A model generated the notes under the pieces. The model was given only the letters and a program-made list of their open reading frames with translations, had not been told where the DNA came from and made no database searches. This document shows positions 1-64,000 of a stretch of 64,000 bases of DNA, one piece after another (the first letter of the stretch is position 1; every line of letters starts with the position of its first letter). The position numbers and the translations under genes were made by a program. Source of the DNA: Saccharopolyspora sp. SCSIO 74807 (GTDB taxonomy: Bacteria > Actinomycetota > Actinomycetes > Mycobacteriales > Pseudonocardiaceae); contig NZ_CP146100.1 in assembly GCF_037023755.1 (NCBI RefSeq), forward strand, positions 3,503,501-3,567,500, given 5' to 3'.

Positions 1-80
1 GCCACGGCGGGGTGCGCGCGCACCGCCGCGGCCACCCGTTCCGCGATCTGCGGGGGCTCTTCGCGCGAGGGTTCGGTCAT
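1..80 (-). CDS. small Asp23-cluster protein, N-terminal part only
   Basis: Only the first 26 codons are inside the window; the gene runs off the left edge. It begins at an ATG (bases 80-78) with a good ribosome site (AAGGAGC) 4 bases upstream. The visible protein starts MTEPSREEPPQIAERVAAAV and continues with a short Ala/Val-rich stretch. It follows the Asp23 gene on the same strand after 55 bases. Asp23/Gls24 clusters of actinomycetes often contain such a short extra member, so the same envelope-stress role is inferred from position only. Confidence 0.6.
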   Translation of the reverse strand, partial: MTEPSREEPPQIAERVAAAVRAHPAV

Positions 81-135
81 GGCAGCTCCTTCGGCCCGGA
101 CGCGGTCCCGGCGGGGCAGGCCGGGACCGCGTTGC

Positions 136-660
136 TCACTCGACCCGGGACGACGCGGTGCCACCCGCCGCCGAGCCGTTCTCCTCGTCGTCCTCGGACG
201 GCAGGTGGATGTCGTTGACCGCGATGTTGACCTCGATGACCTCCAGCCCGGTCATCCGCTCCACGCCGGTGATCACGTTGCGGCGCACCGCGCGGGCCAG
301 CTCGACGATCGACGCGCCGTACTCCACGACGATGTCCAGGTCGATCGCGGCCTGCTTCTCGCCGACCTCGACCTGCACGCCGGAGGTGGAGGTGGTGCCG
401 CTGCCGCCGGGAATCCGCTCCCGGATGGCGCCGAAGGCGCGGGAGACACCGCCGCCCATCGCGTGCACGCCGGAGATCTCGCGTGCGGCGATCCCGGCGA
501 TCTTCTGCACGACCGACGCGGCGATCGTCGTCTTGCCCTGCGACGTCTCGTCGGCCAGCCGGGCGGGCGAGGAGGACCCGGTGGTCACGGTCTTGCCTGC
601 GCTCGCGGAACCGGCCTGCTCCTCGGCGTTCTGCCTGGTGCTACCACTCGTCTCGGCCAT
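136..660 (-). CDS. Asp23/Gls24 family envelope stress protein
   Basis: A 174-residue protein of the Asp23/Gls24 (DUF322) family, small proteins linked to alkaline and cell-envelope stress. After a low-complexity Ser/Thr/Gly leader of about 40 residues comes the family core: KTTIAASVVQKIAGIAAREI, then an amphipathic strand-helix unit (VQVEVGEKQAAIDLDIVVEYG, a helix, and a final VNIAVNDIHLP strand). The tail is acidic. No signal peptide or membrane segment is seen, so it is cytoplasmic. The start has a strong ribosome site (AAGGAGCC). It lies downstream of the sigma factor and zinc-finger/Asp23 fusion on the same strand, so joint expression is likely. Confidence 0.88.
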   Translation of the reverse strand: MAETSGSTRQNAEEQAGSASAGKTVTTGSSSPARLADETSQGKTTIAASVVQKIAGIAAREISGVHAMGGGVSRAFGAIRERIPGGSGTTSTSGVQVEVGEKQAAIDLDIVVEYGASIVELARAVRRNVITGVERMTGLEVIEVNIAVNDIHLPSEDDEENGSAAGGTASSRVE

Positions 661-800
661 GGGTAAGGCTCCTTCCTTGCGCGCGTTGGGGGTTGTCGCC
701 GGCGCCGCGCGAGTACCGGCGGAGTCGCCGACGCAAGATCGGATGCGGCTGATCCCGCAGCCGTCGCGCAGGTGCGACTCAAGTCACATCCGCGAGCCAA

Positions 801-1367
801 TCATGATCCCTGCCGCGACGCGACATCGGCGACCCGCACCCACACCGCGGGTGCCGCCGCGCCGAGCAGGTTCCGCAGCGCCCGTTCCAGCTCGGCACGC
901 AACCGCGTGGTCACCTCCGGTGCGTCCAGCCCGTAGCCGACCTGCAGATCCACCCGGACCTCGTGCACGTCCCCGGTGCAGGCCAGCAGCCGGACTCCCG
1001 GCCGATCGGCGAGCAGCTCGCCGCTCAACCGCCGCGCCAGCACCAGTGTCGCCTGCGGTGCCACCCGCAGCGAGCCCTGCTCCTGCGCGATCTCCGCGGG
1101 AGAACCACCGGCGCCGTCCCGCGCTCCCCGCACCGTCAGCAGCGTGCGTTCGAGCAGACCCCTCGGCGGTTCGACGGACAGCTGCGCGGCGCGGCGCACC
1201 GGCTCCCAGCCGGGCGCCAGGTCCGCCAGTGCCGCCTGGCAGTGCGGGCAGCTCGCGGCGTGCGCGGCGAACTCCGGCGGTGCGTCCCCGGCGAGGTGCT
1301 CGACGAGTTCGCCGACAGTGCGGCCGCAGGCCAAGTGCTGGTCGGCGTCGAGGGAGGACTCACTCAC
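801..1367 (-). CDS. zinc-binding anti-sigma-like domain fused to an Asp23-like domain
   Basis: 188 residues from a GTG start with GGAGA upstream. The N-terminal third carries HAASCPHC (HxxxCxxC), the motif of zinc-binding anti-sigma (ZAS/HC2) domains, preceded by a helix containing TVGELVEHLAGDAPPEF. The C-terminal half (about residues 95-185) has the strand-helix-strand pattern of Asp23 (VRVDLQVGYGLDAPEV, a helix, VWVRVADV). No transmembrane helix is visible, so it would be a soluble regulator. The start lies 8 bases inside the end of the ECF sigma gene, the usual arrangement for a sigma/anti-sigma pair. Family knowledge suggests it binds that sigma factor; the Asp23 fusion suggests, by inference, a feedback link to the envelope proteins. 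Confidence 0.8.
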   Translation of the reverse strand: MSESSLDADQHLACGRTVGELVEHLAGDAPPEFAAHAASCPHCQAALADLAPGWEPVRRAAQLSVEPPRGLLERTLLTVRGARDGAGGSPAEIAQEQGSLRVAPQATLVLARRLSGELLADRPGVRLLACTGDVHEVRVDLQVGYGLDAPEVTTRLRAELERALRNLLGAAAPAVWVRVADVASRQGS

Positions 1368-1929
1368 GGTGCATCTCCTTCAACCTCGCCACCAGGGCCA
1401 GCCGCGCGCGGTGCAACCGTGATCGCAATGCCGCCTCGTTCACCTCTAGCACCTCGGCGATCTCCTCGTAAGACATGCCTTCGAACTCGCGCAGGATCAG
1501 CGGCACGCGCTGCGAAGGCTCCAGGGTCGCGATGGCCCGGTGCACTCGGCCGGCCTCTTCGGAGCGCATCGCGTGGTCCTCCGGATTGCCGGATTCCCGG
1601 TCGGAGACCAGATGGCTCATCGACTCGTCGCTGATGTCCATCGGGACCGCGGGCTTGCGCCTGCGCACCTGCGCCAGCGCCGCGTTGGTCACCACGCGGT
1701 AGAGCCAGGTGGTCGGCGCGGCGTCCCCGCGGAAGCGGTGCAGCGAGCGCCACGCCGAGACCCACGCCTCCTGCACGGCGTCCTCGGCCTCGGCCCGGTC
1801 GTTGAGGATCCGGTAGGCGACGCGGTACATGGCGGCGGTGTGCCTGCGGACCAGCTCGTCGAAGGCGACTCCGTCGCCGCGCTGGGCGGCGCCCATCAGG
1901 TCTCGGTCGGTGTCGACCCGCTCGGTCAC
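1360..1929 (-). CDS. ECF-type RNA polymerase sigma factor
   Basis: 189 residues from GTG at 1929. Region 2 is clear (FDELVRRHTAAMYRVAYRIL, DAVQEAWVSAWRSLHRFRG, TWLYRVVTNAALAQVRRRK), followed by an acidic linker and region 4 (LEPSQRVPLILREFEGMSYEEIAEVLEV, then the recognition helix NEAALRSRLHRARLAL). The GTG overlaps the stop of the upstream reductase gene as GTGA, so the two are translationally coupled. The downstream zinc-finger gene overlaps its 3' end by 8 bases. It most likely directs transcription of the Asp23 cluster itself; no -35 recognition site could be assigned with confidence. Confidence 0.93.
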   Translation of the reverse strand: MTERVDTDRDLMGAAQRGDGVAFDELVRRHTAAMYRVAYRILNDRAEAEDAVQEAWVSAWRSLHRFRGDAAPTTWLYRVVTNAALAQVRRRKPAVPMDISDESMSHLVSDRESGNPEDHAMRSEEAGRVHRAIATLEPSQRVPLILREFEGMSYEEIAEVLEVNEAALRSRLHRARLALVARLKEMHRE

Positions 1930-2675
1930 TCCCGCAGTCTCCCGTAGCGCAACAGCAGCAGCGATTCCGCGTGCAGCACCGACTCCAGCCGCATCCCGCG
2001 CGCCGCGATCGGCGCACCGTGCGCGATGCGGCCTGCGTCCCCGCCGGTCAGCAGCGGGGACATGGTCAGGCACAGCTCGTCGACGAGGTCGTCGGCGATG
2101 AGGTCGCCGAACAGCGTCGGCCCGCCTTCGCCGCCGATGCGCCGCAGCCCGCGTTCGTGCAGGGCCGTCACGGCGGCGGGCAGGTCCACGGTCTCGTCGC
2201 CTGCGACGAGCACGTCGGCACCCGCGTCCGCCAGCGCCGCGCGGCGGGACTCCGGGGCGGAGCCGCAGGTCACCACGATCGGCGGCACGACCGTGTCGGT
2301 CAGCAGCAGCGAGTCCGGCTCCAGCGAGCAGCGCCGGGACACCACCGCGATCGGCGGCACCTCCGGCATCCCGAGCCGGGCCCGCAGCTCGCTGCGCACC
2401 TCGGTCGGCTTCACCCCGCGGTAGCCCTCGACCAGCGCGGTGCCCGCGCCGACCAGCACGACGTCCGAGAGGCTGCGGATCAGCGCCATCACCCGCCGGT
2501 CGGCGGGCGCGGACAGCCCCCGGGAACTGCCCCGCACGGTCACCGCGCCGTCCAGGCTGGACACGAAGTTGACCCGCAGCCACGGCCGGTCGGCCGGGTA
2601 GGCGTAGCAGGCTTCGAGGTCGGCGGCCGGGATCTCGTCGGGGGACCGCTGTTCGGGAGGCCAGAGGCGTTGCAC
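1926..2675 (-). CDS. RibD C-terminal-type (pyrimidine) reductase family protein
   Basis: 249 residues from GTG at 2675. It matches the reductase half of RibD, a dihydrofolate-reductase fold: PWLRVNFVSSLDGAVTVRG, a nucleotide-binding loop near LSDVVLVGAGTALVEGYRG, and the late GGEGGPTLFGDLIADDLVDEL motif typical of NADPH-dependent diaminouracil reductases. There is no deaminase domain. In actinomycetes such stand-alone proteins are often called pyrimidine reductase family; the substrate is unknown here. The GTG start was chosen because the homology begins there and a longer frame would run into the divergent ATPase gene at 2786. Its stop overlaps the sigma start (GTGA), which ties it to the stress operon. 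Confidence 0.82.
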   Translation of the reverse strand: MQRLWPPEQRSPDEIPAADLEACYAYPADRPWLRVNFVSSLDGAVTVRGSSRGLSAPADRRVMALIRSLSDVVLVGAGTALVEGYRGVKPTEVRSELRARLGMPEVPPIAVVSRRCSLEPDSLLLTDTVVPPIVVTCGSAPESRRAALADAGADVLVAGDETVDLPAAVTALHERGLRRIGGEGGPTLFGDLIADDLVDELCLTMSPLLTGGDAGRIAHGAPIAARGMRLESVLHAESLLLLRYGRLRE

Positions 2676-2772
2676 CCGCCCATCCCAACACGGGTGACGC
2701 CCGCCCGATCGGCCGGACCCGCAGCGCCGAGGGGGTGAGCACTGCCACCGGTCACCGGTCCGACACCGGTTA

Positions 2773-2778
2773 TAGAGT
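2773..2778 (+). promoter_or_regulatory. -10 box of zapE, leaderless arrangement
   Basis: TAGAGT fits the actinobacterial TAnnnT -10 hexamer and ends 7 bases before the zapE ATG. Transcription would then start at or one base before the A of the start codon, giving a leaderless mRNA; no Shine-Dalgarno sequence is present. No convincing -35 is seen. Confidence 0.5.
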
Positions 2779-2785
2779 CGGCGGC

Positions 2786-3829
2786 ATGACCGCCGCGCGC
2801 CTCGTGGACCGCAGCCCCGAGCTGAGCCCGGACGAACTGATCGACGCGATGGCTCCGCCACCGCTGTTCGACGAGGCCCGGTTCGAGACCTACGTGCCGA
2901 ACCCGGACGAGCCCAGCCAGGCCGAGGCCGTAGCGGCCTGCCGCGAGTTCGCGGGCCGGGTCGCGGCCGCCGGCGAAGGCGGCTCGTGGTGGCGAACGCT
3001 CTTCGGCCAGAAGACGGGCAAGTCCGGCGGGAAGCGCCCGCAGGCCAAGCGGGGCCTGTACCTGGACGGCGGTTTCGGCGTCGGCAAGACGCACCTGCTG
3101 GCCTCGCTGTGGCACGAGGTGCCCGGCCCGAAGTCCTACGGCACGTTCGTCGAGCTGACCAACCTGGTCGGCGCGCTGGGGTTCAGCGAGACGGTGCGGC
3201 GGATGTCCGAGCACCGCTTGCTGGCCATCGACGAGTTCGAGCTCGACGACCCGGGCGACACGATGCTGGTCACCCAGCTGATCGCGAAGCTCACCGAAGC
3301 GGGCGTGCACGTCGCGGCCACCTCGAACACGCTGCCCGGCAAGCTCGGCGAGGGACGGTTCGCCGCTGCCGACTTCCTGCGCGAGATCCACGCGATGGCC
3401 GAGCGCTTCGACGTGGTCCGGGTGGACGGGCCGGACTACCGCCACCGCGGGCTGCCGGATCCGCCGGAACCGGCCGACGACGCGGAGCTGGCCGAGCAGG
3501 CCGACTCGGTCGGAGGGGCCACGCTCGACGACTTCGACGAGCTCTGCACCCACCTGGCCGGATTGCACCCGTCGAAGTACGGCAAGCTCGTCGACGGCGT
3601 CAGCACCGTGCACCTGCGCGGACTGCACGCGGCGCCGAACCAGACGGTGGGGCTGCGGCTGGTGGCCTTCGCCGACCGGCTCTACGACCGGGCGATCCCG
3701 GTGCGGGTCTCCGGCGAGCCGCTGTCCGGGCTGTTCACCGAGGAGATGCTGCGCGGCGGCTACCGCAAGAAGTACCTGCGGGCGCTGAGCCGTCTCACTT
3801 CGCTATCCAGGGACATCGTCAAATCCTGA
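2786..3829 (+). CDS. zapE: ZapE/AFG1-like AAA+ ATPase
   Basis: 347 residues. Walker A is GGFGVGKTHLL (Lys101-Thr102) and Walker B LLAIDEFELDD (Asp149-Glu150), followed by a sensor-like VAATSNTLPGKLGEGRFAAADF. The order FVELTNLVGALG, Walker B, TSNTLP, GLHP and a C-terminal RVSGEPLSGLF segment is that of the ZapE/LACE1 family, associated with FtsZ in bacteria and Afg1 in mitochondria. It is probably cytoplasmic. The first ATG after the TAGAGT box was chosen as start; a longer frame exists upstream but begins within the promoter. The stop is followed after 5 bases by a palindromic repeat shared with the convergent rocD gene. Confidence 0.88.
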   Translation: MTAARLVDRSPELSPDELIDAMAPPPLFDEARFETYVPNPDEPSQAEAVAACREFAGRVAAAGEGGSWWRTLFGQKTGKSGGKRPQAKRGLYLDGGFGVGKTHLLASLWHEVPGPKSYGTFVELTNLVGALGFSETVRRMSEHRLLAIDEFELDDPGDTMLVTQLIAKLTEAGVHVAATSNTLPGKLGEGRFAAADFLREIHAMAERFDVVRVDGPDYRHRGLPDPPEPADDAELAEQADSVGGATLDDFDELCTHLAGLHPSKYGKLVDGVSTVHLRGLHAAPNQTVGLRLVAFADRLYDRAIPVRVSGEPLSGLFTEEMLRGGYRKKYLRALSRLTSLSRDIVKS

Positions 3830-3834
3830 GTTCC

Positions 3835-3885
3835 GAGTGAACGGCCTCTTCGCCCGATCTATTGGGACCAGCGGTCCGTTCACTC
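3835..3885. repeat. dispersed palindromic repeat, copy 1 (probable bidirectional terminator)
   Basis: Arms GAGTGAACGG and CCGTTCACTC are perfectly complementary and enclose about 31 bases with a second inner pairing (CGATCTATTGGGACCAGCG region). It lies between the convergent zapE and rocD genes, and the TGA of its right arm, read on the minus strand, is the rocD stop codon. Similar copies lie at 16021, 20958 and 21066. Confidence 0.85.
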
Positions 3886-5169
3886 CTGGTGGAGCACCTC
3901 GCTGATCGCGTCCAGGCCGGTGTCCAGCTCGTCGCGGCCGATCACCAGCGGGGGTGCGATCCGCAGCGTGGTGTCCTGGGTTTCCTTGCACAGCACGCCG
4001 CGCGCGGCCAGGGCTTCGCTGACCTCCCGGCCGGTCGGGCCGCCGGGAGCGAGCTGCACACCCGCCCACAGCCCGCGCCCGCGCACCCCGGTGACCCCGC
4101 GGCCGACGAGTTCGCCGAGCCGCGCGTGCAGGTGCGCGCCGAGTTCGCGGGAGCGTCGCTGGAACTCGCCGGTGGCCAGCATCGCCACCACCTCGCGCCC
4201 GACCGCGCATGCCAGGGGATTGCCGCCGAAAGTCGAGCCGTGCTCACCGGGCCGCAGCACGCCGAGCACGTCATCGCGGCCCACGACCGCGGAAACCGGC
4301 AGGATGCCGCCGCCGAGCGCTTTGCCGAGCGTGTACAGGTCGGCGCGCACCCCCTCGTGCTCGCAGGCCAGCAGTTCGCCGGTGCGGCCGAGCCCGGACT
4401 GGATCTCGTCGGCGATCAGCAGCGCGCCGTGCTCGTCGCAGGAGCGCCGCACCGCTTTCAGGTAGCCCTCCGGCGGAACGACCACACCGGCCTCGCCCTG
4501 CAGCGGTTCCACCAGCACGGCCGCGGTGCGTTCGGAGATCGCCGCTTCGACGGCCGCCGCGTCGCCGTAGGGGGTGATGCGGAACCCGGGCGTGAACGGC
4601 CCGAAGCCGCCGCGGGCGGACTCGTCGGTCGAGAACGACACGATCGTCGTGGTGCGGCCGTGGAAGCCGCCCCCGGCCACGACGATCTCGGCCTGCTCCG
4701 CGGGCACGCCCTTGACTTCGTACGCCCACTTCCGGGCGATCTTGATGGCGGATTCGACGGCCTCCGCCCCGGAATTCATCGGCAGCACCCGCTCGGTGCC
4801 GGTGAGCTCGGCCAGTTCCCGGCAGAACGGCCCGAACTGATCGTGGTGGAACGCCCGGCTGGTGAGCGTGACCCGACCGAGCTGCTCGGTGGCCGCGGCG
4901 ACCAGCCGCGGGTGCCGGTGCCCGAAGTTCAGCGCGGAATACCCGGCGAGGAAGTCCAGGTAGTGGCGACCTTCCACGTCGGTCACCCGCGCCCCGTCGG
5001 CTTCGGCGATCACCACCGGCAGCGGGTGGTAGTTGTGCGCGCCGTACTGCTCGTCGAGCCGGAGGTATTCGGCCGCGCCCGAAGCGCCGGAGATGTCGGC
5101 GGCACCGGAGACGTCGGAGGCGCCCGAAGCCCCGGCGGCGGCAGGCGTGTCGGTCGAAGCGGAAGTCAT
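3880..5169 (-). CDS. rocD: ornithine--oxo-acid aminotransferase
   Basis: 429 residues, class III PLP aminotransferase. The PLP lysine is in TLGKALGGG (Lys283), the aspartate contacting the pyridine nitrogen in LLIADEIQSGLGRTG (Asp254), and the substrate region in MNSGAEAVESAIKIARKW. NYHPLPVVIAEADGARV near the N-terminus and the ESTFGGNPLAC-type motif (here GSTFGGNPLAC) are typical of RocD. It converts ornithine and 2-oxoglutarate to glutamate semialdehyde and glutamate in arginine/ornithine breakdown. The first 35 residues are an Ala/Ser/Gly-rich degenerate repeat absent from most homologues. The ATG follows TAACCT by 7 bases, so the mRNA looks leaderless; a 17-bp palindrome lies about 90 bases upstream. 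No other arginine genes are adjacent. Confidence 0.9.
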   Translation of the reverse strand: MTSASTDTPAAAGASGASDVSGAADISGASGAAEYLRLDEQYGAHNYHPLPVVIAEADGARVTDVEGRHYLDFLAGYSALNFGHRHPRLVAAATEQLGRVTLTSRAFHHDQFGPFCRELAELTGTERVLPMNSGAEAVESAIKIARKWAYEVKGVPAEQAEIVVAGGGFHGRTTTIVSFSTDESARGGFGPFTPGFRITPYGDAAAVEAAISERTAAVLVEPLQGEAGVVVPPEGYLKAVRRSCDEHGALLIADEIQSGLGRTGELLACEHEGVRADLYTLGKALGGGILPVSAVVGRDDVLGVLRPGEHGSTFGGNPLACAVGREVVAMLATGEFQRRSRELGAHLHARLGELVGRGVTGVRGRGLWAGVQLAPGGPTGREVSEALAARGVLCKETQDTTLRIAPPLVIGRDELDTGLDAISEVLHQE

Positions 5170-5176
5170 GCCGCTC

Positions 5177-5182
5177 AGGTTA
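5177..5182 (-). promoter_or_regulatory. -10 box of rocD, leaderless arrangement
   Basis: Read on the minus strand the bases are TAACCT (TAnnnT), with 7 bases to the rocD ATG and no ribosome-binding site between them. This is the same spacing as before zapE. Confidence 0.5.
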
Positions 5183-5254
5183 TGCCGCCCGACGCCTTCG
5201 TTTCAGCCGCGCAGCATTGCTTCACGCGACTGATCGTTGCGCACTTCGGCTCCG

Positions 5255-5271
5255 GCGTGAAACGTTCACGC
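5255..5271. promoter_or_regulatory. 17-bp perfect palindrome upstream of rocD
   Basis: GCGTGAA-ACG-TTCACGC is a perfect inverted repeat about 86 bases upstream of the rocD start and 188 bases before the lactonase gene. Its arms resemble the 7-base arms bound by dimeric regulators. A half-site-like TTCACGCG recurs at 5221. The regulator is not identified; an Lrp or ArgR-type protein would suit rocD. Confidence 0.5.
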
Positions 5272-5458
5272 GTCGTGCGGCCGTAGGTCCGGCGGACCTG
5301 TGCGGGACGGCACGCGGTGGCTACGGTCGGGCGAACGCGGATGAACACCGCGTGTACCGTCGATGACCCAGCGTCGATGATCGGATGTCCGGGCGCGATC
5401 CCCGAGGCCTCCGTCGGCGCGAGTCCGCGCGGAGCGCACCCACGAGTGGAGGTTGCCG

Positions 5459-6511
5459 ATGCCGCAAGACGCGCACTACCGGGTCTACCTGGGCGCTTAC
5501 ACCGGCCCGGAATCCGCCGCCAACGGGATCCGCCTGGCGCACGCCGACGGGACCGGGCGATTGCGGTGCACCGACAGCGTGGCCGACAGCTACGACCCGT
5601 CGTTCCTGGCGCTGTCCCCGGACGGCGCGGCGTTGTACGCGGTCAACGAGCTGGCCAGGGGACGGGTCGTGGCGTTCGCGGTGGGTGCGGACGGCCGGCT
5701 CACCGAGGTCAACTCGCAGCCCACGCACGGATCAGCGCCCTGCCACGTGAGCGTGCACCCCTCGGGGCGCTACGTGCTGACCGCGAACTACCTCTCCGGC
5801 AACGTCGTGGTGCATCCGGTCGGCGAGCGCGGGGCGTTGCGCGAGGCGTGCCACGCCGTCGAGCACAGCGGCCAGGGCCCCAACCGGCAGCGCCAGGAAG
5901 GCCCGCACGCGCACCAGATCCTGCCGTCGCCGGACGGGCGGTTCGTGCTCGCCGCAGACCTCGGCACGGACGCGGTGTACGTGTACGCCTTCGACGCGGA
6001 CACCGGGCACATGGCGCTCAAGCACGAGGTCTCGCCGCAGGCGGGCGCCGGGCCGCGGCACCTCGCCTTCCACCCGGACGGCGAGCGCGCGTTCCTGGTC
6101 AACGAGCTGGACTCGACGATCGTGCCGCTGGCCTACGACCCGGAGACCGGTGAGCTGCAGCCGGGCCGCCCGCGACCGCTGGTGCCCGCGGGCCACACCG
6201 ACGAGAACTTGGCCGCGGAGGTGGTCGTCTCCCCGGACGGCCGGTTCGTGTTCGCCTCCAACCGCGGCCACGACAGCATCGCGGTGTTCACCGGCGAGCT
6301 GGAGCCGCTCGGGTTCGTGCCCGCGGGCGTGCGCGGTCCGCGGCACATCGCGCTGTCGCCGGAAGGCGGGGTGCTGTACGCGGCCGGGCAGCTCAGCGAA
6401 ACGGTGCAGGCTTTCGAAGTTTCGGACTCGGGCGAGCTCGCGACGCTGGGCGATCCGGTGCCCACCCCGGCTCCGGCGTGCGTGCTGCCGGTTCCGCCGC
6501 GGGCCGAGTGA
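5459..6511 (+). CDS. lactonase family protein (6-phosphogluconolactonase-type beta-propeller)
   Basis: 350 residues with no signal peptide. The sequence shows repeated propeller blades, each with SPDGxxxYAV or HPSGRYVLTANY-like strands (LALSPDGAALYAVNE, SVHPSGRYVLTANY, LPSPDGRFVLAADLG, AFHPDGERAFLVNE, VSPDGRFVFASNRG, LSPEGGVLYAAG). This is the YbhE/Pgl lactonase family, which hydrolyses 6-phosphogluconolactone or related sugar lactones. ATG at 5459 is preferred over TTG at 5453 because GGAGG ends at 5452, only one base before the TTG. It ends 3 bases before the convergent kinase gene. Confidence 0.85.
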   Translation: MPQDAHYRVYLGAYTGPESAANGIRLAHADGTGRLRCTDSVADSYDPSFLALSPDGAALYAVNELARGRVVAFAVGADGRLTEVNSQPTHGSAPCHVSVHPSGRYVLTANYLSGNVVVHPVGERGALREACHAVEHSGQGPNRQRQEGPHAHQILPSPDGRFVLAADLGTDAVYVYAFDADTGHMALKHEVSPQAGAGPRHLAFHPDGERAFLVNELDSTIVPLAYDPETGELQPGRPRPLVPAGHTDENLAAEVVVSPDGRFVFASNRGHDSIAVFTGELEPLGFVPAGVRGPRHIALSPEGGVLYAAGQLSETVQAFEVSDSGELATLGDPVPTPAPACVLPVPPRAE

Positions 6512-6514
6512 CCG

Positions 6515-8224
6515 TCAGCTCAAGCGGCGGTCGTAGGTGCCGCGGCCGTACTGCTGCAGGGCCTCGCGCACCCGGTGGGTCTCCTGCCGCCGCGTGATCG
6601 GCCCGCCGGTCGCGCCGAGCGGGAACATCTGCACCCCGCCGTGCATCCGGCGCACCGGGTGCCACGCGTGCCAGCGCTGCGGCGGCGCGTGTTCGGCCAG
6701 CCACACGGTCAACGCCTGCCTCTTGCCCTTGCCGACGATGCCGACGCGGCGCACTTCGTGCCACGGGATCTCCCGCGCCAGCCCGGCCCGCGAGATCCGC
6801 AGCCCGTCGGTGTTGACCTTCAGCCGCAGGCCCGGCAGCACGGCTTTGGCCAGCGACAGCAGACCGCTGACGAAGAACAGCAGGAACGCCAGCGTCGGTA
6901 CCGGGTTGCCGGCGACTTCGTCGCCGAGCGTGTAAGCGAATGCCGCGACCACGAACATCAACACCGCCCACAGCAGCGCGCTGCCGCGACCGCCGGTGAC
7001 GAACACCGGTCCGGGGGTGTTCGCGGAAACCTTCCGCGGCACCGACGACGGGAACGACGGTTCGGGAGCCTTCGGGGCGGGCGGCCGCTTGGTCTGCGCG
7101 GCGGGCGCGGCCCCCGCGTTCGGGTTCCGAAACTGCGGCGGTGCGGCCGACCAGTCACCCCGCGGTCGTGAGCCGGGGTTCGACGGCGTGCCGGCCTGGA
7201 ACGCGGCCGAGCCGGGCACGGCCTGCCCGCCGGGCGGCTGCGCGAATGCGGTTCCTCGGTTGCCGCCCTGGTGGGCAGCACTGCTCTGAGCCGTGCCGCC
7301 GTTCTGGGCGGCACCACCCGGCAGCGGCATCTCGAACGCCGCCTCGGAAGCCTGCTTGAGCTGCGTGGTGTGCTCGTTGATCACGGCGCTGATCGCGGGC
7401 GGGAGCCAGTTGTCGCCCTGCGGGCTCGTCGCGCCGATCGCGTCCAGCAGCTGGTCCGGCGTCGGCCGCTCGGCAGGTTCCTTGGCCAGGCACGGGCCGA
7501 GCAGCGAGCGCAGACCCGGGCTCAGCGCGCTCAGGTCCGGCCGGTTGTGCACCACCCGGTACAGCATCACCGGTGCGCTGCCGGAGCCGAACGGCCCGGC
7601 GGCGCCTGCCGCGAACACCAGCACCGCGCCGAGCGAGAACACGTCGCTGGGCGGGCCGACGTCGCTGCCGGTGGTCTGCTCCGGTGAGAAGTACCCCGGC
7701 GTGCCGAGGAAGATCCCGGTGGCGGTGAGCGCGCTGTTGGTCACCGCGCGCGAGATGCCGAAGTCGATGACCCGCGGCCCGTCCGGCCCCAGCAGCACGT
7801 TGCCCGGTTTCAGGTCGCGGTGCACCAGCCCGGCCCGGTGGATCGCGCTGAGCGCCTCGGCCAGCCCGGCGGCGAGGCTGCGCACGGTCGGCTCGGGCAG
7901 CGCGCCGTGGTCGGAGACCGCGCTGTGCAGCGTCGGGCCGGGCACGTATTCGGTGGCCAGCCACGGTTGCTCGGCGTCCGGTTCGGCATCGACGACGGCG
8001 GCGGTCCAGAAGCCGCCGACGGAGCGGGCCATGTCGACTTCGCGGCGGAACCGTTCGCGGAACTCCGCGTCCTCGGCGAGCTCCGGGCGGGCCACCTTGA
8101 TCGCCACGACGCGGGCGCCGCGGGAACGCGCCAGGTACACCGCGCCCATCGCGCCGCCACCGATGCGGGCGAGCAGGCGGTAGTCCCCGACCTTGGCGGG
8201 ATCGCTTGCCAGCAACGGCTGCAC
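6515..8224 (-). CDS. membrane Ser/Thr protein kinase
   Basis: 569 residues from GTG at 8224 with AGGGGGA upstream. The kinase domain occupies about residues 10-265: glycine loop IGGGAMGAVYLA, invariant Lys in VAIKVARP, catalytic loop HRDLKPGN, DFG in VIDFGISRA, and the APE equivalent GYFSPEQ. A Pro/Gly/Gln/Ala-rich linker of about 150 residues follows, then two hydrophobic segments (ALLWAVLMFVVAAFAYTLG and LAFLLFFVSGLLSLAKAVLP). The C-terminal 85 residues have an IPWHEVRRVGIVGKGKRQ motif resembling a bacterial PH-like domain. Kinase and PH-like tail would both face the cytoplasm. The gene diverges from the ABC operon. Confidence 0.9.
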   Translation of the reverse strand: MQPLLASDPAKVGDYRLLARIGGGAMGAVYLARSRGARVVAIKVARPELAEDAEFRERFRREVDMARSVGGFWTAAVVDAEPDAEQPWLATEYVPGPTLHSAVSDHGALPEPTVRSLAAGLAEALSAIHRAGLVHRDLKPGNVLLGPDGPRVIDFGISRAVTNSALTATGIFLGTPGYFSPEQTTGSDVGPPSDVFSLGAVLVFAAGAAGPFGSGSAPVMLYRVVHNRPDLSALSPGLRSLLGPCLAKEPAERPTPDQLLDAIGATSPQGDNWLPPAISAVINEHTTQLKQASEAAFEMPLPGGAAQNGGTAQSSAAHQGGNRGTAFAQPPGGQAVPGSAAFQAGTPSNPGSRPRGDWSAAPPQFRNPNAGAAPAAQTKRPPAPKAPEPSFPSSVPRKVSANTPGPVFVTGGRGSALLWAVLMFVVAAFAYTLGDEVAGNPVPTLAFLLFFVSGLLSLAKAVLPGLRLKVNTDGLRISRAGLAREIPWHEVRRVGIVGKGKRQALTVWLAEHAPPQRWHAWHPVRRMHGGVQMFPLGATGGPITRRQETHRVREALQQYGRGTYDRRLS

Positions 8225-8323
8225 TTCAAGTCCCCCTCGATGACTCGGTGGCGGGGGCCAGCTTACGGATTCGGACACCGGCGTTGTCGCGATCCCCGCC
8301 GAGAGCGTTCGCGAGGGCTGCTG

Positions 8324-8382
8324 GTAATCGGTTACTCGGGTTCGCCGCAACTCTTCCGGCGCAGTGCCGCGGTGAGTATGCT
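8324..8382 (+). promoter_or_regulatory. candidate promoter and operator of the ABC importer operon
   Basis: TATGCT at 8377-8382 is a good -10; a weak TTCCGG lies 17 bases upstream at 8354-8359. Further upstream, GTAA-TCGG-TTAC (8324-8335) is a perfect inverted repeat. The GTG of the ATPase gene follows about 54 bases after the -10. The regulator is unknown; no repressor gene is adjacent. Confidence 0.45.
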
Positions 8383-8435
8383 CCGGCGCACCGCAGTGGC
8401 GGTACCTGATCAACGATGATCGAGGGAGGCACACC

Positions 8436-9947
8436 GTGTCGCGTTCCGAGGGGTCGGCGGCGCCGGTGCTGGTGCGGCTCGACGACGTGAGCAAACGATT
8501 CCCCGGGGTGGTCGCGGTCTCCGGGGTCCACTTGGACGTGCGCGCGGGCGAGGTGCACGTGCTGGCCGGCGAGAACGGCGCGGGCAAGTCGACGCTGATG
8601 AAGCTGGTGGCGCAGGTCGAGGAACCCTCCTCCGGCACCGTCGAGGTCGACGGCCGGCCGGTGTCCTTCCGCGGGCCCGCCGCGGCGCGCAGGCTCGGGA
8701 TCTCGATGGTGCACCAGGAATTCGCGCTGGCCCCCGACCTGTCGGTGGCGGAGAACCTGTTCATCGGGCACGAGCCCGGCAGCGCCGGGTGGATCTCCCG
8801 CAGCGCCGAGCGCGAGCAGGCGCGGGCGTTGCTCAAGCGGGTCGGGCTGCACGTCGATCCCGCGCGGCCGGTGGGCAAGCTCTCCACCGCGCAGCAGCAG
8901 CGGGTGGAGCTGGCGAAGGCGCTGGCGGTCGAGGCGAAGCTGCTCATCCTGGACGAGCCGACGGCGACGCTGACCGAGCAGGAGACCGCGGAACTGTTCG
9001 GCATCGTCCGCGAGCTCACCGCCAACGGCATCGGCGTCCTGTACATCTCGCACCGGCTGGACGAGATCTTCGAGATCGGCGACCGCGTGACGGTGCTGCG
9101 CGACGGCGAGGTGGTCGCGACCCGGCCGGTGGCCGAGCTGGACGAGTCGCGGCTGGTCGCGCTGATGGTGGGCCGCGACGTGCAGAACCTCTACCCGCGC
9201 ACCTACACCGAGCCGGGCGAGGTGCGGCTGCGGGTGCGCGGGCTGTCCCGCGGCGCGGCGGTGCGCGACGTGTCGTTCGAGGTGCGCGCGGGCGAGATCG
9301 TCGGCATGGCCGGGCTGGTGGGTGCCGGGCGCACCGAGTTGGCGCGATCGGTGTTCGGGGCCGAACCGCCGGATTCCGGCTCGGTCGAGCTGGACGGCCG
9401 GGAACTCAAGATCCGCGGCCCGGCGGACGCGATCGCCGCGGGCATCGGCTACCTCACCGAGAGCCGCAAGTCCGACGGGCTGGCGCTGCAGCTCGGCGTG
9501 GACAAGAACATCACGCTGGCGAAGCTGCCGATGGCGGGCGGGCTGATCGACCTGGGCGCGGAACGCCGCGTCGCGCAACGGGAACGGGACCGGCTGCGGA
9601 TCCGGGTGCCGAACATCGGCCGCCCGGTGCAGGCGCTGTCCGGCGGCAACCAGCAGAAGGTCGTGCTGGCGCGCTGGCTGCAGACCGAGGCCGAGGTGCT
9701 GCTGTTCGACGAGCCCGGCCGCGGCATGGACGTCGGGGCGAAATCGGAGATGTTCGGCCAGCTGGACGCGCTGGCCGTGGACGGCAAGGCGGTCGTGCTG
9801 ATCTCCAGCTACCTGCCGGAACTGCTGAACATGTGCGACCGGATCCTCGTGCTGCGCGAGGGGCGGATCACCGGTGAGCTCGAGCGCGCCGAGTTCTCCG
9901 AAGAACGGATCGTGGCGCTGGCGACCGGAGCGAGGGAGGACCAGTGA
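8436..9947 (+). CDS. sugar ABC transporter ATPase, duplicated (RbsA type)
   Basis: 503 residues with two fused ATP-binding domains. Domain 1 has Walker A GENGAGKSTLMK, a signature-like LSTAQQQRVELAKALA, and Walker B LLILDEPTATLT. Domain 2 has a degenerate Walker A (GLVGAGRTELARSVFGA, no GKS/T), the signature LSGGNQQKVVLARWL, and DEPGRGMDVGAKSEM. This asymmetry is normal for RbsA/MglA/XylG ATPases, which energise uptake of ribose, galactose, xylose or related compounds. GTG start with GGGAGG upstream. Its stop overlaps the permease start (GTGA). The operon has a single permease gene and a lipoprotein binding protein but no kinase or isomerase, so the substrate is undetermined. Confidence 0.92.
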   Translation: MSRSEGSAAPVLVRLDDVSKRFPGVVAVSGVHLDVRAGEVHVLAGENGAGKSTLMKLVAQVEEPSSGTVEVDGRPVSFRGPAAARRLGISMVHQEFALAPDLSVAENLFIGHEPGSAGWISRSAEREQARALLKRVGLHVDPARPVGKLSTAQQQRVELAKALAVEAKLLILDEPTATLTEQETAELFGIVRELTANGIGVLYISHRLDEIFEIGDRVTVLRDGEVVATRPVAELDESRLVALMVGRDVQNLYPRTYTEPGEVRLRVRGLSRGAAVRDVSFEVRAGEIVGMAGLVGAGRTELARSVFGAEPPDSGSVELDGRELKIRGPADAIAAGIGYLTESRKSDGLALQLGVDKNITLAKLPMAGGLIDLGAERRVAQRERDRLRIRVPNIGRPVQALSGGNQQKVVLARWLQTEAEVLLFDEPGRGMDVGAKSEMFGQLDALAVDGKAVVLISSYLPELLNMCDRILVLREGRITGELERAEFSEERIVALATGAREDQ

Positions 9948-10999
9948 GCGAGCAGTCGCCGACCGGGCCTGGCGGGCAGCCGCCGGTCGAAGAGGACAGA
10001 TCGGAAAGCGGGGGTGCGGCCTCCGGTGGCCTGCTCGGCGGGTTGACCGACCGCTTCTCCGGAGCGATCTCGCAGGTCGCCGCTGCGGGGGCGCTGATCG
10101 TGGTGTTCGTGGTGCTCTCGATCATCGCGCCGTCGTTCCTGACCGCGGACAACCTGTTCAACCTGGGGTCGCAGACCTCGGTGAACGCGGTGATGGCGGT
10201 CGGTGTGACGCTGGTGATCATCACCGGCGGCATCGACCTGTCGGTGGGTTCGGTGGCCGCGCTGTCCGGGGTGCTCGGCGTGATGCTGATGGCCGACTTC
10301 GGCTTCAACCCGCTGGTGGGCATCCTCGGCGGACTCGTGGTCGGCGCGGCCGCGGGCCTGGTCAACGGCCTGCTGGTGTCGACGGTGGGGCTGCCGCCGT
10401 TCATCGCGACGCTGGGGATGCTCAGCGTCGCCCGCGGTCTGGTGCTGATCAGCACCGGCGCGGTCGCGGTGTTCGGCGCGCCGGAGTCGTTCCGCCTGCT
10501 CGGGCAGGGCGTGATCGGTCCGGTGCCGATCCCGGTGCTGATGATCGTGGTGGTCGCGGTGCTCGGGCACTTGGTGCTCACCCGCACCCGGCTGGGCCGC
10601 TACTCCTACGTGATGGGCTCGAACTCGGAGGCCGCGCGGCTGTCCGGCGTGCCGGTGCGCAAGCACACGACCTGGGTCTACGTGCTGTCCGGGATGCTGG
10701 CCGGGCTCGGCGGCATGATCGCGGCTTCGCGGATCAACTCGGGTCAGCCGAACTTCGGCGAGGGCCTGGAGCTGGACGTGATCGCGGCCGTGGTGATCGG
10801 CGGGGCGAGCCTGTTCGGCGGGCGCGGCACGGTGCTGGGTTCGCTGATCGGCGCGTTCCTGGTCGCGGTGATCCGCAACGGCGCGGTGCAGCTGAACATC
10901 GGCACCTTCTACCAGAACGTGCTGATCGGCGTGATCATCTGGCTCGCGGTGTGGTGGGACCGGTACCAGCGCCGCAAGCTCGCCGGGGACGTCGGGTGA
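9944..10999 (+). CDS. sugar ABC transporter permease (RbsC type)
   Basis: 351 residues. A Gly/Ala-rich cytoplasmic leader of about 45 residues precedes roughly ten hydrophobic helices, starting at VAAAGALIVVFVVLSIIAP. Family motifs include VTLVIITGGIDLSVGSVAAL and the EAA-like GLELDVIAAVVIGGASLFGGRGTVLGSLIGA near the C-terminus. It forms the membrane channel with the upstream ATPase and receives substrate from the binding protein encoded 11 bases downstream. Start GTG overlaps the ATPase stop. Confidence 0.92.
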   Translation: MSEQSPTGPGGQPPVEEDRSESGGAASGGLLGGLTDRFSGAISQVAAAGALIVVFVVLSIIAPSFLTADNLFNLGSQTSVNAVMAVGVTLVIITGGIDLSVGSVAALSGVLGVMLMADFGFNPLVGILGGLVVGAAAGLVNGLLVSTVGLPPFIATLGMLSVARGLVLISTGAVAVFGAPESFRLLGQGVIGPVPIPVLMIVVVAVLGHLVLTRTRLGRYSYVMGSNSEAARLSGVPVRKHTTWVYVLSGMLAGLGGMIAASRINSGQPNFGEGLELDVIAAVVIGGASLFGGRGTVLGSLIGAFLVAVIRNGAVQLNIGTFYQNVLIGVIIWLAVWWDRYQRRKLAGDVG

Positions 11000-11010
11000 G
11001 GGGTTCGGCG

Positions 11011-12012
11011 ATGAAGAAGCTGCTGGGACTGCTGTGCCTGGTCGTGCTGCTGGCCGCGTCCGGCTGCAGCGTGCGGATCCACCGGCCGAGCGGCACGGCC
11101 GCCGCGGAGGGCGGCGCGATCCGGCTCGCGGTGATCCCGAAGGCGATCGGGTTCGACTTCTGGGAGCAGGTGCGCGTCGGCGCCGAGTGCGCGGCCTCGA
11201 AGCACCCGAACGTCAACGTCTACTGGGACGGCGTCACTTCGGAGGACGACGTCAGCGGTCAGCAGAGCCTGCTGCAGGACACCATCGCCCAGGGCGTGCA
11301 GGGTCTGGTTTTCGCCGCCACGGACGCGAAAGCGCTCGCGCAGGTGTCGGAGTCGGCTCTGCAGCAGGGCACCACGGTGGTGAACATGGACTCCGGCACC
11401 ACTCCGCAGCCGCCGGGCGTGCCGGTCTACGCCACGAACAACGTGCAGGCCGCCGAGCAGGGCACCCAGCTGCTGGCCGACCAGCTCGGCGGGCGCGGCA
11501 AGGTCGCGTTCATCGAGTTCCTGCCGGGCACCAGCACGAACGAGACCCGCGCGGAGGGCTTCGAGCGCGGGCTGGCGAAGAACCCGGGCCTGCAGCTGGT
11601 GGCGCGGCAGTCCTCCAGCAGCGACTACAACACCGCCTTGCAGGTCACCCAGGACATCCTGACCGCGAATCCGGACCTGAACGGGATCTACGCGGGCAAC
11701 GAGCCGAGCGTGCTGGGCGCGGCCGAGGCGGTTCGGCAGGCGGGCAAGGCCGGCCAGGTCAAGATCATCGGGTGGGACACCTCGGAAGGCCAGATCGAGT
11801 CGTTGAAGGACGGCGTGATCACCGGTCTGATCGCGCAGAACCCGTTCAAGATGGGCTATTCCTCGGTCCAGTCGGCGATCACCGACATCCGCAGGCTGCC
11901 GGGCGAAAGCCCGGCCACCGACACCGGTTCGACGCTGGTCACGAAGGAGAACATGCGGACTCCGGAGATCCAGAAGCTGCTGAACCCGTCGTGCGCGAAC
12001 CCGCCGCAGTGA
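11011..12012 (+). CDS. sugar ABC transporter substrate-binding lipoprotein (RbsB type)
   Basis: 333 residues. The N-terminus MKKLLGLLCLVVLLAASGCS is a lipoprotein signal with lipobox LAASGC, so the mature protein is anchored outside the membrane. The fold is the type I periplasmic-binding family: IRLAVIPKAIGFDFWEQVRVG, QGVQGLVFAATDAKAL, VYATNNVQAAEQGTQLLADQL, GIYAGNEPSVLGAAEAV, VKIIGWDTSEGQIESLKDGVI. These match ribose/xylose/AI-2-type binding proteins, though the ligand cannot be told. The last codons and stop are part of a 14-bp tandem repeat. Confidence 0.92.
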   Translation: MKKLLGLLCLVVLLAASGCSVRIHRPSGTAAAEGGAIRLAVIPKAIGFDFWEQVRVGAECAASKHPNVNVYWDGVTSEDDVSGQQSLLQDTIAQGVQGLVFAATDAKALAQVSESALQQGTTVVNMDSGTTPQPPGVPVYATNNVQAAEQGTQLLADQLGGRGKVAFIEFLPGTSTNETRAEGFERGLAKNPGLQLVARQSSSSDYNTALQVTQDILTANPDLNGIYAGNEPSVLGAAEAVRQAGKAGQVKIIGWDTSEGQIESLKDGVITGLIAQNPFKMGYSSVQSAITDIRRLPGESPATDTGSTLVTKENMRTPEIQKLLNPSCANPPQ

Positions 12013-12043
12013 TCCCGCCGCAGTGATCCCGCTGGGGTGATCC
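12002..12043. repeat. 14-bp tandem repeat across the stop codon
   Basis: CGCCGCAGTGATCC occurs twice exactly (12002-12015, 12016-12029) and a third time as CGCTGGGGTGATCC (12030-12043). The first copy contains the last codons and TGA of the binding-protein gene, so each unit carries a TGA. Confidence 0.85.
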
Positions 12044-12059
12044 CGCCGGTGCTGCGCCG

Positions 12060-12881
12060 TCACCTCGGCATCGCTTGCAGCACGTGCAGCGTGGTGCCGT
12101 GCCCGCACGGCGTGCGCAGCTCCGGTACCGGAGAACCGCGCACGGTGATCTCGGCTCCCGGCCGCACCACGGCCGGATCGCCGCCGACCAGGATGTACGG
12201 CCTGCCGTGTCCGGACAGCAGCCGGCAGTCCGGCCGGGGACCGGCTTGCACCGTGCCCTGCGCGGTGAATTCCCTGCCCTGCGGTGTGCTGGGCGGTGGT
12301 GGCGCTGTCGCCGGTGGACCGGGCGGTGCCGCGCACGGGTGCGGAGGGGGCTTGTCGCCGTCGCGGGTGGCTTGGATCTTCGCGTCCACGCGCACGTCAC
12401 CTGCCTGCGCGAAGGTCAATGTCAGCGGGAACGTCGTTCCCGGGCGGGCCATCCGCTCCAGCCCGATGACCTCCAGCCGGTACGGCGTGGCCGACTCGGG
12501 CTGGCCGGGCGCCAGCGGGACCGTGCCCTGCGCGGTGACAGGGATCTGCGGCACGGGTTCGGCCTGCCCGTCGCAGCCCCGGTCCCATCGCAGCTCGACC
12601 CGTTCGGCTTGCGGGGAACGCGCTCCGACCAGTGCGTCCTGCCGCATCCCGTTATTGATCAGGAAGAGCTCGGCCGGTGCGGCGGAACCAGGCGGATAGC
12701 CCGCTTCGGTGGCGGCCAAGTGCACGTTGCGGACTTTGATCTGCCCGACGCCCTCGTTGGTGCCGATGGTCCCCGCGGCACCCGCCGGAGCACCGCTGGG
12801 CGATTCCAGCACCGTCCCGCCGCAGCCGGTCAGCGCACCCAACCCGAACGCGACCAGCGCGATGCTCGTGAACCCCCGCAC
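12060..12881 (-). CDS. secreted lipoprotein with PCu(A)C-like domain
   Basis: 273 residues from GTG at 12881 (start uncertain; no strong ribosome site). The N-terminus RGFTSIALVAFGLGALTGCGG is a lipoprotein signal with lipobox LTGC. The middle (GQIKVRNVHLAATEAGYPPGSAAPAELFLINNG, then ERMARPGTTFPLTLTFAQAGDVRVDAKIQ) resembles the PCu(A)C/DUF461 copper-chaperone fold seen in LpqE-like actinobacterial lipoproteins. The canonical copper ligands (H-M...HxM) are not evident, so metal binding is doubtful. A Pro-rich linker and a C-terminal segment with paired cysteines follow. It is convergent with the ABC operon, with 47 bases between stops. Confidence 0.7.
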   Translation of the reverse strand: MRGFTSIALVAFGLGALTGCGGTVLESPSGAPAGAAGTIGTNEGVGQIKVRNVHLAATEAGYPPGSAAPAELFLINNGMRQDALVGARSPQAERVELRWDRGCDGQAEPVPQIPVTAQGTVPLAPGQPESATPYRLEVIGLERMARPGTTFPLTLTFAQAGDVRVDAKIQATRDGDKPPPHPCAAPPGPPATAPPPPSTPQGREFTAQGTVQAGPRPDCRLLSGHGRPYILVGGDPAVVRPGAEITVRGSPVPELRTPCGHGTTLHVLQAMPR

Positions 12882-12927
12882 GACCTCGCGGTTACCCGCT
12901 GCCCCGCGCCGGTACGCACCGATGCGA

Positions 12928-13201
12928 TCAGAGCCGGCTCTCCACGATGTCGGCGGCTGCGGCCGCACCGCCGCTCTCGGCGATCACCTGCCGCATCCAC
13001 GCGAGGTTCGCCCGCACGTCCGGCCGGTCGAGGCCGAAGTGCTCGATCAGCGCGGACAGGTCCGTGCGGATCTCGGCGAGCACGCCCTCCAGAAACACCG
13101 CGAGTTGTTCGGCGCCTAAGACCCGCACCGGGTTCGGCCAGCGGCAGCGTCGGGTTCACGTGCCCCGGTGCGGGTGGGGCTTCGAACGCGATGTGGCTCA
13201 T
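12928..13201 (-). pseudogene. remnant of a macrolide-type glycosyltransferase
   Basis: An ATG at 13201 opens MSHIAFEAPPAPGHVNPTLP, the classic N-terminus of MGT-family glycosyltransferases, but the frame leaves the family pattern after about 25 codons. In a second frame (12928 to about 13137) follows a helix like the family's FLEGVLAEI segment, then directly a C-terminal NLAWMRQVIAESGG...AAADIVESRL tail and a stop. About 300 codons of the expected 400 are missing and the pieces are out of frame. The ATG overlaps the PrxQ stop as ATGA, so it was once coupled to that gene. Confidence 0.75.
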
Positions 13202-13656
13202 GCGCCGCTTCGCTCGCGGAGGAACTTCAGCGCCGTGTCGGCGTGCGTGCCCATGTTGAACTCGCTGCGCACCGTTTCCAGCAGCGTGCGGTCCTGGCCG
13301 ATGACGAAGGTGTGCCGCTTCACCGGCAGCGGACCGAACCGGCGCTTGACGCCGAAGATCCGCGCGACGGCCCCGTCGGTGTCGGACAGCAGCGGGTACT
13401 GGAACGAGTTGGTGCGGGCGAACTCCGCCTGCTTGTCGACGGGGTCGGTGCTGATGCCCACCGGCTGCGCCCCGAGCTCGGCGAACTCCGCGGACAGGTC
13501 GCGGAAGTGGCAGCTCTCCGCGGTGCAGCCCGAGGTCATCGCCGCCGGGTAGAAGAACAGCACCACCGGGCCGTGCGCGAGCAGTTCGGAGAGCTTGCGT
13601 TCCGCGCCGTGCTGGTCCGGCAGTGCGAAGTCGTCGATCGTCGCGCCGATGCGCAT
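13198..13656 (-). CDS. bcp: PrxQ/BCP-type thiol peroxidase
   Basis: 152 residues. The peroxidatic site is FYPAAMTSGCTAESCHFRDL: the two cysteines separated by four residues (CxxxxC) are those of atypical 2-Cys PrxQ enzymes, which reduce H2O2 and organic hydroperoxides using thioredoxin. Other family marks are ALPDQHGAERKLSELL, GISTDPVDKQAEFARTNSFQYPLLSD and a VKRHTFVIGQD region. It is cytoplasmic and of normal length. The ATG at 13656 has GAGGAGC upstream. It diverges from the DJ-1 gene across 127 bases, so both may answer to oxidative stress. Confidence 0.9.
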   Translation of the reverse strand: MRIGATIDDFALPDQHGAERKLSELLAHGPVVLFFYPAAMTSGCTAESCHFRDLSAEFAELGAQPVGISTDPVDKQAEFARTNSFQYPLLSDTDGAVARIFGVKRRFGPLPVKRHTFVIGQDRTLLETVRSEFNMGTHADTALKFLRERSGA

Positions 13657-13783
13657 CCGGGCTCCTCGAAGTCGATCGCGGGTGATCCACCGTGGAGTTT
13701 GCCGCATCCGGGCCACGGGTAGGGCACGGCCAAGCGGCACCGCAGCACAGCGGTGCTTCACCGATCGACACGGAGGTTGTGCG

Positions 13784-14356
13784 ATGAGCGCCAGTCTGAA
13801 CGGCGCGAAGGTGGCGTTCCTGGTGGCCCAGGACGGCATCGAGCAGGTGGAGCTGACCCAGCCGTGGAAGGCCGTGCAGGACGCGGGCGGCACACCCGAG
13901 CTGGTGTCGGTGGCGCCCGGTTCGGTGCAGGGCCGGGACGGCCTGGAGAAGGCGGACACGTTCACCGTGGACAAGGTCGTCAGCGAGGTCTCGCCGGACG
14001 AGTACGACGGCTTGGTGCTGCCCGGCGGTGTGGCGAATCCGGACGCGCTTCGCACCGAGCCGAGCGCGGTGCGCTTCGTCGGCACCTTCTTCTCGCAGCA
14101 GAAGCCGGTCGCCGCGATCTGCCACGGCCCGTGGACGCTGGTCGAGGCGGACGTGGTTCGCGGCCGCCGGGTCACCTCCTACCCGAGCCTGGCCACGGAT
14201 CTGCGCAACGCGGGCGCGGAATGGGTCGACGAGGAGGTCGTCGTCGACTCCGGCCTGGTGACCAGTCGCAACCCGAACGATCTGCCCGCGTTCTGCGACA
14301 AGCTCGTGGAAGAGGTCGCCGAGGGCAAGCACCGCGCGCAGGCCCGCAGCGCTTGA
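13784..14356 (+). CDS. DJ-1/PfpI family protein (glyoxalase III/protease I-like)
   Basis: 190 residues. The nucleophile elbow is PVAAICHGPWTLVEAD, with the reactive Cys in AICHGP followed by His; the conserved glutamate is in KVAFLVAQDGIEQVEL. TSYPSLATDLRNAGAEWVDEEVV and the C-terminal TSRNPNDLPAFCDKLVEE are typical of the PfpI/YhbO branch. Members act as protein deglycases, glyoxalase III or stress chaperones; which applies here is unknown. ATG at 13784 has GGAGG upstream. It leads a short plus-strand group with the ribosome hibernation factor and a DUF2795 protein. Confidence 0.88.
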   Translation: MSASLNGAKVAFLVAQDGIEQVELTQPWKAVQDAGGTPELVSVAPGSVQGRDGLEKADTFTVDKVVSEVSPDEYDGLVLPGGVANPDALRTEPSAVRFVGTFFSQQKPVAAICHGPWTLVEADVVRGRRVTSYPSLATDLRNAGAEWVDEEVVVDSGLVTSRNPNDLPAFCDKLVEEVAEGKHRAQARSA

Positions 14357-14415
14357 TCCGGCCCGCGCGCATCGCGCGGCGGATCGGAGGCCCCGAGATT
14401 TAATTGGAGTGGTCG

Positions 14416-15537
14416 ATGAAACTCGCGTTCCTGCAAGACGTCTACGAACGCCGAGGGCCGTTCGCGACGGTCTACCTGGACACTTCGGCGGATGCCGAGG
14501 ACGCGAAGAAGGCCGTGCAATTGCGGTGGCGTTCGGCGCGTGAGCAGCTCACCGACCAAGGTGCCGACGAGGACACGCTGCGCGCATTGGACGACACCGT
14601 CGATCGGCACGAGTACCGCACCGGCCGCCGCGGCCAGGTGCTGGTGGCCACCGGCGGCGAGGTCGTGTTCAACGAGGAGCTGCCGGAACCGCCGACCGAC
14701 GCTTCCGACGACGAGAAGGTGCACTACGGCACGCTGCCGCACCTGATGCCGTACCTGCGGCTGCGGGCTTCCAAGATCCCGCACGTCGTCGCGCTGGTCG
14801 ATCACGTCAACGCGGAGCTCACGATCGCCCCGGCGGGCGGCGAGCCGCAGACCCGGCGGGTTCAGGGCGGTGAGCACCCGGTGCACAAGGCCCACGTCGG
14901 GGGCCACGACGAGAACGAGAAGCGCTTCCAGCACGCGGTCGAGGAGCAGTGGCAGCACAACGCCCGCGAGGCCGCCGACGAACTCGCCAAGCAGGCGATG
15001 CGCATCGGCGCCGAAGCGGTCGTGCTGGCCGGTGATCCGCAGCAGCGCAAGCTCGTGCACGAGGCGTTGCCGGACAACATCCGGGAGCGCACGGTGCAGA
15101 CCGAGGCGAGCCACCTGGATCGCAAGGCGTCCGGCGAGAGCTTGCGCCGCGAGGTCGACGACACCGTGGCGCACGCCGTGGAGGCCCGCGCGAACGAGAC
15201 GGTGCGCGAGTTCGAGCAGGAACGCGGCAGGCACGAACGCGCCGTCGAAGGCTGGGAACGCGTGATCGGCGCCCTGCAGCGCGGCCAGGTCCGGACCCTG
15301 CTGTGGTCTCGCCCGGAGTCGGTGACCTGGCTGCACGTCGGTCCGCTGCCGAACCAGATCGCGCTCGAGCAGCGCTCGCTCACGGACATGGGCGTGGCGA
15401 GCCCCGGCACCGCGCCCGCGAGTGCGGCGACCGCGTGGGCGGTGGCGGGCACCGATGCCGAACTGGTGCTGGTCGATCCGGAGAAGGTCGAGCTCGACGG
15501 CGGTGTCGGCGCGATCCTGCGCTACAGCGACGGCTGA
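14416..15537 (+). CDS. Rv2629-family ribosome hibernation factor (eRF1/Pelota-like, baeRF)
   Basis: 373 residues. The N-terminal MKLAFLQDVYERRGPFATVYLDTSADAEDAKK and the central PHVVALVDHVNAELTIAPAG belong to the bacterial archaeo-eukaryotic release-factor family that includes mycobacterial Rv2629 and Balon. From published work on Balon and Rv2629, such proteins occupy the A site of dormant ribosomes. The C-terminal part (GALQRGQVRTLLW, LVLVDPEKVELDGGVGAILRY) corresponds to the last eRF1-like domain. The start ATG has GGAG upstream. The gene sits between a DJ-1 protein and DUF2795, together with PrxQ, which suggests a dormancy or oxidative-stress group. Confidence 0.85.
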   Translation: MKLAFLQDVYERRGPFATVYLDTSADAEDAKKAVQLRWRSAREQLTDQGADEDTLRALDDTVDRHEYRTGRRGQVLVATGGEVVFNEELPEPPTDASDDEKVHYGTLPHLMPYLRLRASKIPHVVALVDHVNAELTIAPAGGEPQTRRVQGGEHPVHKAHVGGHDENEKRFQHAVEEQWQHNAREAADELAKQAMRIGAEAVVLAGDPQQRKLVHEALPDNIRERTVQTEASHLDRKASGESLRREVDDTVAHAVEARANETVREFEQERGRHERAVEGWERVIGALQRGQVRTLLWSRPESVTWLHVGPLPNQIALEQRSLTDMGVASPGTAPASAATAWAVAGTDAELVLVDPEKVELDGGVGAILRYSDG

Positions 15538-15586
15538 GGGCCTGCCGCGGAACGTGAACCGAGACCCCGCGTCGAAAGGGGAAAGC

Positions 15587-15913
15587 ATGACGACGACGCG
15601 TGAGACGCTGAAGGCTTCGCTGTCCGGCGTCGATTTCCCGGCGAGCAAGGACCAGCTGGTGCAGTTCGCCAACAACAACGGTGTCGACGAGGAGACCGTG
15701 CGGGCGCTGCGGGCGATGCCGCCCGCCGACTACGACAACGTCACCGAAGTGGTGCGCTCGGTCCCGCTGGAGCGGGGCGAGGAGGAGGGCCAGTCGGATT
15801 CCGACAAGGCTCAGCAGAACCGCCGGCCGCAGAAGGGCGGCTTGGCCGAGCACCAGGCCGAGGTCCCGGCGAACCCGATCGTCGAGGAGTTGGGGGAGAA
15901 CCGGGGCAGCTGA
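15587..15913 (+). CDS. DUF2795 domain protein
   Basis: 108 residues. The first 65 residues (LKASLSGVDFPASKDQLVQFANNNGVDEETVRALRAMPPADYDNVTEVVRSVP) form the DUF2795 helical domain; the rest is charged and low-complexity with a QKGGLAEHQAEVP stretch. No enzyme motif or membrane segment is visible. AAAGGGG precedes the ATG. It follows the hibernation factor by 49 bases and is probably cotranscribed. The role of DUF2795 is unknown; the neighbourhood suggests stress. Confidence 0.8.
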   Translation: MTTTRETLKASLSGVDFPASKDQLVQFANNNGVDEETVRALRAMPPADYDNVTEVVRSVPLERGEEEGQSDSDKAQQNRRPQKGGLAEHQAEVPANPIVEELGENRGS

Positions 15914-16020
15914 GCCGGTTGCGCTCGGTCTTTCCGCGATCGAGCGAGTTCAGTGCGCTGGAGGCGCCGGGCTGATCCCCGGCGCCTTCGGCATGTCCGG
16001 CCCCGTCCGGCTCGTCCTCT

Positions 16021-16074
16021 CCGAGTGAACGGCCTGTTCGTCCAATCTAGTGGGACCAACGGTCCGTTCACTCG
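16021..16074. repeat. dispersed palindromic repeat, copy 2
   Basis: Arms CCGAGTGAACGG and CCGTTCACTCGG are perfectly complementary over 12 bases; the centre reads CCAATCTAGTGGGACCAACGG. It lies about 110 bases beyond the DUF2795 stop and before the LacI gene, a position that fits a terminator. Confidence 0.85.
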
Positions 16075-16171
16075 GAAAATCGACACGCCCGCGCCTTACC
16101 CGGCCGGGGATGGTGTGTTCGGAGTGAGCGGACCGTGCCCCCGGGAAGAGCGGGCGAACGGGTCTCGCACT

Positions 16172-16212
16172 CCGGAAAGTCCGGCCGACGAGATCGCGGA
16201 ATTCGCTATGCT
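16172..16212 (+). promoter_or_regulatory. candidate promoter/operator of the LacI-type gene
   Basis: TATGCT (16207-16212) is a good -10 box 37 bases before the TTG start. Just upstream, CCGGA-AAG-TCCGG (16172-16184) is a perfect inverted repeat in the -35 region and could be an autoregulatory operator. Confidence 0.45.
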
Positions 16213-16249
16213 GCCGGGGCGGGGAGGGCTGACCGAGGGGGAGCCTGAG

Positions 16250-17263
16250 TTGAACCGGCCCACGATCATCGACATCGCGCGCCGCGTGGGCGTGTCCAAG
16301 GCCGCGGTGTCCTACGCGCTCAACGGCCGCGCGGGTGTTTCGGCCGCGACGCGCGAACGCGTCCTCGATGTCGCCGCCCAGCTCGGCTGGGAGTCCGGCG
16401 GCCCGGCCCGCACTCCGGCCGCGGACCGCACCGGCAGCGTCGGCGTCGTGCTGTCCCGCCCGCCGGACGAGCTGCGTTCCGATCCGCTCGTGGTGCAGTG
16501 GTTGTCCGGGGTGGAGGCCGCGTTGGCGCAGCACGGCTTGTCGTTGCAGCTGGCGCTGACTCCGGACCAGGACGCCGAGCTGCTGACCTATCGCCGCTGG
16601 TGGGCCGAGCGCCGCATCGACGGCATGATCGTCACCGACCTGCGCGCCTGCGACCCGCGCCCGCAACTGCTGCGCGAACTCGGCATTCCCGCCGTCGTCG
16701 TCGGTGACCACGAGCGCTTCGGCAACGTCGCGGTGCTGCGCCACATCGAGCGCGAAGAGGTGCACGCCGTCGTCGATCACCTGGCGTCGCTGGGGCATCG
16801 CCGGATCGGCCACGTCCAAGGCGGTCCCGATCTGCAGCACACCCAGAACCGCAGCGCCGCGTTGCGCGGGCGGGTGCGCGAACGCCTCGGCACCGACCTG
16901 GTCAAAGCCGAGGCCGACAGCACCGAATCCGGTGGTGTGCGGGCGAGTTGGCGGCTGCTGGCCGCGGACCCGCCGCCCACGGCGATCGTCTACGACAGCG
17001 CGGTGATGGCGGTCGCGGCCGTGGCGCGCTCCGCCGAGCTCGGCACCCGCGTTCCGGATGAGCTCGCGGTGCTGTCCTGGCAGGACTCGATGCTGTGCCG
17101 GGTCGTGACGCCGCAGGTGACCGCGCTGGCGCAGGACGACGAGCAGAACGCGGAGGCAGCGGTGCACCTGCTGCTGGAGCTGATCGAGACCGGCACGGCC
17201 GACGACCTGGAACTTCCGCCGCGGGTGCTGGTCCCGCGGGCGAGCACCGAAGGCAAGAGCTGA
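16250..17263 (+). CDS. LacI family transcriptional regulator
   Basis: 337 residues from TTG at 16250, chosen because GAGGGGG lies 8 bases upstream and the family homology starts there (NRPTIIDIARRVGVSKAAVSYALNGRAGVSAATRERVLDVAAQLGW: helix-turn-helix and hinge). The C-terminal domain is of the periplasmic-binding type (TGSVGVVLSRP, RIDGMIVTDLRACDPRPQLL, LGHRRIGHVQGG, PTAIVYDSAVMAVAAV, LAVLSWQDSMLCRVVTPQVTAL), so a small effector, usually a sugar, would control DNA binding. No transporter or sugar gene is next to it; the nearest sugar importer is 4 kb upstream. Confidence 0.9.
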   Translation: MNRPTIIDIARRVGVSKAAVSYALNGRAGVSAATRERVLDVAAQLGWESGGPARTPAADRTGSVGVVLSRPPDELRSDPLVVQWLSGVEAALAQHGLSLQLALTPDQDAELLTYRRWWAERRIDGMIVTDLRACDPRPQLLRELGIPAVVVGDHERFGNVAVLRHIEREEVHAVVDHLASLGHRRIGHVQGGPDLQHTQNRSAALRGRVRERLGTDLVKAEADSTESGGVRASWRLLAADPPPTAIVYDSAVMAVAAVARSAELGTRVPDELAVLSWQDSMLCRVVTPQVTALAQDDEQNAEAAVHLLLELIETGTADDLELPPRVLVPRASTEGKS

Positions 17264-17267
17264 CGGC

Positions 17268-17492
17268 TCAGCGCCGCGATCGCTTGTCCCGCAATGCTTT
17301 CGCCTCAGCCCAGCAGGTCGCGCAGGTCGGCGAGAGCCAGTCCTCGTCGCGCGGTTTCGTGATCAGCAGCGGCTCGCCGCAGAGCGCTTTGCGTTCCTCG
17401 CCCGGATACGGCCGCTCGGAGGTCAGCATCCCGTGCCGCACACCGCCGACCGGCCGCCAGTAGGCCACCGGACCGTTCGAGATCGGATCCAC
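17268..17492 (-). CDS. small zinc-ribbon-like protein
   Basis: 74 residues from GTG at 17492 with AAAGGAG upstream. The sequence has a histidine in GGVRHGML, a single cysteine in KALCGEP and a CATC pair in SPTCATCWAEAKAL, a spacing compatible with a small zinc-binding fold. Short proteins of this kind commonly lie beside DUF5753/DUF397 regulators in Pseudonocardiaceae and Streptomyces. It diverges from the DUF5753 gene across 177 bases. Function unknown. Confidence 0.65.
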   Translation of the reverse strand: MDPISNGPVAYWRPVGGVRHGMLTSERPYPGEERKALCGEPLLITKPRDEDWLSPTCATCWAEAKALRDKRSRR

Positions 17493-17669
17493 GTCCCGCT
17501 CCTTTCCACCCAAGGAGGCGGCGGCCCCAACGGGGAGAGGTCGGGGAGGACCGGGGCCGCCGCCAAGATCAGAACTTACCCTAGAAATATTTCTGATGGC
17601 ATCACTCGAACGTGTTCTACTGGGTGTGCTAAACCTTGGCAGCCAGCGCAGTGCTCGGAAGGGAGCGGT

Positions 17670-18533
17670 ATGGCACCGGCATCGCCCCTGGTGGCGGCGT
17701 GGGAGTTGGGCATCCGGCTCAAGGAAGCCCGCGAAGAGATCGAGATGAACGGGACCGACGCTGCGGAGTCGATCGGCGTCACGCAGAACTACTTGAGCAA
17801 CATCGAGCACGGCCGCCGCAAGATCGCCGAGGACAAGCTCGCGAAGCTCGCAGCGACGTATCTGCTGGGCGAGGACGAGGCCGCCGAGTTGATCGGCTTG
17901 CGCCGCGAGGCGGACGGACGCGGCTGGTGGGCTCGCTACAGCGGGCTTTTCGCGCCGGAACTGCTGAGGTTCTTCGGCTTCGAGCACGGCGCCGAGGAGA
18001 TCCGCAGCTACGAAAGCGGCGCGGTGTCCGGGCTGTTCCAAACCGAGGATTACGCGCGGGCCGTGCACAACGGTGACCGGGCGAACCTTCGCGGCTCGGA
18101 AGTCAACCGGCGGGTCGAGGCACGAATGCAGAGGCAGCGGCGCCTACACGGATCGGAACCTTTGCGCGCCACAGTGGTCATGGCCGAAGGGGCGATCAGG
18201 CAACAGGTCGGCGGGCCGGAAGTCCTTGCGGGACAACTGAAGCACCTGCTGGACTTGATCCACACGCACGCGGAGACCGTCGAGATCCGAATCATTCCGT
18301 TCACCGCTGACAGTTACGGTGCGATGGGCGGATCGACGTTCCATCTCCTCACTTTCCCCAGTGCGCGCCTCCGACGACTGGCTTGGCAGGAAACGGTCAC
18401 TTCGCTGAACCTGATCGACGGCGAAGCGCGTGTGCACCAGTACTGCTTGTCCTTCAGCGAGGCTGCCGAACGTGCCGTCGATCGGCAGGAGTCCGAACGC
18501 CTCATTCAGGAGTGCCTGAACTCGATAACATGA
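17670..18533 (+). CDS. XRE/DUF5753 (Scr1-type) regulator
   Basis: 287 residues. Residues 10-75 are an XRE helix-turn-helix (LGIRLKEAREEIEMNGTDAAESIGVTQNYLSNIEHGRRKI); the remainder is the DUF5753 domain, marked by YESGAVSGLFQTEDYARAV, RRLHGSEPLRATVVMAEGAIRQQVGG, VEIRIIPF and TFHLLTFPS. This is the Scr1-like regulator widely paired with DUF397 proteins and named antitoxin-like in annotation pipelines. Start ATG with GGGAG upstream. The stop overlaps the next DUF397 gene as ATGA, so the three genes form one operon. In Streptomyces such pairs affect development and antibiotic production; here the role is inferred. Confidence 0.88.
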   Translation: MAPASPLVAAWELGIRLKEAREEIEMNGTDAAESIGVTQNYLSNIEHGRRKIAEDKLAKLAATYLLGEDEAAELIGLRREADGRGWWARYSGLFAPELLRFFGFEHGAEEIRSYESGAVSGLFQTEDYARAVHNGDRANLRGSEVNRRVEARMQRQRRLHGSEPLRATVVMAEGAIRQQVGGPEVLAGQLKHLLDLIHTHAETVEIRIIPFTADSYGAMGGSTFHLLTFPSARLRRLAWQETVTSLNLIDGEARVHQYCLSFSEAAERAVDRQESERLIQECLNSIT

Positions 18534-18721
18534 GGATCATGCACGAGCTTCGGAACGCTTCTTGGCGCAAGGCCAGCTACTCGACCAGTTCGCAGGGTTG
18601 CGTCGAGGTCGCGCTGACCTCCGCAGCGGTCGGCGTCCGCGACACCAAGGATCGCAGCGGCGGCACCTTGACCTTCGACCACCGTCATTGGGCTTCCTTC
18701 CTACGTTCCGTCAAGAGGTGA
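18530..18721 (+). CDS. DUF397 protein, copy 1
   Basis: 63 residues from ATG at 18530, which overlaps the stop of the regulator as ATGA; an internal ATG at 18539 is the alternative. The family pattern WRKASYSTSSQGCVEVAL, VGVRDTKDRSGGTLTFDHRHWASFL is complete. DUF397 proteins are short partners of DUF5753 regulators. It is 45-60 percent identical by eye to the next gene. Confidence 0.88.
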   Translation: MRIMHELRNASWRKASYSTSSQGCVEVALTSAAVGVRDTKDRSGGTLTFDHRHWASFLRSVKR

Positions 18722-18912
18722 GGATTGTGACCCCGCTAGAAGAAGCCCAGTGGTACACGTCGAGCTACACCTCGAACGCCGCAGCGTGCGTCGAGGTCGC
18801 ACGCACGCCATCAACGGTCGGCGTCCGCGACACCAAGGACCGCTCCGGCGGCACGCTCGTGTTCGACCGCTCCCGCTGGGCGTCGTTCCTGCGTTCGATC
18901 AAGGGGGATTAA
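18718..18912 (+). CDS. DUF397 protein, copy 2
   Basis: 64 residues from GTG at 18718, overlapping the previous stop as GTGA; GTG at 18727 is the alternative start. It shows the same core: WYTSSYTSNAAACVEVAR, VGVRDTKDRSGGTLVFDRSRWASFLRSIK. Even the start context is duplicated (GTGAGGATTGTG here, ATGAGGATCATG in copy 1), so the pair arose by tandem duplication that included the coupling signal. Confidence 0.87.
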   Translation: MRIVTPLEEAQWYTSSYTSNAAACVEVARTPSTVGVRDTKDRSGGTLVFDRSRWASFLRSIKGD

Positions 18913-18977
18913 CAGCCGTACGTGCGGGTAGTCCGTGCGCGGAGGTCATGTCCGCGTAGGGAATGGAGACGCGCACG

Positions 18978-19502
18978 ATGTCGGATCCGCTGGACGCCAC
19001 GACTCCGTCTGCTGACGAGGTCGGCCCGGACCCTGCGGAACCGCAAGATCCGGCCGAGCTGCAATCCGCGGGGGACCTCGACGAGGACGAACTGGGCGTG
19101 GACCCGCTCGAAGGGGGCGTGGAGCCGCCCGAGCACCTGTCGCAGACCACGGCCGAGCGCCCCACGCCGAGCGAGCAGCGCGCGGGCGACTCGATCGACG
19201 AACGGATCTCGGAGGAACGCCCCGACCCGGACGCCGAACCGGGCAGACCGGTCGCCGAAACCCGCCTGTACGAGCTGGACGACTCGGTGGACGAGCAGGC
19301 CACCCAGGAGGTCGCCGACGGTTCCCGCGGTGAGCAGATCGCCGCCGAGCAGGACGCCGCAGGCGAACCGGGCACGGTCCTGGAGGGCGACGAGGTCGAG
19401 GACACCGGCCTGTCCGCGGCGACCAACGAGGGCGACGCCACCGGCGTCAGCAACGCCTCACCGGAGGAAGGCGCGGAGCGGGTGCAGGATGGCGGAACCT
19501 GA
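18978..19502 (+). CDS. acidic DUF5709-like protein
   Basis: 174 residues from ATG at 18978, chosen because GGAGA is 8 bases upstream; ATG at 18963 is in frame but has no ribosome site. The protein is strongly acidic and repetitive (GDLDEDELGVDPLEGGVEPPE, SIDERISEERPDPD, LYELDDSVDEQATQEVADGS, EDTGLSAATNEGDATG), matching the actinobacterial DUF5709 pattern. There is no catalytic or membrane motif; it is likely disordered and cytoplasmic. Its 3' end overlaps the next gene by 14 bases. Function unknown. Confidence 0.75.
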   Translation: MSDPLDATTPSADEVGPDPAEPQDPAELQSAGDLDEDELGVDPLEGGVEPPEHLSQTTAERPTPSEQRAGDSIDERISEERPDPDAEPGRPVAETRLYELDDSVDEQATQEVADGSRGEQIAAEQDAAGEPGTVLEGDEVEDTGLSAATNEGDATGVSNASPEEGAERVQDGGT

Positions 19503-20121
19503 GCAGGTCTCGCTCCCGGTCGTGCACGGGACCGGTGAGCTGATCGGCGACCTGACGCTGCCGGACCGCAACGGGCCGCTGGTGGTGTTCGCGCACGGCA
19601 GCGGCTCGTCCCGGCACAGCAGCCGGAACCGCTGGGTCGCCGAGCAGCTGCAGGAAGCCGGTATCGGCACGCTGCTGATGGACCTGCTCACGCCGGACGA
19701 GGACCGCGCCGACGTGCACGCCGAGCTGCGGTTCAACATCCCGCTGCTGACCGTGCGGGTGCTGGGCGTGCTGGACTGGTGGCGCGGCCCGGCGGGCCTG
19801 TTCGGCGCCAGCACCGGCGCGGCCGCTGCACTCGGCGCCGCCGCCCGCCGACCGGATGTGGTGCAGGCGGTGGTCTCCCGTGGTGGTCGTCCGGATCTTG
19901 CTTCGGAAGCCCTGCAGAACGTGCGAGCACCGACCTTGCTGATCGTCGGCGGCAGCGACATGGAAGTGCTCGAACTAAACCGCCGCACCGCTGAGCAACT
20001 CCGCGCCCCGCACGACCTGCACGTCGTCGACGGCGCGACGCACCTGTTCGAGGAACCCGGCGCCCTGGAACAAGCCGCCACCGTCGCCACCAGCTGGTTC
20101 ACGCAGTACCTGCTTGCGTGA
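19489..20121 (+). CDS. alpha/beta hydrolase (dienelactone hydrolase-like)
   Basis: 210 residues. Oxyanion/cap strand LVVFAHGSGSSRHSSRNRWVA, nucleophile elbow LFGASTGAAAALGAA (Ser in GxSxG), acid near LLIVGGSDMEVLEL and histidine in VVDGATHLFEEPGALEQ form a full catalytic triad. Such short proteins are often found fused or next to phosphoribosyltransferases; none is here. ATG at 19489 lies inside the end of the acidic protein gene. Substrate unknown, cytoplasmic. Confidence 0.83.
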   Translation: MAEPEQVSLPVVHGTGELIGDLTLPDRNGPLVVFAHGSGSSRHSSRNRWVAEQLQEAGIGTLLMDLLTPDEDRADVHAELRFNIPLLTVRVLGVLDWWRGPAGLFGASTGAAAALGAAARRPDVVQAVVSRGGRPDLASEALQNVRAPTLLIVGGSDMEVLELNRRTAEQLRAPHDLHVVDGATHLFEEPGALEQAATVATSWFTQYLLA

Positions 20122-20150
20122 TCAGCGGCTCTGCCGGGTAGTCGGAGTGG

Positions 20151-20942
20151 ATGCCCGAGCTGCCGGACGTCGAGGGTTTTCGCCGGGTCGCGCAAGCCGC
20201 GGCCGGCCGCGAAGTCGAGGACGTCGTGGTCAACGACTCGCAGGTGCTGCGCGGGGTGCGCCCGCAGGAGTTCCGGAAAGCCTTGCGCGGCAAGGAGTTC
20301 GGCACGCCGTGGCGGCACGGCAAGTGGCTGGTGATACCGGTCGGCGCCGAGTTCCCGGAGGTGTTGCTGCACTTCGGCATGACCGGCCGGATGTTGTGGT
20401 GCGGCCGGGACGACGAGCCGCACAAGCACGACCGAGTGGTGTTCCGCTTCGCCGACGGCGAGCTTCGGTACCGGGACATGCGCAAGCTGACCGGGTTGCA
20501 CCTGGCGCGGCGGCAGTCCGACCTGGACGCCCAACTCGGCGAACTCGGCCCGGACGCGATGGCGGCCTCCGCAGCGGACTACCGGGAGCGGCTGACCCGC
20601 ACCAAGCGCGGCGTGAAAGCGGCGTTGATGGACCAGGAAGTGCTGGCCGGGCTGGGAAATCTCACCGTCGACGAAACCCTCTGGCAGGCCCGCATCCACC
20701 CGGCGCGCAGCACCGGCGACCTGAGCGCGCCGGAGCTGTCCAAGCTCAGCCGCCGCGCGCACACCGTGCTGCGCCAGTCCGCGAAGGTCGCCCACGTGCC
20801 CGACCGCCCGTCTTGGCTCACCGGCCACCGCGACGAGCCCGACCCGCACTGCCCGCGCTGCTCGACCGCCCTCGACCGCACCAAAACCGCGGGCCGAACC
20901 ACATTCCACTGTCCGAACTGCCAGCCCCTCGACAACTCCTAG
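20151..20942 (+). CDS. Fpg/Nei family DNA glycosylase
   Basis: 263 residues. MPELPDVEGFRR gives the catalytic N-terminal Pro and Glu of the Fpg/Nei family (after Met removal). Also present are a conserved lysine region (WRHGKWLVIPV), the helix-two-turn-helix with MDQEVLAGLGNLTVDETLWQARIHP, and a C-terminal zinc finger with CPRC and CPNC. It removes oxidised bases and cuts abasic sites. ATG at 20151 preceded by GGAG. Two palindromic repeats follow the stop. Confidence 0.9.
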   Translation: MPELPDVEGFRRVAQAAAGREVEDVVVNDSQVLRGVRPQEFRKALRGKEFGTPWRHGKWLVIPVGAEFPEVLLHFGMTGRMLWCGRDDEPHKHDRVVFRFADGELRYRDMRKLTGLHLARRQSDLDAQLGELGPDAMAASAADYRERLTRTKRGVKAALMDQEVLAGLGNLTVDETLWQARIHPARSTGDLSAPELSKLSRRAHTVLRQSAKVAHVPDRPSWLTGHRDEPDPHCPRCSTALDRTKTAGRTTFHCPNCQPLDNS

Positions 20943-20957
20943 CAAGCGCAGTTCCTG

Positions 20958-21008
20958 GAGCGAACGGCCTGTTGGCCCAATCTATTCGGACGAACGGTCC
21001 GTTCGCTC
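20958..21008. repeat. dispersed palindromic repeat, copy 3 (compensated arms)
   Basis: Arms are GAGCGAACGG and CCGTTCGCTC. Compared with the other copies (GAGTGAACGG/CCGTTCACTC) a T to C change in the left arm is matched by A to G in the right arm, so the stem is kept. It begins 15 bases after the Fpg/Nei stop. Confidence 0.88.
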
Positions 21009-21065
21009 GGATTGCATCCCGCGTACGCGGACCGGGGCGACATGCCGGCGCCCGCGGACCGAGGC

Positions 21066-21116
21066 GAGTGAACGGCCTGTTCATCCAATCTATTGGGACC
21101 AACGGTCCGTTCACTC
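21066..21116. repeat. dispersed palindromic repeat, copy 4
   Basis: Arms GAGTGAACGG and CCGTTCACTC; the centre CCAATCTATTGGGACCAACGG matches copy 2 closely. It ends 6 bases from the P450 stop. Copies 3 and 4 are 57 bases apart in one convergent intergenic region, each nearest to a different gene end. Confidence 0.88.
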
Positions 21117-21122
21117 CGCGGA

Positions 21123-22265
21123 CTACCGCTTGTGGCGGGTGAGATTCGCTCGTAGCGCGGCCGGGCCGTGGTGGCGGAAGTTGCCGCGCCAGGTCACCGG
21201 GGCCGAGGTCGGCGCGGCGTGCGGATGTTGCGCGTGCAGCGCCTCCACGGCGCAGCGGGCGATGACGCGGGTCAGCGTCGAAGCCGGGCAGGCGTGGGTG
21301 CCGTGGCCGAGGCTCAGGTGCGGGTTCGGGTTGCGGTCGGGCACGAATTCCGAAGGTTCCGAGAACACCCGCTCATCCCGGTTCGCCGATGCCAGCGACA
21401 GCAGCAGCGTATCGCCCGCGCGGACGCTCACTCCGCCGATTTCCAAGTCGTGCAACGGGTATCGCGGTGCGGCGAGCAACTGCGGCGGATGCAGCCGCAG
21501 CACCTCCTCGACGCCGGTGTCGAGCCGTTCCGAGCCGAGCAGCCGCAGCATCGCCGAGGACACCGCGTGCACCATGATCTCGTACCAGACGAACAGCAGG
21601 TAGAAGACCATGCTGGTCAACTCGTCCGCATCGAGCCGTCCCGCGCCGCGCGCGGTCAGCAGCCCCGCGAGCAGCGAGTCGGCGGGCGGATCCGACGACA
21701 ACGCCGAACCGATGATCCGCCGCATGTCGTCCATCGTGTCCCGCGCACGCGGCTCCGCGCCGGGCGTGTGCCGCAGCAGCGAATCAGCCCAGCCCGCGAA
21801 CGTGTCCCGCGCGTCGGCGGGCAGCGGTAGCAGCTCCGCGATCACCCGCACCGGCAGGAGCACCGCGAACTCGCCGACCAGGTCCACTTCGCCCGACAGC
21901 GAAGCGGCGAGTTCGTCGGCCACCGCACGAACCTGCGGACTCATCGCGCGAACCCGCTGCGCGGTGAAGCTGGGCGCGATCTCCCGCCGCAGCCGGGTGT
22001 GCCGAGGCGGGTCGCTGTTGAGCAGGTGCGCGTCGAGCTGCGGAGGCAGGTCGAAACCGGTGAAGTCGCGGCCGTGCGAGTGCTCGCGGTGCAGCGCGAA
22101 CCGCGAATCCCCGAACAGCGCGCGGACTTCCGCGTATCTCGTGACCAGCCAGGCGGGCGGGCCGTCCGGAGTGTCGATCCGGTGCACCGGTCCTTGCGCG
22201 CGCAGCTCCGCGAGCGAGGCGAACGGTTCGTGCGCGGTTTCGGAGACGGTGAGCGCGTCGGTCAC
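21123..22265 (-). CDS. atypical cytochrome P450
   Basis: 380 residues from GTG at 22265. The P450 fold is clear: NSDPPRHTRLRREIAPSFTAQRV (C helix), EXXR as EVLR (254-257), and the heme loop LGHGTHACPAS with Cys326. Two hallmarks are altered. The I-helix, normally (A/G)GxET, reads VWYEI (226-230), losing the glycine and the proton-relay threonine. The heme loop has Leu for Phe and CPA for CxG. It therefore may not perform a standard monooxygenation. It is the last gene of a minus-strand cassette (XRE, HExxH peptidase, membrane protein, P450), 130 bases after the membrane protein. No ferredoxin gene is nearby. Confidence 0.85.
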   Translation of the reverse strand: MTDALTVSETAHEPFASLAELRAQGPVHRIDTPDGPPAWLVTRYAEVRALFGDSRFALHREHSHGRDFTGFDLPPQLDAHLLNSDPPRHTRLRREIAPSFTAQRVRAMSPQVRAVADELAASLSGEVDLVGEFAVLLPVRVIAELLPLPADARDTFAGWADSLLRHTPGAEPRARDTMDDMRRIIGSALSSDPPADSLLAGLLTARGAGRLDADELTSMVFYLLFVWYEIMVHAVSSAMLRLLGSERLDTGVEEVLRLHPPQLLAAPRYPLHDLEIGGVSVRAGDTLLLSLASANRDERVFSEPSEFVPDRNPNPHLSLGHGTHACPASTLTRVIARCAVEALHAQHPHAAPTSAPVTWRGNFRHHGPAALRANLTRHKR

Positions 22266-22275
22266 GAGGTGGGAT

Positions 22276-22410
22276 TCTTCATGAGGCGGGGCCGTTCACG
22301 AAGCCGGGTTCCCCGCGAAGCCGGGGTTCTGAGGCCGGGGCTCTTCACGATGCCGGGCTGTCCACGATGCCGGAGCTTCAGGAGCCCGGAGCTTTCACGA
22401 AGCCGGATCC
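22276..22410. repeat. degenerate tandem repeat between the membrane protein and P450 genes
   Basis: About eight imperfect units of 14-19 bases with consensus TTCACGAAGCCGGGGTTC fill this stretch (clear units begin near 22295, 22345, 22361 and 22394). The last unit encodes the final codons of the membrane protein gene. No gene fits inside. Confidence 0.7.
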
Positions 22411-23621
22411 TTTTCCGCGCGCCGGGGATCGTCCAGCACGGCGCGCACCAGCGGATGCGGGCGGTGGAACGCTTCACCGATGAGGCACAGCCAGCGCAGC
22501 TCCTCGGCGAGGTCGCGCTCCGGGTCCTGATCGGGCACCTGCCACAGCGCCACGTCTTGACCGTCCATTCCGGACTCTTCGCGGATCATGGCGCTGCCGT
22601 TGCCGGGCGAGCTCCCCGCGCGATGCGCGCGCAGCGCCGCGGCGATGCGGGCGGCTTCGACGGCTGCGGCGCGTTCGTCGCCTTCGAGGCCCTGGCGGTC
22701 CGCGTGTTCTTCGGCGAGCGCGGCGGCCTCCGGCGCGAGGTGCGGCCGCAGCACCCGCAGCAGGTCGTCGGTCGCGATCAGCCACCGGTACTCGGCCGAG
22801 GCGAGCCGCGTGTTCTGCGCCAGCTCCGGCGCGAGCGGCCGCAAAGCGCGCAACAGCGGACGAAGCTGCCGGCGCGCCCGCGCATGGCGACGCAACCGCG
22901 GAACCGACGGCAGCACGTACCCGACCGCCATCACGCTCGCACCGACCGTCGCGCTCACCGGAGCCGCCACATCGCTGACCGGCGCGAGATCCCCGCCGAG
23001 CCAGGTCGCGGCCACCGCGACCGCCTTCAACAGCGAATACCCGAGCCCGAACACGACACCGACCGGAACCAGCGACACACCGCGCCGCAGCCACGGATCC
23101 GCCGCGTGCGGCCGAATCCGCAGGCACACCAGCGCACTGCGGATCAGGCCCAGCGAGTACGCGCCCAGGTACACCGCGAGGAACCCGACGACGACCGGCT
23201 CGCCCGAGTAGTGCGAATCGAAGTCCAGCACGTGCGGCTCGTCGTGCACCGGCGCGACGCAGAACAGCGCCACCAGCACCGCCAGCGCGGCACCCGTGCC
23301 GAGCACCAGCGCCCGCCCCGCGGGCACCGCCTCGTCCCGCGACCGCGCCAGATTCACCGAGAACACCTGCAACGACGCGGTGCACAGCACGATCGACGCG
23401 TAGACGGCCAAAGTGGACAGGTTCGGCACGCCGGTCGCCGCGGCCACCGCCGAATACACCGGGGGGATCGCGAAGTTGAAGCCGCACGCCACGAACAGCA
23501 GCGCCAGCGTGATCGCCCCCAGCCGCGGATCCCGCGGGTCGCGCAGCAGATCCCGCAGCTTCCACAGGAAAGCGCCCAGCTGCAGCAGCAGCGCCAGCGA
23601 GTACAGAACCGCGAACGTCAC
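22395..23621 (-). CDS. MAB_1171c-type (DUF6545) multi-span membrane protein
   Basis: 408 residues from GTG at 23621. The N-terminal 240 residues hold about seven hydrophobic helices (FAVLYSLALLLQLGAFLW, ITLALLFVACGFNFAIPP, LALVALFCVAP-type segments, VVVGFLAVYLGAYSLGLI, SLVPVGVVFGLGYSLLK, ATVGASVMAVGYVLPSVP). The cytoplasmic C-terminal half starts RLRRHARARRQLRPLLRAL and includes RLASAEYRWLIATDDLLRVL and WLCLIGEAF, matching the MAB_1171c family, named putative transporter but uncharacterised. It begins 4 bases after the metallopeptidase stop, so both are in one operon. In other actinomycetes it commonly follows an XRE regulator and a peptidase-like gene. Confidence 0.82.
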   Translation of the reverse strand: MTFAVLYSLALLLQLGAFLWKLRDLLRDPRDPRLGAITLALLFVACGFNFAIPPVYSAVAAATGVPNLSTLAVYASIVLCTASLQVFSVNLARSRDEAVPAGRALVLGTGAALAVLVALFCVAPVHDEPHVLDFDSHYSGEPVVVGFLAVYLGAYSLGLIRSALVCLRIRPHAADPWLRRGVSLVPVGVVFGLGYSLLKAVAVAATWLGGDLAPVSDVAAPVSATVGASVMAVGYVLPSVPRLRRHARARRQLRPLLRALRPLAPELAQNTRLASAEYRWLIATDDLLRVLRPHLAPEAAALAEEHADRQGLEGDERAAAVEAARIAAALRAHRAGSSPGNGSAMIREESGMDGQDVALWQVPDQDPERDLAEELRWLCLIGEAFHRPHPLVRAVLDDPRRAEKDPAS

Positions 23622-23625
23622 CGGC

Positions 23626-24174
23626 TCACCCGAGCGCCATCTGGAACCGGCGCAGCACCTCGCGCGCCTCGTCGGGCACCTCGTGCGCCTGCGGGGAATC
23701 CCACGAACTGATCCGCTGCATAGCCACCGAAGCCATCATCTCGGCCGCCGCTTCCTCCTGCGCCGAACATGCCGAACGGGTCAGCACCCGATCCAGCACC
23801 TCCGGCGGCAGATCGCCGAACAGCGAGCGCAACGCCGGAGCCGGATCGCCGACCGGACGGCCGACGTGGCCCCACAGCAGGTGCATCAGCTCGTGCAGCC
23901 AGATGTGCCAGCGGTGCCAGCGCGACGTGCGCGCGTCCGCGACGATGATCACGCAACCCGCCGGCAGCAGCGCCAGGCCGCTGGGGGCGCGCGGCGGCAG
24001 CTCCACCGCGGCGAAGTAGATCTCCCTGCCGAGGTGCGCGCGGGCGCGGTCGAGCAGCTGCGCAGCGGTGAACCGGTGCGGCAGGCCCAGCGCGTCGAGC
24101 CGCCGCGCGCTGCGCCTGCGCAGCATCCAGCGCGAACGCGCCCGCCCGCCTTCGCTCCACACCAGGAACCTCAT
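23626..24174 (-). CDS. ImmA/IrrE-like HExxH metallopeptidase
   Basis: 182 residues. The zinc site is WHIWLHELMHLLWGH (HExxH) with a downstream acidic helix QEEAAAEMMASVAM that could supply the third ligand. A family-like ALLPAGCVIIVADARTSRWHRWH precedes it. This places it in the ImmA/IrrE group, peptidases that cleave or inactivate a partner XRE repressor. The start ATG overlaps the stop of the XRE gene as ATGA, exactly the partner expected. No signal peptide, cytoplasmic. Cleavage of the adjacent regulator is inferred from the family. Confidence 0.8.
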   Translation of the reverse strand: MRFLVWSEGGRARSRWMLRRRSARRLDALGLPHRFTAAQLLDRARAHLGREIYFAAVELPPRAPSGLALLPAGCVIIVADARTSRWHRWHIWLHELMHLLWGHVGRPVGDPAPALRSLFGDLPPEVLDRVLTRSACSAQEEAAAEMMASVAMQRISSWDSPQAHEVPDEAREVLRRFQMALG

Positions 24175-24728
24175 GAGCTTTTCCGGCCCTTGCCGCGCTT
24201 GCCGTCCTGCCGGGGCCGTTCGAGGGGTTCGGTCGGGCTCCGGTCGTCGGGCGAACCCGGCAACTGATCCGCGCGCAGCGCCTTGAACCCTTGCAGCACC
24301 CCGAGAATCGCCTCGGCCACGTGCGGACGATCCTGCTCCGGGAATTGCCCGGTGAGCTGGCGCAGCGCCACCTCCTCGACCCCCTGCCTGCGGAATTGCC
24401 CGGCCAGCCGCCACTGCGCCAGCAGGTCCCGCGAGATCGCCGGATCGAAGAAGTCCAGGCCCACGCCGAAGAACTCGGCGAACGCGACCACCTCGGTCAG
24501 CCGCGGCACCGCGCGGCCGGTGCGCAGGTGCCACATGTGCGTGCCGGACATCCGCACGCCGCGCTCGGTCAGCAGCGCGGCCATCCGCTCGCTGCCGTAG
24601 GGCTTGCCGGTTTCCGGATCGGGTTGCGCCTCCAGCAGCTCGGTCAGCCGCTCGGCGAACACGTGCACGCTGATCGCGCTTCCCGAAGCGGGGCTGGCGG
24701 AGAAGTCGGGCGCGGGCTCCACGGACAC
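24171..24728 (-). CDS. XRE-type regulator paired with the metallopeptidase
   Basis: 185 residues from GTG at 24728; GTG at 24722 is an alternative. The segment FAERLTELLEAQPDPETGKP, YGSERMAALLTERGVRMSGTHMWHLRTGRAVPRLTEVVAFAEFFGVGLDFF is an XRE-like helix-turn-helix with the long loop typical of this actinobacterial group. The C-terminus is charged. TTAGAGT lies directly upstream; TAGAGT ends 7 bases before the second GTG, so a leaderless mRNA from 24722 is possible. It heads the four-gene cassette that ends in the P450. Confidence 0.83.
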   Translation of the reverse strand: MSVEPAPDFSASPASGSAISVHVFAERLTELLEAQPDPETGKPYGSERMAALLTERGVRMSGTHMWHLRTGRAVPRLTEVVAFAEFFGVGLDFFDPAISRDLLAQWRLAGQFRRQGVEEVALRQLTGQFPEQDRPHVAEAILGVLQGFKALRADQLPGSPDDRSPTEPLERPRQDGKRGKGRKSS

Positions 24729-24844
24729 GACTCTAAGGCGTGGCGATCTCCGGGACACCGCCGATGCCGTGAAAGATGTCCACACATGTGGCCGCAAGAC
24801 GTAGATCCGTCCACGTCCGTTGCTGTAGTGTGGCTCGCTCCAGG

Positions 24845-24927
24845 GGGTCAGTGGCGGGGGGCTCCGGGAGGCAGGAAGCCGGGCCGTGCAAGCAGCGGTC
24901 CGGCTTCTTCGAGCTCCCACCTGACCG
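24845..24927. other. long imperfect hairpin between the XRE and hbd genes
   Basis: Nested complementary blocks: GGTCAG (24846-24851) with CTGACC (24921-24926), GCTC (24861-24864) with GAGC (24911-24914), GAAGCCGG (24875-24882) with CCGGCTTC (24900-24907), and CCG/CGG closing a loop of about 9 bases. On the plus strand TAGTGT (24826-24831) ends about 10 bases before the structure. It may be a structured leader, attenuator or small RNA; no known riboswitch class fits. Confidence 0.55.
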
Positions 24928-24952
24928 CACTGGGGTGGCCTACCGCACCCCT

Positions 24953-24963
24953 TACCGACCGGT
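24953..24963. promoter_or_regulatory. third copy of the TetR-site core, before hbd
   Basis: TACCGACCGGT is identical to the core of the two 16-bp inverted sites flanking the TetR promoter region at 27.8 kb. It is 72 bases upstream of the hbd start and 12 bases before TTGACA at 24975. Confidence 0.45.
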
Positions 24964-25034
24964 AACCGTTCGTTTTGACATCATCCGGGCTGTCGTTCGG
25001 CAGCGGCCGAGTCGCGGACGGAAGGATCGGTGTG

Positions 25035-25889
25035 GTGACGAAGATCGAACGCGTGGGCGTGGTGGGCTCCGGCCTGATGGGAGCCGGCATCGCCGAGGTC
25101 AACGCCCGCTCCGGGCTCGACGTGCTGGTCTCCGAGGTCAGCGAGGAAGCCGTCGAAGCAGGCAGGCAGCGCATCACCGGCTCGCTGGAGCGCGCCGTGC
25201 AGCGCGGCAAGCTCGCCGAAGCCGACCGGGACGCCGCGCTGGGGCGGCTGCGGTTCACCACCTCGCTGGCCGACTTCGCCGACCGGCAGCTGGTCGTCGA
25301 GGCCATCGCGGAGAACGAGCAGCTCAAGACCAGCGTGTTCGCCGAACTGGACCGGGTCACCGGCGCGGACGCGATCCTGGCCTCGAACACCTCCTCCATC
25401 CCGATCGCCAAGCTCGCGGGCGCCACCGGCAGGCCCGAGCAGGTGCTCGGCGTGCACTTCTTCAACCCGGTGCCGGTGATGAAGCTGGTCGAGCTGGTGC
25501 CCTCGCTGGCGACCTCGGAGCAGACCGTGCAGCGAGCTTCCGATTTCGCCACCGAACAGCTCGGCAAGCAGGCCATCCGCGCCAAGGACCGGGCCGGGTT
25601 CGTGGTCAACGCGCTGCTGGTGCCGTACCTGCTGTCCGCGGTGCGGATGTACGAGAGCGGCGTGGCCTCCGCCGAGGACATCGACAACGGCATGGTCCTG
25701 GGCTGCTCGCACCCGATGGGGCCGCTGACGCTGTCGGACATGATCGGGCTGGACACCATGAAGTCCGTCGCCGACTCGATGTACGAGGAGTTCAAGGAGC
25801 CGCTGTACGCCGCGCCGCCGCTGCTGCAGCGGATGGTCGACGCCGGGCACTACGGCAAGAAGTCCGGCCGCGGCTTCTACACGTACTGA
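25035..25889 (+). CDS. hbd: 3-hydroxybutyryl-CoA dehydrogenase
   Basis: 284 residues. The NAD-binding motif is GVVGSGLMGAGIAEVNARSG; the catalytic His and surroundings are in EQVLGVHFFNPVPVMKLVELV, with the conserved SNTSSIPIAKLA before it. The C-terminal domain has DRAGFVVNALLVPYLLSAVRMYESG, MGPLTLSDMIGLD and GRGFYTY. It is of the short single-function type (FadB2/Hbd), oxidising 3-hydroxyacyl-CoA to acetoacetyl-CoA in fatty-acid, PHB or crotonyl-CoA breakdown. GTG at 25035 (or 25032) has GAAGGA upstream. No thiolase or crotonase is adjacent. Confidence 0.9.
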   Translation: MTKIERVGVVGSGLMGAGIAEVNARSGLDVLVSEVSEEAVEAGRQRITGSLERAVQRGKLAEADRDAALGRLRFTTSLADFADRQLVVEAIAENEQLKTSVFAELDRVTGADAILASNTSSIPIAKLAGATGRPEQVLGVHFFNPVPVMKLVELVPSLATSEQTVQRASDFATEQLGKQAIRAKDRAGFVVNALLVPYLLSAVRMYESGVASAEDIDNGMVLGCSHPMGPLTLSDMIGLDTMKSVADSMYEEFKEPLYAAPPLLQRMVDAGHYGKKSGRGFYTY

Positions 25890-25898
25890 GGAATCCTC

Positions 25899-26720
25899 TC
25901 AAGATTCCCCGAGCAGGCTCCGGATCTCCGCGGCGACCCGGCCGGGCGCTTCCTCGGGAAGGAAGTGCCCGGCCGCCGGGATCACGGCCAGCTCGGCGCC
26001 CGGGATCGTGCGGGCGAGCCATTCGCCCAGTTCCACCGGTTGCCAGCGGTCCTGCTCGCCCCACAGCACCCGCGTGGGCATCGCGAGTTCCGGCAGGCGC
26101 GCGGTGATCTCCCGGGTGGGCCGCGAGTCGTAGTGGCGCACTTGGTGCTCGAAGAACGACATGCGACCCAGCGGACCTCGATGCGGTTCCAAGTAGGCGT
26201 CGAGCACCGGCTCCGCCATCGGCGTCGTGACCGCCGACTGCAACTGCCGCGTGAGGATCTGCTCGAAGTCCTGCTGCGGCAGCCGCGCGTGGTCGTCGCC
26301 GTGCTCTTCGATGATCCGTCGCCAGGTCGGTGACGGCCACGAGTCCCGGCACACGCTGTCGATCAGCATCAGCCGCCGCACCCGTTGCGGGTGCTCGACG
26401 GCGAAAAGCTGCGCGATCGCACCGCCGATGTCGTGCGCGACCAGCGTGCACCGCTCGATCCCGAGGTGATCGAGCAGCCCGTGCAGCAGCGGGACCTGCT
26501 CGACCACCGACGTCGCCCGGCTCACCGGACGTTCCGAGCGGCCGTAGCCGAGCAGGTCGTGCGCGAGAACTCCGTGCCCGTCGGCTTCCGGTTCCGGGAT
26601 CACGTTGCGCCACAAGAAGCTGTGCGACGGGGTGCCGTGCAGCAGCACGACCGTTTCTCCCGTCGTGCCCGGCGAGTGGTGGTAGGCGAGCCGGGCGCCG
26701 TCGATGACCGCGTTGTCCAT
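25899..26720 (-). CDS. alpha/beta hydrolase of the haloalkane dehalogenase/epoxide hydrolase type
   Basis: 273 residues from ATG at 26720 (AGGAG 11 bases upstream). A GTG at 26753 that overlaps the upstream stop as GTGA is an in-frame alternative. Oxyanion motif LLHGTPSHSFLWRNVIP; the nucleophile is Asp in TLVAHDIGGAIAQ, as in dehalogenases and epoxide hydrolases rather than esterases; cap helices with FFEHQVRHYDSR; acid in VLWGEQDRWQP; His in IPAAGHFLPEEAP. It lies directly downstream of the oxidoreductase and is probably cotranscribed under the TetR regulator. The substrate is unknown. Confidence 0.83.
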   Translation of the reverse strand: MDNAVIDGARLAYHHSPGTTGETVVLLHGTPSHSFLWRNVIPEPEADGHGVLAHDLLGYGRSERPVSRATSVVEQVPLLHGLLDHLGIERCTLVAHDIGGAIAQLFAVEHPQRVRRLMLIDSVCRDSWPSPTWRRIIEEHGDDHARLPQQDFEQILTRQLQSAVTTPMAEPVLDAYLEPHRGPLGRMSFFEHQVRHYDSRPTREITARLPELAMPTRVLWGEQDRWQPVELGEWLARTIPGAELAVIPAAGHFLPEEAPGRVAAEIRSLLGES

Positions 26721-26749
26721 GGGCGCGTCGCTCCTGGCGCTCAGGTGGT

Positions 26750-27784
26750 TCACGCCGCGTCCGGGAGCACGACGAGCTTGCCGAAGAAGTCCTTGGCCTT
26801 GAAGTCCTGCTGCGCTTCGCGGAGCCGGTGCAGCGGGTAGGTCCCGGCCAGCAGCGGGCGCAGTTCACCGGCGGCGATGTGCCGAACCACGCGGGCGAAA
26901 TCCTCGTGCGTGCCGAACGAGGAACCGACCAGCTCGACCTGCCGCAGGTAGATCGTGCGCAGATCGGTTTCGACCAGCGGCCCGGCGATCCCGCCGGCGA
27001 CGACGTAGCGGCCCAACGGCGCCAAAGCCCGCAGCAGCGGGGAAAACGCCGGACCGGCCACGACATCGGCGACGACGTCGACCGGGCCGGTGCGCTCGAG
27101 CTCCACCGCCAGATCCGCCCGGTCCAGGACGGCTTCGGCACCCAGCTTCGCGGCGCGCTCGGCCTTCGCTGCCGTCGTGACCGCGACGACCCGCGCACCC
27201 CGCAGCGCACCGAGCTGGATCAACGCCGAACCGACTCCGCCCGAGGCGCCGGTGACCAGCACCGTCTCCCCGGCGCGCACGCGGGCTCGCTCCAGCATCC
27301 GCATTGCGGTGGCGTAGGCGGTCGGGAACGTGGCGAGCTCCGCGTCGCCGAGTTCGCTGTCGATCGGATGCGCGTTGCCCGCGGGCACGGTCACGAGTTC
27401 GGCGAAACCGCCGTCGCGCTCGCTGCCCAGGTATTCGGTGTCGACCAGTTCCCGCTCGCCGCCGGTGTAGAGCATCGGGTCGACCAGCACGCGCTCGCCG
27501 ATCCGTTCTTCGCCGACGCCGGGGCCCACGCGGTCGATCCGGCCCGCGACGTCCGCGCCTTGCACGCGGGGGAATTCGAGCGGTTCGCGGCGCCAGCCCG
27601 CGGTCGCCGACGGGTCGTCGGACGAGCCGTACGCGCCTTCCCGCGTCCACACGTCGGTGTTGTTGATGCCCGTCGCGCCGACGCGGATCCGCACCTCGTG
27701 CGCGGAGGGTTCGGGTTCCGGCAGGTCCTCGCGGTAGTCGAGCCGTTCCGGCCCGCCGAACCCGGTCAACTGCACTGCTCGCAT
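26750..27784 (-). CDS. zinc-type NADPH:quinone oxidoreductase (MDR family)
   Basis: 344 residues. N-terminal GroES-like domain (MRAVQLTGFGGPERLDYREDLPEPEPSAHEVRIRV is family-typical, followed by GATGINNTDVWTREG and FPRVQGADVAGRIDRVGPGV), then the Rossmann motif GETVLVTGASGGVGSALIQLG. The catalytic-zinc cysteines of alcohol dehydrogenases are absent, which points to the quinone reductase/enone reductase branch. AGGAGA precedes the ATG. It diverges from a TetR gene; the promoter region carries a 16-bp site on each side, so it is almost certainly that regulator's target. Confidence 0.87.
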   Translation of the reverse strand: MRAVQLTGFGGPERLDYREDLPEPEPSAHEVRIRVGATGINNTDVWTREGAYGSSDDPSATAGWRREPLEFPRVQGADVAGRIDRVGPGVGEERIGERVLVDPMLYTGGERELVDTEYLGSERDGGFAELVTVPAGNAHPIDSELGDAELATFPTAYATAMRMLERARVRAGETVLVTGASGGVGSALIQLGALRGARVVAVTTAAKAERAAKLGAEAVLDRADLAVELERTGPVDVVADVVAGPAFSPLLRALAPLGRYVVAGGIAGPLVETDLRTIYLRQVELVGSSFGTHEDFARVVRHIAAGELRPLLAGTYPLHRLREAQQDFKAKDFFGKLVVLPDAA

Positions 27785-27797
27785 CGCTTCTCCTAGG

Positions 27798-27864
27798 TAT
27801 ACCGACCGGTGTGGTTATCACTGAAGACGCGCGCGGCGGATTTGTCAACACACCGGTCGGTATA
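27798..27864. promoter_or_regulatory. paired TetR operators in the divergent promoter
   Basis: TATACCGACCGGTGTG (27798-27813) and its exact reverse complement CACACCGGTCGGTATA (27849-27864) are separated by 35 bases. Each overlaps a -10 box: TATA near the oxidoreductase start on the minus strand and TATAGAAT (TAGAAT 27863-27868) 6 bases before the TetR ATG. Confidence 0.75.
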
Positions 27865-27874
27865 GAATGGGCTC

Positions 27875-28438
27875 ATGACTCGCGAACGGCTCACACCCGC
27901 CGGGCGGCGGATCCTCGACGTGGCCGCCGAGCTGTTCTACCGGCAGGGCATCCACGCGGTCGGCGTCGAGGGCATCGCCGCCGAAGCCGGGGTCACGAAG
28001 AAGACGCTGTACGCCTGCTTCGGCTCCAAGGACAACCTCGTCACCGCATACCTCGAGCAGCGCGACGAGCGCTGGCGCGAGTGGGTGCTGCGGTGGCTCG
28101 ACGAGCACGGTGGATCGGCCGCGGAGCAAGTGCTCGGCACGTTCGACGCGCTGGCCGAGTGGATCGATCGCGGGGACTTCCGCGGCTGCGGCTTCGTCAA
28201 CGCGCTGGCCGAGATCCCCGACGCCGAGCACCCGGCGCGCGCGATCATCACCGCGCAGCAGGAATGGGTGCGGGAGCACTTCGCGCGGCTCGCCGAAGCC
28301 GCGGATGCGCCCGACCCGGCCGACTTCGCCAAGACCGCGCTGCTGCTCTACGAAGGCGTCACCGTCTCCGCCTCGATGGATGTGCCGGATGCGGCGCGGC
28401 AGGCGCGGAAGGCGGCCGAGGTACTGCTGAAGACTTGA
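27875..28438 (+). CDS. TetR family transcriptional regulator
   Basis: 187 residues. The DNA-binding domain is RRILDVAAELFYRQGIHAVGVEGIAAEAGVTKKTLYACFGSKDNLVTAYLEQ; the ligand domain has RGCGFVNALAEIPDAEHPARAIITAQQEW, typical of the actinobacterial group that controls adjacent reductases. The ATG lies 6 bases after TAGAAT with no ribosome site, so the mRNA is probably leaderless. The paired 16-bp sites indicate autoregulation and control of the divergent oxidoreductase. Its TGA abuts the GntR stop (TGATCA) with no gap. Confidence 0.9.
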   Translation: MTRERLTPAGRRILDVAAELFYRQGIHAVGVEGIAAEAGVTKKTLYACFGSKDNLVTAYLEQRDERWREWVLRWLDEHGGSAAEQVLGTFDALAEWIDRGDFRGCGFVNALAEIPDAEHPARAIITAQQEWVREHFARLAEAADAPDPADFAKTALLLYEGVTVSASMDVPDAARQARKAAEVLLKT

Positions 28439-29200
28439 TCAGGTGATCGTCTCGCGCAGCGAATCGATGGCGTGGCTGCGGTGGGTGCTCAGCTCGGCGA
28501 TCAGCTTCTCGGCGTCGCCTTCCGCGGCCGCGCGGACGATCGCCGAATGCTCCTCGCGCACGCGCGCGCGGTTGGCCGTCGCGTTGTAGTAGACCGCGCG
28601 ATAGGCGTCCGTGGCGTCCCACAGCGTCCGCACCATCCGCATCAGCCGCGGCATTCCGGCGGGCTCCAGCAAGGCGAAGTGGAACCTGCGGTTCGCCGCG
28701 ATCATGCCCACCAGGTCCCCGTCCTCGGCGGCCGATTCGACGTCCTCGGCCGCATCGGTGATCCGGGCCAGGTCGGCCTCGGTGAACGCGGTTGCCGCGA
28801 TCCCGGCCGCCTCCGACTCCAGCAGTTCCCGGATCCGGTAGACCTCCACCAGGTCGTCCAGCGACAGCTCCGCCACCGCGTAGCCGCGGTGCGGGCGGTA
28901 GACGACCTGTCCCTCGGCTTCCAGGGTCTTCAGCGCCTCCCGCAGCGGCACCCGGCTGACGCCGAGGTCGTGCGCGATGCCGTCCTGCCGGATCGGGCGG
29001 CCCGGTGGCAGCGACCCGGAGGTGATCGCGCGGCGCAGCGCGTCGAGCACGAAGGCCTGCGTGGTCGGCGGCCGGGTGCCCTGGTCCGGCCAGCGCAGGT
29101 CGGCGCGGGGAGCTGCGGTGCGGGCATCTGTAGTGCGGGCATCTGCGGTGCGCGCCTGGTCCTGCGGCGCCTCGTCGGGGTGGTCGCGATCTGCGGGCAT
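28439..29200 (-). CDS. GntR (FadR-type) transcriptional regulator
   Basis: 253 residues. After a repetitive leader (DARTTDARTAAPR, encoded by 15-bp repeats) comes the winged helix: FVLDALRRAITSGSLPPGRPIRQDGIAHDLGVSRVPLREALKTLEAEGQVVYRPHRGYAV. The C-terminal helical FCD domain follows with RELLESEAAGIAA, RRFHFALLEPAGMPRL and EEHSAIVRAAAEGD. The His/Asp/Glu residues there usually bind a metal and a carboxylate ligand. AGGAG precedes the ATG. It diverges from the CoA-transferase/glutaryl-CoA dehydrogenase operon, whose promoter carries a 12-bp palindrome suited to this family. Glutarate or a related acid is a likely inducer (inference). Confidence 0.9.
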   Translation of the reverse strand: MPADRDHPDEAPQDQARTADARTTDARTAAPRADLRWPDQGTRPPTTQAFVLDALRRAITSGSLPPGRPIRQDGIAHDLGVSRVPLREALKTLEAEGQVVYRPHRGYAVAELSLDDLVEVYRIRELLESEAAGIAATAFTEADLARITDAAEDVESAAEDGDLVGMIAANRRFHFALLEPAGMPRLMRMVRTLWDATDAYRAVYYNATANRARVREEHSAIVRAAAEGDAEKLIAELSTHRSHAIDSLRETIT

Positions 29201-29306
29201 CGGGCTCCTGCCGGGTCTTCGGGCGTGGCGTCGTGCTCGGCGGACGTGACGCCGATCATCGCGCGGACGACCGCCCCGGATCGACGATCACCCGGACGAG
29301 ATCTTG

Positions 29307-29343
29307 TTGACGACTGCGGCGCTGACTGTATATTGGATCCAAT
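29307..29343 (+). promoter_or_regulatory. promoter and 12-bp operator of the glutarate operon
   Basis: TTGACG (29307-29312), a 16-base spacer, then TATATT (29329-29334) make the best -35/-10 pair in the window. The perfect palindrome ATTGGATCCAAT (29332-29343) overlaps the -10 and the expected start of transcription. The same 12 bases are known as the operator of VanR, a GntR/FadR-type repressor of Caulobacter. Confidence 0.8.
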
Positions 29344-29493
29344 CTCGGTGGAACGCAACACGCTGGCACGGAGCCGAATGCTCGCAAGTGGCGGCGGCCG
29401 GTCGGTGCAGGCGGTTGGCGGGACGTGCGTGCTCGTCGCGCGGTCCGGCGGTGCGTTCCCGCAGGCGGTCGAAGAACCGGAAGGTGGTCAGCG

Positions 29494-30687
29494 ATGGGTC
29501 GGGCGCTGCCGATGGACGGCGTGGTCGTGGCGGACTTCAGCCGGGTGCTGGCCGGTCCCTACGCGACCATGCTGCTGGCCGACCTCGGCGCGACCGTGAT
29601 CAAGGTCGAGCGGCCCGGCGCCGGGGACGACACTCGCGGCTGGGGTCCACCGTGGACGGAGCGCAGCTCGTCCTACTTCGAGTCGGTCAACCGCGGCAAG
29701 CGCAGCATCGCGCTGGACTTCGCCGACGAGCAGGACCGGGCCACCGCCCGCGAACTCGTCCGCCGCGCGGACGTGCTGGTGGAGAACTTCCGGCCGGGCG
29801 TGCTGGACAAGGCCGGGCTGGACTACGACGCCGCGCAGCAGCTCAACCCCGGGCTGATCTACGCGTCGGTGTCCGGTTTCGGTTCCGGTCCCGGCGCGGA
29901 CCTGCCCGGCTACGACTTCGTGGTGCAGGCGGTCGGCGGGCTGATGAGCGTCACCGGCGGCCAGGAAGGCCCACCGACGAAGGTGGGGGTCGCCGTGGTG
30001 GACGTGCTCACCGGCAAGGACCTCGCGTTCGGGATCATGGCCGCGCTGCGGCAGCGGGACGCCACCGGGCAGGGCCAGCACGTCGAGGTCAACCTGCTCT
30101 CCAGCCTGCTGTCCTCGCTGGTGAACCAGGTCAGCGGGCTGCTGACCACCGGCATCCCGCCGGAGCGGATGGGCAACCGGCACCCGAGCATCGCCCCGTA
30201 CGAGACGCTGCGCTGCGAGGACGCGCTGCTGGCCGTCGCGGTCGGCAACGACGACCAGTTCCGCAGGCTCACCGAAGCGCTGGGCCTGGTCGGCTTGGCC
30301 GACGACCCGGCCTTCGCGACCAACGCAGCGCGCGTGGCCAACCGCGACTCCCTGGTGGAGCGGCTGGAGAACGTGCTCGGCGCGCGGCCGGCCGCGGACT
30401 GGCAGGACCGGCTGCACCGGGTGGGCATCGCCTGCGGCCAGGTCAACGACCTCGGCGGTGCGCTGCAGTACGCCGAGTCGCTCGGGCTGGCCCCCACGGC
30501 CGATCCTGGTGACGGGGGAGTGGCGCAGGTGCGCACCCCGATCGAGTTCTCCGAGTCCGGCGTCGTGCCGCCGGTAGCGCCCCCGCACTTGGGCGAGCAC
30601 ACCGACGAGGTGCGTTCCTGGCTGGCAGGCGAGACCGCCGCGCCGGCGCCGTTGTTCGACGATCCGTCCCGAGGAGGCCGCCGATGA
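29494..30687 (+). CDS. CaiB/BaiF family (class III) CoA-transferase
   Basis: 397 residues. VVVADFSRVLAGPYATMLLADLGATVIKVERPGAGDDTR is the family N-terminus; the catalytic aspartate is in VGVAVVDVLTGKDLAFGI; later ERMGNRHPSIAPYETL and CGQVNDLGGAL are also typical. The start ATG has GGAAGG upstream. The stop overlaps the downstream glutaryl-CoA dehydrogenase start (ATGA), so this enzyme most likely activates glutarate with succinyl-CoA, like the human and Pseudomonas glutarate CoA-transferases; that substrate is inferred from context. A 150-base leader separates it from the promoter. Confidence 0.88.
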   Translation: MGRALPMDGVVVADFSRVLAGPYATMLLADLGATVIKVERPGAGDDTRGWGPPWTERSSSYFESVNRGKRSIALDFADEQDRATARELVRRADVLVENFRPGVLDKAGLDYDAAQQLNPGLIYASVSGFGSGPGADLPGYDFVVQAVGGLMSVTGGQEGPPTKVGVAVVDVLTGKDLAFGIMAALRQRDATGQGQHVEVNLLSSLLSSLVNQVSGLLTTGIPPERMGNRHPSIAPYETLRCEDALLAVAVGNDDQFRRLTEALGLVGLADDPAFATNAARVANRDSLVERLENVLGARPAADWQDRLHRVGIACGQVNDLGGALQYAESLGLAPTADPGDGGVAQVRTPIEFSESGVVPPVAPPHLGEHTDEVRSWLAGETAAPAPLFDDPSRGGRR

Positions 30688-31868
30688 GCGCCAAACCCGA
30701 CTTCGACCCCCGCGACCCCCTCGGCATCGACGCCGAGCTCAGCACCGAGCAGCTCGCGCTGCGCGACAGCGTCCGGGCGCTGTGCCGGGACCTGGTGGTG
30801 CCGCACGTCGGCGACTGGTTCGAGCGCGGCGAGTTCCCGCAGGCCCGGGAACTCGCTCGCGAACTCGGCAAGCTCGGCGTCCTCGGGATGCACCTGGAGG
30901 GCTACGGCTGCGCGGGCGCGTCCGCGGTGGACTACGGGGTGGCCTGCGAAGAGCTGGAGGCCGTCGACTCCGGGCTGCGTTCGCTGGTGTCGGTGCAGGG
31001 ATCGCTGGCGATGTTCGCGATCTGGCGCTGGGGCTCGGAGGAGCAAAAGCAGCAGTGGCTGCCGCGGATGGCGGCGGGCGAGGCGATCGGCTGCTTCGGG
31101 CTCACCGAACCGGACCACGGCTCGGACCCGGCGTCGATGCGCACCCGCGCGCGCAAGGACGGCGGAGACTGGGTGCTCGACGGGCGCAAGATGTGGATCA
31201 CCAACGGCAGCGTCGCCGATGTCGCCGTGGTCTGGGCGCAGACCGATGACGGCGTGCGCGGTTTCGTGGTGCCCACCGACGTGCCCGGATTCTCCGCGCC
31301 GGAGATCAAGAAGAAGGCATCCCTGCGCGCTTCGGTGACCAGCGAACTCGTGCTGGACGGGGTGCGGTTGTCCGCGGAGGCCGCCCTGCCCGGGGCCGTG
31401 GGGCTGCGCGGTCCGCTGAGCTGCCTGAACGAGGCCCGCTACGGGATCGTGTGGGGCGCGAACGGGGCGGCCCGCGACTGCCTGGGGACCGCGCTGGACT
31501 ACGCGCGCACCCGCGAGCAGTTCGACCGGCCCATCGCCGGCTTCCAGCTCACCCAGGGCAAACTCGCCGACATGGCGGTGCGGGTGAACAACGCCCGGCT
31601 GCTGGCGCTGCACCTGGGCAAGCGCAAGGACGCCGGGACGCTGCTTCCGCAGCAGGTCAGCTTCGGCAAGCTGGACAACGTGCGCGGCGCGCTGGAGGTC
31701 GCCCGCACGGCGCGGACCATCCTCGGCGCCAACGGGATCTCGCTGGAGTACCCGATCATGCGGCACATGACGAACCTGGAGTCGGTGATGACCTACGAAG
31801 GCACCAGCGAGATGCACGCGCTGACCATCGGCCAGGCGCTGACCGGCAGCAACGCCTTCCGCGGCTAG
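30684..31868 (+). CDS. gcdH: glutaryl-CoA dehydrogenase
   Basis: 394 residues, acyl-CoA dehydrogenase fold with the glutaryl-specific pattern. GYGCAGASAVDYGVACEELE and VDSGLRSLVSVQGSL carry the substrate-binding arginine (Arg99, equivalent to Arg94 of human GCDH); GCFGLTEPDHGSDPASM and WITNGSVADVAVVWAQ bind FAD. The catalytic base is Glu372 in VMTYEGTSEMHALTIG. It oxidises and decarboxylates glutaryl-CoA to crotonyl-CoA, feeding beta-oxidation through enzymes such as the hbd product encoded at 25 kb. It is translationally coupled to the CoA-transferase. Confidence 0.92.
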   Translation: MSAKPDFDPRDPLGIDAELSTEQLALRDSVRALCRDLVVPHVGDWFERGEFPQARELARELGKLGVLGMHLEGYGCAGASAVDYGVACEELEAVDSGLRSLVSVQGSLAMFAIWRWGSEEQKQQWLPRMAAGEAIGCFGLTEPDHGSDPASMRTRARKDGGDWVLDGRKMWITNGSVADVAVVWAQTDDGVRGFVVPTDVPGFSAPEIKKKASLRASVTSELVLDGVRLSAEAALPGAVGLRGPLSCLNEARYGIVWGANGAARDCLGTALDYARTREQFDRPIAGFQLTQGKLADMAVRVNNARLLALHLGKRKDAGTLLPQQVSFGKLDNVRGALEVARTARTILGANGISLEYPIMRHMTNLESVMTYEGTSEMHALTIGQALTGSNAFRG

Positions 31869-32107
31869 GAGGGCCCGCCGGTGGTCGAGCTGGTTCCGCC
31901 CCGGCGAGCGCGCCGGGGCCGCCAGGAAACAACCGTCAACAGCGGACCACCGTCCGCGCGTTGGCGCTGGACCGATCGGGGATGCCGCGGGCGGACGCCG
32001 CTCGACCTGGCCGCAACGTCCACAAAGGACACGCGTCCGGGTGCCGGCTTGCAGCGGCGTCGGCTCAGGAAGAGGTCCCGGAACGGGACGGCATCCGAGG
32101 CCGACCA

Positions 32108-32154
32108 GGGGACCGGGATCAGCGGCCGGTCGTCACCGGCCGCTCGCGGTCCCC
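32108..32154. terminator. strong hairpin terminator between gcdH and SDR genes
   Basis: Outer stem GGGGACCG (32108-32115) pairs with CGGTCCCC (32147-32154); inner stem AGCGGCCGGT (32121-32130) pairs with ACCGGCCGCT (32135-32144) around the loop CGTC. No U-tract follows, as is usual in actinomycetes. It serves the two convergent operons. The rest of 31869-32107 holds no gene that I can see. Confidence 0.75.
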
Positions 32155-32174
32155 TCGTCGCGCACCCGCGCCGA

Positions 32175-32933
32175 TCACCAGACGGTGAAACCGCCGTCGG
32201 CGACGATGTTGCTGCCGGTCACGAAGCTGCTCGCCTCCGAGGCCAGGAACACCGCCACCGGCCCGAGCTCGTGCGGCTCACCGACCCGGCCCAGCGGGGT
32301 CTGCGCCACCCAGCTGTTGAACCACTCCGGCTGCGTGGTCTGCACCCCGCGCAGCAGCTCGGTGCCGGTGTAGCCGGGCGAGATCGAGTTGACCCGCACG
32401 CCGCGGCCGCCCCACTCACCGGCCAGCGACTTCGTCAGCATGATCACGCCGGACTTGGAGGAGTTGTAGGAGACCTGCGGCTGCGGGTGGTTCGAGATCA
32501 GCCCGGACATCGACGCGATGTTCACGATCGATCCGGAACCCTGGGCGAGCATCTGCTTGCCGACCTCGCGGCAGCAGTAGAACACCGCGTCCAGGTTCAG
32601 CCCGACGACCTTGCGCCACGACTCGTCGCTCATGTCCTCGGCGGGCTCGTTGCGCACCATGCCCGCGTTGTGCACCGAGACGTCCAGGTGCCCGTGCTCG
32701 GCGACGATCTTCGCCACCGCGTCGGCGACCTGCGCGGAGTCGGTCACGTCCACCTGCAGGAACTCACCGCCGATCTGCTCGGCCGCGGCCTTGCCGGTCT
32801 CCGGGTTGATCTCCCCGAGCACCACGTGCGCACCCGACGAGCGCAGCGCCTTGGCGATCTCCAGCCCGATGCCCTGCCCGGCACCGGTCACCAGCGCCAC
32901 CTTGTCCTGCAGGGAGAAAACCTCGGTACCCAC
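32175..32933 (-). CDS. short-chain dehydrogenase/reductase (polyol dehydrogenase-like)
   Basis: 252 residues from GTG at 32933. Cofactor motif ALVTGAGQGIGLEIAKAL, structural VSVHNAGMV, catalytic Ser in SIVNIASMSGL and the YxxxK in QVSYNSSKSGV; the C-terminus GSNIVADGGFTVW. The region around NHPQPQVSYNSSK resembles sugar-alcohol (arabinitol, sorbitol) dehydrogenases, but the substrate cannot be fixed. AAGGTGG lies upstream. Two CCGGTGTGCA direct repeats lie 50-80 bases upstream. It follows the amidase gene by 238 bases on the same strand. Confidence 0.85.
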   Translation of the reverse strand: MGTEVFSLQDKVALVTGAGQGIGLEIAKALRSSGAHVVLGEINPETGKAAAEQIGGEFLQVDVTDSAQVADAVAKIVAEHGHLDVSVHNAGMVRNEPAEDMSDESWRKVVGLNLDAVFYCCREVGKQMLAQGSGSIVNIASMSGLISNHPQPQVSYNSSKSGVIMLTKSLAGEWGGRGVRVNSISPGYTGTELLRGVQTTQPEWFNSWVAQTPLGRVGEPHELGPVAVFLASEASSFVTGSNIVADGGFTVW

Positions 32934-32982
32934 TTGCCACCTTCCCTGAAACGCCACGTTGCTGATGCAGCCTCGCACATCC

Positions 32983-33014
32983 TGCACACCGGGTTGCGCG
33001 GCTGTGCACACCGG
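32983..33014. repeat. paired 10-bp direct repeat upstream of the SDR gene
   Basis: TGCACACCGG occurs at 32983-32992 and 33005-33014, 22 bases apart (two helical turns), in the 238-base gap between the amidase and SDR genes. It could be a tandem operator. The rest of the gap shows nothing recognisable. Confidence 0.4.
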
Positions 33015-33171
33015 CCCCGGGCCGTTCGCCTGCCGCGAATGCCGCTCGTTCGAGCATGACCAGCGAGGCCGCGGGACCGCGAGGCCGGTCAGCGAGTGCG
33101 TCGCAGGGCACCGTGAGGCGCGGGCAACGGCGGAATCCGGGGAATCCACTCGACATCCGGCCGCGACGCGG

Positions 33172-34626
33172 TCAGGTCAGGGCCGGTGGCAGGGCTGCGT
33201 GCACCCAATCGCTGGCCTGCTCGTAGGCGTGCCCGAGCCGCAGCAGCTCCCACTCGGCGTGGCCGCGGCCGATGAGCTGCACCCCGGTCGGCAACCCGGC
33301 GCCGTTGAACCCGGCGGGCAGGTTCAGCACCGGATGGCCGGACAAGGTCCACGGCGCGGCCGTCTCCATCCAGCGGTGGTAGGTGTCCATCGGGTGGCCG
33401 CCGACCTCCTCCGGCCAGCGCATCCCGACATCGAACGGGAAGACCTGCGTGCTCGGCGCGAGCAGGAAGTCGTAGCGGGCGAACAGGTCCGAAACCACGG
33501 CCCGCCAGGCGTCGCGGCCTTCCAGCGCGGCGGTGATGTCCGGTACCCCGAGCTTGCCGTGACCTTCCGCCTCGTAGACGGCTTCGGGCTTCATCCGCGA
33601 GCGGGTGGCCGGGTCCGCGTACAGCTCGCGCAGCTTCTCGCCGACCATCCAGTGCCGCCACAGCAGGAACGTCTCCCACGCCCGCGCCACCGGGAGCCCG
33701 CCCGGAACCGGCTCGACCTCGCAGCCCAGCGACCGGAACAGCTCCACCGCGGAACCGCACACGTCCAGCACACCCGGCTCGGTCGGCAGGTAGCCGTCGA
33801 AGTCGCCGATCCAGCCGATCCGGACGCCCGCCGGGTCGTTGCGCAACTGCCCGGTGAACTCCGCGGGGTCGCGGTCCAGGCTCAGCGGCGCCCGCTCGTC
33901 CGGACCGGCCATTGTGGACAGCAGCATCGCCAGGTCGCGCACCGTGCGCGCCATCGGCCCGGGCACCGACGGATCGGCCACGAAACCCGGCGAGGGCACC
34001 CGGCCGAAACCGGGCCGCAGCCCGAGCACGTTGCAGAACGCCGCCGGATTGCGCAGCGAACCCATGAAGTCGCTGCCGTCTGCCACCGGCAGCATCCGCA
34101 TCGCCAGCGCTGCAGCGGCCCCTCCGCTGCTGCCGCCCGCCGTGCGGGTCTGGTCGTAGGGGTTGGTCGTGGTGCCGAAGACCTCGTTGAACGTGTGCGA
34201 GCCGAGTCCGAACTCGGGCACGTTCGTCTTGCCGACGACGATCGCGCCCGCTTCCTTCATCCGGCGCACGTGCGTCGCGTCCTCGGTCGCCGGTGCGGTG
34301 CGCTGGAAGCCCTGCGTGGTGGGGAATCCGGCCGCGTCGGCGAGGTCCTTCACCGCGATCGGGAAGCCGTGCATCCAGCCGACGGGCTCACCGCGGTCGA
34401 GCGCGGCGTCGCGCTCGCGGGCCTGGGCGAGCACGTCTTCCTCGTCCGCCCGGGACACGATCGCGTTGACCAGCGGGTCGAACCGGTCGATGTGGCGCAG
34501 GAAGGCTTCGGCGACCTCGACGCAGGAGATCTCCCGCCGCCGGATCGACCAGGACAGTTCCACCGCGTCGAGCAGCACCGGCTCTTCGAGGCCCGGCGAT
34601 GGGATTCCGCTGAACTCCGCTGCCAC
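33172..34626 (-). CDS. amidase signature family protein
   Basis: 484 residues from GTG at 34626, chosen because GGGGAG lies 5 bases upstream; an in-frame GTG at 34656 lacks this. The Ser-cisSer-Lys triad is visible: Lys in GFPIAVKDLADAAGFPTT, cis-Ser in TAGGSSGGAAAALA, and nucleophile Ser in DGSDFMGSLRNPAAF. The protein hydrolyses carboxamides. The segment WMHGFPIAVKD and C-terminal NLPAGFNGAGLPTGVQLIGR are typical. Cytoplasmic. It diverges from an MFS gene, so import and hydrolysis of an amide could be linked (inference). Confidence 0.88.
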   Translation of the reverse strand: MAAEFSGIPSPGLEEPVLLDAVELSWSIRRREISCVEVAEAFLRHIDRFDPLVNAIVSRADEEDVLAQARERDAALDRGEPVGWMHGFPIAVKDLADAAGFPTTQGFQRTAPATEDATHVRRMKEAGAIVVGKTNVPEFGLGSHTFNEVFGTTTNPYDQTRTAGGSSGGAAAALAMRMLPVADGSDFMGSLRNPAAFCNVLGLRPGFGRVPSPGFVADPSVPGPMARTVRDLAMLLSTMAGPDERAPLSLDRDPAEFTGQLRNDPAGVRIGWIGDFDGYLPTEPGVLDVCGSAVELFRSLGCEVEPVPGGLPVARAWETFLLWRHWMVGEKLRELYADPATRSRMKPEAVYEAEGHGKLGVPDITAALEGRDAWRAVVSDLFARYDFLLAPSTQVFPFDVGMRWPEEVGGHPMDTYHRWMETAAPWTLSGHPVLNLPAGFNGAGLPTGVQLIGRGHAEWELLRLGHAYEQASDWVHAALPPALT

Positions 34627-34735
34627 CCGAACTCCCCACGCCGCTGTGCCGATCACCGACCGTGTCCCGCTGCGCCCCTGCGCGTCAAGGCCGTGCGCAC
34701 CTGCATTCGAGTGCGGTCAGCGAGGCCTGCGTCAC

Positions 34736-34750
34736 GTTAGCGTTGCTAAC
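34736..34750. promoter_or_regulatory. 15-bp inverted repeat between amidase and MFS genes
   Basis: GTTAGC-GTT-GCTAAC is a perfect inverted repeat 47 bases before the MFS start and 110 bases from the amidase start. It is a candidate operator for both divergent genes; the regulator is not in this neighbourhood. Confidence 0.5.
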
Positions 34751-34796
34751 CGATTGCTCGGTTCACACGCTGGTGGCCGGATTCGAGGAGGCGCGG

Positions 34797-35981
34797 ATGT
34801 CCGCAGCGGTGATCAACAACCGGCGATCGCTCCAACGCCGCCCCGGCGCGGTACGCGTGCTGAGCGCGGTCGCCGCGGTGGTGACCGTCGGGGTCTTCCC
34901 GGTGTTCCTGGTCGGCGGGCTCGGCGTGCAGCTGCAGCGGGAGCTGGATTTCGGCGCAGCGCTGCTCGGCGTGGCCACCGCCGGGTTCTTCGGCGTCGCC
35001 GCGCTGGCGTCGCGTTCGATGGGCTGGGTGGTGGAGCGCATCGGCTCCCGGCTGGCGATGCGGCTGGGCGCGGCGGGCAGCGCCGCCTGCCTGTTCGGGA
35101 TGGCCGCCGTGCAGCACTCGGGCTGGCTCGTCGCGCTGCTGTGGATTGCCGGGTTGCCCAACTCGCTCGCGCAGCCCGCGGCGAACCTGCTGGTCACCCA
35201 AGGTGTTCCGGCTGCCAGGCGCGGCATGGGCTTCGGCGTGAAGCAGTCCTCCATCCCGGTCGCCACGCTGCTGGCGGGCGCGGCGGTACCGGCGATCGCG
35301 CTGACCATCGGCTGGCGCTGGGTGTTCGTGTTCGGCGGGCTGCTCGGGCTGCTGGCCGCGTTCGCGGTGCCTGCGCTGGCGGAGGCGGAGCGCTCGTCGC
35401 GGGCGTCTTCGGCTGAATCGTCCGGCGATTCGAAGTTCGTGCCGCTGCTGTTGCTGGCCATCGCAGGAGGGCTGGGGTCGGCGGCGGCCAACGCGCTCGG
35501 CTCGTTCGTCACCACCACCGCCGTCGAAGTCGGGTTCAGCCCGTCCGCGGCGGGGCTGGTGCTGTCGTTGGGTTCCGCGGCCGGTCTGACGATCCGGCTG
35601 GGGGCCGGGGTGGTCGCGGATCGCTGGAACCCGAACCTGCTGCGGCTGATCACGGCGATGCTGCTGGTCGGCTCGGTCGGTTACGTACTGATGGGGGCGG
35701 GTTCGGCCGAGCTGTTCCTGCTCGGGGTGTCGGTCGGCTTCGGTGCCGGGTGGGCGTGGCCTGGGCTGCTGAACTTCGCCGTCGCCCGCATCGCGCCGGA
35801 CCGGGTGGCGAGCGCGACCTCGTTCACCCAGACCGGGATCTACCTGGGCGGCAGCGCCGGGCCGCTGCTGTTCGGCTTCTTCGCCGAGCACGCTGGTCTC
35901 GGCGCCGCCTGGCTGGCGGCCGGAACCGCCGCGGTCGTCGCCGGTGTCCTGCTGCTGTTCATCCGCACTCCCCGCTCCTGA
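34797..35981 (+). CDS. MFS transporter
   Basis: 394 residues with 12 hydrophobic segments, first VLSAVAAVVTVGVFPVFLVGG. The loop 2-3 motif ASRSMGWVVERIGSRLAMRLG is the usual MFS signature; KQSSIPVATLLAG and SFTQTGIYLGGSAGPLLFG are matching segments in the two halves, as in the CynX/NimT-like group. GAGGAG precedes the ATG. The substrate is unknown; divergence from an amidase suggests an amide or its product. A palindromic element follows about 100 bases after the stop. Confidence 0.88.
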   Translation: MSAAVINNRRSLQRRPGAVRVLSAVAAVVTVGVFPVFLVGGLGVQLQRELDFGAALLGVATAGFFGVAALASRSMGWVVERIGSRLAMRLGAAGSAACLFGMAAVQHSGWLVALLWIAGLPNSLAQPAANLLVTQGVPAARRGMGFGVKQSSIPVATLLAGAAVPAIALTIGWRWVFVFGGLLGLLAAFAVPALAEAERSSRASSAESSGDSKFVPLLLLAIAGGLGSAAANALGSFVTTTAVEVGFSPSAAGLVLSLGSAAGLTIRLGAGVVADRWNPNLLRLITAMLLVGSVGYVLMGAGSAELFLLGVSVGFGAGWAWPGLLNFAVARIAPDRVASATSFTQTGIYLGGSAGPLLFGFFAEHAGLGAAWLAAGTAAVVAGVLLLFIRTPRS

Positions 35982-36078
35982 CCCACCGGAGGCGCCGACG
36001 ATCGAGCGGCCCGCGCACGCACGGCCATCCGGACGGCCGACACGCCGACGCGTCACCCGACCCGCGTAATCTCGTTCG

Positions 36079-36130
36079 GAGTGCGAAGGGGCTTTCGCCC
36101 CGTCCGATGGGGCCGACAGGTCCTTCACTC
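36079..36130. repeat. divergent palindromic element (variant of the repeat family)
   Basis: Ends GAGTGCGAAGGGG and GGTCCTTCACTC are complementary with one unpaired base; the inner part contains GGGGCTTTCGCCCC and ATGGGGCCGACAGG. Size and placement match the 51-bp family: it sits between the convergent MFS and methyltransferase genes, ending 3 bases from the latter's stop. Confidence 0.6.
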
Positions 36131-36132
36131 GG

Positions 36133-36948
36133 CTACTCGTGCCGAGCCGGTTTGCGTGCGACACCGCCGTGCAGGATGCGGTAGTGGGGGTGCGCGGGCG
36201 CTCCCGGATCCGGACGCCAATCGCTCACGCAGCAGGTGCCCGGCCCGAGCCGGTCGAACCCGCCGAAGCACTCGTCGATCCACTCCGGCGACCGGTCCAC
36301 CAGCGGATCCGCCGTGTCCGCGTAGAAATTCGCCAGCAAGTGCATCGGAGCGGGCTGCTCGCCCCCGGTGACGTGCGAGATCACCAGCCCGCTGCCCGGC
36401 GGCACCGCCCGCTGGTAGGTGCGCACCAAGCCGTGCGGGTCGTCGCCGTCGTCCAGGAAGTGCAGCACCGCCGACATCAGCACCCCCACCGGCTGAGCGA
36501 GGTCGAGCAGCGCGGCGGTTTCCGGCGCGTTCAGCACGGACCCGGGTTCGCGGAGGTCCGCGCGGATGATCTCCGCCCGCGGTTCGGCGGCCAGCAGCGG
36601 TTTGCTGTGCGCGACGGTCAGCGGCTCGTTGTCCACGTACAGCACCCGGAACCGGCCGGTGCGCCTGCGCGCGACCTCGTGCACGTGCCCGATCGTCGGA
36701 ATGCCCGAACCCAGATCCAGGAACTGCCGCACCCCGCGGGCCAGCAGGTACTCCACGGCACGCCGCAGGAACGCCCGGTTGTCCCGGAAAACCCCGGTCA
36801 CCCCGGGCAGCGCCAGCTCGAGCCGTTCGGCGAACCGCCGCTCGACGCCGAAGTTGTGCGAGCCGCCGAGGAAGGCGTCGTAGATCCGCGCCGCGCAGGG
36901 CCGGTCGATGTCCATCTCCCTGGACAGCAGGCGCTGCGCTTCGGTCAT
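36133..36948 (-). CDS. DUF574 SAM-dependent methyltransferase-like protein
   Basis: 271 residues. MDIDRPCAARIYDAFLGGSHNFGVERRFAE is the signature opening of the actinobacterial DUF574 (S-adenosyl methyltransferase) family. The SAM-binding motif is QFLDLGSGIPTIGHVHEVA, with VLYVDNEPLTVAHSK as the second contact. The C-terminal ECFGGFDRLGPGTCCVSDWRPD is also typical. GAGGAG precedes the ATG; TACTGT upstream on the minus strand could be its -10. These proteins are numerous in mycelial actinomycetes and their substrates are unknown. It diverges from mscR across 203 bases. Confidence 0.88.
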   Translation of the reverse strand: MTEAQRLLSREMDIDRPCAARIYDAFLGGSHNFGVERRFAERLELALPGVTGVFRDNRAFLRRAVEYLLARGVRQFLDLGSGIPTIGHVHEVARRRTGRFRVLYVDNEPLTVAHSKPLLAAEPRAEIIRADLREPGSVLNAPETAALLDLAQPVGVLMSAVLHFLDDGDDPHGLVRTYQRAVPPGSGLVISHVTGGEQPAPMHLLANFYADTADPLVDRSPEWIDECFGGFDRLGPGTCCVSDWRPDPGAPAHPHYRILHGGVARKPARHE

Positions 36949-37151
36949 GGTGTGCTCCTCGTTCGATCGCCGGCACCGTACAGTAGCCACGTGGTGACGA
37001 ACTGTGTCGAACCGTCCGCCCCCAGGCGCGTCCGCTGTTCGACCGAACCGCAGTCGCGACGGCACCGGCTACGTCCGATCGGGCGGTATGGTCGCGACGC
37101 CAGATGTCGATATGCGCATGTGGGCGAAATCCGATAGCCAGGAGGTGTTCG

Positions 37152-38234
37152 TTGAGCGAAGTCCGTGCCGTGGTGGCGACCGGCAAGGGAGCCCCCGTCG
37201 AGGTCGTCGACATCCGGGTCCCGGACCCGGGCCCGGGCGAGGCCGTGGTGGCCGTGCAGGCGTGCGGGGTCTGCCACACCGACCTGCACTACCGGGAAGG
37301 CGGCATCAGCGACGACTACCCGTTCCTGCTCGGCCACGAGGCCGCAGGTGTCGTGGAGTCGGTCGGCGATGGCGTCCAGGATCTTGAGCCGGGCGATTTC
37401 GTGGTGCTCAACTGGCGCGCCGTCTGCGGCGTGTGCCGGGCGTGCAAGCGCGGACGTCCGCAGTACTGCTTCGACACGCACAACGCCGCGCAGCCTATGA
37501 CGCTGACCGACGGCACCCCGTTGGAACCGGCGCTGGGCATCGGCGCCTTCGCGGAGAAGACGCTGGTCCACTCGGGACAGTGCACGAAGGTCGACCCGTC
37601 CGCGCGGCCCGCGGTGGCCGGGCTGCTGGGCTGCGGCGTGATGGCCGGCATCGGCGCCGCGGTCAACACCGGGCACGCCGGTCCCGGCGACACGGTGGCC
37701 GTGATCGGCTGCGGCGGTGTCGGCGACGGCTCGGTGGCCGGCGCGAACATGGCCGGTGCGCGGCGGATCATCGCCGTGGACAAGGACCCGAAGAAGCTGG
37801 ACTGGGCCAAGCAGTTCGGTGCCACGCACACCGTCAACGCCGGTGAGCAGGACACCGTCGAGGCGATCCGGGAACTCACCGACGGATTCGGCGCCGACCT
37901 GGTGGTCGACGCGGTCGGCGTGCCGGAGACCTACAAGCAGGCGTTCTACGCGCGCGATCTCGCGGGCACCGTGGTGCTCGTCGGCGTGCCCACGCCGGAG
38001 ATGCGGCTCGAGCTGCCGCTGCTGGACGTGTTCGCGCGCGGCGGTTCGCTGAAGTCCGCCTGGTACGGCGACTGCCTGCCCAGCCGGGACTTCCCGATGC
38101 TGGTGGAGCTCTACCAGCAGGGCAGGCTGCCGCTGGAGAAGTTCGTGACCGAACAGATCGCGCTGGACCAGGTGGAGTCCGCGTTCAGCAAGATGCACGC
38201 CGGTGACGTGCTGCGTTCGGTGGTGGTGTTCTGA
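37152..38234 (+). CDS. mscR: S-(hydroxymethyl)mycothiol dehydrogenase / nitrosomycothiol reductase
   Basis: 360 residues from TTG at 37152 with AGGAGG upstream. Zinc alcohol dehydrogenase fold: catalytic-zinc [15 protein letters not shown] and [15 protein letters not shown]; structural-zinc cysteines in [15 protein letters not shown]; cofactor motif [22 protein letters not shown]. The long loop [37 protein letters not shown] is specific to the mycothiol-dependent formaldehyde dehydrogenases (MscR). It detoxifies formaldehyde bound to mycothiol and S-nitrosomycothiol. TATGGT at 37087 is a possible -10. It is coupled to the MBL gene, as in mycobacteria. Confidence 0.93.
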
Positions 38235-38863
38235 TGGCCGCGCGCATCGACCACACCACGACTTCCGGCACGTTCTCGCTGGACGGCCAGACCTTCGATG
38301 TGGACAACAACGCCTGGGTGGTCGGCGACGACGCCGAGTGCGTCGTGATCGACGTGCCGCACGACCCGGCCGCGGTCCAGGAGCTGATCGCCGGGCGGAA
38401 GGTGCTGGCGATCCTGGCCACGCACGCCCACGACGACCACGTGCGCAAGGCCCCGGAACTGGCCGAGGCGGTCGGCGCGCCGATCTTCCTGCACCCGGAC
38501 GACCTGGTGCTGTGGCGGCTGACCCACCCGGACCGGGAGCCGGAGCGCAAGCTCGCCGACCGGCAGGTGGTCGGGGTCGCGGGCACCGGCCTGCAAGTGC
38601 TGCACACCCCGGGGCACGCGCCCGGCTCGGTGTGCTTGTACTCGGCCGATCTCGGCGCGGTGTTCACCGGGGACACGTTGTTCGCCGGTGGTCCCGGGGC
38701 GACCGGGCGGTCCTACTCGGACTTCGCGGTGCTCACCGAGTCGATCCGGGACCGGTTGCTGACCCTTCCGGAGGTCACCAGGGTGCTGCCCGGCCACGGC
38801 GAGACCACGACCGTTGGTGAGGTTTTGCCGCATTTCGACGATTGGGTCGCGCGAGGCTACTGA
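38234..38863 (+). CDS. MBL-fold hydrolase paired with mscR
   Basis: 209 residues. The metal site THAHDDH (HxHxDH), later HTPGHAPGSVCLY, VFTGDTLFAGGPGATGR and LPGHGETTT make a complete glyoxalase II-like metallo-beta-lactamase fold. ATG overlaps the mscR stop (TGATG). By analogy with the mscR-linked gene of mycobacteria it probably hydrolyses the S-formylmycothiol thioester made by MscR, giving formate and mycothiol; that role is inferred from pairing. Confidence 0.88.
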   Translation: MAARIDHTTTSGTFSLDGQTFDVDNNAWVVGDDAECVVIDVPHDPAAVQELIAGRKVLAILATHAHDDHVRKAPELAEAVGAPIFLHPDDLVLWRLTHPDREPERKLADRQVVGVAGTGLQVLHTPGHAPGSVCLYSADLGAVFTGDTLFAGGPGATGRSYSDFAVLTESIRDRLLTLPEVTRVLPGHGETTTVGEVLPHFDDWVARGY

Positions 38864-38896
38864 TTCCCGGGCGGGTACGTGCGCATACTGCTGCCC

Positions 38897-40135
38897 GTGT
38901 CGACTTCGCCGATACCGACGTGGCTGACCGAGCGGGCGTACCTGCTCGACTCCGCGATGGTCGTGCTGTTCATCGTCATGCACGTGCTGGTGCTCAGCGT
39001 CGACCCGCCGCCGCCCGGCACGCCGTGGTGGTCGCTGATGCTGGTCAGCGTGCCCGCGTTCGGGCTGCTGCTGGTGCGCAGGCGGTGGCCGTGGGTGCCG
39101 TTGCTGGGCTGTCTGGCCGCTGCGACGACGCTGACGATCGCCTGGGTGCCGGAGGATCCGCTGAACTTCGCGATCCTGGTCGGCGTCTACTCGGTGTGCC
39201 AGCGCAGCGGGGTGGCCGGCGCGGTCGTGGCGACCGTGCTGGCCATGCTGTGGCCGGTGGTCTACTCGCTGGGCGAACCGCCGCTGTCGGCGGTGGTGAG
39301 CACGCTGATGGCCTCGGTGGACCTGTTCATGGTCGTGGGGCTGGCGTACGCGGTGCGGCTCGGGCGCCGCCGCGCGGCTCAGCTGGAGAGCACGGTCGCG
39401 CTGCTGGACCAGGCGCGGGAGCAGCTCGCCGCGGAGGCCGTGGCCGGTGAGCGCGCCCGCATCGCCCGCGAGTTCCACGACATCGTCTCGCACAACTTGT
39501 CGGTGGTGGCCTTGCGCGCCGGAGTGGCTCGTGCGCTGGTGGATCGCGATCCGGGCCATGCCGAGGAGACGTTGCGGGAACTGGAGCACACCTCGCGAAC
39601 CGCGCTGGGTGAGCTGCGCGGGCTGCTCGGCCGATTGCGGGAGGAACCCGCGGGTCAGGAGCTGGCCGGGCAGGAGCAGGGCCCGAGCGCGGACGCCGAC
39701 CGGCCGGGCCGCCAGCCGGCGCCGGGCCTGCACAAGGTGGACCACCTGGTGGATTCGGTGCGCGGCACCGGCGTGGTGTGGCGGCTGGACCGGCGCGGCG
39801 AGGTCCGCGAGCTGGGGCCGGGCGTGGAGATGGCCGCCTACCGGATCGTGCAGGAAGCCGTGACCAACGTGCTCAAGCACGCCCCGTCCGGCTACGCGCG
39901 AGTGCTGCTGGACTACGGCAGCGGTGTGCTGCGGCTGGAAGTTACCAACCACGCGACCGGTCAGGCGTTCGGCTCGCTGCCCGTGCAGGCACCGCGCGGC
40001 GGTTCCGGGCAGGGCTTGGTCGGCCTGCGGGAACGGGCCGCGCTGCTGGGCGGAACGTTCACCGCGCATCCCGTTGCGAACGGATTCCACTTGGCCGCCG
40101 TGCTACCGTGCGCCGAAAATTCGGACCTTGCCTGA
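38897..40135 (+). CDS. NarL-type sensor histidine kinase
   Basis: 412 residues from GTG at 38897, which is 8 bases after CATACT (38884-38889), suggesting a leaderless mRNA; in-frame GTG at 38879 is the alternative. Five to six membrane helices fill residues 20-155, with no large extracellular sensor domain. HisKA_3 motif ARIAREFHDIVSHNLSVVALRAG carries the phosphorylated His. A variable linker with a QELAGQEQGPSADADRPGRQ stretch is followed by the ATPase domain (YRIVQEAVTNVLKHAPSG, GQGLVGLRERAALLGG). It signals to the response regulator encoded 52 bases downstream. The stimulus is unknown. Confidence 0.9.
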   Translation: MSTSPIPTWLTERAYLLDSAMVVLFIVMHVLVLSVDPPPPGTPWWSLMLVSVPAFGLLLVRRRWPWVPLLGCLAAATTLTIAWVPEDPLNFAILVGVYSVCQRSGVAGAVVATVLAMLWPVVYSLGEPPLSAVVSTLMASVDLFMVVGLAYAVRLGRRRAAQLESTVALLDQAREQLAAEAVAGERARIAREFHDIVSHNLSVVALRAGVARALVDRDPGHAEETLRELEHTSRTALGELRGLLGRLREEPAGQELAGQEQGPSADADRPGRQPAPGLHKVDHLVDSVRGTGVVWRLDRRGEVRELGPGVEMAAYRIVQEAVTNVLKHAPSGYARVLLDYGSGVLRLEVTNHATGQAFGSLPVQAPRGGSGQGLVGLRERAALLGGTFTAHPVANGFHLAAVLPCAENSDLA

Positions 40136-40187
40136 CCCGGAAATCCCGCCGGTGCGCCGGTGAAGCCGAACGACAGGAGGTCCGGCG

Positions 40188-40880
40188 GTGGAGTGCCCGG
40201 CCGAAACGACCGTACTGGTCGCCGACGACCAAGCCATGATCCGCGCGGGACTGGTCGCGTTGCTGTCCGCCGACCCGGGACTTCGGGTGCTTTCCGAAGC
40301 CGAGGACGGGGACGCGGCGATCGCCGCCGTGCGCAGGCGCCGCCCCGACGTGGTGCTGATGGACGTGCGGATGCCGGGCACCGACGGGATCAGCGCCGCC
40401 CGCGAGATCATCGGCGACACCGAGGGCCGCACCGCGGTGCTGATGCTGACGGTGCACGACCTCGACGAGTACGTCTACGCCGCGCTGCGGGCCGGGGCCA
40501 GCGGATTCCTGCTCAAGGACGCGCCGCCGGAGGAGCTGGTGCGCGCGGTGCACACCGTGGCCGCGGGGGAGGCACTGCTGGCCCCGCGAGTGACCCGGCG
40601 GTTGCTCACCCGGTTCGCTTCGCTGGGGGTGCGCGATGCTTCCAGCGAGCTCAGCGGGCTGACGAACCGGGAGCGCGACGTGCTGCTGGAGGTCGCCCGC
40701 GGCGGTTCGAACGCGGACATCGCGCGCAAGCTGGGACTGGCCGAGCTGACCGTGAAATCGCACCTGTACCACGTGATGCAGAAGCTGCACCTGAGCTCGC
40801 GCACCCAACTGGTGATCACCGCCTACGAGACCGGTCTGGTCTCCCCGGGCAGGCTGGGCGGGCCCGAAGCGCCGGTGTGA
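40188..40880 (+). CDS. NarL/LuxR-type response regulator
   Basis: 230 residues from GTG with AGGAGG upstream. Receiver: VLVADDQAMIRAGLVALL (acidic pair), phosphoacceptor Asp in VVLMDVRMPGTDG, Thr in VLMLTVHDLDEY, Lys in GFLLKDAPPEEL. LuxR helix-turn-helix: LTNRERDVLLEVARGGSNADIARKLGLAELTVKSHLYHVMQKL. It is partner of the upstream kinase. No obvious target genes flank it. Confidence 0.93.
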   Translation: MECPAETTVLVADDQAMIRAGLVALLSADPGLRVLSEAEDGDAAIAAVRRRRPDVVLMDVRMPGTDGISAAREIIGDTEGRTAVLMLTVHDLDEYVYAALRAGASGFLLKDAPPEELVRAVHTVAAGEALLAPRVTRRLLTRFASLGVRDASSELSGLTNRERDVLLEVARGGSNADIARKLGLAELTVKSHLYHVMQKLHLSSRTQLVITAYETGLVSPGRLGGPEAPV

Positions 40881-40904
40881 CCGGAGCACCGTGCGACGGC
40901 GCCC

Positions 40905-40932
40905 TTGGATCGGTTCAGCGGGCTGATCTAAT
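40905..40932 (+). promoter_or_regulatory. promoter of the Gfo/Idh/MocA gene, leaderless arrangement
   Basis: TTGGAT (40905-40910), 16-base spacer, TCTAAT (40927-40932), then 6 bases to the ATG at 40939. No ribosome site lies between, so the transcript probably begins at the start codon. Confidence 0.5.
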
Positions 40933-40938
40933 GGCCGC

Positions 40939-41988
40939 ATGAGCGCTGAACTGCGGGTGGGCTTGATCGGTTTCGGTGTCGCTGGCGCGGTGTTCCACGC
41001 GCCGCTGATCGCGGCGAACCCGCAGCTGCGGCTGGCGACGGTCGTCACCGGCTCGCCGGAGCGCCGCGAGCGGGTCCAGACCGAGTACCCGGGTGCGGCC
41101 ATCGTCCCCGACGTGCAGGCCATGCTGGACCGCGAAGATCTGGATCTCGTGGTCGTGGCCAGCCCGAACCGCGCGCACGGCGAGCACACCAGGGCCGCGC
41201 TGCGCGCCGGGCTGCCGGTGGTGGTCGACAAGCCGTTCGCGCCGACCGCCGACGAGGGACGCGAGCTGGTCGAGCTCGCACGGGAACGCGGACTGCCGCT
41301 GACGGTCTTCCAGAACCGCCGGTGGGACAACGACTTCCGCACCGCCGCCGAGCTGATCGCGGACGGCGAGCTCGGCGCGGTGCACCGGTTCGAGTCCCGG
41401 TTCGAGCGCTGGGTGCCGACGCCGAAGTCCGGCTGGCGGGAGTCCGGTGGCGCGCAGGACGCGGGTGGCGTGCTCTACGACCTCGGCAGCCACCTGATCG
41501 ACCAGGCGTTGGCGCTGTTCGGGCCGGTCGAGTCGGTTTACGCGGAGGTGGCCGCGCGCCGCGCGGGCGTCGAAGTGGACGACGACGCGTTCGTGGCGTT
41601 GACGCACTCCGGCGGCGTCCGCTCGCACCTGTGGGTCAGCAAGGTCGCCGCCCAGCACGGTCCGCGGCTGCGGGTGCTGGGTGATCGCGGCGCTTACACC
41701 AAGTTCGGCCTCGATCCGCAGGAAGCGGCGCTGCGCGCGGGGGAACGGCCCGGTCCGGGCTGGGGCGAGGAGCCCGAGGAGTCCTGGGGAGTGCTGGGCA
41801 CGGTGCAGGACTCCCGGCCGGTGCCGACGGTGCCCGGCGCCTACCAGGAGTTCTACGACGCGCTGGCCGCGGCGGTGCGCAACGGCACGCCGCCGCCGGT
41901 GGATCCGGTCGGCCCGATCGTCGGCCTGGAGATCATCGACGCGGCGCGCCGCTCGGCCGCGACCGGCGAGGTCGTGCGCCTCGGCTGA
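40939..41988 (+). CDS. Gfo/Idh/MocA family oxidoreductase
   Basis: 349 residues. NAD(P) motif [18 protein letters not shown], second contact [18 protein letters not shown], the EKP-like [17 protein letters not shown] (Lys is the usual catalytic residue), and [29 protein letters not shown]. Such enzymes oxidise or reduce sugars and inositols. The HAPLI variant and the spacing resemble the YhhX/Gfo group; the exact substrate is open. ATG lies immediately after the promoter. It precedes the phosphoketolase operon by 77 bases. Confidence 0.87.
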
Positions 41989-42065
41989 GGCGGGTTGCGA
42001 TCGCCGCGAACGGGGAACGCCATGAGGTGAACAGCACCCACGGCATCCGCCAAGGAGGTTCGCGG

Positions 42066-44456
42066 ATGGCAACCGCGACGGTGACCGCCGGCCGGACCGA
42101 GTACCTGGACTCGCGGGAACTGCGGGGCGTCCACCAGTGGTGGCGCGCGGCGAACTACCTCTCGGCCGGGCAGATCTACCTGATGGACAACCCGCTGCTG
42201 CGGGAACCGCTGCGCCCGGAGCACGTCAAACCGCGGCTGCTGGGGCACTGGGGCACCACGCCCGGCCTCACGTTCATCTACGCGCACCTGAACCGGGCGA
42301 TCCGTTCCCGGGACCTGGACATGATCTACGTGACCGGCCCGGGGCACGGCGGTCCGGGCCTGGTCGCGGCCGCGTGGCTGGAGGGCACCTACAGCGAGAT
42401 CTATCCGGACGTGGCCCAGGACCTCGAGGGGATGCGCCGGCTGGTCACGCAGTTCTCCTTCCCCGGTGGCGTGCCGAGCCACGTGGCGCCGGAAGTGCCG
42501 GGCTCGATCAACGAAGGCGGCGAACTCGGCTACTCGCTCGCGCACGCCTACGGCGCCGCGTTCGACAACCCGGACCTCACGGTCGCCTGCGTGGTGGGGG
42601 ACGGCGAGGCCGAGACCGGCCCGCTGGCCACCGGCTGGCACTCGAACAAGTTCCTCGACCCGGCGCGCGACGGCGCGGTCCTGCCGATCCTGCACCTGAA
42701 CGACTACAAGATCGCCAACCCGACGGTGCTGTCCCGCATCTCCGAGCCCGAACTGCTGAACCTGTTGCGCGGCAACGGGTACGAGCCGTTCGTGGTCGCC
42801 GGCTCGGAACCCGCCGAGATGCACCAGCTGTTCGCCGCGACCCTGGACCGCTGCCTGGACGAGATCGACGCGATCCGGTCCCGCGCTCGCCGGGACGGTG
42901 TGACCGACCGGCCCACCTGGCCGATGATCGTGCTGCGCAGCCCGAAGGGCTGGACCGGTCCGGACACTGTGGACGGTGCGCGGGTCGCGGGCACGTGGCG
43001 CGCGCACCAGATCCCGATCAGCGACCCGCGCAACGATCGCGACCACTTGCGGCTGCTGGAGAACTGGCTGCGCAGCTACGAACCGGACGAGCTGTTCGAC
43101 TCCGAGGGCAGGCCCGCGCAGCCGGTCCGCGAGCAGCACCCACGGGGCGCGCGGCGGATGAGCGCGAACCCGCACGCCAACGGCGGACACCTGCTGCGCG
43201 GTCTGCGGATGCCGGACTTCCGGGACTACGCGCTGCCGGTGCCGGACCCGGGCGCCACCGACGGCGAGGCGACCAGGGTGCTCGGCACCTTCCTGCGCGA
43301 CGTCATGCGGCGCAACGAGGCGGAGAGCAACTTCCGCGTGTTCGCCCCGGACGAGAACAACTCCAACCGGCTGGACGCGATCCTGGAGGCGACCCCGCGG
43401 GCTTGGATGGGCCGGATCGAACCGGACGACGAGTCGCTGGCCCCGGAAGGCCGGGTCATGGAGGTGCTCTCGGAGCACACCTGCCAGGGCTGGCTGGAGG
43501 GCTACCTGCTCAGCGGCAGGCACGGGTTGTTCTCCTGCTACGAGGCGTTCGCGCACATCGTGGACTCGATGCTCAACCAGCACGCGAAGTGGCTGAAGGT
43601 CGCCAAGCGGCTCGGCTGGCGCCAGCCGATCGCCTCGCTGAACTACCTGCTGACCTCGCACGTCTGGCGCCAGGACCACAACGGCTTCTCGCACCAGGAC
43701 CCGGGATTCATCGACCACGTGGTGAACAAGCGGGCCGAGCTGGTGCGCGTCTACCTGCCGCCGGACGCGAACACGCTGCTGTCGGTCACCGACCACTGCC
43801 TGCGCAGCCGCGACTACATCAACGTCGTGGTGGCGGGCAAGCAAGCCGCCCCGCAATACCTGGACATGGACTCGGCGGTGGTGCACTGCACCAAGGGCAT
43901 CGGCATCTGGGACTGGGCCAGCAACGACGGCGACGGCGAGCCCGCCGACGCGGTGATGGCCTGCGCGGGCGACGTGCCGACGATGGAGACGCTGGCCGCG
44001 GTGGACTGGTTGCGGCGCCGCTTTCCGGACCTGCGGCTGCGCGTGGTCAACGTGGTGGACCTGATGCGACTGCAGGACGAGCGCGAGCACCCGCACGGTC
44101 TGTCCGATGTGGAGTTCGACGCGCTGTTCACCACGGACACGCCGATCATCTTCAACTACCACGGCTATCCCTGGCTGATCCACCGGCTGACCTACCGCAG
44201 GCGCGGCCACCCCAACCTGCACGCCCGCGGCTACAAGGAGGAAGGCACCACGACCACGCCGTTCGACATGTGCGTGCTCAACGAGATCGACCGGTTCAAC
44301 CTGGCGATCGACGTGATCGACCGGGTACCGCGGCTCGGCGAGCGGGCGGGCTACGCGCGCGAGGAGCTCAAGGACAAGCTCATCGAGCACCGGCACCACG
44401 TGACCACCTACGGCGAGGACATGCCAGAGGTGCGGGATTGGAAGTGGGAGTCCTGA
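42066..44456 (+). CDS. xfp: xylulose-5-phosphate/fructose-6-phosphate phosphoketolase
   Basis: 796 residues, thiamine-diphosphate enzyme of normal length. N-terminal [45 protein letters not shown] and EGTYSEIYP; ThDP/Mg motif [50 protein letters not shown]; and C-terminal [17 protein letters not shown] all belong to Xfp. It cleaves xylulose-5-P or fructose-6-P with phosphate to acetyl phosphate plus glyceraldehyde-3-P or erythrose-4-P. AAGGAGG precedes the ATG. The acetate kinase gene overlaps its stop (TGATG), so acetyl phosphate is converted to acetate and ATP. Confidence 0.95.
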
Positions 44457-45547
44457 TGCGGGTGCTGACGGTCAACGCGGGCTCGAGCAGCCTGAAGCTG
44501 CGGCTGCTCGACGACGACGAGCAGCTCGCCGCGCACGACGTGCAGCGCTGGCAGGGCGAGAACGAGCCGATCCGCGACTTCTTCGCCGAGCACGGCGCGG
44601 ACGCTATCGGGCACCGCGTGGTGCACGGCGGCACGCAGGTGACCGGGCCCGCGGTCGTGGACGAGAACCTCGTGCACTACTTGTCGACGCTGACCGATCT
44701 CGCTCCGCTGCACCAGGCGCGGGCGCTGGACGGGATCCGCGCGGCGGAGGAGTGCGCTCCGGGAACGCCTTCGGTGGTGTGCGTGGACACCGCCTTCCAC
44801 AGCACGCTGACGGAAGCCGCCGCCACCTATGCGCTGCCGAAGGAGTGGAACGAGCAGTGGTCGCTGCGCCGCTACGGGTTCCACGGCCTCTCGCACGGCT
44901 ACGCGGCGCGCCGCGTAGCCGAGCTTGCCGGGTCGCAGTCGCAGCAAGGCCGGATCTTGACCTGCCACCTGGGTTCCGGCGCCTCGCTCGCGGCCGTGCG
45001 CGACGGCCGGTGCGTGGACACGACGATGGGTTTCACCCCGGACGAAGGGCTGGTCATGGCCAGCCGCAGCGGATCGGTGGATCCCGGTCTGCTGGGCTGG
45101 CTGCTCACCAGCGGCCGGGTCCAGGTGGACGAGTTGTTCACCGCGATCCAGAAGCGCGCGGGCTTGGCCGGGTTGTCCGGAACCTCCGGCGATCTCCGGG
45201 ACGTGCTCGCTGCCCGCGACGACGGCGACCGGGACGCGGCGCTGGCCTACGACGTGTTCACGCACAGCCTGATCCGGCACGCGGGCGCGATGGTGGCGGT
45301 CATGGGTGGGCTGGACGTGCTGGTGTTCACCGGTGGGCTCGGGGAGCATCAGCCACCGCTGCGGGCTGATCTCGCTGCCGGGCTCGGGTTCCTCGGAGTC
45401 GAGATCGACGAGGACCGCAATGCAGCTACCAGCGACGACGCTGATCTGACCGCGTCGGGCGCGGGTGTCCGGACCGTCCTTGTCGATGCCCGCGAGGACT
45501 TGGAGATCGCCCGGCAGACCCGCTCCGTGCTCGTGCCGGTCGGCTGA
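44456..45547 (+). CDS. ackA: acetate kinase
   Basis: 363 residues, somewhat shorter than the usual 395-400. Signature LTVNAGSSSLKLRLL, HRVVHGG, VCVDTAFHSTLT, YGFHGLSHGYAARRVAEL, LTCHLGSGASLAAV with DTTMGFTPDEGLVMASRSGSVDPG, and DVLVFTGGLGEH are all present. Catalytic Asn, His and Glu residues of the family are kept. It makes ATP from acetyl phosphate produced by the coupled phosphoketolase. No phosphotransacetylase gene is in the window. The 3' end is 8 bases from the convergent GH2 gene. Confidence 0.94.
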   Translation: MRVLTVNAGSSSLKLRLLDDDEQLAAHDVQRWQGENEPIRDFFAEHGADAIGHRVVHGGTQVTGPAVVDENLVHYLSTLTDLAPLHQARALDGIRAAEECAPGTPSVVCVDTAFHSTLTEAAATYALPKEWNEQWSLRRYGFHGLSHGYAARRVAELAGSQSQQGRILTCHLGSGASLAAVRDGRCVDTTMGFTPDEGLVMASRSGSVDPGLLGWLLTSGRVQVDELFTAIQKRAGLAGLSGTSGDLRDVLAARDDGDRDAALAYDVFTHSLIRHAGAMVAVMGGLDVLVFTGGLGEHQPPLRADLAAGLGFLGVEIDEDRNAATSDDADLTASGAGVRTVLVDAREDLEIARQTRSVLVPVG

Positions 45548-45555
45548 GCGCGGGT

Positions 45556-47922
45556 TCACGCGGGTGCAGGCGGACCGTGGACCTCGATCGCGGCGCGGGC
45601 GGACCCCGCGGTCGGGTGGTGCGCGGTCAGCGTGACCGGCCCGGTGCCTGCGAGCCGGCTGCGCAGCCAGACCGCACCGACCCCGCCGGTTTCGGCCAGC
45701 GGGAAGGGATCGCTGCCGACGAGCACCGCCGGACCGGTCACTTCCAGCGCCACATCACCGGGTGTACCGGCGCGATCGGCGCCGTAGCGGTCCACCACGC
45801 GGATCTCGGCGCGCGTGGCGTCCGCGCCGCCGGAGGCGATGCTGCGGTCGTCCGTGCGCAGCGCGAGCCGGTCGGCCCCGCGGTCGGCCGAGAACCGGCG
45901 GCTGCGCACCATCCGGCCGCCGAGGTGGGCATCGATCCGCAACTCCGGCGTGCCGTCCACTGTGGAGAAATCAGCGAAGAACGGCGGATACGGCAGATTC
46001 GGGAACTCGTCGCGCGCCGGGAGCAGCGACGCGAGCGGCTGGTCGTCCAGGAACAGCTCCAGCCGGTCCGCATTGGACCAGATCGCCGCCCGCGCTCCGA
46101 GCTCGCCCACCGGGTGCGAACCGGTCGGATCCCAGTGGAACGACGGCTCGATCACCAAGCGCCGCAACGGATCCACTTGGGACCGGTAGACGGCCGCGCC
46201 CGGCTTCGGCACCCGGAACAGGTCCAGCACGCCCGGCCACTTCACACCGCGGAACACGTTGCCGTTGCCGGACGGGTAGTCGAAACCGGCCCAGCTCAGC
46301 ACTCCCGCGTAGCGCCGGTCCGCGAGCGCGAGGTCGTGCGCCCGCGCGTGCGCGAGCGCCTGGCCCTGCTGGGTCGGCTGGTCGTCGGTGCGCCGGTAGA
46401 ACGTCGCCGGTCCGGACAGCGTGCCAACGGCCTCGCTCACGAGGTACGGGAAATCTCGGCGCGCCGGCGCCAGTTCCGGCCGCAGGCGACCGTCCGGCCC
46501 GGTGCTCGCGGAGTAGTCGTTGCAGGCGAACACGTCGTGCTGGAAATCCGTCGTGCCGTGGTCGGCCTGCAGCACCGCGCCGGTCGTCTGCCGCGAACCG
46601 TCCAGCTCCTTCGCCAGCCGGTCGGTGCGGCGGTAGAACTCGGCGTCGCCGGGGGTTTCGTTGAGCCGTGCGGCCCACAGCACGACCGAAGGATGATTGC
46701 GGTCGCGCACCACCATGTCGTGCACATCGCGATAGGCCCGTTCGGCCCACCGGCCGGTGCCGAGGTGCTGCCAGCCCGGCGGTTCGTCCCACACCAGCAG
46801 ACCGAGTTCGTCGCAGGCGTCCAGGAACGCTTCGTGCTGCGGGTAGTGCGAGCAGCGCACCATGTTGCAGTTCAGCTCGTTGCGCAGGATCTCGGCGTCG
46901 CGCCGTTGCACCCGCGCGGGCATCGCCGCCCCCGCGAACGGATAGAACTGGTGCCGGTTCACCCCGAACAGCTGCCTGCGCACGCCGTTGAGCCGGAACC
47001 CGTCGCGGTCGAAGCGCGCTTCCCGGAACCCGGTGCGCACCCGGCGCCAGTGGACCGGCTGACCAGCCCGGACGAGCGTGACCACCACGTCGTAGAGGTG
47101 CGGCGCGTCCAGCTCCCACAACTGCACGTCCGCGAGATCGCCGACCGCGAGTTCCACGGGATGCCTGCCCGCGGGTGATCGGATCGGCCGCTCGGCCCGG
47201 CCGAACGACTCGGCACCCCGGCGAACTTCCGCGCGCAGCAGGTAATTCTCGCCCCGCGCGAGGTCCAGTTCGCACCGCACCCGGAGCTTGCGCCGGGCGG
47301 CGTCGAGCACGTGCACGGGCTCGGCGAACACGTCCCGCACGTGATCGGCCGGAACGCTGCGCAGCGACACCTCGCGGTAGAGACCGGCGGGCTGCCAGAA
47401 ATCCACCGCGGTGCCCGACGGCCTCCCGTCCGAGGACTCACCGTTCGGCGGCACCTCGGTGTCGAAGCTGCCGTCCACCACGACGTCCAGGTCGTTCTGC
47501 GCCCCCAGCAGCGCCGTGACCTCCCGCTCGAACGGCAGGTAGCCACCGGCGTGCGGCTGCAGCGCTCGCCCGTTGAGCACCGGGTGTGCCGAGGTCAGCG
47601 CGCCCTCGAAGCGCAGGAAATGCCGCAGCCCCGGCTCGATCGGCGCGGTGAACCGCTTGCGGTACAGCCACCGCCGTTCCCACCGAGCCGGGTCCCAGTC
47701 GCCCCAGGACAGCTCCACCGCGGTGTGCGGAACGGCCACTGTGGACAGCTGGTGGTCGTCGACGGTGGCCGGGTCCGTGCCCGGCGGCAGCGGGCCGAAC
47801 GACCAAGCACCGTCCAGCGAGGTGCGCGACTCCCGGACGAGACCGGTGGCGGCGACGGCGGCCGAACCGGCCGCGCCCAGTGCGCGGCGGGCGAACCTGC
47901 GGCGGGAGAACTGAGCGGGCAT
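45556..47922 (-). CDS. Tat-exported glycoside hydrolase family 2 enzyme
   Basis: 788 residues from ATG at 47922. The N-terminus SRRRFARRALGAAGSAAVAATG is a twin-arginine signal. The GH2 sugar-binding domain (TSLDGAWSFGPLPPG, WDPARWERRWLYRKRF) is followed by the Ig-like domain and a TIM barrel with FGVNRHQFYPFAG, NCNMVRCSHYPQHEAFLDACDELGLLVWDEPPGW, the acid/base in LWAARLNETPGDAEFY and a likely nucleophile in PYLVSEAVGT. It would act as an exported beta-galactosidase or beta-glucuronidase-like enzyme; substrate not determinable. C-terminal beta-rich domains end at GPPAPA. It stands alone, convergent with ackA. Confidence 0.87.
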   Translation of the reverse strand: MPAQFSRRRFARRALGAAGSAAVAATGLVRESRTSLDGAWSFGPLPPGTDPATVDDHQLSTVAVPHTAVELSWGDWDPARWERRWLYRKRFTAPIEPGLRHFLRFEGALTSAHPVLNGRALQPHAGGYLPFEREVTALLGAQNDLDVVVDGSFDTEVPPNGESSDGRPSGTAVDFWQPAGLYREVSLRSVPADHVRDVFAEPVHVLDAARRKLRVRCELDLARGENYLLRAEVRRGAESFGRAERPIRSPAGRHPVELAVGDLADVQLWELDAPHLYDVVVTLVRAGQPVHWRRVRTGFREARFDRDGFRLNGVRRQLFGVNRHQFYPFAGAAMPARVQRRDAEILRNELNCNMVRCSHYPQHEAFLDACDELGLLVWDEPPGWQHLGTGRWAERAYRDVHDMVVRDRNHPSVVLWAARLNETPGDAEFYRRTDRLAKELDGSRQTTGAVLQADHGTTDFQHDVFACNDYSASTGPDGRLRPELAPARRDFPYLVSEAVGTLSGPATFYRRTDDQPTQQGQALAHARAHDLALADRRYAGVLSWAGFDYPSGNGNVFRGVKWPGVLDLFRVPKPGAAVYRSQVDPLRRLVIEPSFHWDPTGSHPVGELGARAAIWSNADRLELFLDDQPLASLLPARDEFPNLPYPPFFADFSTVDGTPELRIDAHLGGRMVRSRRFSADRGADRLALRTDDRSIASGGADATRAEIRVVDRYGADRAGTPGDVALEVTGPAVLVGSDPFPLAETGGVGAVWLRSRLAGTGPVTLTAHHPTAGSARAAIEVHGPPAPA

Positions 47923-48042
47923 CGAGTCCGTCCTCGGCTGCGGGGGAGTCCCGAACTCCCGGGACTCGAACTCATCCGAGCACGTGCCGGAACGGCCCAT
48001 CCAGCCGCTGATCCGGTCTTCTCAAGATGTGATCGGCTCCGC

Positions 48043-48339
48043 TCAGCCCCACCTGCTCGGCGGGGCGATCTCGCTGCGCGTGGACCCGTCGTGCGCCACC
48101 GCCTGCGGCATACCGGGCCGGGTACCTCCCCGGCGCTGCGGCCGCTCGGGCTCGGCGGCGCGGATGACCGACCACTGCATGACCAGCACCAGCACGCCGA
48201 GCACCAGCGCTGCCACCGCGGCCCACAACCCCGGTGCGCTGCCCAGGAACCACCACAGCGCGCCCGCGATCCCGGCCGCGGCTCCGCAGATGATCGCGAG
48301 CAGGTGGCAGAGCAGATGCACGGCGTAGCCCTTCACCAA
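48043..48339 (-). CDS. small two-span membrane protein
   Basis: 98 residues from GTG at 48339 with GGAGG 5 bases upstream. Two hydrophobic helices (HLLCHLLAIICGAAAGIAGALWWFL and AAVAALVLGVLVLVMQWSVI) are followed by a basic, Pro/Gly-rich tail of 35 residues. I recognise no family. It lies upstream of the GH2 gene on the same strand, 120 bases away. Confidence 0.6.
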   Translation of the reverse strand: MVKGYAVHLLCHLLAIICGAAAGIAGALWWFLGSAPGLWAAVAALVLGVLVLVMQWSVIRAAEPERPQRRGGTRPGMPQAVAHDGSTRSEIAPPSRWG

Positions 48340-48726
48340 AACCTCCAGGCTGTGCGAGTACGGCGGCGGCGATCACCCGGGGCACGCGCGAGTTCCCGCG
48401 CCGGTTGCCTGGACGCGGGTCAGGTCACAACATCGGGCGAGATCGGTGGTCACCGACCGCGACGCCCCCGAACTGCCGCCGCCATCACTCGATAGTAGCG
48501 CCCAGAATCGCCGAATCGCCTGATCAAGGACTTGGCCTCGGAGAACGTGATCGCCCGGAGGTGGACGGGCGAGCAAACCTCCGCGCAACTGAAGTCCCTC
48601 GATGGGATTGCACCCTCGTCGGTGTCCGGCACCGGTACCGCCCCGGACCTACGGTGAGAACCGGCGCGGCGCCCGCCGGCCCGAGCGGACCCCGCCAAAG
48701 CGCAGGGCACGAATGGCTTTTCGGGG
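48340..48726. other. 387-base stretch without a convincing gene
   Basis: Open frames here on both strands lack family features. TACGGT near 48649 could be a -10 box for the small gene at 48727. No repeat of the 51-bp family is present. Confidence 0.5.
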
Positions 48727-49116
48727 GTGAAGTCGGTGCTGAACACGCTGGCGGTCTTCGCGGTGGCGGCGTCGCTGGGCATCGGAACGATCTTCGGGTC
48801 GCTCATCGCGCTGTGCTGGTTCGAGGCGCGGATGCTCGGCCATCCCGGCCGCGGACGAGCCCGCCGGACCGCCCCCGCGAACACTCCGCAGCGCTCGTGC
48901 ACCTTCCCGGCCCGGAACCTGCCTCGCAGGCAGGTGACAGTCGTGGTCCCGCCGGCCGCCGAACCTCCTCCGAGCTTCGCGGCGCCGCACGCCTCGGTTC
49001 ACAGCACCCGGAAGTCGGCGAAGTCGAAGCCGGGGGAGACCATGCAGGTCACCAGCGATTCCACCGTCGCCGACGCCACCGCTCGCTGCCAGGTCCCGGC
49101 AGGCACCAGCACCTGA
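48727..49116 (+). CDS. possible small membrane protein (doubtful)
   Basis: 129 codons from a GTG at 48727 without a clear ribosome site. The first 35 residues (LNTLAVFAVAASLGIGTIFGSLIALCWFEARM) form a plausible single membrane helix with an aromatic/charged border; the rest is low complexity. The last 118 bases overlap the convergent cupin gene, so the true 3' end or the whole gene is doubtful. Confidence 0.33.
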   Translation: MKSVLNTLAVFAVAASLGIGTIFGSLIALCWFEARMLGHPGRGRARRTAPANTPQRSCTFPARNLPRRQVTVVVPPAAEPPPSFAAPHASVHSTRKSAKSKPGETMQVTSDSTVADATARCQVPAGTST

Positions 49117-49778
49117 GGATCTTGACCGGCACCGACGCCGAGCACGTGGTCCCGCGGCCGCTCCGCAGGCACCGCGCCGTCCCCGCCGAGCGAGAGCGTC
49201 AACGGCCCGCCGCGGTGCCACAGCCACATCTCGGCCGAATCCACCACGTGCCACGCCGAGGACTGGCCGGGCGTGAGCAGGAAGTAGATCGCGGTCGCCG
49301 ACGGCCGGCTCCCGCGCCCGTCCGGTTCCACCGGCACCGGGCTCGTCCAGGTCCGGCGGTACCAACCGCCCTCCGGGTGCGGCAGCAGATCCAGTTCTTC
49401 CGCGGTCCGGCTACGCGTCTCCAGCCCCACGTACCTGCCTTGCGGATCGCGGCGCGCGTAATGCAGCCCGATCACCGCGTCGCGCTCCAGCGGGCCGTAG
49501 ACGTGCGGGAACAGTGCGTCCGACGGCACACCGGCGGGCGGAGCGGGCGCTGCGGGCTCCCAGCGGACCGGCGCTGCGAGCCGATCCGGGTCGAGCTCCA
49601 AGGCGACCATCGGCTCCTCGGTGTCCCGGTGGAGCGTGTTCGCCACCGCCAGCGTCGTGGCGATGTCCGGGGAGCAGTGCACGAAACCCTCGCTGTGCAG
49701 CGACGGGGAACCGATGGTCTCCGGCGCGGAGTGGAACGCGCGCAGCGGCAGCAGGTGCAGCAGGCTGGATCGAGTCAC
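48999..49778 (-). CDS. fusion of DUF952 and DUF985 cupin domains
   Basis: 259 residues from GTG at 49778. Residues 1-100 match DUF952 (LLHLLPLRAFHSAPETIG, EGFVHCSPDIATTLAVAN, VYGPLERDAVIGLHYARRD). From about 125 comes the DUF985 cupin (LLPHPEGGWYRRTWTSP, ATAIYFLLTPGQSSAWHVVDSAEMWLWHRGGPL, VLVPAGTWQRAV, VTCMVSPGFDFADFRVL). The histidine/glutamate in WHVVDSAEMWLWH are the likely metal ligands. Both families occur separately elsewhere; function unknown. It diverges from the dehydrogenase gene at 49917. Confidence 0.83.
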   Translation of the reverse strand: MTRSSLLHLLPLRAFHSAPETIGSPSLHSEGFVHCSPDIATTLAVANTLHRDTEEPMVALELDPDRLAAPVRWEPAAPAPPAGVPSDALFPHVYGPLERDAVIGLHYARRDPQGRYVGLETRSRTAEELDLLPHPEGGWYRRTWTSPVPVEPDGRGSRPSATAIYFLLTPGQSSAWHVVDSAEMWLWHRGGPLTLSLGGDGAVPAERPRDHVLGVGAGQDPQVLVPAGTWQRAVASATVESLVTCMVSPGFDFADFRVL

Positions 49779-49916
49779 TCTGGCAGTCTCTCCCGCGCCG
49801 GCCGCCGTTGTCTCCTATCGCGCGCCGGGCGCGACCGGGCATGTCGAAGATCCGCCGGAGCGGTGCCCGCGGCGCACGATCTACGATCGTGGCCAACCCG
49901 GCGAAGGAGGAGCGCA

Positions 49917-50864
49917 ATGCGGATCGCGGTGCTCGACGACTACCAGAACGTCGCAAGGGACTACGCCGACTGGGACTCGCTGCCCGCCGAAGTCGCGTTC
50001 TTCCACGAGACCAGCACCGATCACGACGAGTTGGTGCGCCGCCTCGAACCGTTCGACGTGATCGCCGCGATGCGCGAGCGCACGCCGTTCCCGCGCGCCC
50101 TGCTCGAAGCGTTGCCGAACCTGAAGCTGCTGGTCACCACCGGCATGAAGAACGCGTCGATCGACATGGCGGCGGCAGCCGAACTCGGCGTCACCGTCTC
50201 CGGCACCCGCGGTGGCTCGTGGCAGGCGACCGCGGAGCTGACCTGGGGGCTGATCCTGGCCGTCACCCGCGACATCCCGGCGCACGACCGCTCGGTGCGC
50301 GAAGGCGGCTGGCAGCGCGGCGTCGGCGTGGAACTGGCCGGGCGGACGTTGGGCGTGCTCGGGCTGGGCCGGCTCGGCAGCCAGGTCGCGACGGTCGGCC
50401 TGGCGCTCGGGATGGAAGTGATCGCCTGGAGCGAGAACCTCACCGAGCAAGCCGCCGCCGAGGTGGGCGCGCTGCGGGTGGACAAGGACCGGTTGTTCCG
50501 CGACTCCGACGTGCTGACCATCCACACCGTGCTGAGCAAGCGCACCCGCGGCCTGGTCGGCGCGGACGAGCTGGCGCTGATGCGCCCGACCGCCTACCTG
50601 GTCAACACCTCGCGCGGCCCGATCGTGGACGAACCCGCGCTGCGCGAAACCCTCCGCGAAGGCCGGATCGCCGGCGCGGGCGTGGACGTGTTCGGCCGCG
50701 AACCGCTGCCCGCCGACGACCCGTGGCGCGAGGTGCCGAACGCCGTGCTCACCCCGCACATCGGCTACGTCACCACGGGTACCTACGAGGCCTTCTACGC
50801 CGAGACGGTGGAGGACGTCCGGGCCTACCTGGACGGCTCACCGATCCGCGTCCTCAACGGCTGA
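49917..50864 (+). CDS. D-2-hydroxyacid dehydrogenase family protein
   Basis: 315 residues. MRIAVLDDYQNVARDYADW is the usual start of the actinobacterial branch. NAD motif GRTLGVLGLGRLGSQVA; catalytic Arg in LVNTSRGPIVDEPAL, Glu in VDVFGREPLP, His in VLTPHIGYVT, all in the order of the family. It reduces 2-oxoacids or oxidises D-2-hydroxyacids; substrate unknown. AAGGAGGAG precedes the ATG. Confidence 0.9.
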   Translation: MRIAVLDDYQNVARDYADWDSLPAEVAFFHETSTDHDELVRRLEPFDVIAAMRERTPFPRALLEALPNLKLLVTTGMKNASIDMAAAAELGVTVSGTRGGSWQATAELTWGLILAVTRDIPAHDRSVREGGWQRGVGVELAGRTLGVLGLGRLGSQVATVGLALGMEVIAWSENLTEQAAAEVGALRVDKDRLFRDSDVLTIHTVLSKRTRGLVGADELALMRPTAYLVNTSRGPIVDEPALRETLREGRIAGAGVDVFGREPLPADDPWREVPNAVLTPHIGYVTTGTYEAFYAETVEDVRAYLDGSPIRVLNG

Positions 50865-50896
50865 GGTGGGCCGGGCGCGCGGCCCGGCCCAGCCGA

Positions 50897-51943
50897 TCAC
50901 ACCTCGTCGGAGAGTTCGCGGACCTTCTCGATCAGCTTGGTGCGCTCCTCGAACGTCCCGGCCAGCGGGGTCACGTTCAGCGTGGAGACCCCTGCCTGCT
51001 TGTAGGCGGCGAGGCGTTCGCGCACGTGCCCTTCGGAGCCGATCAGCGTCGTCTGCGAGATCAGCTCGTCCGGCACCTTCGCCGCGGCCTCGTCCTTCTT
51101 GCCGTCCAAGTACAGGTCCTGGATCTCGGCGGCTTCGGCCTCGTAGCCGTAGCGCCGCGCCAGGTCGTTGTAGAAGTTCTTGCCCTTGGCGCCCATCCCG
51201 CCGATGTAGAGCGCCAGCATCGGGCGGATCGAGTCCGCCAGCGAGGCCACGTCCTCGCCGATGGCCAGCGGCGCCTGCGCGACCACGTCCAGCTCGCCGA
51301 GCTGCGGATCGCGCTTGGCCTTGCCCGCCGCCAGCGACTCGCCCCACACGTCGGCGGCCTTCTCCGGGACGTAGAAGATCGGTTCCCACGCTTCGGCGAT
51401 CTCGGCGACCATCGCCACGTTCTTCGGCCCGATCGCGGCGATCATGATCGGGATGTTCTCCCGCACCGGGTGGTTGATCAGCTTCAGCGGTTTGCCCAGG
51501 CCGGTGCCCTGCCCCTCGGGCAGCGGGATCTGGAAGTGCTTGCCGTCGTGCTGCACGCGCTCGCGGCGCCACACCTGGCGGCAGATGTCGACCAGTTCGC
51601 GGGTGCGGCCGAGCGGCGCCTGGTACGGCACGCCGTGGAAGCCCTCGATCACCTGCGGGCCGGAGGCGCCGATGCCGAGGGTGAACCTGCCGTCCGAGAC
51701 GAAGTCCATCCCGGCCGCGGTCATCGCGGTGGCCGTGGGCGTGCGGGTGTAGATCTGCAGGATGCCGGAGGCGATCTCGAGGCGTTCGGTGCGCGCGGCG
51801 ATGAAGCCCATCTGGCTGACCGCGTCGAACGAATACGCTTCCGCGACGTAGACGATGTCCAGGCCCGCCTTCTCGTAGGTGGCCAGTTCGTCGACGGTTT
51901 CCTTGAAGCCCCCGCTGTAGTTCAGCGGCATCCCGATGCGCAT
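50897..51943 (-). CDS. LLM class F420-dependent oxidoreductase
   Basis: 348 residues, luciferase-like TIM barrel. MRIGMPLNYSGGFKETVDELATYEKAGLDIVYVAEAYSFDAVSQMGFIAARTERLEIASGILQIYTRTP is the family N-terminal pattern; DFVSDGRFTLGIGASGPQVIEGFHG binds the deazaflavin; EGHVRERLAAYKQAGVSTLNVTPLAG ends the barrel. It is close to the coenzyme F420-dependent group of mycobacteria and rhodococci. GGAGAGG precedes the ATG. Substrate unknown. It is convergent with the D-2-hydroxyacid dehydrogenase (32 bases between stops). Confidence 0.9.
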   Translation of the reverse strand: MRIGMPLNYSGGFKETVDELATYEKAGLDIVYVAEAYSFDAVSQMGFIAARTERLEIASGILQIYTRTPTATAMTAAGMDFVSDGRFTLGIGASGPQVIEGFHGVPYQAPLGRTRELVDICRQVWRRERVQHDGKHFQIPLPEGQGTGLGKPLKLINHPVRENIPIMIAAIGPKNVAMVAEIAEAWEPIFYVPEKAADVWGESLAAGKAKRDPQLGELDVVAQAPLAIGEDVASLADSIRPMLALYIGGMGAKGKNFYNDLARRYGYEAEAAEIQDLYLDGKKDEAAAKVPDELISQTTLIGSEGHVRERLAAYKQAGVSTLNVTPLAGTFEERTKLIEKVRELSDEV

Positions 51944-52048
51944 GGTCGTCCTCTCCGTGGCTGCGGGCGGGCGGCGCCGGGTTCCGGCCGCTCCGCCGGG
52001 TCTCCCGAGGTTATCGGCCGCGGACCGCTCCCGGGGAGCCCTTTCTAA

Positions 52049-52073
52049 CACCACTTGTGTGACACAGGTAGTG
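52049..52073. promoter_or_regulatory. 25-bp imperfect palindrome upstream of the LLM gene
   Basis: Centred on TGTGT-G-ACACA (52056-52066), with 10 of 12 base pairs matching across the 25 bases. On the minus strand TTAGAA (a -10-like box) follows immediately, about 100 bases before the LLM start. The remainder of 51944-52259 holds two shorter inverted repeats (TTGAT-TACGG-ATCAA and CATGC-G-GCATG) before the ppx gene and no ORF I would call. Confidence 0.45.
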
Positions 52074-52259
52074 CGAGCTTCGCCGGTGGCCGTGACGTTG
52101 ATTACGGATCAAGAAACGCCGAACGGGCGATGAACGGAGAGTGTTCATGCGGCATGATCCGTACATGGTTCTCGTTCTCCGCTCTTGCCGGATGCTCGCG
52201 CCGTGCCGCACCGGGGCCGCTGTTTGCGAAGCTCCGGCCGGAGGGCACGTGAGGGTGGT

Positions 52260-53240
52260 ATGAAGCTCGGACTGCTCGACATCGGCTCCACCGCCGCGCG
52301 CCTGGAACTGGTCGACCTCGACCGCGCCCGGCTGCCCCGAGCCTCGTGGAGCCACAAGGCCAAGACCCGGCTCGCCGACCACACCCGCCCGGACGGGCAC
52401 GTGACCGAGGCCGGCGCCGAACAAGCCGTGCGCGCCGTCGAAGAGTGCGTGCGCGCCGCGGAGTCCAGGCTCACCGGCCCGCTGGTCGCGTTCGGCACCG
52501 CCGCCGTGCGCGACGCCGCCAACGGCGCCGAGCTGCGCGAACGTCTCGGGCGCGCGGCGGGCTGCCGGATCGGCGCGCTGAGCCCGCAAGCCGAGGCCGC
52601 GCTGTGCTTCCACGCCGCCCGCCGCTGGCACGGCCGCGAGCGGTCCTTGCTGACCACCTTCGACATCGGCGGCGGCACCGCCGAGGTGGCCACCGGCGCC
52701 GGTCAGTACCCGGACGAGGTGATCTCGCTCCCGCTCGGTGCGGCCAAGCTGACCCGCGAGCACCTGCCCGGTGATCCTCCGTCGCCGAAGGTGGTCGAGG
52801 CGTTGCATCGCACCGTGGACGACATCGCCGCGCCCGCACTGGCCCGCTTCGCCGATGCTGATCTCGGGCAGTCGGTGGGGCAGTCGAAGGTGCTGCGCCA
52901 GCTGGCGGTGCTCGCCGCGAGCTCGGACGACAAGCTGGTCCGCCACCCGGACACGCTGGCTCGGGCGAACCTGCGGCGCTGGATCCCGCGGCTGGCTGCA
53001 CTCTCGCAGCAGGAGCGGAGCAAGCTGCCCGGTGTTTCGCGCAGCCGCGCCCGGCGCATTCTGGCGGGTGCGGTGGCCGCGGACGCGCTACTGCGCGCGG
53101 CCGGTGTCGACGAGCTGGACCTGTGCCCGTGGGGGTTGCGGGAAGGTTTGGTGTTCCGCTTCGTGGAGGCCTGCGAGCAGGCGGAGCAGCGTGCCCGCAC
53201 GGACGCGATCGAAGCCCTGATGGCGGAGATGTTCGCCTGA
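52260..53240 (+). CDS. Ppx/GppA phosphatase family protein
   Basis: 326 residues, ASKHA fold. MKLGLLDIGSTAARLELVDL is the phosphate-1 motif, FDIGGGTAEVATG the phosphate-2 motif, and ISLPLGAAKLTREHL follows as usual. LVAFGTAAVRDAANGAEL corresponds to the conserved ATSAxR-type segment. It may hydrolyse polyphosphate or pppGpp, like mycobacterial Ppx proteins. The length is that of short actinobacterial Ppx1. ATG at 52260 follows GAGGGTGG. Confidence 0.87.
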   Translation: MKLGLLDIGSTAARLELVDLDRARLPRASWSHKAKTRLADHTRPDGHVTEAGAEQAVRAVEECVRAAESRLTGPLVAFGTAAVRDAANGAELRERLGRAAGCRIGALSPQAEAALCFHAARRWHGRERSLLTTFDIGGGTAEVATGAGQYPDEVISLPLGAAKLTREHLPGDPPSPKVVEALHRTVDDIAAPALARFADADLGQSVGQSKVLRQLAVLAASSDDKLVRHPDTLARANLRRWIPRLAALSQQERSKLPGVSRSRARRILAGAVAADALLRAAGVDELDLCPWGLREGLVFRFVEACEQAEQRARTDAIEALMAEMFA

Positions 53241-53261
53241 GCGAAGCCGGCCTGAGCCGGA

Positions 53262-53378
53262 TCGCGTTTTCGAAACCCGCGCGACGAGGAACTCGCCGCG
53301 ATCGAGGCGGTGGCGCCGGTCGGCGTCGCGGTCGGCGAGCGCTACCCGGAGCACGCGATGAACACCGTGCACGTGTGA
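53262..53378 (+). pseudogene. C-terminal remnant of an aldo/keto reductase
   Basis: In frame with the TGA at 53376 one reads EELAAIEAVAPVGVAVGERYPEHAMNTVHV (about 36 codons), which resembles the extreme C-terminus of actinobacterial aldo/keto reductases (ELAAIE...AGDRYP...M). No start codon or upstream domain exists; the Ppx gene ends 20 bases before. I take it as debris of a deleted gene. The rest of the 249-base gap shows a GC-rich CGGGCCCG repeat pair (53399, 53413). Confidence 0.5.
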
Positions 53379-53489
53379 CGGTTTTCCCCGGTTCGCCACG
53401 GGCCCGGGCCGACGGGCCCGCGGCCGAGCCGGGCGGGGCGGTAGCGTGCGCCGAACTCGACAACAGGCATCGACACCGAAAGGCGCATC

Positions 53490-53921
53490 GTGGCGGTACT
53501 GCTGCACATCCTGATCACCGCGGTGGCGGTGTGGGTCACCACCGCACTGCCCGGAATCCAGCTCGGCGACGCGAGCACCGACACCGGGACCAAGATCGTC
53601 ACGCTGCTGGTCGTCGCGGTGGTGTTCGGCATCGTCAACGCGGTGCTCAAACCGATCGCGAAGACCTTCGGCTGCCTGCTCTACCTGGTCACGCTCGGTT
53701 TGTTCGGGCTGGTGGTCAACGCGCTGCTGTTCTGGCTGACCGGCTACGTGGCCGGTGAGCTGCGATTGCCGTTCTACGTCGACGGTTTCTGGGCTGCGTT
53801 CTGGGGCGCGCTGATCGTCACGCTGGTCAGCAGTGCACTGCACGGCGTCGTGCGCCGGGTGCGCATCGACGCGGCGCGCAACCGCGAGCGCGAGTACTAC
53901 CAGCGCCGCGACTACTACTGA
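53490..53921 (+). CDS. phage holin family 4 (YvlD-like) membrane protein
   Basis: 143 residues from GTG at 53490. Four hydrophobic helices: LLHILITAVAVWVTTALPGIQ, IVTLLVVAVVFGIVNAVLKPI, LLYLVTLGLFGLVVNALLFWLTGY, FWAAFWGALIVTLVSSALHGVV. The VNAVLKPIAK and LGLFGLVVNALLFWL patterns are those of PF04020 proteins. Despite the name, members are chromosomal membrane proteins of unknown role. The tail is basic and Tyr/Arg-rich. AAAGG precedes the start. Confidence 0.85.
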   Translation: MAVLLHILITAVAVWVTTALPGIQLGDASTDTGTKIVTLLVVAVVFGIVNAVLKPIAKTFGCLLYLVTLGLFGLVVNALLFWLTGYVAGELRLPFYVDGFWAAFWGALIVTLVSSALHGVVRRVRIDAARNREREYYQRRDYY

Positions 53922-53928
53922 GCCGGAC

Positions 53929-55128
53929 TCAGCCGGGCAGTTTCGCCCCGACCCTGGCGGCGATGTCCTCGCCGATCAGCAGCGAGGCCGTCGCCGCCGG
54001 GGAGGGCGCGTTGAGCACGTGTACCCAGTGCTCGTCCTCGTCGATGCGGAAATCGTCCACGAGCGTGCCGTCCGGCTGCACCGCCTGCGCCCGCACTCCG
54101 GCTTCGGCGCGCGCCAGGTCGCGGCCGCGCAACTCCGGCAGGAGCTGCTGCGCGGCACGCACGAACAGCGGTTTGCAGGCCGAGCGGGCGATCTCCCCGG
54201 CGCCGGTGCGCCAGTACTTCTTCGCCAGCACCCGCAGACCGGGGTCGGTCAGCAACCGGCGCAGGTGCGCCGTCGACCAAGTGCGCCAGTCGTAGCCTTC
54301 GCGAGCCAGTGCGGGCACTGCGTTCGGCCCGACGTGCAGGCCACCGTCGACCATGCGCGTGAAGTGCACGCCGAGGAACGGGAATGCCGGATCCGGCACC
54401 GGATACACCAGTGCGTTCACCAGGTCGCGGCGTTCCGGAGTCGTCTCGAAGTACTCGCCGCGGAACGGCAGAATGCGCGCTGACGGCTGCGTGCCCGCCA
54501 GTTCGGCGACGGTGTCGCTGTGCAGGCCCGCGCAGTTCACCGCGACCCGCGAGCGGAACTCGCCCGCGGTCGTGGTCAGCACCAGGCCGCGCCCGTCGCG
54601 GCGGACCGACCGCAGCTCGGTGCGCTCGCGGACTTCGATGCCGCGACCGGCGAGTTCTTCGGCGAGCGCGCGGCACACCGCACCGAAGTCGGTGCTCCCG
54701 GCGTCCGGCACCAGCAGCGCCCGCAGCCCGCGCACGTGCGGCTCCCGCTCCGCCAGCTCCGCACTGTCCATTTCGGACAGTCGTACGCCGTTGGCGGTGC
54801 CGCGGCGGGCCAGTTCCGCCAGTTGCGGGAGTTGCTCCGCGGTGCTGGCCACGACGACCTTGCCGGTCCGCCGCGCAGGCACGCCGTGCTCGGCGCAGAA
54901 CCGGTACATCGCTTCGGCCCCCGCGCGGGCGAAGCGGGCCTTCGCGCTGCCCGGCGGGTAGTACAGTCCACTGTGGAGCACGCCGGAGTTGTGCCCGGTC
55001 TGGTGCGCGCCCACCGCGGACTCCTTCTCCAGCACGGTGATGCGCCGCCCGTCGCGCGCCAGCGAGTAGGCCGTGGCCAGTCCCACGATGCCGCCGCCGA
55101 TGATCGTCACGTCGTTGGTCTCGGCCAT
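53929..55128 (-). CDS. lhgO: L-2-hydroxyglutarate oxidase
   Basis: 399 residues from ATG at 55128. FAD motif DVTIIGGGIVGLATAYSLARDGRRITVLEKE; QTGHNSGVLHSGLYYPPGSAKARFARAGAEAMYRFC and the C-terminal region (KPLFVRAAQQLLPEL, GVRAQAVQPDGTLVDDFRI, HVLNAPSPAATASLLIGEDIA) are specific for LhgO. It oxidises L-2-hydroxyglutarate to 2-oxoglutarate. In other bacteria it works with CsiD in the hydroxylation route of glutarate breakdown; no csiD is in the window, but the glutaryl-CoA route lies at 29.5-31.9 kb. Convergent with the holin-like gene (7 bases apart). Confidence 0.92.
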   Translation of the reverse strand: MAETNDVTIIGGGIVGLATAYSLARDGRRITVLEKESAVGAHQTGHNSGVLHSGLYYPPGSAKARFARAGAEAMYRFCAEHGVPARRTGKVVVASTAEQLPQLAELARRGTANGVRLSEMDSAELAEREPHVRGLRALLVPDAGSTDFGAVCRALAEELAGRGIEVRERTELRSVRRDGRGLVLTTTAGEFRSRVAVNCAGLHSDTVAELAGTQPSARILPFRGEYFETTPERRDLVNALVYPVPDPAFPFLGVHFTRMVDGGLHVGPNAVPALAREGYDWRTWSTAHLRRLLTDPGLRVLAKKYWRTGAGEIARSACKPLFVRAAQQLLPELRGRDLARAEAGVRAQAVQPDGTLVDDFRIDEDEHWVHVLNAPSPAATASLLIGEDIAARVGAKLPG

Positions 55129-55216
55129 GCGGCCATCCTGCCGGTCCCGGCCCACCGGCTCCAGACCCGGCGGTAAGGTGCCCGAGCAGTGCAGGAGTCG
55201 CCGAGGGGAGACGGTG

Positions 55217-55927
55217 GTGCAGCTTCTCCTGCTGTCGAGTTCGCACGTGCCGGGCAGGGGGTTCCTGGACCACGCGCTGCCCGCGGTGACCGAGCTGATG
55301 GCCGGGCGGGAACGGATGTTGTTCGTGCCTTATGCCCGCCGGGACTTCGACACCTACGCGCGCAGCGCGCATTCGGTGCTCAGCGCGGTCGGCATCAAGC
55401 TCGACGGCCTGCACCGCGCGGCCGACCCGGTGGCCGCGATCCGCGCGGCGGAGGTCGTCTTCCTCGGCGGTGGCAACACGTTCCGGTTGCTGGCCACGCT
55501 GCAACGGCAGGACCTGATGCGGGAGCTGCGGCGCGCCGCGCTGTCCGGGGTACCTTTCCTCGGCGCCGGTGCGGGAGCGACCTTGGCCTGCCCGAGCCTG
55601 CGCACCAGCAACGACATGGCGGTGCTGCAGCCCGCGTCGTTCGCGGCGCTGAACCTGCTGCCCTTCCAGATCAATCCGCGGTATCCCGATGCCGACCCGG
55701 GTGGCGACTCCCGCGATGAGTGCATCGTGGATTTCCTGGCGCACAACGACGCTCCGGTGCTCGGCTTGCGACCGGACTCCTGGTTGCGGGTGCGCGGCCG
55801 GTGCGCCGAACTCGGCGGTGCACAAGCGGCGTGGTTGTTCACCCGCCACGCTCCGCCGCAGAACCTGCCCGCGGGCACCGACCTGTCCTTCCTGCTCCGC
55901 GCCGCCCCGCGCTACGACGTCGCCTGA
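55217..55927 (+). CDS. PepE-like protein lacking the catalytic Ser and His
   Basis: 236 residues from GTG at 55217 (GGGGAGA upstream; GTG at 55214 also possible). Full-length match to peptidase E: LLLLSSSHVPGRGFLDHALP, MLFVPYARRDFDTYA, VVFLGGGNTFRLLATLQR, LACPSLRTSNDMAVLQP, ALNLLPFQINPRY. In active PepE the nucleophile elbow is GWSAGAN; here it is GAGAGAT, so Gly118 replaces the serine. The catalytic histidine of NPHF/NPHY is Arg155. Both key residues are gone while the fold is kept, so the protein is probably not an Asp-dipeptidase. It diverges from lhgO. Confidence 0.85.
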   Translation: MQLLLLSSSHVPGRGFLDHALPAVTELMAGRERMLFVPYARRDFDTYARSAHSVLSAVGIKLDGLHRAADPVAAIRAAEVVFLGGGNTFRLLATLQRQDLMRELRRAALSGVPFLGAGAGATLACPSLRTSNDMAVLQPASFAALNLLPFQINPRYPDADPGGDSRDECIVDFLAHNDAPVLGLRPDSWLRVRGRCAELGGAQAAWLFTRHAPPQNLPAGTDLSFLLRAAPRYDVA

Positions 55928-55942
55928 CCGCGCCGGTCGCGA

Positions 55943-56374
55943 TCAAGCTTGAGCGCAGCTACGGATCACTTCGACCAGCTGGTGAACACCGGGGGATCCG
56001 ACGGGGAAGTGTCCGGCGTCGTCGAGCAGCACCAGTTGTTTCGGAGCGGCGATCCGGTCGAAGAACCGCATGCTCAGCTCGACCGGTGACCACCGATCCG
56101 CCCCCGGGTGCGCGAGCACGAACTCCGGCGCGGTCACGTCTTCCGGTTCCATCGCCGGTTCGTGATCCAGGTAGCTGCGCAAGAAGCCCAGCAGTACCCG
56201 GTTGCCGCCGCCGAGCTCGTCCCCGACAACCACGTCGACCAGCTCTGGCGTGTTGCTCATCGCGCGCATGTTCACCAGCCACCGGATCGGTACCCGCAGC
56301 GAAGCAGCCGGCCCGGCGAGCCCGCGCAACAGCTGTCGCGCGCTGCTACCCACCCACCGCTCGTGCATCCGCAC
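55943..56374 (-). pseudogene. 5'-truncated alpha/beta hydrolase
   Basis: About 143 codons match the C-terminal half of an actinobacterial alpha/beta hydrolase: IRWLVNMRAMSNTPELV, GDELGGGNRVLLGFLRSYLDHEPAMEPED, VLAHPGADRWSPVELSMRFFDRI (acid) and LLDDAGHFPVGSPG (catalytic His). The N-terminal half with the oxyanion loop and the GxSxG nucleophile is absent; upstream DNA leads straight into the divergent glycosyltransferase. No usable start with ribosome site is seen. Confidence 0.75.
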
Positions 56375-56465
56375 ACTCTCGATCGACTACGCACGACCGC
56401 GATAGCGTCATTCGGGTCCGATGCTGTTCTAACTCAGCGATGTCGATGTTCAGCATGGGGGTGCC

Positions 56466-57716
56466 GTGGCGAGAGTTCTGATCTGCGTGTTGCCCGCGCA
56501 AGGACATGTCGGCCCGACCCTGCCGGTCGCGGAGGCGTTGGTCCGCGCTGGACATGCGGTGCAGGTGCTGACCGGGCGCCGCTACATCGATGCTTTCGCG
56601 GCGGTCGGAGCCGACGCCGCACGGCTACCTGAGGAAGCCGACTTCGACGAGGGCCATTTCCCGGAACGCGAGGGTTTGCAGGGTCTGCGTCTGGCGCGGG
56701 CAGATCTCACCGGGTTCGTCACCAGGATGGGACCGCAGCTAATGGCGATCGACGGGCTTTTGGAGACGCGCGCGATCGACGTCGTGCTTTGCGACCCACT
56801 ACTGATGGCAGGGCTACCGCTGACGATGTGGCGCCGTCGTCCTCCGGTGCTGGTGCTGGGGTTCGTCCCGCTCGCGGTCCCGATGCCGGGGCTCGCGCCC
56901 CCGCGGACGCTCGTCGACCGGGCGCGGAATCTGGCGATGACGGCGACGACGCACGCCCTGATGCGACCGGTGCAGGCAGCGGCGGTGCGTGAAGTGCGAT
57001 CGCTGACCGGCCGTGCGCCAGAGGTGATGTTCATGGATTGGCCGTTGGGCAGCGACGGCGTGCTCCAGCTGACATGCCCCGGCTTCGAGCCCCCGCGGGA
57101 GCTGCCCGTGCCGGTCGACTTCGTCGGCCCGCTGTCGGCCAGCGGCGCGGAACAGCATTCACTACCTCCGTGGTGGCCCGACTTGGACGGCGACAATCCG
57201 ATCGTGCTGGTGACTCAGGGATCGGTCGCCAACGACCTCGATGACCTCGTGCGCCCGACGTTGAACGCCTTGGCCGACGAGGAGATCCTGGTCGTCGTCT
57301 CAACCGGAGGCACCGACCTGCCCGCGAGCGAGGTGCCCGCCAACGCTCGAATCGCGGAGTCACTCCCTTACGACGAGCTGCTTCCTCGGTGTGCGCTGAT
57401 GGTGACCAACGGCGGGTACGGCGGTGTGAACCACGCACTACGCCACGGGGTGCCCTTGGTCTGCGTCGGAGCGACCGAGGACAAGCCCGCAGTCGTCGAG
57501 CGGGTCCGCTGGTCAGGGGCCGGCGTCGGCATCATGCGGCCACGCGTGTCCACGCGCGCCGTGGGCAAGGCCATCCGGCGCGTGCTGCGAGAGCCGCGGT
57601 ATCAGGCGCGGGCACAGGCCCTTGCAGAAGAAATCAGTACGTGTCCGGGAACCGGCGGCGTTGTCGACGCGGTCGAGCGGGCGGTCGAACGGCACCGAGG
57701 TGCAGGCGGCAACTAA
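56466..57716 (+). CDS. UGT/MGT-type glycosyltransferase (GT1)
   Basis: 416 residues from GTG at 56466. N-terminal acceptor domain ARVLICVLPAQGHVGPTLPVAEALVRAGHAVQVLTG; C-terminal donor domain NPIVLVTQGSVANDLDDLV, ARIAESLPYDELLPRCALMVTNGGYGGVNHALRHGVPLVCVG. The usual HGGxGT motif is TNGGYGG. This architecture glycosylates natural products or xenobiotics such as macrolides. It stands alone, with no sugar or antibiotic genes nearby. The stop is TAA, rare in this window, and codon choice looks slightly less GC-rich than its neighbours, which suggests transfer. Confidence 0.88.
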   Translation: MARVLICVLPAQGHVGPTLPVAEALVRAGHAVQVLTGRRYIDAFAAVGADAARLPEEADFDEGHFPEREGLQGLRLARADLTGFVTRMGPQLMAIDGLLETRAIDVVLCDPLLMAGLPLTMWRRRPPVLVLGFVPLAVPMPGLAPPRTLVDRARNLAMTATTHALMRPVQAAAVREVRSLTGRAPEVMFMDWPLGSDGVLQLTCPGFEPPRELPVPVDFVGPLSASGAEQHSLPPWWPDLDGDNPIVLVTQGSVANDLDDLVRPTLNALADEEILVVVSTGGTDLPASEVPANARIAESLPYDELLPRCALMVTNGGYGGVNHALRHGVPLVCVGATEDKPAVVERVRWSGAGVGIMRPRVSTRAVGKAIRRVLREPRYQARAQALAEEISTCPGTGGVVDAVERAVERHRGAGGN

Positions 57717-57832
57717 ACCCGGCACCACATGGCGATCCGAACTCTGACGGCAGATCCGAGCGTCCCGGGCCGGGTAGAAACTTTTCAGGAATTGCAGAAC
57801 GAATCGCGATTTTCATTGCCACACCCGGAACA

Positions 57833-57873
57833 CGAATGTGGTCCCTGCCCGTACCGGGCAGGGACCACATTCG
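57833..57873. terminator. 19-bp perfect hairpin at the tRNA-Val end
   Basis: Left arm 57833-57851 and right arm 57855-57873 are perfectly complementary (CGAATGTGGTCCCTGCCCG against CGGGCAGGGACCACATTCG) with a 3-base TAC loop. It begins 6 bases beyond the 3' end of the minus-strand tRNA and 117 bases after the glycosyltransferase stop, so it can end both transcripts. The intervening 57717-57832 holds no gene. Confidence 0.8.
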
Positions 57874-57878
57874 AACTG

Positions 57879-57950
57879 TGGGCGATACTGGGATCGAACC
57901 AGTGACCTCTTCGGTGTGAACGAAGCGCTCTCCCGCTGAGCTAATCGCCC
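57879..57950 (-). tRNA. tRNA-Val (CAC)
   Basis: Read on the minus strand: acceptor GGGCGAT/ATCGCCC, D stem GCTC/GAGC, anticodon stem CTTCG/CGAAG with loop TTCACAC (anticodon CAC, reading GUG), T stem ACTGG/CCAGT with TTCGATC. The discriminator is A; CCA is not encoded. Confidence 0.96.
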
Positions 57951-57995
57951 GATGTCACCGTTCCCGGCGACAAGAAGAACTTTACAGCACCGTCC

Positions 57996-58445
57996 TCATG
58001 GTCCGAACAGGGGGGAGGCCGACCAGGACCACCGCACTCCGAACCAGCTACCGACCAGCGAGAACGTCCCGAGCAGCCACAGCGTCACCAGCACGATGGC
58101 GCCGGTGACGGCGGCGACGGCGAGCTTCGTGCACCAGTGCTGCCTGCCGAGCCAGCGGACCCAGCGTTGGTACTGGCGCTTGGTGAACACGTTGACCCGG
58201 TGCGCCCAGTGGAATTCCGTGGCGAGGATGCCGAGCCCGGCGAACACGACGAGCCAGCCGGGGCCTGGGTACGGGATCAGCAGGATCCCGGTGACCAGCA
58301 CGAGTGTTCCGATCGCGCCGAGTGCGATGCGGTAGGTCAGGTTGAGCGTCGGGTTCGCCCGGATGCGTTCGCGCCGGGCGTGCAGCTTGGTGCGCAACCC
58401 GTGCAGCCGCCGGGGCTTCGGCGGTTCGTCGTCGCCGGAGTTCAT
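57996..58445 (-). CDS. TIGR02611 family membrane protein
   Basis: 149 residues from ATG at 58445 with AAGG upstream. A basic N-terminus (KPRRLHGLRTKLHARRERIRANPTLNLTYRIALG) leads into two hydrophobic pairs: LVLVTGILLIPYPGPGWLVVFAGLGIL and AVAAVTGAIVLVTLWLLG. The PYPGPGW-LVVFAGLGILATEFHWA motif defines the TIGR02611/PGPGW family. In other actinomycetes it lies next to ssgB, as here (from memory). Role unknown, possibly at the division or sporulation envelope. Confidence 0.87.
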   Translation of the reverse strand: MNSGDDEPPKPRRLHGLRTKLHARRERIRANPTLNLTYRIALGAIGTLVLVTGILLIPYPGPGWLVVFAGLGILATEFHWAHRVNVFTKRQYQRWVRWLGRQHWCTKLAVAAVTGAIVLVTLWLLGTFSLVGSWFGVRWSWSASPLFGP

Positions 58446-59215
58446 GTCGACCTTGTCCGGTCCCGGCTCGGCCGTCCTGCTCAGAATCCACCTGCCAGTG
58501 TCGTGTCGGGCACTGCGCCTGTCGGTGCTGGGTCGTATCGGCGCCGCCGGTCTGGCGGTGCGGGTGGTCGGCCAACCCGCCGGGCGGAAATCGACGTAGC
58601 CGGTGCCGACCCGTATTGGCCAGGGTACGGGTCGCGGTTGCTCCGGCCCGGTGAACGCTGTTCGTCCGTTGCGTGACGTCGCGGTGGGTGTGACAGGAGT
58701 CATGGTCGTCTTTCGGCCGCGAGTCGTCGACCGCGGCGATCAGAGCACTTCGACCCTGGTCACACTGTGGCACCGGTCTCCCCGGCCGGGTGGTCCGCAG
58801 GCGCGCACGGAGCGTTGAGCGGATCGCAGGGTTAGTCCGTCTCGGCGAATGCGCGTGGCGAGTGTCTCAGCATCGGCGCGCGAAGCCCGTGTCGCGCCCT
58901 GCCCATCGCTTATCCTGGAACTACGTCCTGCGACGTCGGTGTCGGGAAATTCCGATGTTGGCTGCCGCGTTGCCAGGGGGAGGTCCGTCGCAGCCGTGGT
59001 CCGATGCAGGATGCGGAGCGCGCGTGGCGGGCCGATGACGGTCGGGGGGAAGCGACGTGAACACTCTGCGCAGCCTTCCGATCGCGTTCCGAAGTTCAGT
59101 ATGCCCCATAAGAGTGATGTATGGCCGGGTGACGAGCACGGTACCCCGGTGAGGCGTCACAACTGTGTTGCTCGGTCGATAAGCGGACCGGGAGGGAGCT
59201 AGGAAGGCGAGGACG
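58446..59215. other. 770-base regulatory region upstream of ssgB
   Basis: No gene is supported on either strand. It separates the divergent TIGR02611 and SsgA-family genes. Possible control features near ssgB are AGTGATGTAT...GGGTGACG around 59112-59134 and GTGA-GGCG-TCAC (59149-59160), which resemble paired AGTGA/TCACC half-sites of BldD. A GGTCACAC-TGTGGCACC motif lies near 58760. Confidence 0.4.
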
Positions 59216-59641
59216 ATGCGAAACGATCACGTGACTCTCCGTTCGACAGCGGTGTTCGACCTGCTGGCGCCGCAGACGCCTGCCGTGCCGGTGCAGGTGG
59301 AGCTGCGTTACGACACCCGCGATCCGTACGCCGTGGTCGCCGCGTTCCGCACCGGCCGTGCCGGGTGGGTCGAGTGGGTCTTCGCCCGCGATCTGCTGGC
59401 CGACGGGCTGATCGCGCACGCAGGCGAGGGCGACGTGAGTATCCGCCCTGCGGTGGACGACCCCGAGGTCGTCACGATCGAGCTCAGCTCCCCGTCGGGG
59501 CACGCCGTGTTCGAGGCTTCCGCGCAGGAGCTGGCGGACTTCCTGGACCGCACCTACGACGTCGTCGTGCCGGGCAACGAGAACCTCTGGGTCAACGTCG
59601 ACGACGCCTTGACCCGGCTGCTCCCGCACGACCTGTCCTGA
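59216..59641 (+). CDS. ssgB: SsgA-family sporulation/cell division regulator (SsgB-like)
   Basis: 141 residues. VPVQVELRYDTRDPYAVVAAFRTGRAGWVEWVFARDLLADGLIAHAGEGDVSIRP is the hallmark of SsgA-like proteins; the C-terminal part (VVTIELSSPSGHAVFEASAQELADFLDRTYDVVVPGNE) matches SsgB, which recruits FtsZ to sporulation septa in Streptomyces with SsgA. Length and lone position favour SsgB, the most conserved member. GAGGACG precedes the ATG. The long upstream region suggests elaborate developmental control. Confidence 0.88.
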   Translation: MRNDHVTLRSTAVFDLLAPQTPAVPVQVELRYDTRDPYAVVAAFRTGRAGWVEWVFARDLLADGLIAHAGEGDVSIRPAVDDPEVVTIELSSPSGHAVFEASAQELADFLDRTYDVVVPGNENLWVNVDDALTRLLPHDLS

Positions 59642-59799
59642 CGAGTCGGCTTTCTGACCAGGGCGAAGCGGCTCGGCGGCGGCTTCGTCCGGGGTGGACG
59701 ACCCCCCTTTTGATCGCTCCGCGGAGCGTGGTCTAAAGTTCTCTGTGCAACGCGGCGATGGGCTCCGGCAGCCGGGACGGAGTTTTCACCGCAGCGCAC

Positions 59800-59872
59800 G
59801 CGGATGTAGCGCAGCTGGTAGCGCATCACCTTGCCAAGGTGAGGGTCGCGGGTTCGAGTCCCGTCATCCGCT
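59800..59872 (+). tRNA. tRNA-Gly (GCC)
   Basis: Acceptor GCGGATG/CATCCGC, D stem GCGC/GCGC, anticodon stem TCACC/GGTGA with loop TTGCCAA (anticodon GCC), T arm GCGGG-TTCGAGT-CCCGT; discriminator T. CCA is not encoded. Confidence 0.96.
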
Positions 59873-59964
59873 CTGGGAAACCCTCCGGGCCGTACCGGTG
59901 GTTCCGGGCACTCGGCACTCGGCGCTCGGCAGCACGGATCACGGCCCAAGACAGGCCCCAACGC

Positions 59965-60036
59965 GGCGGAGTGGCCGAGTGGCTTAGGCAAGGGCCTGCA
60001 AAGCCCTGTACGCGGGTTCGATTCCCGCCTCCGCCT
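59965..60036 (+). tRNA. tRNA-Cys (GCA)
   Basis: Acceptor GGCGGAG/CTCCGCC, anticodon stem AGGGC/GCCCT with loop CTGCAAA (anticodon GCA), T arm CGCGGG-TTCGATT-CCCGC; discriminator T, as is normal for Cys. It ends one base before the next tRNA. Confidence 0.95.
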
Positions 60037-60037
60037 C

Positions 60038-60112
60038 GCGCGATTAGCTCAGTGGGAGAGCGCTACCTTGACACGGTAGAGGTCACTGGTTCAATCCCAG
60101 TATCGCGCACCA
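60038..60112 (+). tRNA. tRNA-Val (GAC), attachment site of an integrative element
   Basis: Acceptor GCGCGAT/ATCGCGC, D stem GCTC/GAGC, anticodon stem CTACC/GGTAG with loop TTGACAC (anticodon GAC), T arm ACTGG-TTCAATC-CCAGT, then ACCA: the CCA end is encoded, unlike the other three tRNAs here. An integrase gene points at its 3' end. Confidence 0.96.
60076..60112 (+). other. probable attachment (att) core
   Basis: The 3' half of tRNA-Val(GAC), from the anticodon arm to CCA, is the likely crossover region because the integrase gene begins its 3' end only 50 bases away. The matching repeat at the far end of the element is outside the window, so the exact core cannot be set. Confidence 0.5.
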
Positions 60113-60130
60113 ATTCTTTATGCAGGTCAG

Positions 60131-60163
60131 CGGCCTTGCTCCTCCAAGGGGTGGGGCCGTTTT
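60131..60163. terminator. hairpin with T-run between tRNA-Val and integrase
   Basis: CGGCC (60131-60135) pairs with GGCCG (60155-60159), CCTTG with CAAGG inside, followed on the plus strand by TTTT (60160-60163). It can end the tRNA transcript and overlaps the integrase stop codon on the other strand. Confidence 0.6.
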
Positions 60164-61496
60164 AGCTTGCGAATGGCGATGAAATGGCGATTAGGTCTTC
60201 ATCGGTGGCTAGGCTGGCTCGAAGCCGCGGGATCCACAGCAGGAGTTGCGCGCGTTCCGTGACCGACAGCGAGGCGACGGATTTCACCCAACGCGTTTCC
60301 AACGACTGAAGTAGGTCTTCAGTCATCGCCGGAGTGACGTGGTCGTAGACCCGGGCAATGCCCTTCATCTTCTGCCCAAGCCGGGCTCGGCGAGCGACCT
60401 CGGGCACCCCGTCCTCGGTCAACCACGTGTTGTGGCTGTGTCGGCCTTCGTGGAAGCTGAAATCGGACAAGATCGCCGGGGCGTGCCTACTGTGTCGGGG
60501 CTCGTCTGGCCGCACCCCGTCCCAGGCGGGACGCCAACAGCGTTGCCGGAAGTTCGACCGGCGAAGTGGTGCTCGGTCCGGGGTGCAGAACACCCAAGGG
60601 CTGTCGTGCGAGTGCATCAGCGTCTCGTACGCCGTGGCAATGCCAGGCGGCAGCGGTACCCACCGGGTCCCGGCTGGGCTCTTCGTTCGCCCCCTCTTGG
60701 CCGCTTTTCCCCGTCGCTTCGGACGTTGTGAAGCCGATGCTGGGATGATGCCTTCGAGCGCACCTCCTGGCCCGACTCGGCGGCCCCCCTTGAACAGGTT
60801 CCCACCGATCTCCTTGAGCGGTTCCTGGATGCAGATCGCTCGGTTTTCTCGGTCGTACTCATGTCGTTGCTGGCCGACCAGCTCGCTCCAGCGTGCCCCG
60901 GTGTAGAGGTCCATGAGGCAAAGGACGACCCCCGACAGCCCAGCGGTGGTGTGCAGGCGCATAGCGGCGCGGAGAGCTTGGACTGGGTTCGCGACCAGCC
61001 GATCTGACTCATAGGCACCGGAGGTGACTCGGATCCCTGAGCACGGGTTGGCAGGCATGCAACGAGCTCTGACGGCTGCGTTCAACATCGTGGAAAACGT
61101 CGCGAAAACGGACGCCACGGTCGAATCTGCGTAGTCATCGTGGAGCTCCGACACCCACTTCTCGATCTCCACGTAGTTGTTGAAGATCCCGATCAGTGGC
61201 CACGCGGACCACTGCGGTAGCAGCTGCGAATCCAGGTGGGACTTGTACTTGGCGAGAGTGCTGGGTTCCAGCCGTGGTGCCAAGGCATCGAGAAACTCGC
61301 GTGCGAACGTGCCGAACGGCGTCTCGCCATCGCGAGGGTCGATCCACATGTGCCGGCGAATCAGTGCTTCCTGCTCGTTGCCCCAGTTCTTGGCTGCTCT
61401 CTCGGAGGGGAACCCGGACTTGCTGCCCCAGGTCCCGTCAGGGCGCTTGAACCGGGCGCGCCATCCTCCGCTGTCGTCTTGTTGGCCGTAGGCCAT
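60162..61496 (-). CDS. int: tyrosine site-specific integrase
   Basis: 444 residues from ATG at 61496 (AAGGAAG upstream). The N-terminal AP2-like/SAM-like arm (GWRARFKRPDGTWGSKSGFPSERAAKNWGNE, FAREFLDALAPRLEPSTLAKYKSHL) is followed by the catalytic domain: Arg in DLYTGARWSELVG, HxxR in FHEGRHSHNTWL, and nucleophile Tyr in IARVYDHVTPAM. The usual LGH before the tyrosine reads LGQK, so the third conserved His is Gln. It inserts and, with the excisionase, excises the element at tRNA-Val. Its 3' end faces the tRNA, the standard layout in actinomycete integrative elements. Confidence 0.92.
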   Translation of the reverse strand: MAYGQQDDSGGWRARFKRPDGTWGSKSGFPSERAAKNWGNEQEALIRRHMWIDPRDGETPFGTFAREFLDALAPRLEPSTLAKYKSHLDSQLLPQWSAWPLIGIFNNYVEIEKWVSELHDDYADSTVASVFATFSTMLNAAVRARCMPANPCSGIRVTSGAYESDRLVANPVQALRAAMRLHTTAGLSGVVLCLMDLYTGARWSELVGQQRHEYDRENRAICIQEPLKEIGGNLFKGGRRVGPGGALEGIIPASASQRPKRRGKAAKRGRTKSPAGTRWVPLPPGIATAYETLMHSHDSPWVFCTPDRAPLRRSNFRQRCWRPAWDGVRPDEPRHSRHAPAILSDFSFHEGRHSHNTWLTEDGVPEVARRARLGQKMKGIARVYDHVTPAMTEDLLQSLETRWVKSVASLSVTERAQLLLWIPRLRASLATDEDLIAISSPFAS

Positions 61497-61584
61497 GCCC
61501 ACTTCCTTCCTTGCTCTTTCCCTCTTGTGAAGCCACCTCGGCAGACGTGCCAGGGTGGACATTTGTGTGGGGCTGTGCCCCGGG

Positions 61585-61935
61585 TCAGGCCGCCCGAAAC
61601 CCGTTCCCTTTCCCCTGCCCCTGAGACGCGGGCGTTTTCCTGGCGAGCCGTACGATTTCTGCGGCGTCCTCGCGGCTGAACCGGTAGTGCTTCCCGAACC
61701 TGCGGTGCGGGATGAGCCCTGCTGCTGCCTGCTCCTTCAACGTGCGTGGCGATAGCCGCAGGAGGTCTCCGAGCTGTTCCGCGGTGAGCAATGCATCGGG
61801 GTCATGCGGCGCATGTTCGGCAAGTGCGCGGACGGCGCCAGCTAGTTCACGAGCCGCCGAGGCGAGTTCCGTCGCTGCCGGGATCGTGTCGGCGTCCGGA
61901 GTAGCGGCATCGGCGAGCGGATCGTGCGGGTTCAT
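61585..61935 (-). CDS. xis: excisionase-type helix-turn-helix protein
   Basis: 116 residues. The C-terminal part LLTAEQLGDLLRLSPRTLKEQAAAGLIPHRRFGKHYRFSREDAAEIVRLAR is a MerR/excisionase-family helix-turn-helix. The N-terminal 45 residues form an Ala-rich helix (ATELASAARELAGAVRALAEHA). It lies 88 bases upstream of the integrase on the same strand, as expected for Xis. The 162 bases upstream (61936-62097) contain no gene. Confidence 0.85.
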   Translation of the reverse strand: MNPHDPLADAATPDADTIPAATELASAARELAGAVRALAEHAPHDPDALLTAEQLGDLLRLSPRTLKEQAAAGLIPHRRFGKHYRFSREDAAEIVRLARKTPASQGQGKGNGFRAA

Positions 61936-62097
61936 GTGGCAGCCCCCTCAACCCTGTCGCGAGCGTCGCGGCGGGAAGCGTAACGCCGGCGGGCTGGATT
62001 GAGTCGCGACTGCCGCGTCACACACCTCTGCACAGCCTTCCGGTTATGCCGTTGTGCTGGGGGAAAACGCGTGTTGCTGGCGGCACACACCTTGTTT

Positions 62098-63174
62098 TCA
62101 AGCAACGCTGGCTCCCGGATTCGTTTCGTCGTTTAGCTCGGTGCGTCCGTTCTGTTGCTGGAGTCGCCGCAGGAAGATGTCGTGGTAATCGGCCCGCAGA
62201 TCGATTCCCTGGAAGGACCGGCCCAGCCGTCGGGCGGCGAGGCCGGTAGTTCCTGCTCCCGAGAAGGGGTCCAGGACACCGCCATCTTCAGGGCAGCCGA
62301 CCGCAATACAACGCTGTGGAAGGTCGACCGGAAATGGGGCGCAATGCGCCTCCGGTAGTGGTCGCGTGGATATCGACCAGATGTCTCCGATGTTCTTCCC
62401 GGTCCCTCGTGGTTTCCAGGGCGATCGGATTGTGTGCGGCTTGTTGCCTCCGCGATGGTTCTTCCGATGCTCTGGACGGTTCGGTGTCAACGGTTCGAGC
62501 GCGTGGGCTGCGTTGAAGTAATAGTCCGGCTGCTTTACCAAGAGGAAAACCATCTCGTAGCGTGAGGAGAAGCGATCTGATGCCGGGTCCGGTATGGCGT
62601 TGGGCTTGTGCCAGACCATCGCGTTGCGAATGATCCACCCATCTTGTTGCAAAGTCAGAGCAGTCCGCCACGGAATGCCCATCAGGCTCTTGTGACGCAC
62701 CACCGCGGATCCCGCGTCGGCCGTGATTCGGCGCGTGTTTCCTGTGCCGCTGTTGTGGTAGCTGAAACTGTCCCGGACATTGAGCCAGTAGGTTCCTCGT
62801 GGTGTGAGAAGGCGCCAGGTTTCCGCGCTCACCTCTCGCAGTCGATCAATGTAGTCATCGATGGTTGGTTCCAGACCATATTGTCGATCGTGCGCAAGAG
62901 CACCGCACTTCCTGCAGTTCTTGTTCACGCTCGAATGAAGCCACGACGATACCCGTTTCTTGGTAGTCCGGCGTTGATGGGGTGTGGTCCCCAAGGTGTG
63001 TCGGCAATCCGGGTTTCCGCCGATCCAAACTGCGGTTCCGTAATCGCGCAATCCCCAGTGGGGTGGCGAGGTGACGACACAATCCACCGAAGAGCTGGGA
63101 AGTGATGCCATGACCTGAAGCGCGTCACCGAGATGCAATTCGATGGTCTCGTCGCGATAGTAGAGACTGTTCAT
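62098..63174 (-). CDS. site-specific DNA methyltransferase (beta-class order)
   Basis: 358 residues. Catalytic motif IV is VVTSPPHWGLRDYG (residues 33-46, SPPH instead of SPPY), and SAM motif I is near the end (GVLDPFSGAGTTGLAARRLG), the order of beta-class N4-cytosine/N6-adenine methyltransferases. Between them are C-x-H and CRKCGALAH groups that may bind zinc, and IPWRTALTLQQDGWIIRNAMVWHKPNAIP, typical of the family. No restriction gene is adjacent so far. The start overlaps the stop of the upstream gene as ATGA. GC content is lower than in the chromosome. It may protect or mark the element's DNA. Confidence 0.88.
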   Translation of the reverse strand: MNSLYYRDETIELHLGDALQVMASLPSSSVDCVVTSPPHWGLRDYGTAVWIGGNPDCRHTLGTTPHQRRTTKKRVSSWLHSSVNKNCRKCGALAHDRQYGLEPTIDDYIDRLREVSAETWRLLTPRGTYWLNVRDSFSYHNSGTGNTRRITADAGSAVVRHKSLMGIPWRTALTLQQDGWIIRNAMVWHKPNAIPDPASDRFSSRYEMVFLLVKQPDYYFNAAHALEPLTPNRPEHRKNHRGGNKPHTIRSPWKPRGTGKNIGDIWSISTRPLPEAHCAPFPVDLPQRCIAVGCPEDGGVLDPFSGAGTTGLAARRLGRSFQGIDLRADYHDIFLRRLQQQNGRTELNDETNPGASVA

Positions 63175-63953
63175 GCGACACCTCGCTGCGGAGTTTCTTC
63201 ATGACGTGCGGTGTTGGGAAGTCGGAAAACCAGCACGTCAAGATGGGCCGAGATGGCTGTGGTACGGCCGTGAATATCGGTATTTTCCGGGAGGTGCCCA
63301 GCGCGGCTGACGACTCTCGGGCGCACCCGATTTCCTCGAATAGGTGCGGTCAGAGCGATGCAGTGGTCGGCGGGGACGAGGCCGATTGCGTCGGCGGCGT
63401 CGCCGACTTTGTCGGGTAGGTCGAGCAGCCTTCCGTGGCGCCGCCAGGGCCGGCAGGTGATGACGATGTGCCCGCCGGGCCAGACCCAGTCGGCGGCGGC
63501 ATCCAGGTCCTCGTATAGCCCGACGAGCACCCGGCTGGGGTCGCTGGCCGGGGTGTGCCGCAGGCCGGTGAGCACGAGGTCGACGGCGCCCGGCAGTTCG
63601 GCGGCGCGGGGGTCGTCGACGCTGTCCAGCAGGGTCGCGGTGCCGACCGGGCCAGCGAGGCGGGCAAGATCGAGGTTGGCTTCCAGGGCGGATTCCCACC
63701 GGGGCTCGGCGGGCAGGCCGAGCGCGTCTCGGCCTGCCCGGAGGGCTTCGGCCAGGACCAGTCCCGGTCCCGGGTTGGGGTCGCAGACGGTGTCGCCGGG
63801 GGCGGTGTAGGTGGTGATGATCCGCCGCGCGACGTCCGGGGTCAGGGCGGTGTCGGCGCGGGTGGCCCCGACGTGCCGATCCGCGATCTGCCGGGCTGGG
63901 GTGGTGTGGCCGGTGTCCCAAACGCTGGCGGGACGCAGGAAGGCCTTAGGCAT
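63171..63953 (-). CDS. degenerate TRM11/DNA-methylase-like protein
   Basis: 260 residues. The layout is that of actinomycete element-borne methylases (start with SVWDTGHTTPARQ, then TPDVARRIITTYTAPGDTVCDPNPGPGLVLAEALRAGRDALGL). The glycine-rich motif that should read DPxxGxGTT is DPNPGPGLV (58-66), and the catalytic (N/S/D)PPY position is VLTGLRHTP (127-135). Both motifs are damaged, so methyl transfer is unlikely. The C-terminal part has ADWVWPGGHIVITCRPWRRHG. It is coupled by ATGA to the intact methyltransferase, which suggests a partner or recognition role (inference). Confidence 0.7.
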   Translation of the reverse strand: MPKAFLRPASVWDTGHTTPARQIADRHVGATRADTALTPDVARRIITTYTAPGDTVCDPNPGPGLVLAEALRAGRDALGLPAEPRWESALEANLDLARLAGPVGTATLLDSVDDPRAAELPGAVDLVLTGLRHTPASDPSRVLVGLYEDLDAAADWVWPGGHIVITCRPWRRHGRLLDLPDKVGDAADAIGLVPADHCIALTAPIRGNRVRPRVVSRAGHLPENTDIHGRTTAISAHLDVLVFRLPNTARHEETPQRGVA

Positions 63954-64000
63954 GGCGGTCCTCCGTGGACAGGGTCGAGCGGCGGAAGACGCTGGCGGTG
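63946..64000 (-). CDS. 3' end of a further element gene (partial)
   Basis: In the frame ending with TAA at 63948-63946 the last codons read TASVFRRSTLSTEDRHA, overlapping the start of the degenerate methylase by 8 bases. Such overlap is usual for coupled genes of the element, but only 17 codons are visible, so this is tentative. Confidence 0.3.
   Translation of the reverse strand, partial: TASVFRRSTLSTEDRHA

Follow-up and report, generated by a model that had tools for sequence, protein, structure and literature searches.

The stretch of DNA analysed here (64,000 nucleotides, hereafter the window) covers positions 3503501-3567500 of the single-contig genome of Saccharopolyspora sp. SCSIO 74807 (6,688,468 bases; G000) and carries four copies of a 51-bp palindrome. 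The first (3835..3885, +; centre TCTAT) occupies a convergent junction between an AFG1-like ATPase gene (2735-3829, +) and a class-III aminotransferase gene (3880-5169, -), whose TGA stop codon (3882-3880) sits inside the right arm of the palindrome. The second (16023..16073, +) lies in the gap between two same-strand genes, a DUF2795 gene (15554-15913, +) and a LacI-type regulator gene (~16250-17263, +); it was initially called intragenic because the start of the LacI-type gene had been set too early, the homologous start being near 16250. The third (20958..21008, +), a variant with C at position 4 and G at position 48, and the fourth (21066..21116, +) are separated by a 57-bp spacer (21009..21065, +), forming a palindrome-spacer-palindrome (P-spacer-P) pair. 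Two convergent genes flank this pair (20958-21116), one of the formamidopyrimidine-DNA-glycosylase type (20151-20942, +) and one for a cytochrome P450 (21123-22265, -); 6 bp separate the second palindrome from the P450 stop codon.

A first-pass annotation of the same DNA had described four 51-bp copies with shared arms, three between convergent genes and the fourth downstream of a gene. This is borne out: two convergent junctions account for three of the copies, and same-strand genes enclose the remaining one; each copy has 1-6 mismatches to the consensus used. The positions given there were right for 3835, 20958 and 21066, and the copy placed at 16021 actually starts at 16023. There is no fifth close match in the window, the best remaining ungapped matches having 22 (same strand) and 17 mismatches (opposite strand). 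When the window was compared with Rfam at the gathering score, four tRNAs were the sole matches and the palindromes had none. The gap that holds the second copy (15914-16250) measures ~340 bases here versus roughly 1.1-1.3 kb, with an extra gene-like stretch, in four congeners. Elsewhere in the window, the gap between two divergent genes contains a long inverted repeat (27798-27864; TATACCGACCGGTGTG...CACACCGGTCGGTATA), which we take to resemble the operator of a TetR-type regulator.

Copy number, anatomy and distribution

The genome-wide search proposed in the first-pass annotation found the strict pattern GARYGAACGGN{10,40}CCGTTCRYTC at 123 places and its reversed control at 0. With the length fixed at 51, 118 places are found in the genome, and 163 when one mismatch is allowed. 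The counts of gene context and covariation given below rest on 60 strict copies among the 123 places. The orientation of each copy was read from its centre base (T or A), leaving 52 oriented copies once three that are not 51 nt long and five without T or A at the centre had been set aside; the alignment used for covariation comprises 51 of these 52, one identical copy being omitted.

A free-gap search (total length 40-56 nt) returned 357 places in eight carrier genomes, a count that omits three genomes with a single match each, and 348 places when the length was fixed at 51. In a scan of lengths from 36 to 66, with only YGAACGG...CCGTTCR fixed, exactly 51 was observed in 73 of the 78 matches in stretches of SCSIO 74807, in 96/98 in stretches of the congener G001 and in 23/23 in those of G017; the G001 and G017 figures lean towards 51 because these stretches were picked with fixed 51-nt patterns, whereas the SCSIO 74807 stretches were picked with a free-length pattern. 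The 51-nt spacing is shared by 11 of 16 free-length matches in Rhodococcus spelaei.

Within the palindrome, position i pairs with position 52-i, giving 23 pairs and a 5-nt centre that often reads TCTAT. The nearly invariant bases are GAG-GAACGG, C12, the CC at 20-21 and the mirrors of these, and two or three bases are common at positions 4, 11, 13, 17, 19, 22, 28, 30, 35, 37, 39, 41 and 48. The unit can be described as a variable centre enclosed by two inverted ends, each of which consists of GARYGAACGG followed by some 8 bases specific to the lineage. The symmetry ends at the edges: at distances 1-12, flank pairing was not beyond chance in 134 pooled copies. A weak excess is seen in lineage g26 alone (14 copies), for the first two flanking bases, which pair in 11 and 8 of 14 copies (z 2.1 and 1.8). 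The flanks have an outward GGAAA composition alike on both sides (TTTCC...GGAAA). This hinted at an extended stem, or at insertion into a palindromic target, both of which were rejected since the pooled 134 copies show no flank pairing beyond chance. Nor did these 134 copies reveal the target-site duplication that would mark a MITE of that kind (k=2, 10 versus 10.5 expected; k=3, 1 versus 1.7; k=4 to 9, 0). An invariant tetranucleotide at the foot of the stem was also sought, but in 52 copies none of the 20 positions nearest the stem on each side was invariant.

Of 53 right and 53 left sides, 16 and 7, respectively, have a tail like CTGATCGGGTGGCGCGCGGGCGTGTCGGC that begins ~15-20 nt beyond the arm. 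P-spacer-P units elsewhere in the genome are 70-77% identical to the window pair over most or all of it. In the stretches that contain the 60 strict copies, two copies lie within 150 bp of each other at ten places, in the same orientation at seven, in opposite orientations at two, with one unclear. The tail motif GCGCGGGCGTGTCGGC was also met, with 1-2 mismatches, in intergenic DNA ~2.8 kb from any strict palindrome (L053 5822, L029 199), and may therefore be a separate repeat. Among the relatives, G017 has a full palindrome accompanied by an array of half-palindromes that resembles a satellite: eight more right-half units follow one another in tandem, spaced 29-30 bp (L260 3001-3283). On contig 1 of the congener G001, 29 of the 50 copies listed (65 in all) lie within ~230 kb (0.687-0.915 Mb), often grouped closely.

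Within Pseudonocardiaceae, the family to which Saccharopolyspora belongs, 37 of 297 genomes contain the strict 51-nt pattern, and these represent 6 of 46 genera. When the ends were relaxed and the order, as the tool groups it, was searched, at least 5 copies were present in 14 of 397 genomes, two of which are of the same species as SCSIO 74807; the remaining genomes have at most 4 copies, and the reversed control reaches 2. Copies within two mismatches were found in Rhodococcus spelaei (12) and Antrihabitans cavernicola (7), both Nocardiaceae. Within one genus, g16, the occurrence is patchy, with 71, 48, 11, 10, 6 and 5 copies in some genomes versus 1-2 in the others. The interiors are lineage-specific: ..AACTTTC.. 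in G039 (apparently Halopolyspora), ..CACTCTC.. in g43 and ..CCTGTTC.. in g26.

A search for the RAYT family PF01797 (Y1_Tnp), which covered the five carriers G001-G004 and G017, gave 0 matches, and a RAYT was rejected as mobiliser for these five. SCSIO 74807 itself has 2 PF01797 matches, one of them within an IS605-type element with its OrfB gene. An IS200/IS605-type element (Y1_Tnp + OrfB_IS605) at ~2.4477-2.4495 Mb of this genome (L144 ~7740-9490) is absent from the conspecific genome G080; insertion of an IS605-type element into a palindrome was considered and rejected, since the element sits 17 bp outside the copy. No transposase was recognised among the named clusters, some of all the gene families that recur beside copies. 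The largest such family is a DUF5753 protein, adjoined by DUF397. DUF5753 and DUF397 are abundant in actinomycetes, and for this reason DUF5753 was not taken to be the mobiliser.

Base pairing and RNA features

The variant at 20958 had been presented in the first-pass annotation as a compensated base pair, by which pairing and not sequence would be preserved. The C/G change is real, but positions 4 and 48 vary independently: the 52 oriented copies comprise TA 27, CA 12, TG 8 and CG 5 (CG expected 4.3), that is, 32 Watson-Crick pairs versus 30.5 expected. Matched changes in one copy do not amount to covariation before all copies have been counted. Covariation across the copies, which the annotation had named both as a check and, if no excess were found, as a reason to abandon its reading, gave a value of 0.075 against 0.078 in shuffles (51 oriented copies), equalled by 352 of 500 shuffles. 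Standard pairs account for 84.4% in these copies versus 84.7% in shuffles; in slid versions the paired fraction is 24-49%, a difference expected of any palindrome.

The pair 13/39 is anti-correlated, with one base of each type in 45 of 61 copies, split 21 and 24. An equal division of this kind suggests that the founder had unlike arms and that the centre was later inverted in about half of the copies. Compared with shuffled right halves, stems carry extra mismatches in SCSIO 74807 (z 1.9), G080 (z 3.0) and Halopolyspora (z 2.7); no such excess was found in G001 (z 0.3) or g26 (z -0.5). Linkage between positions (r2) drops from ~0.09 to 0.02 within 10-14 nt, save for a rise at mirror positions, a mosaic-like pattern that fits copies exchanging pieces. 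Some g43 genomes have repeated copies with unlike inner arms, GTATCTCG versus GGAGTTCG, so perfect pairing is dispensable for spread.

Of the 8 window strands 7 were folded, and the predicted hairpins are strong on both strands, at about -24 to -30 kcal/mol and with folding z between -4.9 and -6.0. Sense and antisense hairpins were compared in 26 same-strand contexts, and each was the more stable of the two 13 times; G-U pairs number 34 and A-C pairs 27. A U-tract (at least 4 T in the 8 nt after the stem) was present on 1 of 94 transcribed sides, versus 12 of 94 for the same run before the stem (p 0.002). With neither a strand preference nor a U-tract, there is thus no sign of conserved RNA pairing. 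A terminator scan flagged none of the four window copies. The bidirectional terminator of the first-pass annotation is not supported in its canonical form; termination by the palindromes without a U-tract is possible.

Placement at gene ends and history

By our own gene caller, the genes around the 60 strict copies are convergent in 34 cases, on the same strand in 25 and divergent in 0; divergent gaps make up 12,585 of the 46,736 intergenic bases in those stretches (avoidance p about 7e-9). Copies inside genes at random, which the annotation had said would speak against it, were not what was found: the copies avoid genes. Between convergent genes the median distance to the nearer stop is 26 nt. 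In tandem gene pairs, 19 of 25 copies are closer to the upstream stop (p 0.015), with medians of 72 nt to the stop and 137 to the start. In four of the 60 cases, the last 6 bases of a neighbouring gene fall within the copy and therefore, by position, the GAG-TGA of the arm supplies the stop codon of the gene.

Junctions were compared across six species sets, with copies of up to two end mismatches included, G000 and G080 pooled as one species, some loci counted twice and nearly all stretches picked because they hold copies. On this footing, 10 of 208 element junctions are divergent versus 229 of 955 others, and 110 of 208 are convergent versus 132 of 955. The same holds when our own species is excluded, for divergent (7/106 versus 104/422, p 1e-5) and convergent junctions (58/106 versus 61/422, p 1e-16). 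Counted in this more permissive way, the own species has 3 divergent junctions among 102. A separate count puts 4 of 18 classified copies at divergent junctions in G001, three of them in one cluster, and, of 22 in Halopolyspora, 2 at divergent junctions and 1 inside a gene.

At the three window loci, the palindrome is present in the conspecific genome G080, whereas every 51-mer in the orthologous stretches of four congeners has at least 5 mismatches in the 20 bases of the ends. Positions in G080 were assigned to 58 of the 68 copies in SCSIO 74807, and a counterpart exists at every one of them. Of these counterparts, 54 have perfect ends, one has a single end mismatch and two have two such mismatches; the last is a 49-nt copy, the gap around it being equally long. 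No clean insertion or gain between the two strains was found at these 58 copies. Length differences of more than 15 bases are seen at three places, namely two flank indels (in one, the G080 flank is 16 bases shorter and the palindrome itself whole) and one P-tail-P unit of SCSIO 74807 that is a single P in G080. At another locus, SCSIO 74807 has two identical copies 108 bp apart and G080 has one, possibly a collapsed repeat since G080 is a draft. In 56 pairs compared between the strains, variable positions of the palindrome differ more often than the flanks (20/726 versus 202/16,608, p 0.001), and invariant positions are not significantly different from them (17/2,116 versus 202/16,608, p 0.11); the G080 stretches were mostly picked for holding a copy, which biases these figures towards conservation of the outer arms.

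A few gene ends carry the element in more than one genus. Element junctions coincide with own-species element junctions in g26 (3/18) and G017 (1/14), among them the window junction at 3835, versus 0/81 and 0/47 non-element junctions. No element junction is shared in G001 (0/38), G046 (0/16) or Halopolyspora (0/20), and one non-element junction matches in G001 and one in Halopolyspora. When the five sets are pooled, 4 of 106 element junctions versus 2 of 422 non-element junctions coincide with own-species element junctions (p 0.017), which points to old residence or favoured landing sites, rather than to free movement.

What the palindromes may be

The reading that we favour, with a little over even confidence, is that the palindrome is a REPIN-like interspersed non-coding repeat, spread as DNA by an apparently non-RAYT mechanism, and that any effects on transcription are secondary. 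It is favoured because of the fixed length, the sharp edges, the copy number, the restriction to gene ends, the subfamilies, the absence from four congeners and the lack of covariation. The first-pass idea of mobile or copied RNA hairpins acting as terminators survives as a dispersed, copied, lineage-specific family at gene ends, and not in its conserved pairing or canonical terminators. The copies would multiply at the DNA level, and what moves them is probably an enzyme acting in trans that reads two ends at a fixed spacing, or a DNA hairpin; new copies would persist where no promoter or gene is broken. Resident copies may then swap sequence by gene conversion, and expand or contract through recombination between neighbours, as P-tail-P units, before decaying. 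As a by-product, and whichever the direction of transcription, a hairpin at the 3' end may slow the polymerase, stop it or shield the mRNA end. We infer mobility, no direct jump having been seen; against a REPIN-like repeat we count that there is no fresh insertion at the 58 placed copies, no target-site duplication and no mobilising gene found by the RAYT search in five carriers or among the named families beside copies, and that some junctions are shared across genera.

A more specific proposal, which we hold only tentatively, is that of an undescribed system: self-spreading palindromes with a 51-bp ruler in Pseudonocardiaceae and Nocardiaceae, moved by a non-RAYT enzyme, resident at some gene ends since before the genera split, and kept uniform within each genome through gene conversion and centre inversion inside a DNA hairpin. 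Searches of the open-access literature, judged by the titles and the starts of abstracts listed, brought up no description of this family, and those published occurrences of the 10-letter arm strings that were examined by title, a part of all occurrences, look unrelated.

Selection at each gene pair could also account for the placement, if the palindromes were bidirectional U-less hairpin terminators or protectors of 3' ends. Such a role would fit their distribution over the 60 contexts (34 convergent, 25 tandem, none divergent), the bias of tandem copies towards the upstream stop (19/25), the 26-nt median at convergent junctions, the strength of the hairpins (z down to -6.0 among the 7 of 8 window strands) and the retention of the element at a few junctions across genera. 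I-shaped terminators without a U-tract have been reported in mycobacteria (PMC12288462) and, like them, the palindrome is a strong hairpin shortly after stop codons. It differs from them in being a single sequence family of fixed length and not a set of unrelated stems. We nevertheless consider selected terminators unlikely, given that there is neither covariation nor a preference for the sense strand, that U-tracts are rarer downstream (1/94) than upstream (12/94), that invariant positions are not significantly more conserved than the flanks between the two strains (p 0.11) and that the copies are missing at the same three gene ends in four congeners. Also unlikely is a DNA site for a dimeric or tetrameric protein, a chromosome organiser or a roadblock behind genes, in which the symmetry would reflect two half-sites and not a hairpin. 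The nearly invariant bases shared by the ends, the positions at which two bases alternate independently in each arm, as in half-sites, the fixed 51-bp length and the outward GGAAA composition of both flanks without pairing would all suit such a site, whereas the patchiness within genera (71 down to 1-2 copies in g16) and the lineage-specific interiors would be odd for a conserved organiser, the within-species constraint on invariant positions is weak, and the binder is hypothetical. Stem-loops behind genes are common in bacteria (PMC1590033), and one could think of unrelated ordinary terminator hairpins or chance palindromes; this has next to no probability and is refuted by a single family of 123 copies with fixed length and conserved ends, and by a reversed control of 0.

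The REPIN-like reading nonetheless stops short of filing the palindrome as a REPIN. REP and REPIN repeats carry a tetranucleotide at the foot. REPs are further described as 20-40 bp long with a tag at one end. In REPINs (PMC3116915), a variable spacer is enclosed by a pair of conserved inverted ends, the unit being a single hairpin; they are of high copy number and extragenic, and form tandem clusters that include the flanks. The same paper calls compensatory changes common and links REP/REPIN repeats to RAYT transposases. The palindrome resembles REPINs of Pseudomonas and others in its inverted ends, variable centre, high copy number, extragenic position and clusters that include flanks. It is unlike them in that it is 51 bp and not a longer doublet, shows no excess of covariation and has no RAYT gene in the five carriers. 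With the GTAG- and CGTC-tagged REPs and the BIMEs it shares the placement at gene ends (REPs lie downstream of coding regions, where neighbouring genes converge or point the same way; PMC3733652), and its P-tail-P pairs resemble BIMEs. Yet it exceeds the 20-40 bp of REPs, has no invariant flanking tetranucleotide, its ends read GARYGAACGG, and 7 of 10 close pairs have the same orientation, whereas BIMEs alternate (PMC2817692). As a high-copy extragenic palindrome behind genes, with 123 copies and 0 of 60 at divergent junctions, it matches REP and REPIN repeats, and it is REPIN-like in behaviour; of the features tested, it lacks the foot tetranucleotide, a RAYT gene in the five carriers searched and the compensatory changes.

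If the REPIN-like reading is true, a REP-like family of fixed length exists in two bacterial families without a RAYT or a foot tetranucleotide, and another enzyme can spread short hairpins. With more than 100 gene ends marked in one genome, and absent from congeners at the sites compared, the palindromes also offer a natural set for asking what a hairpin does to transcript ends.
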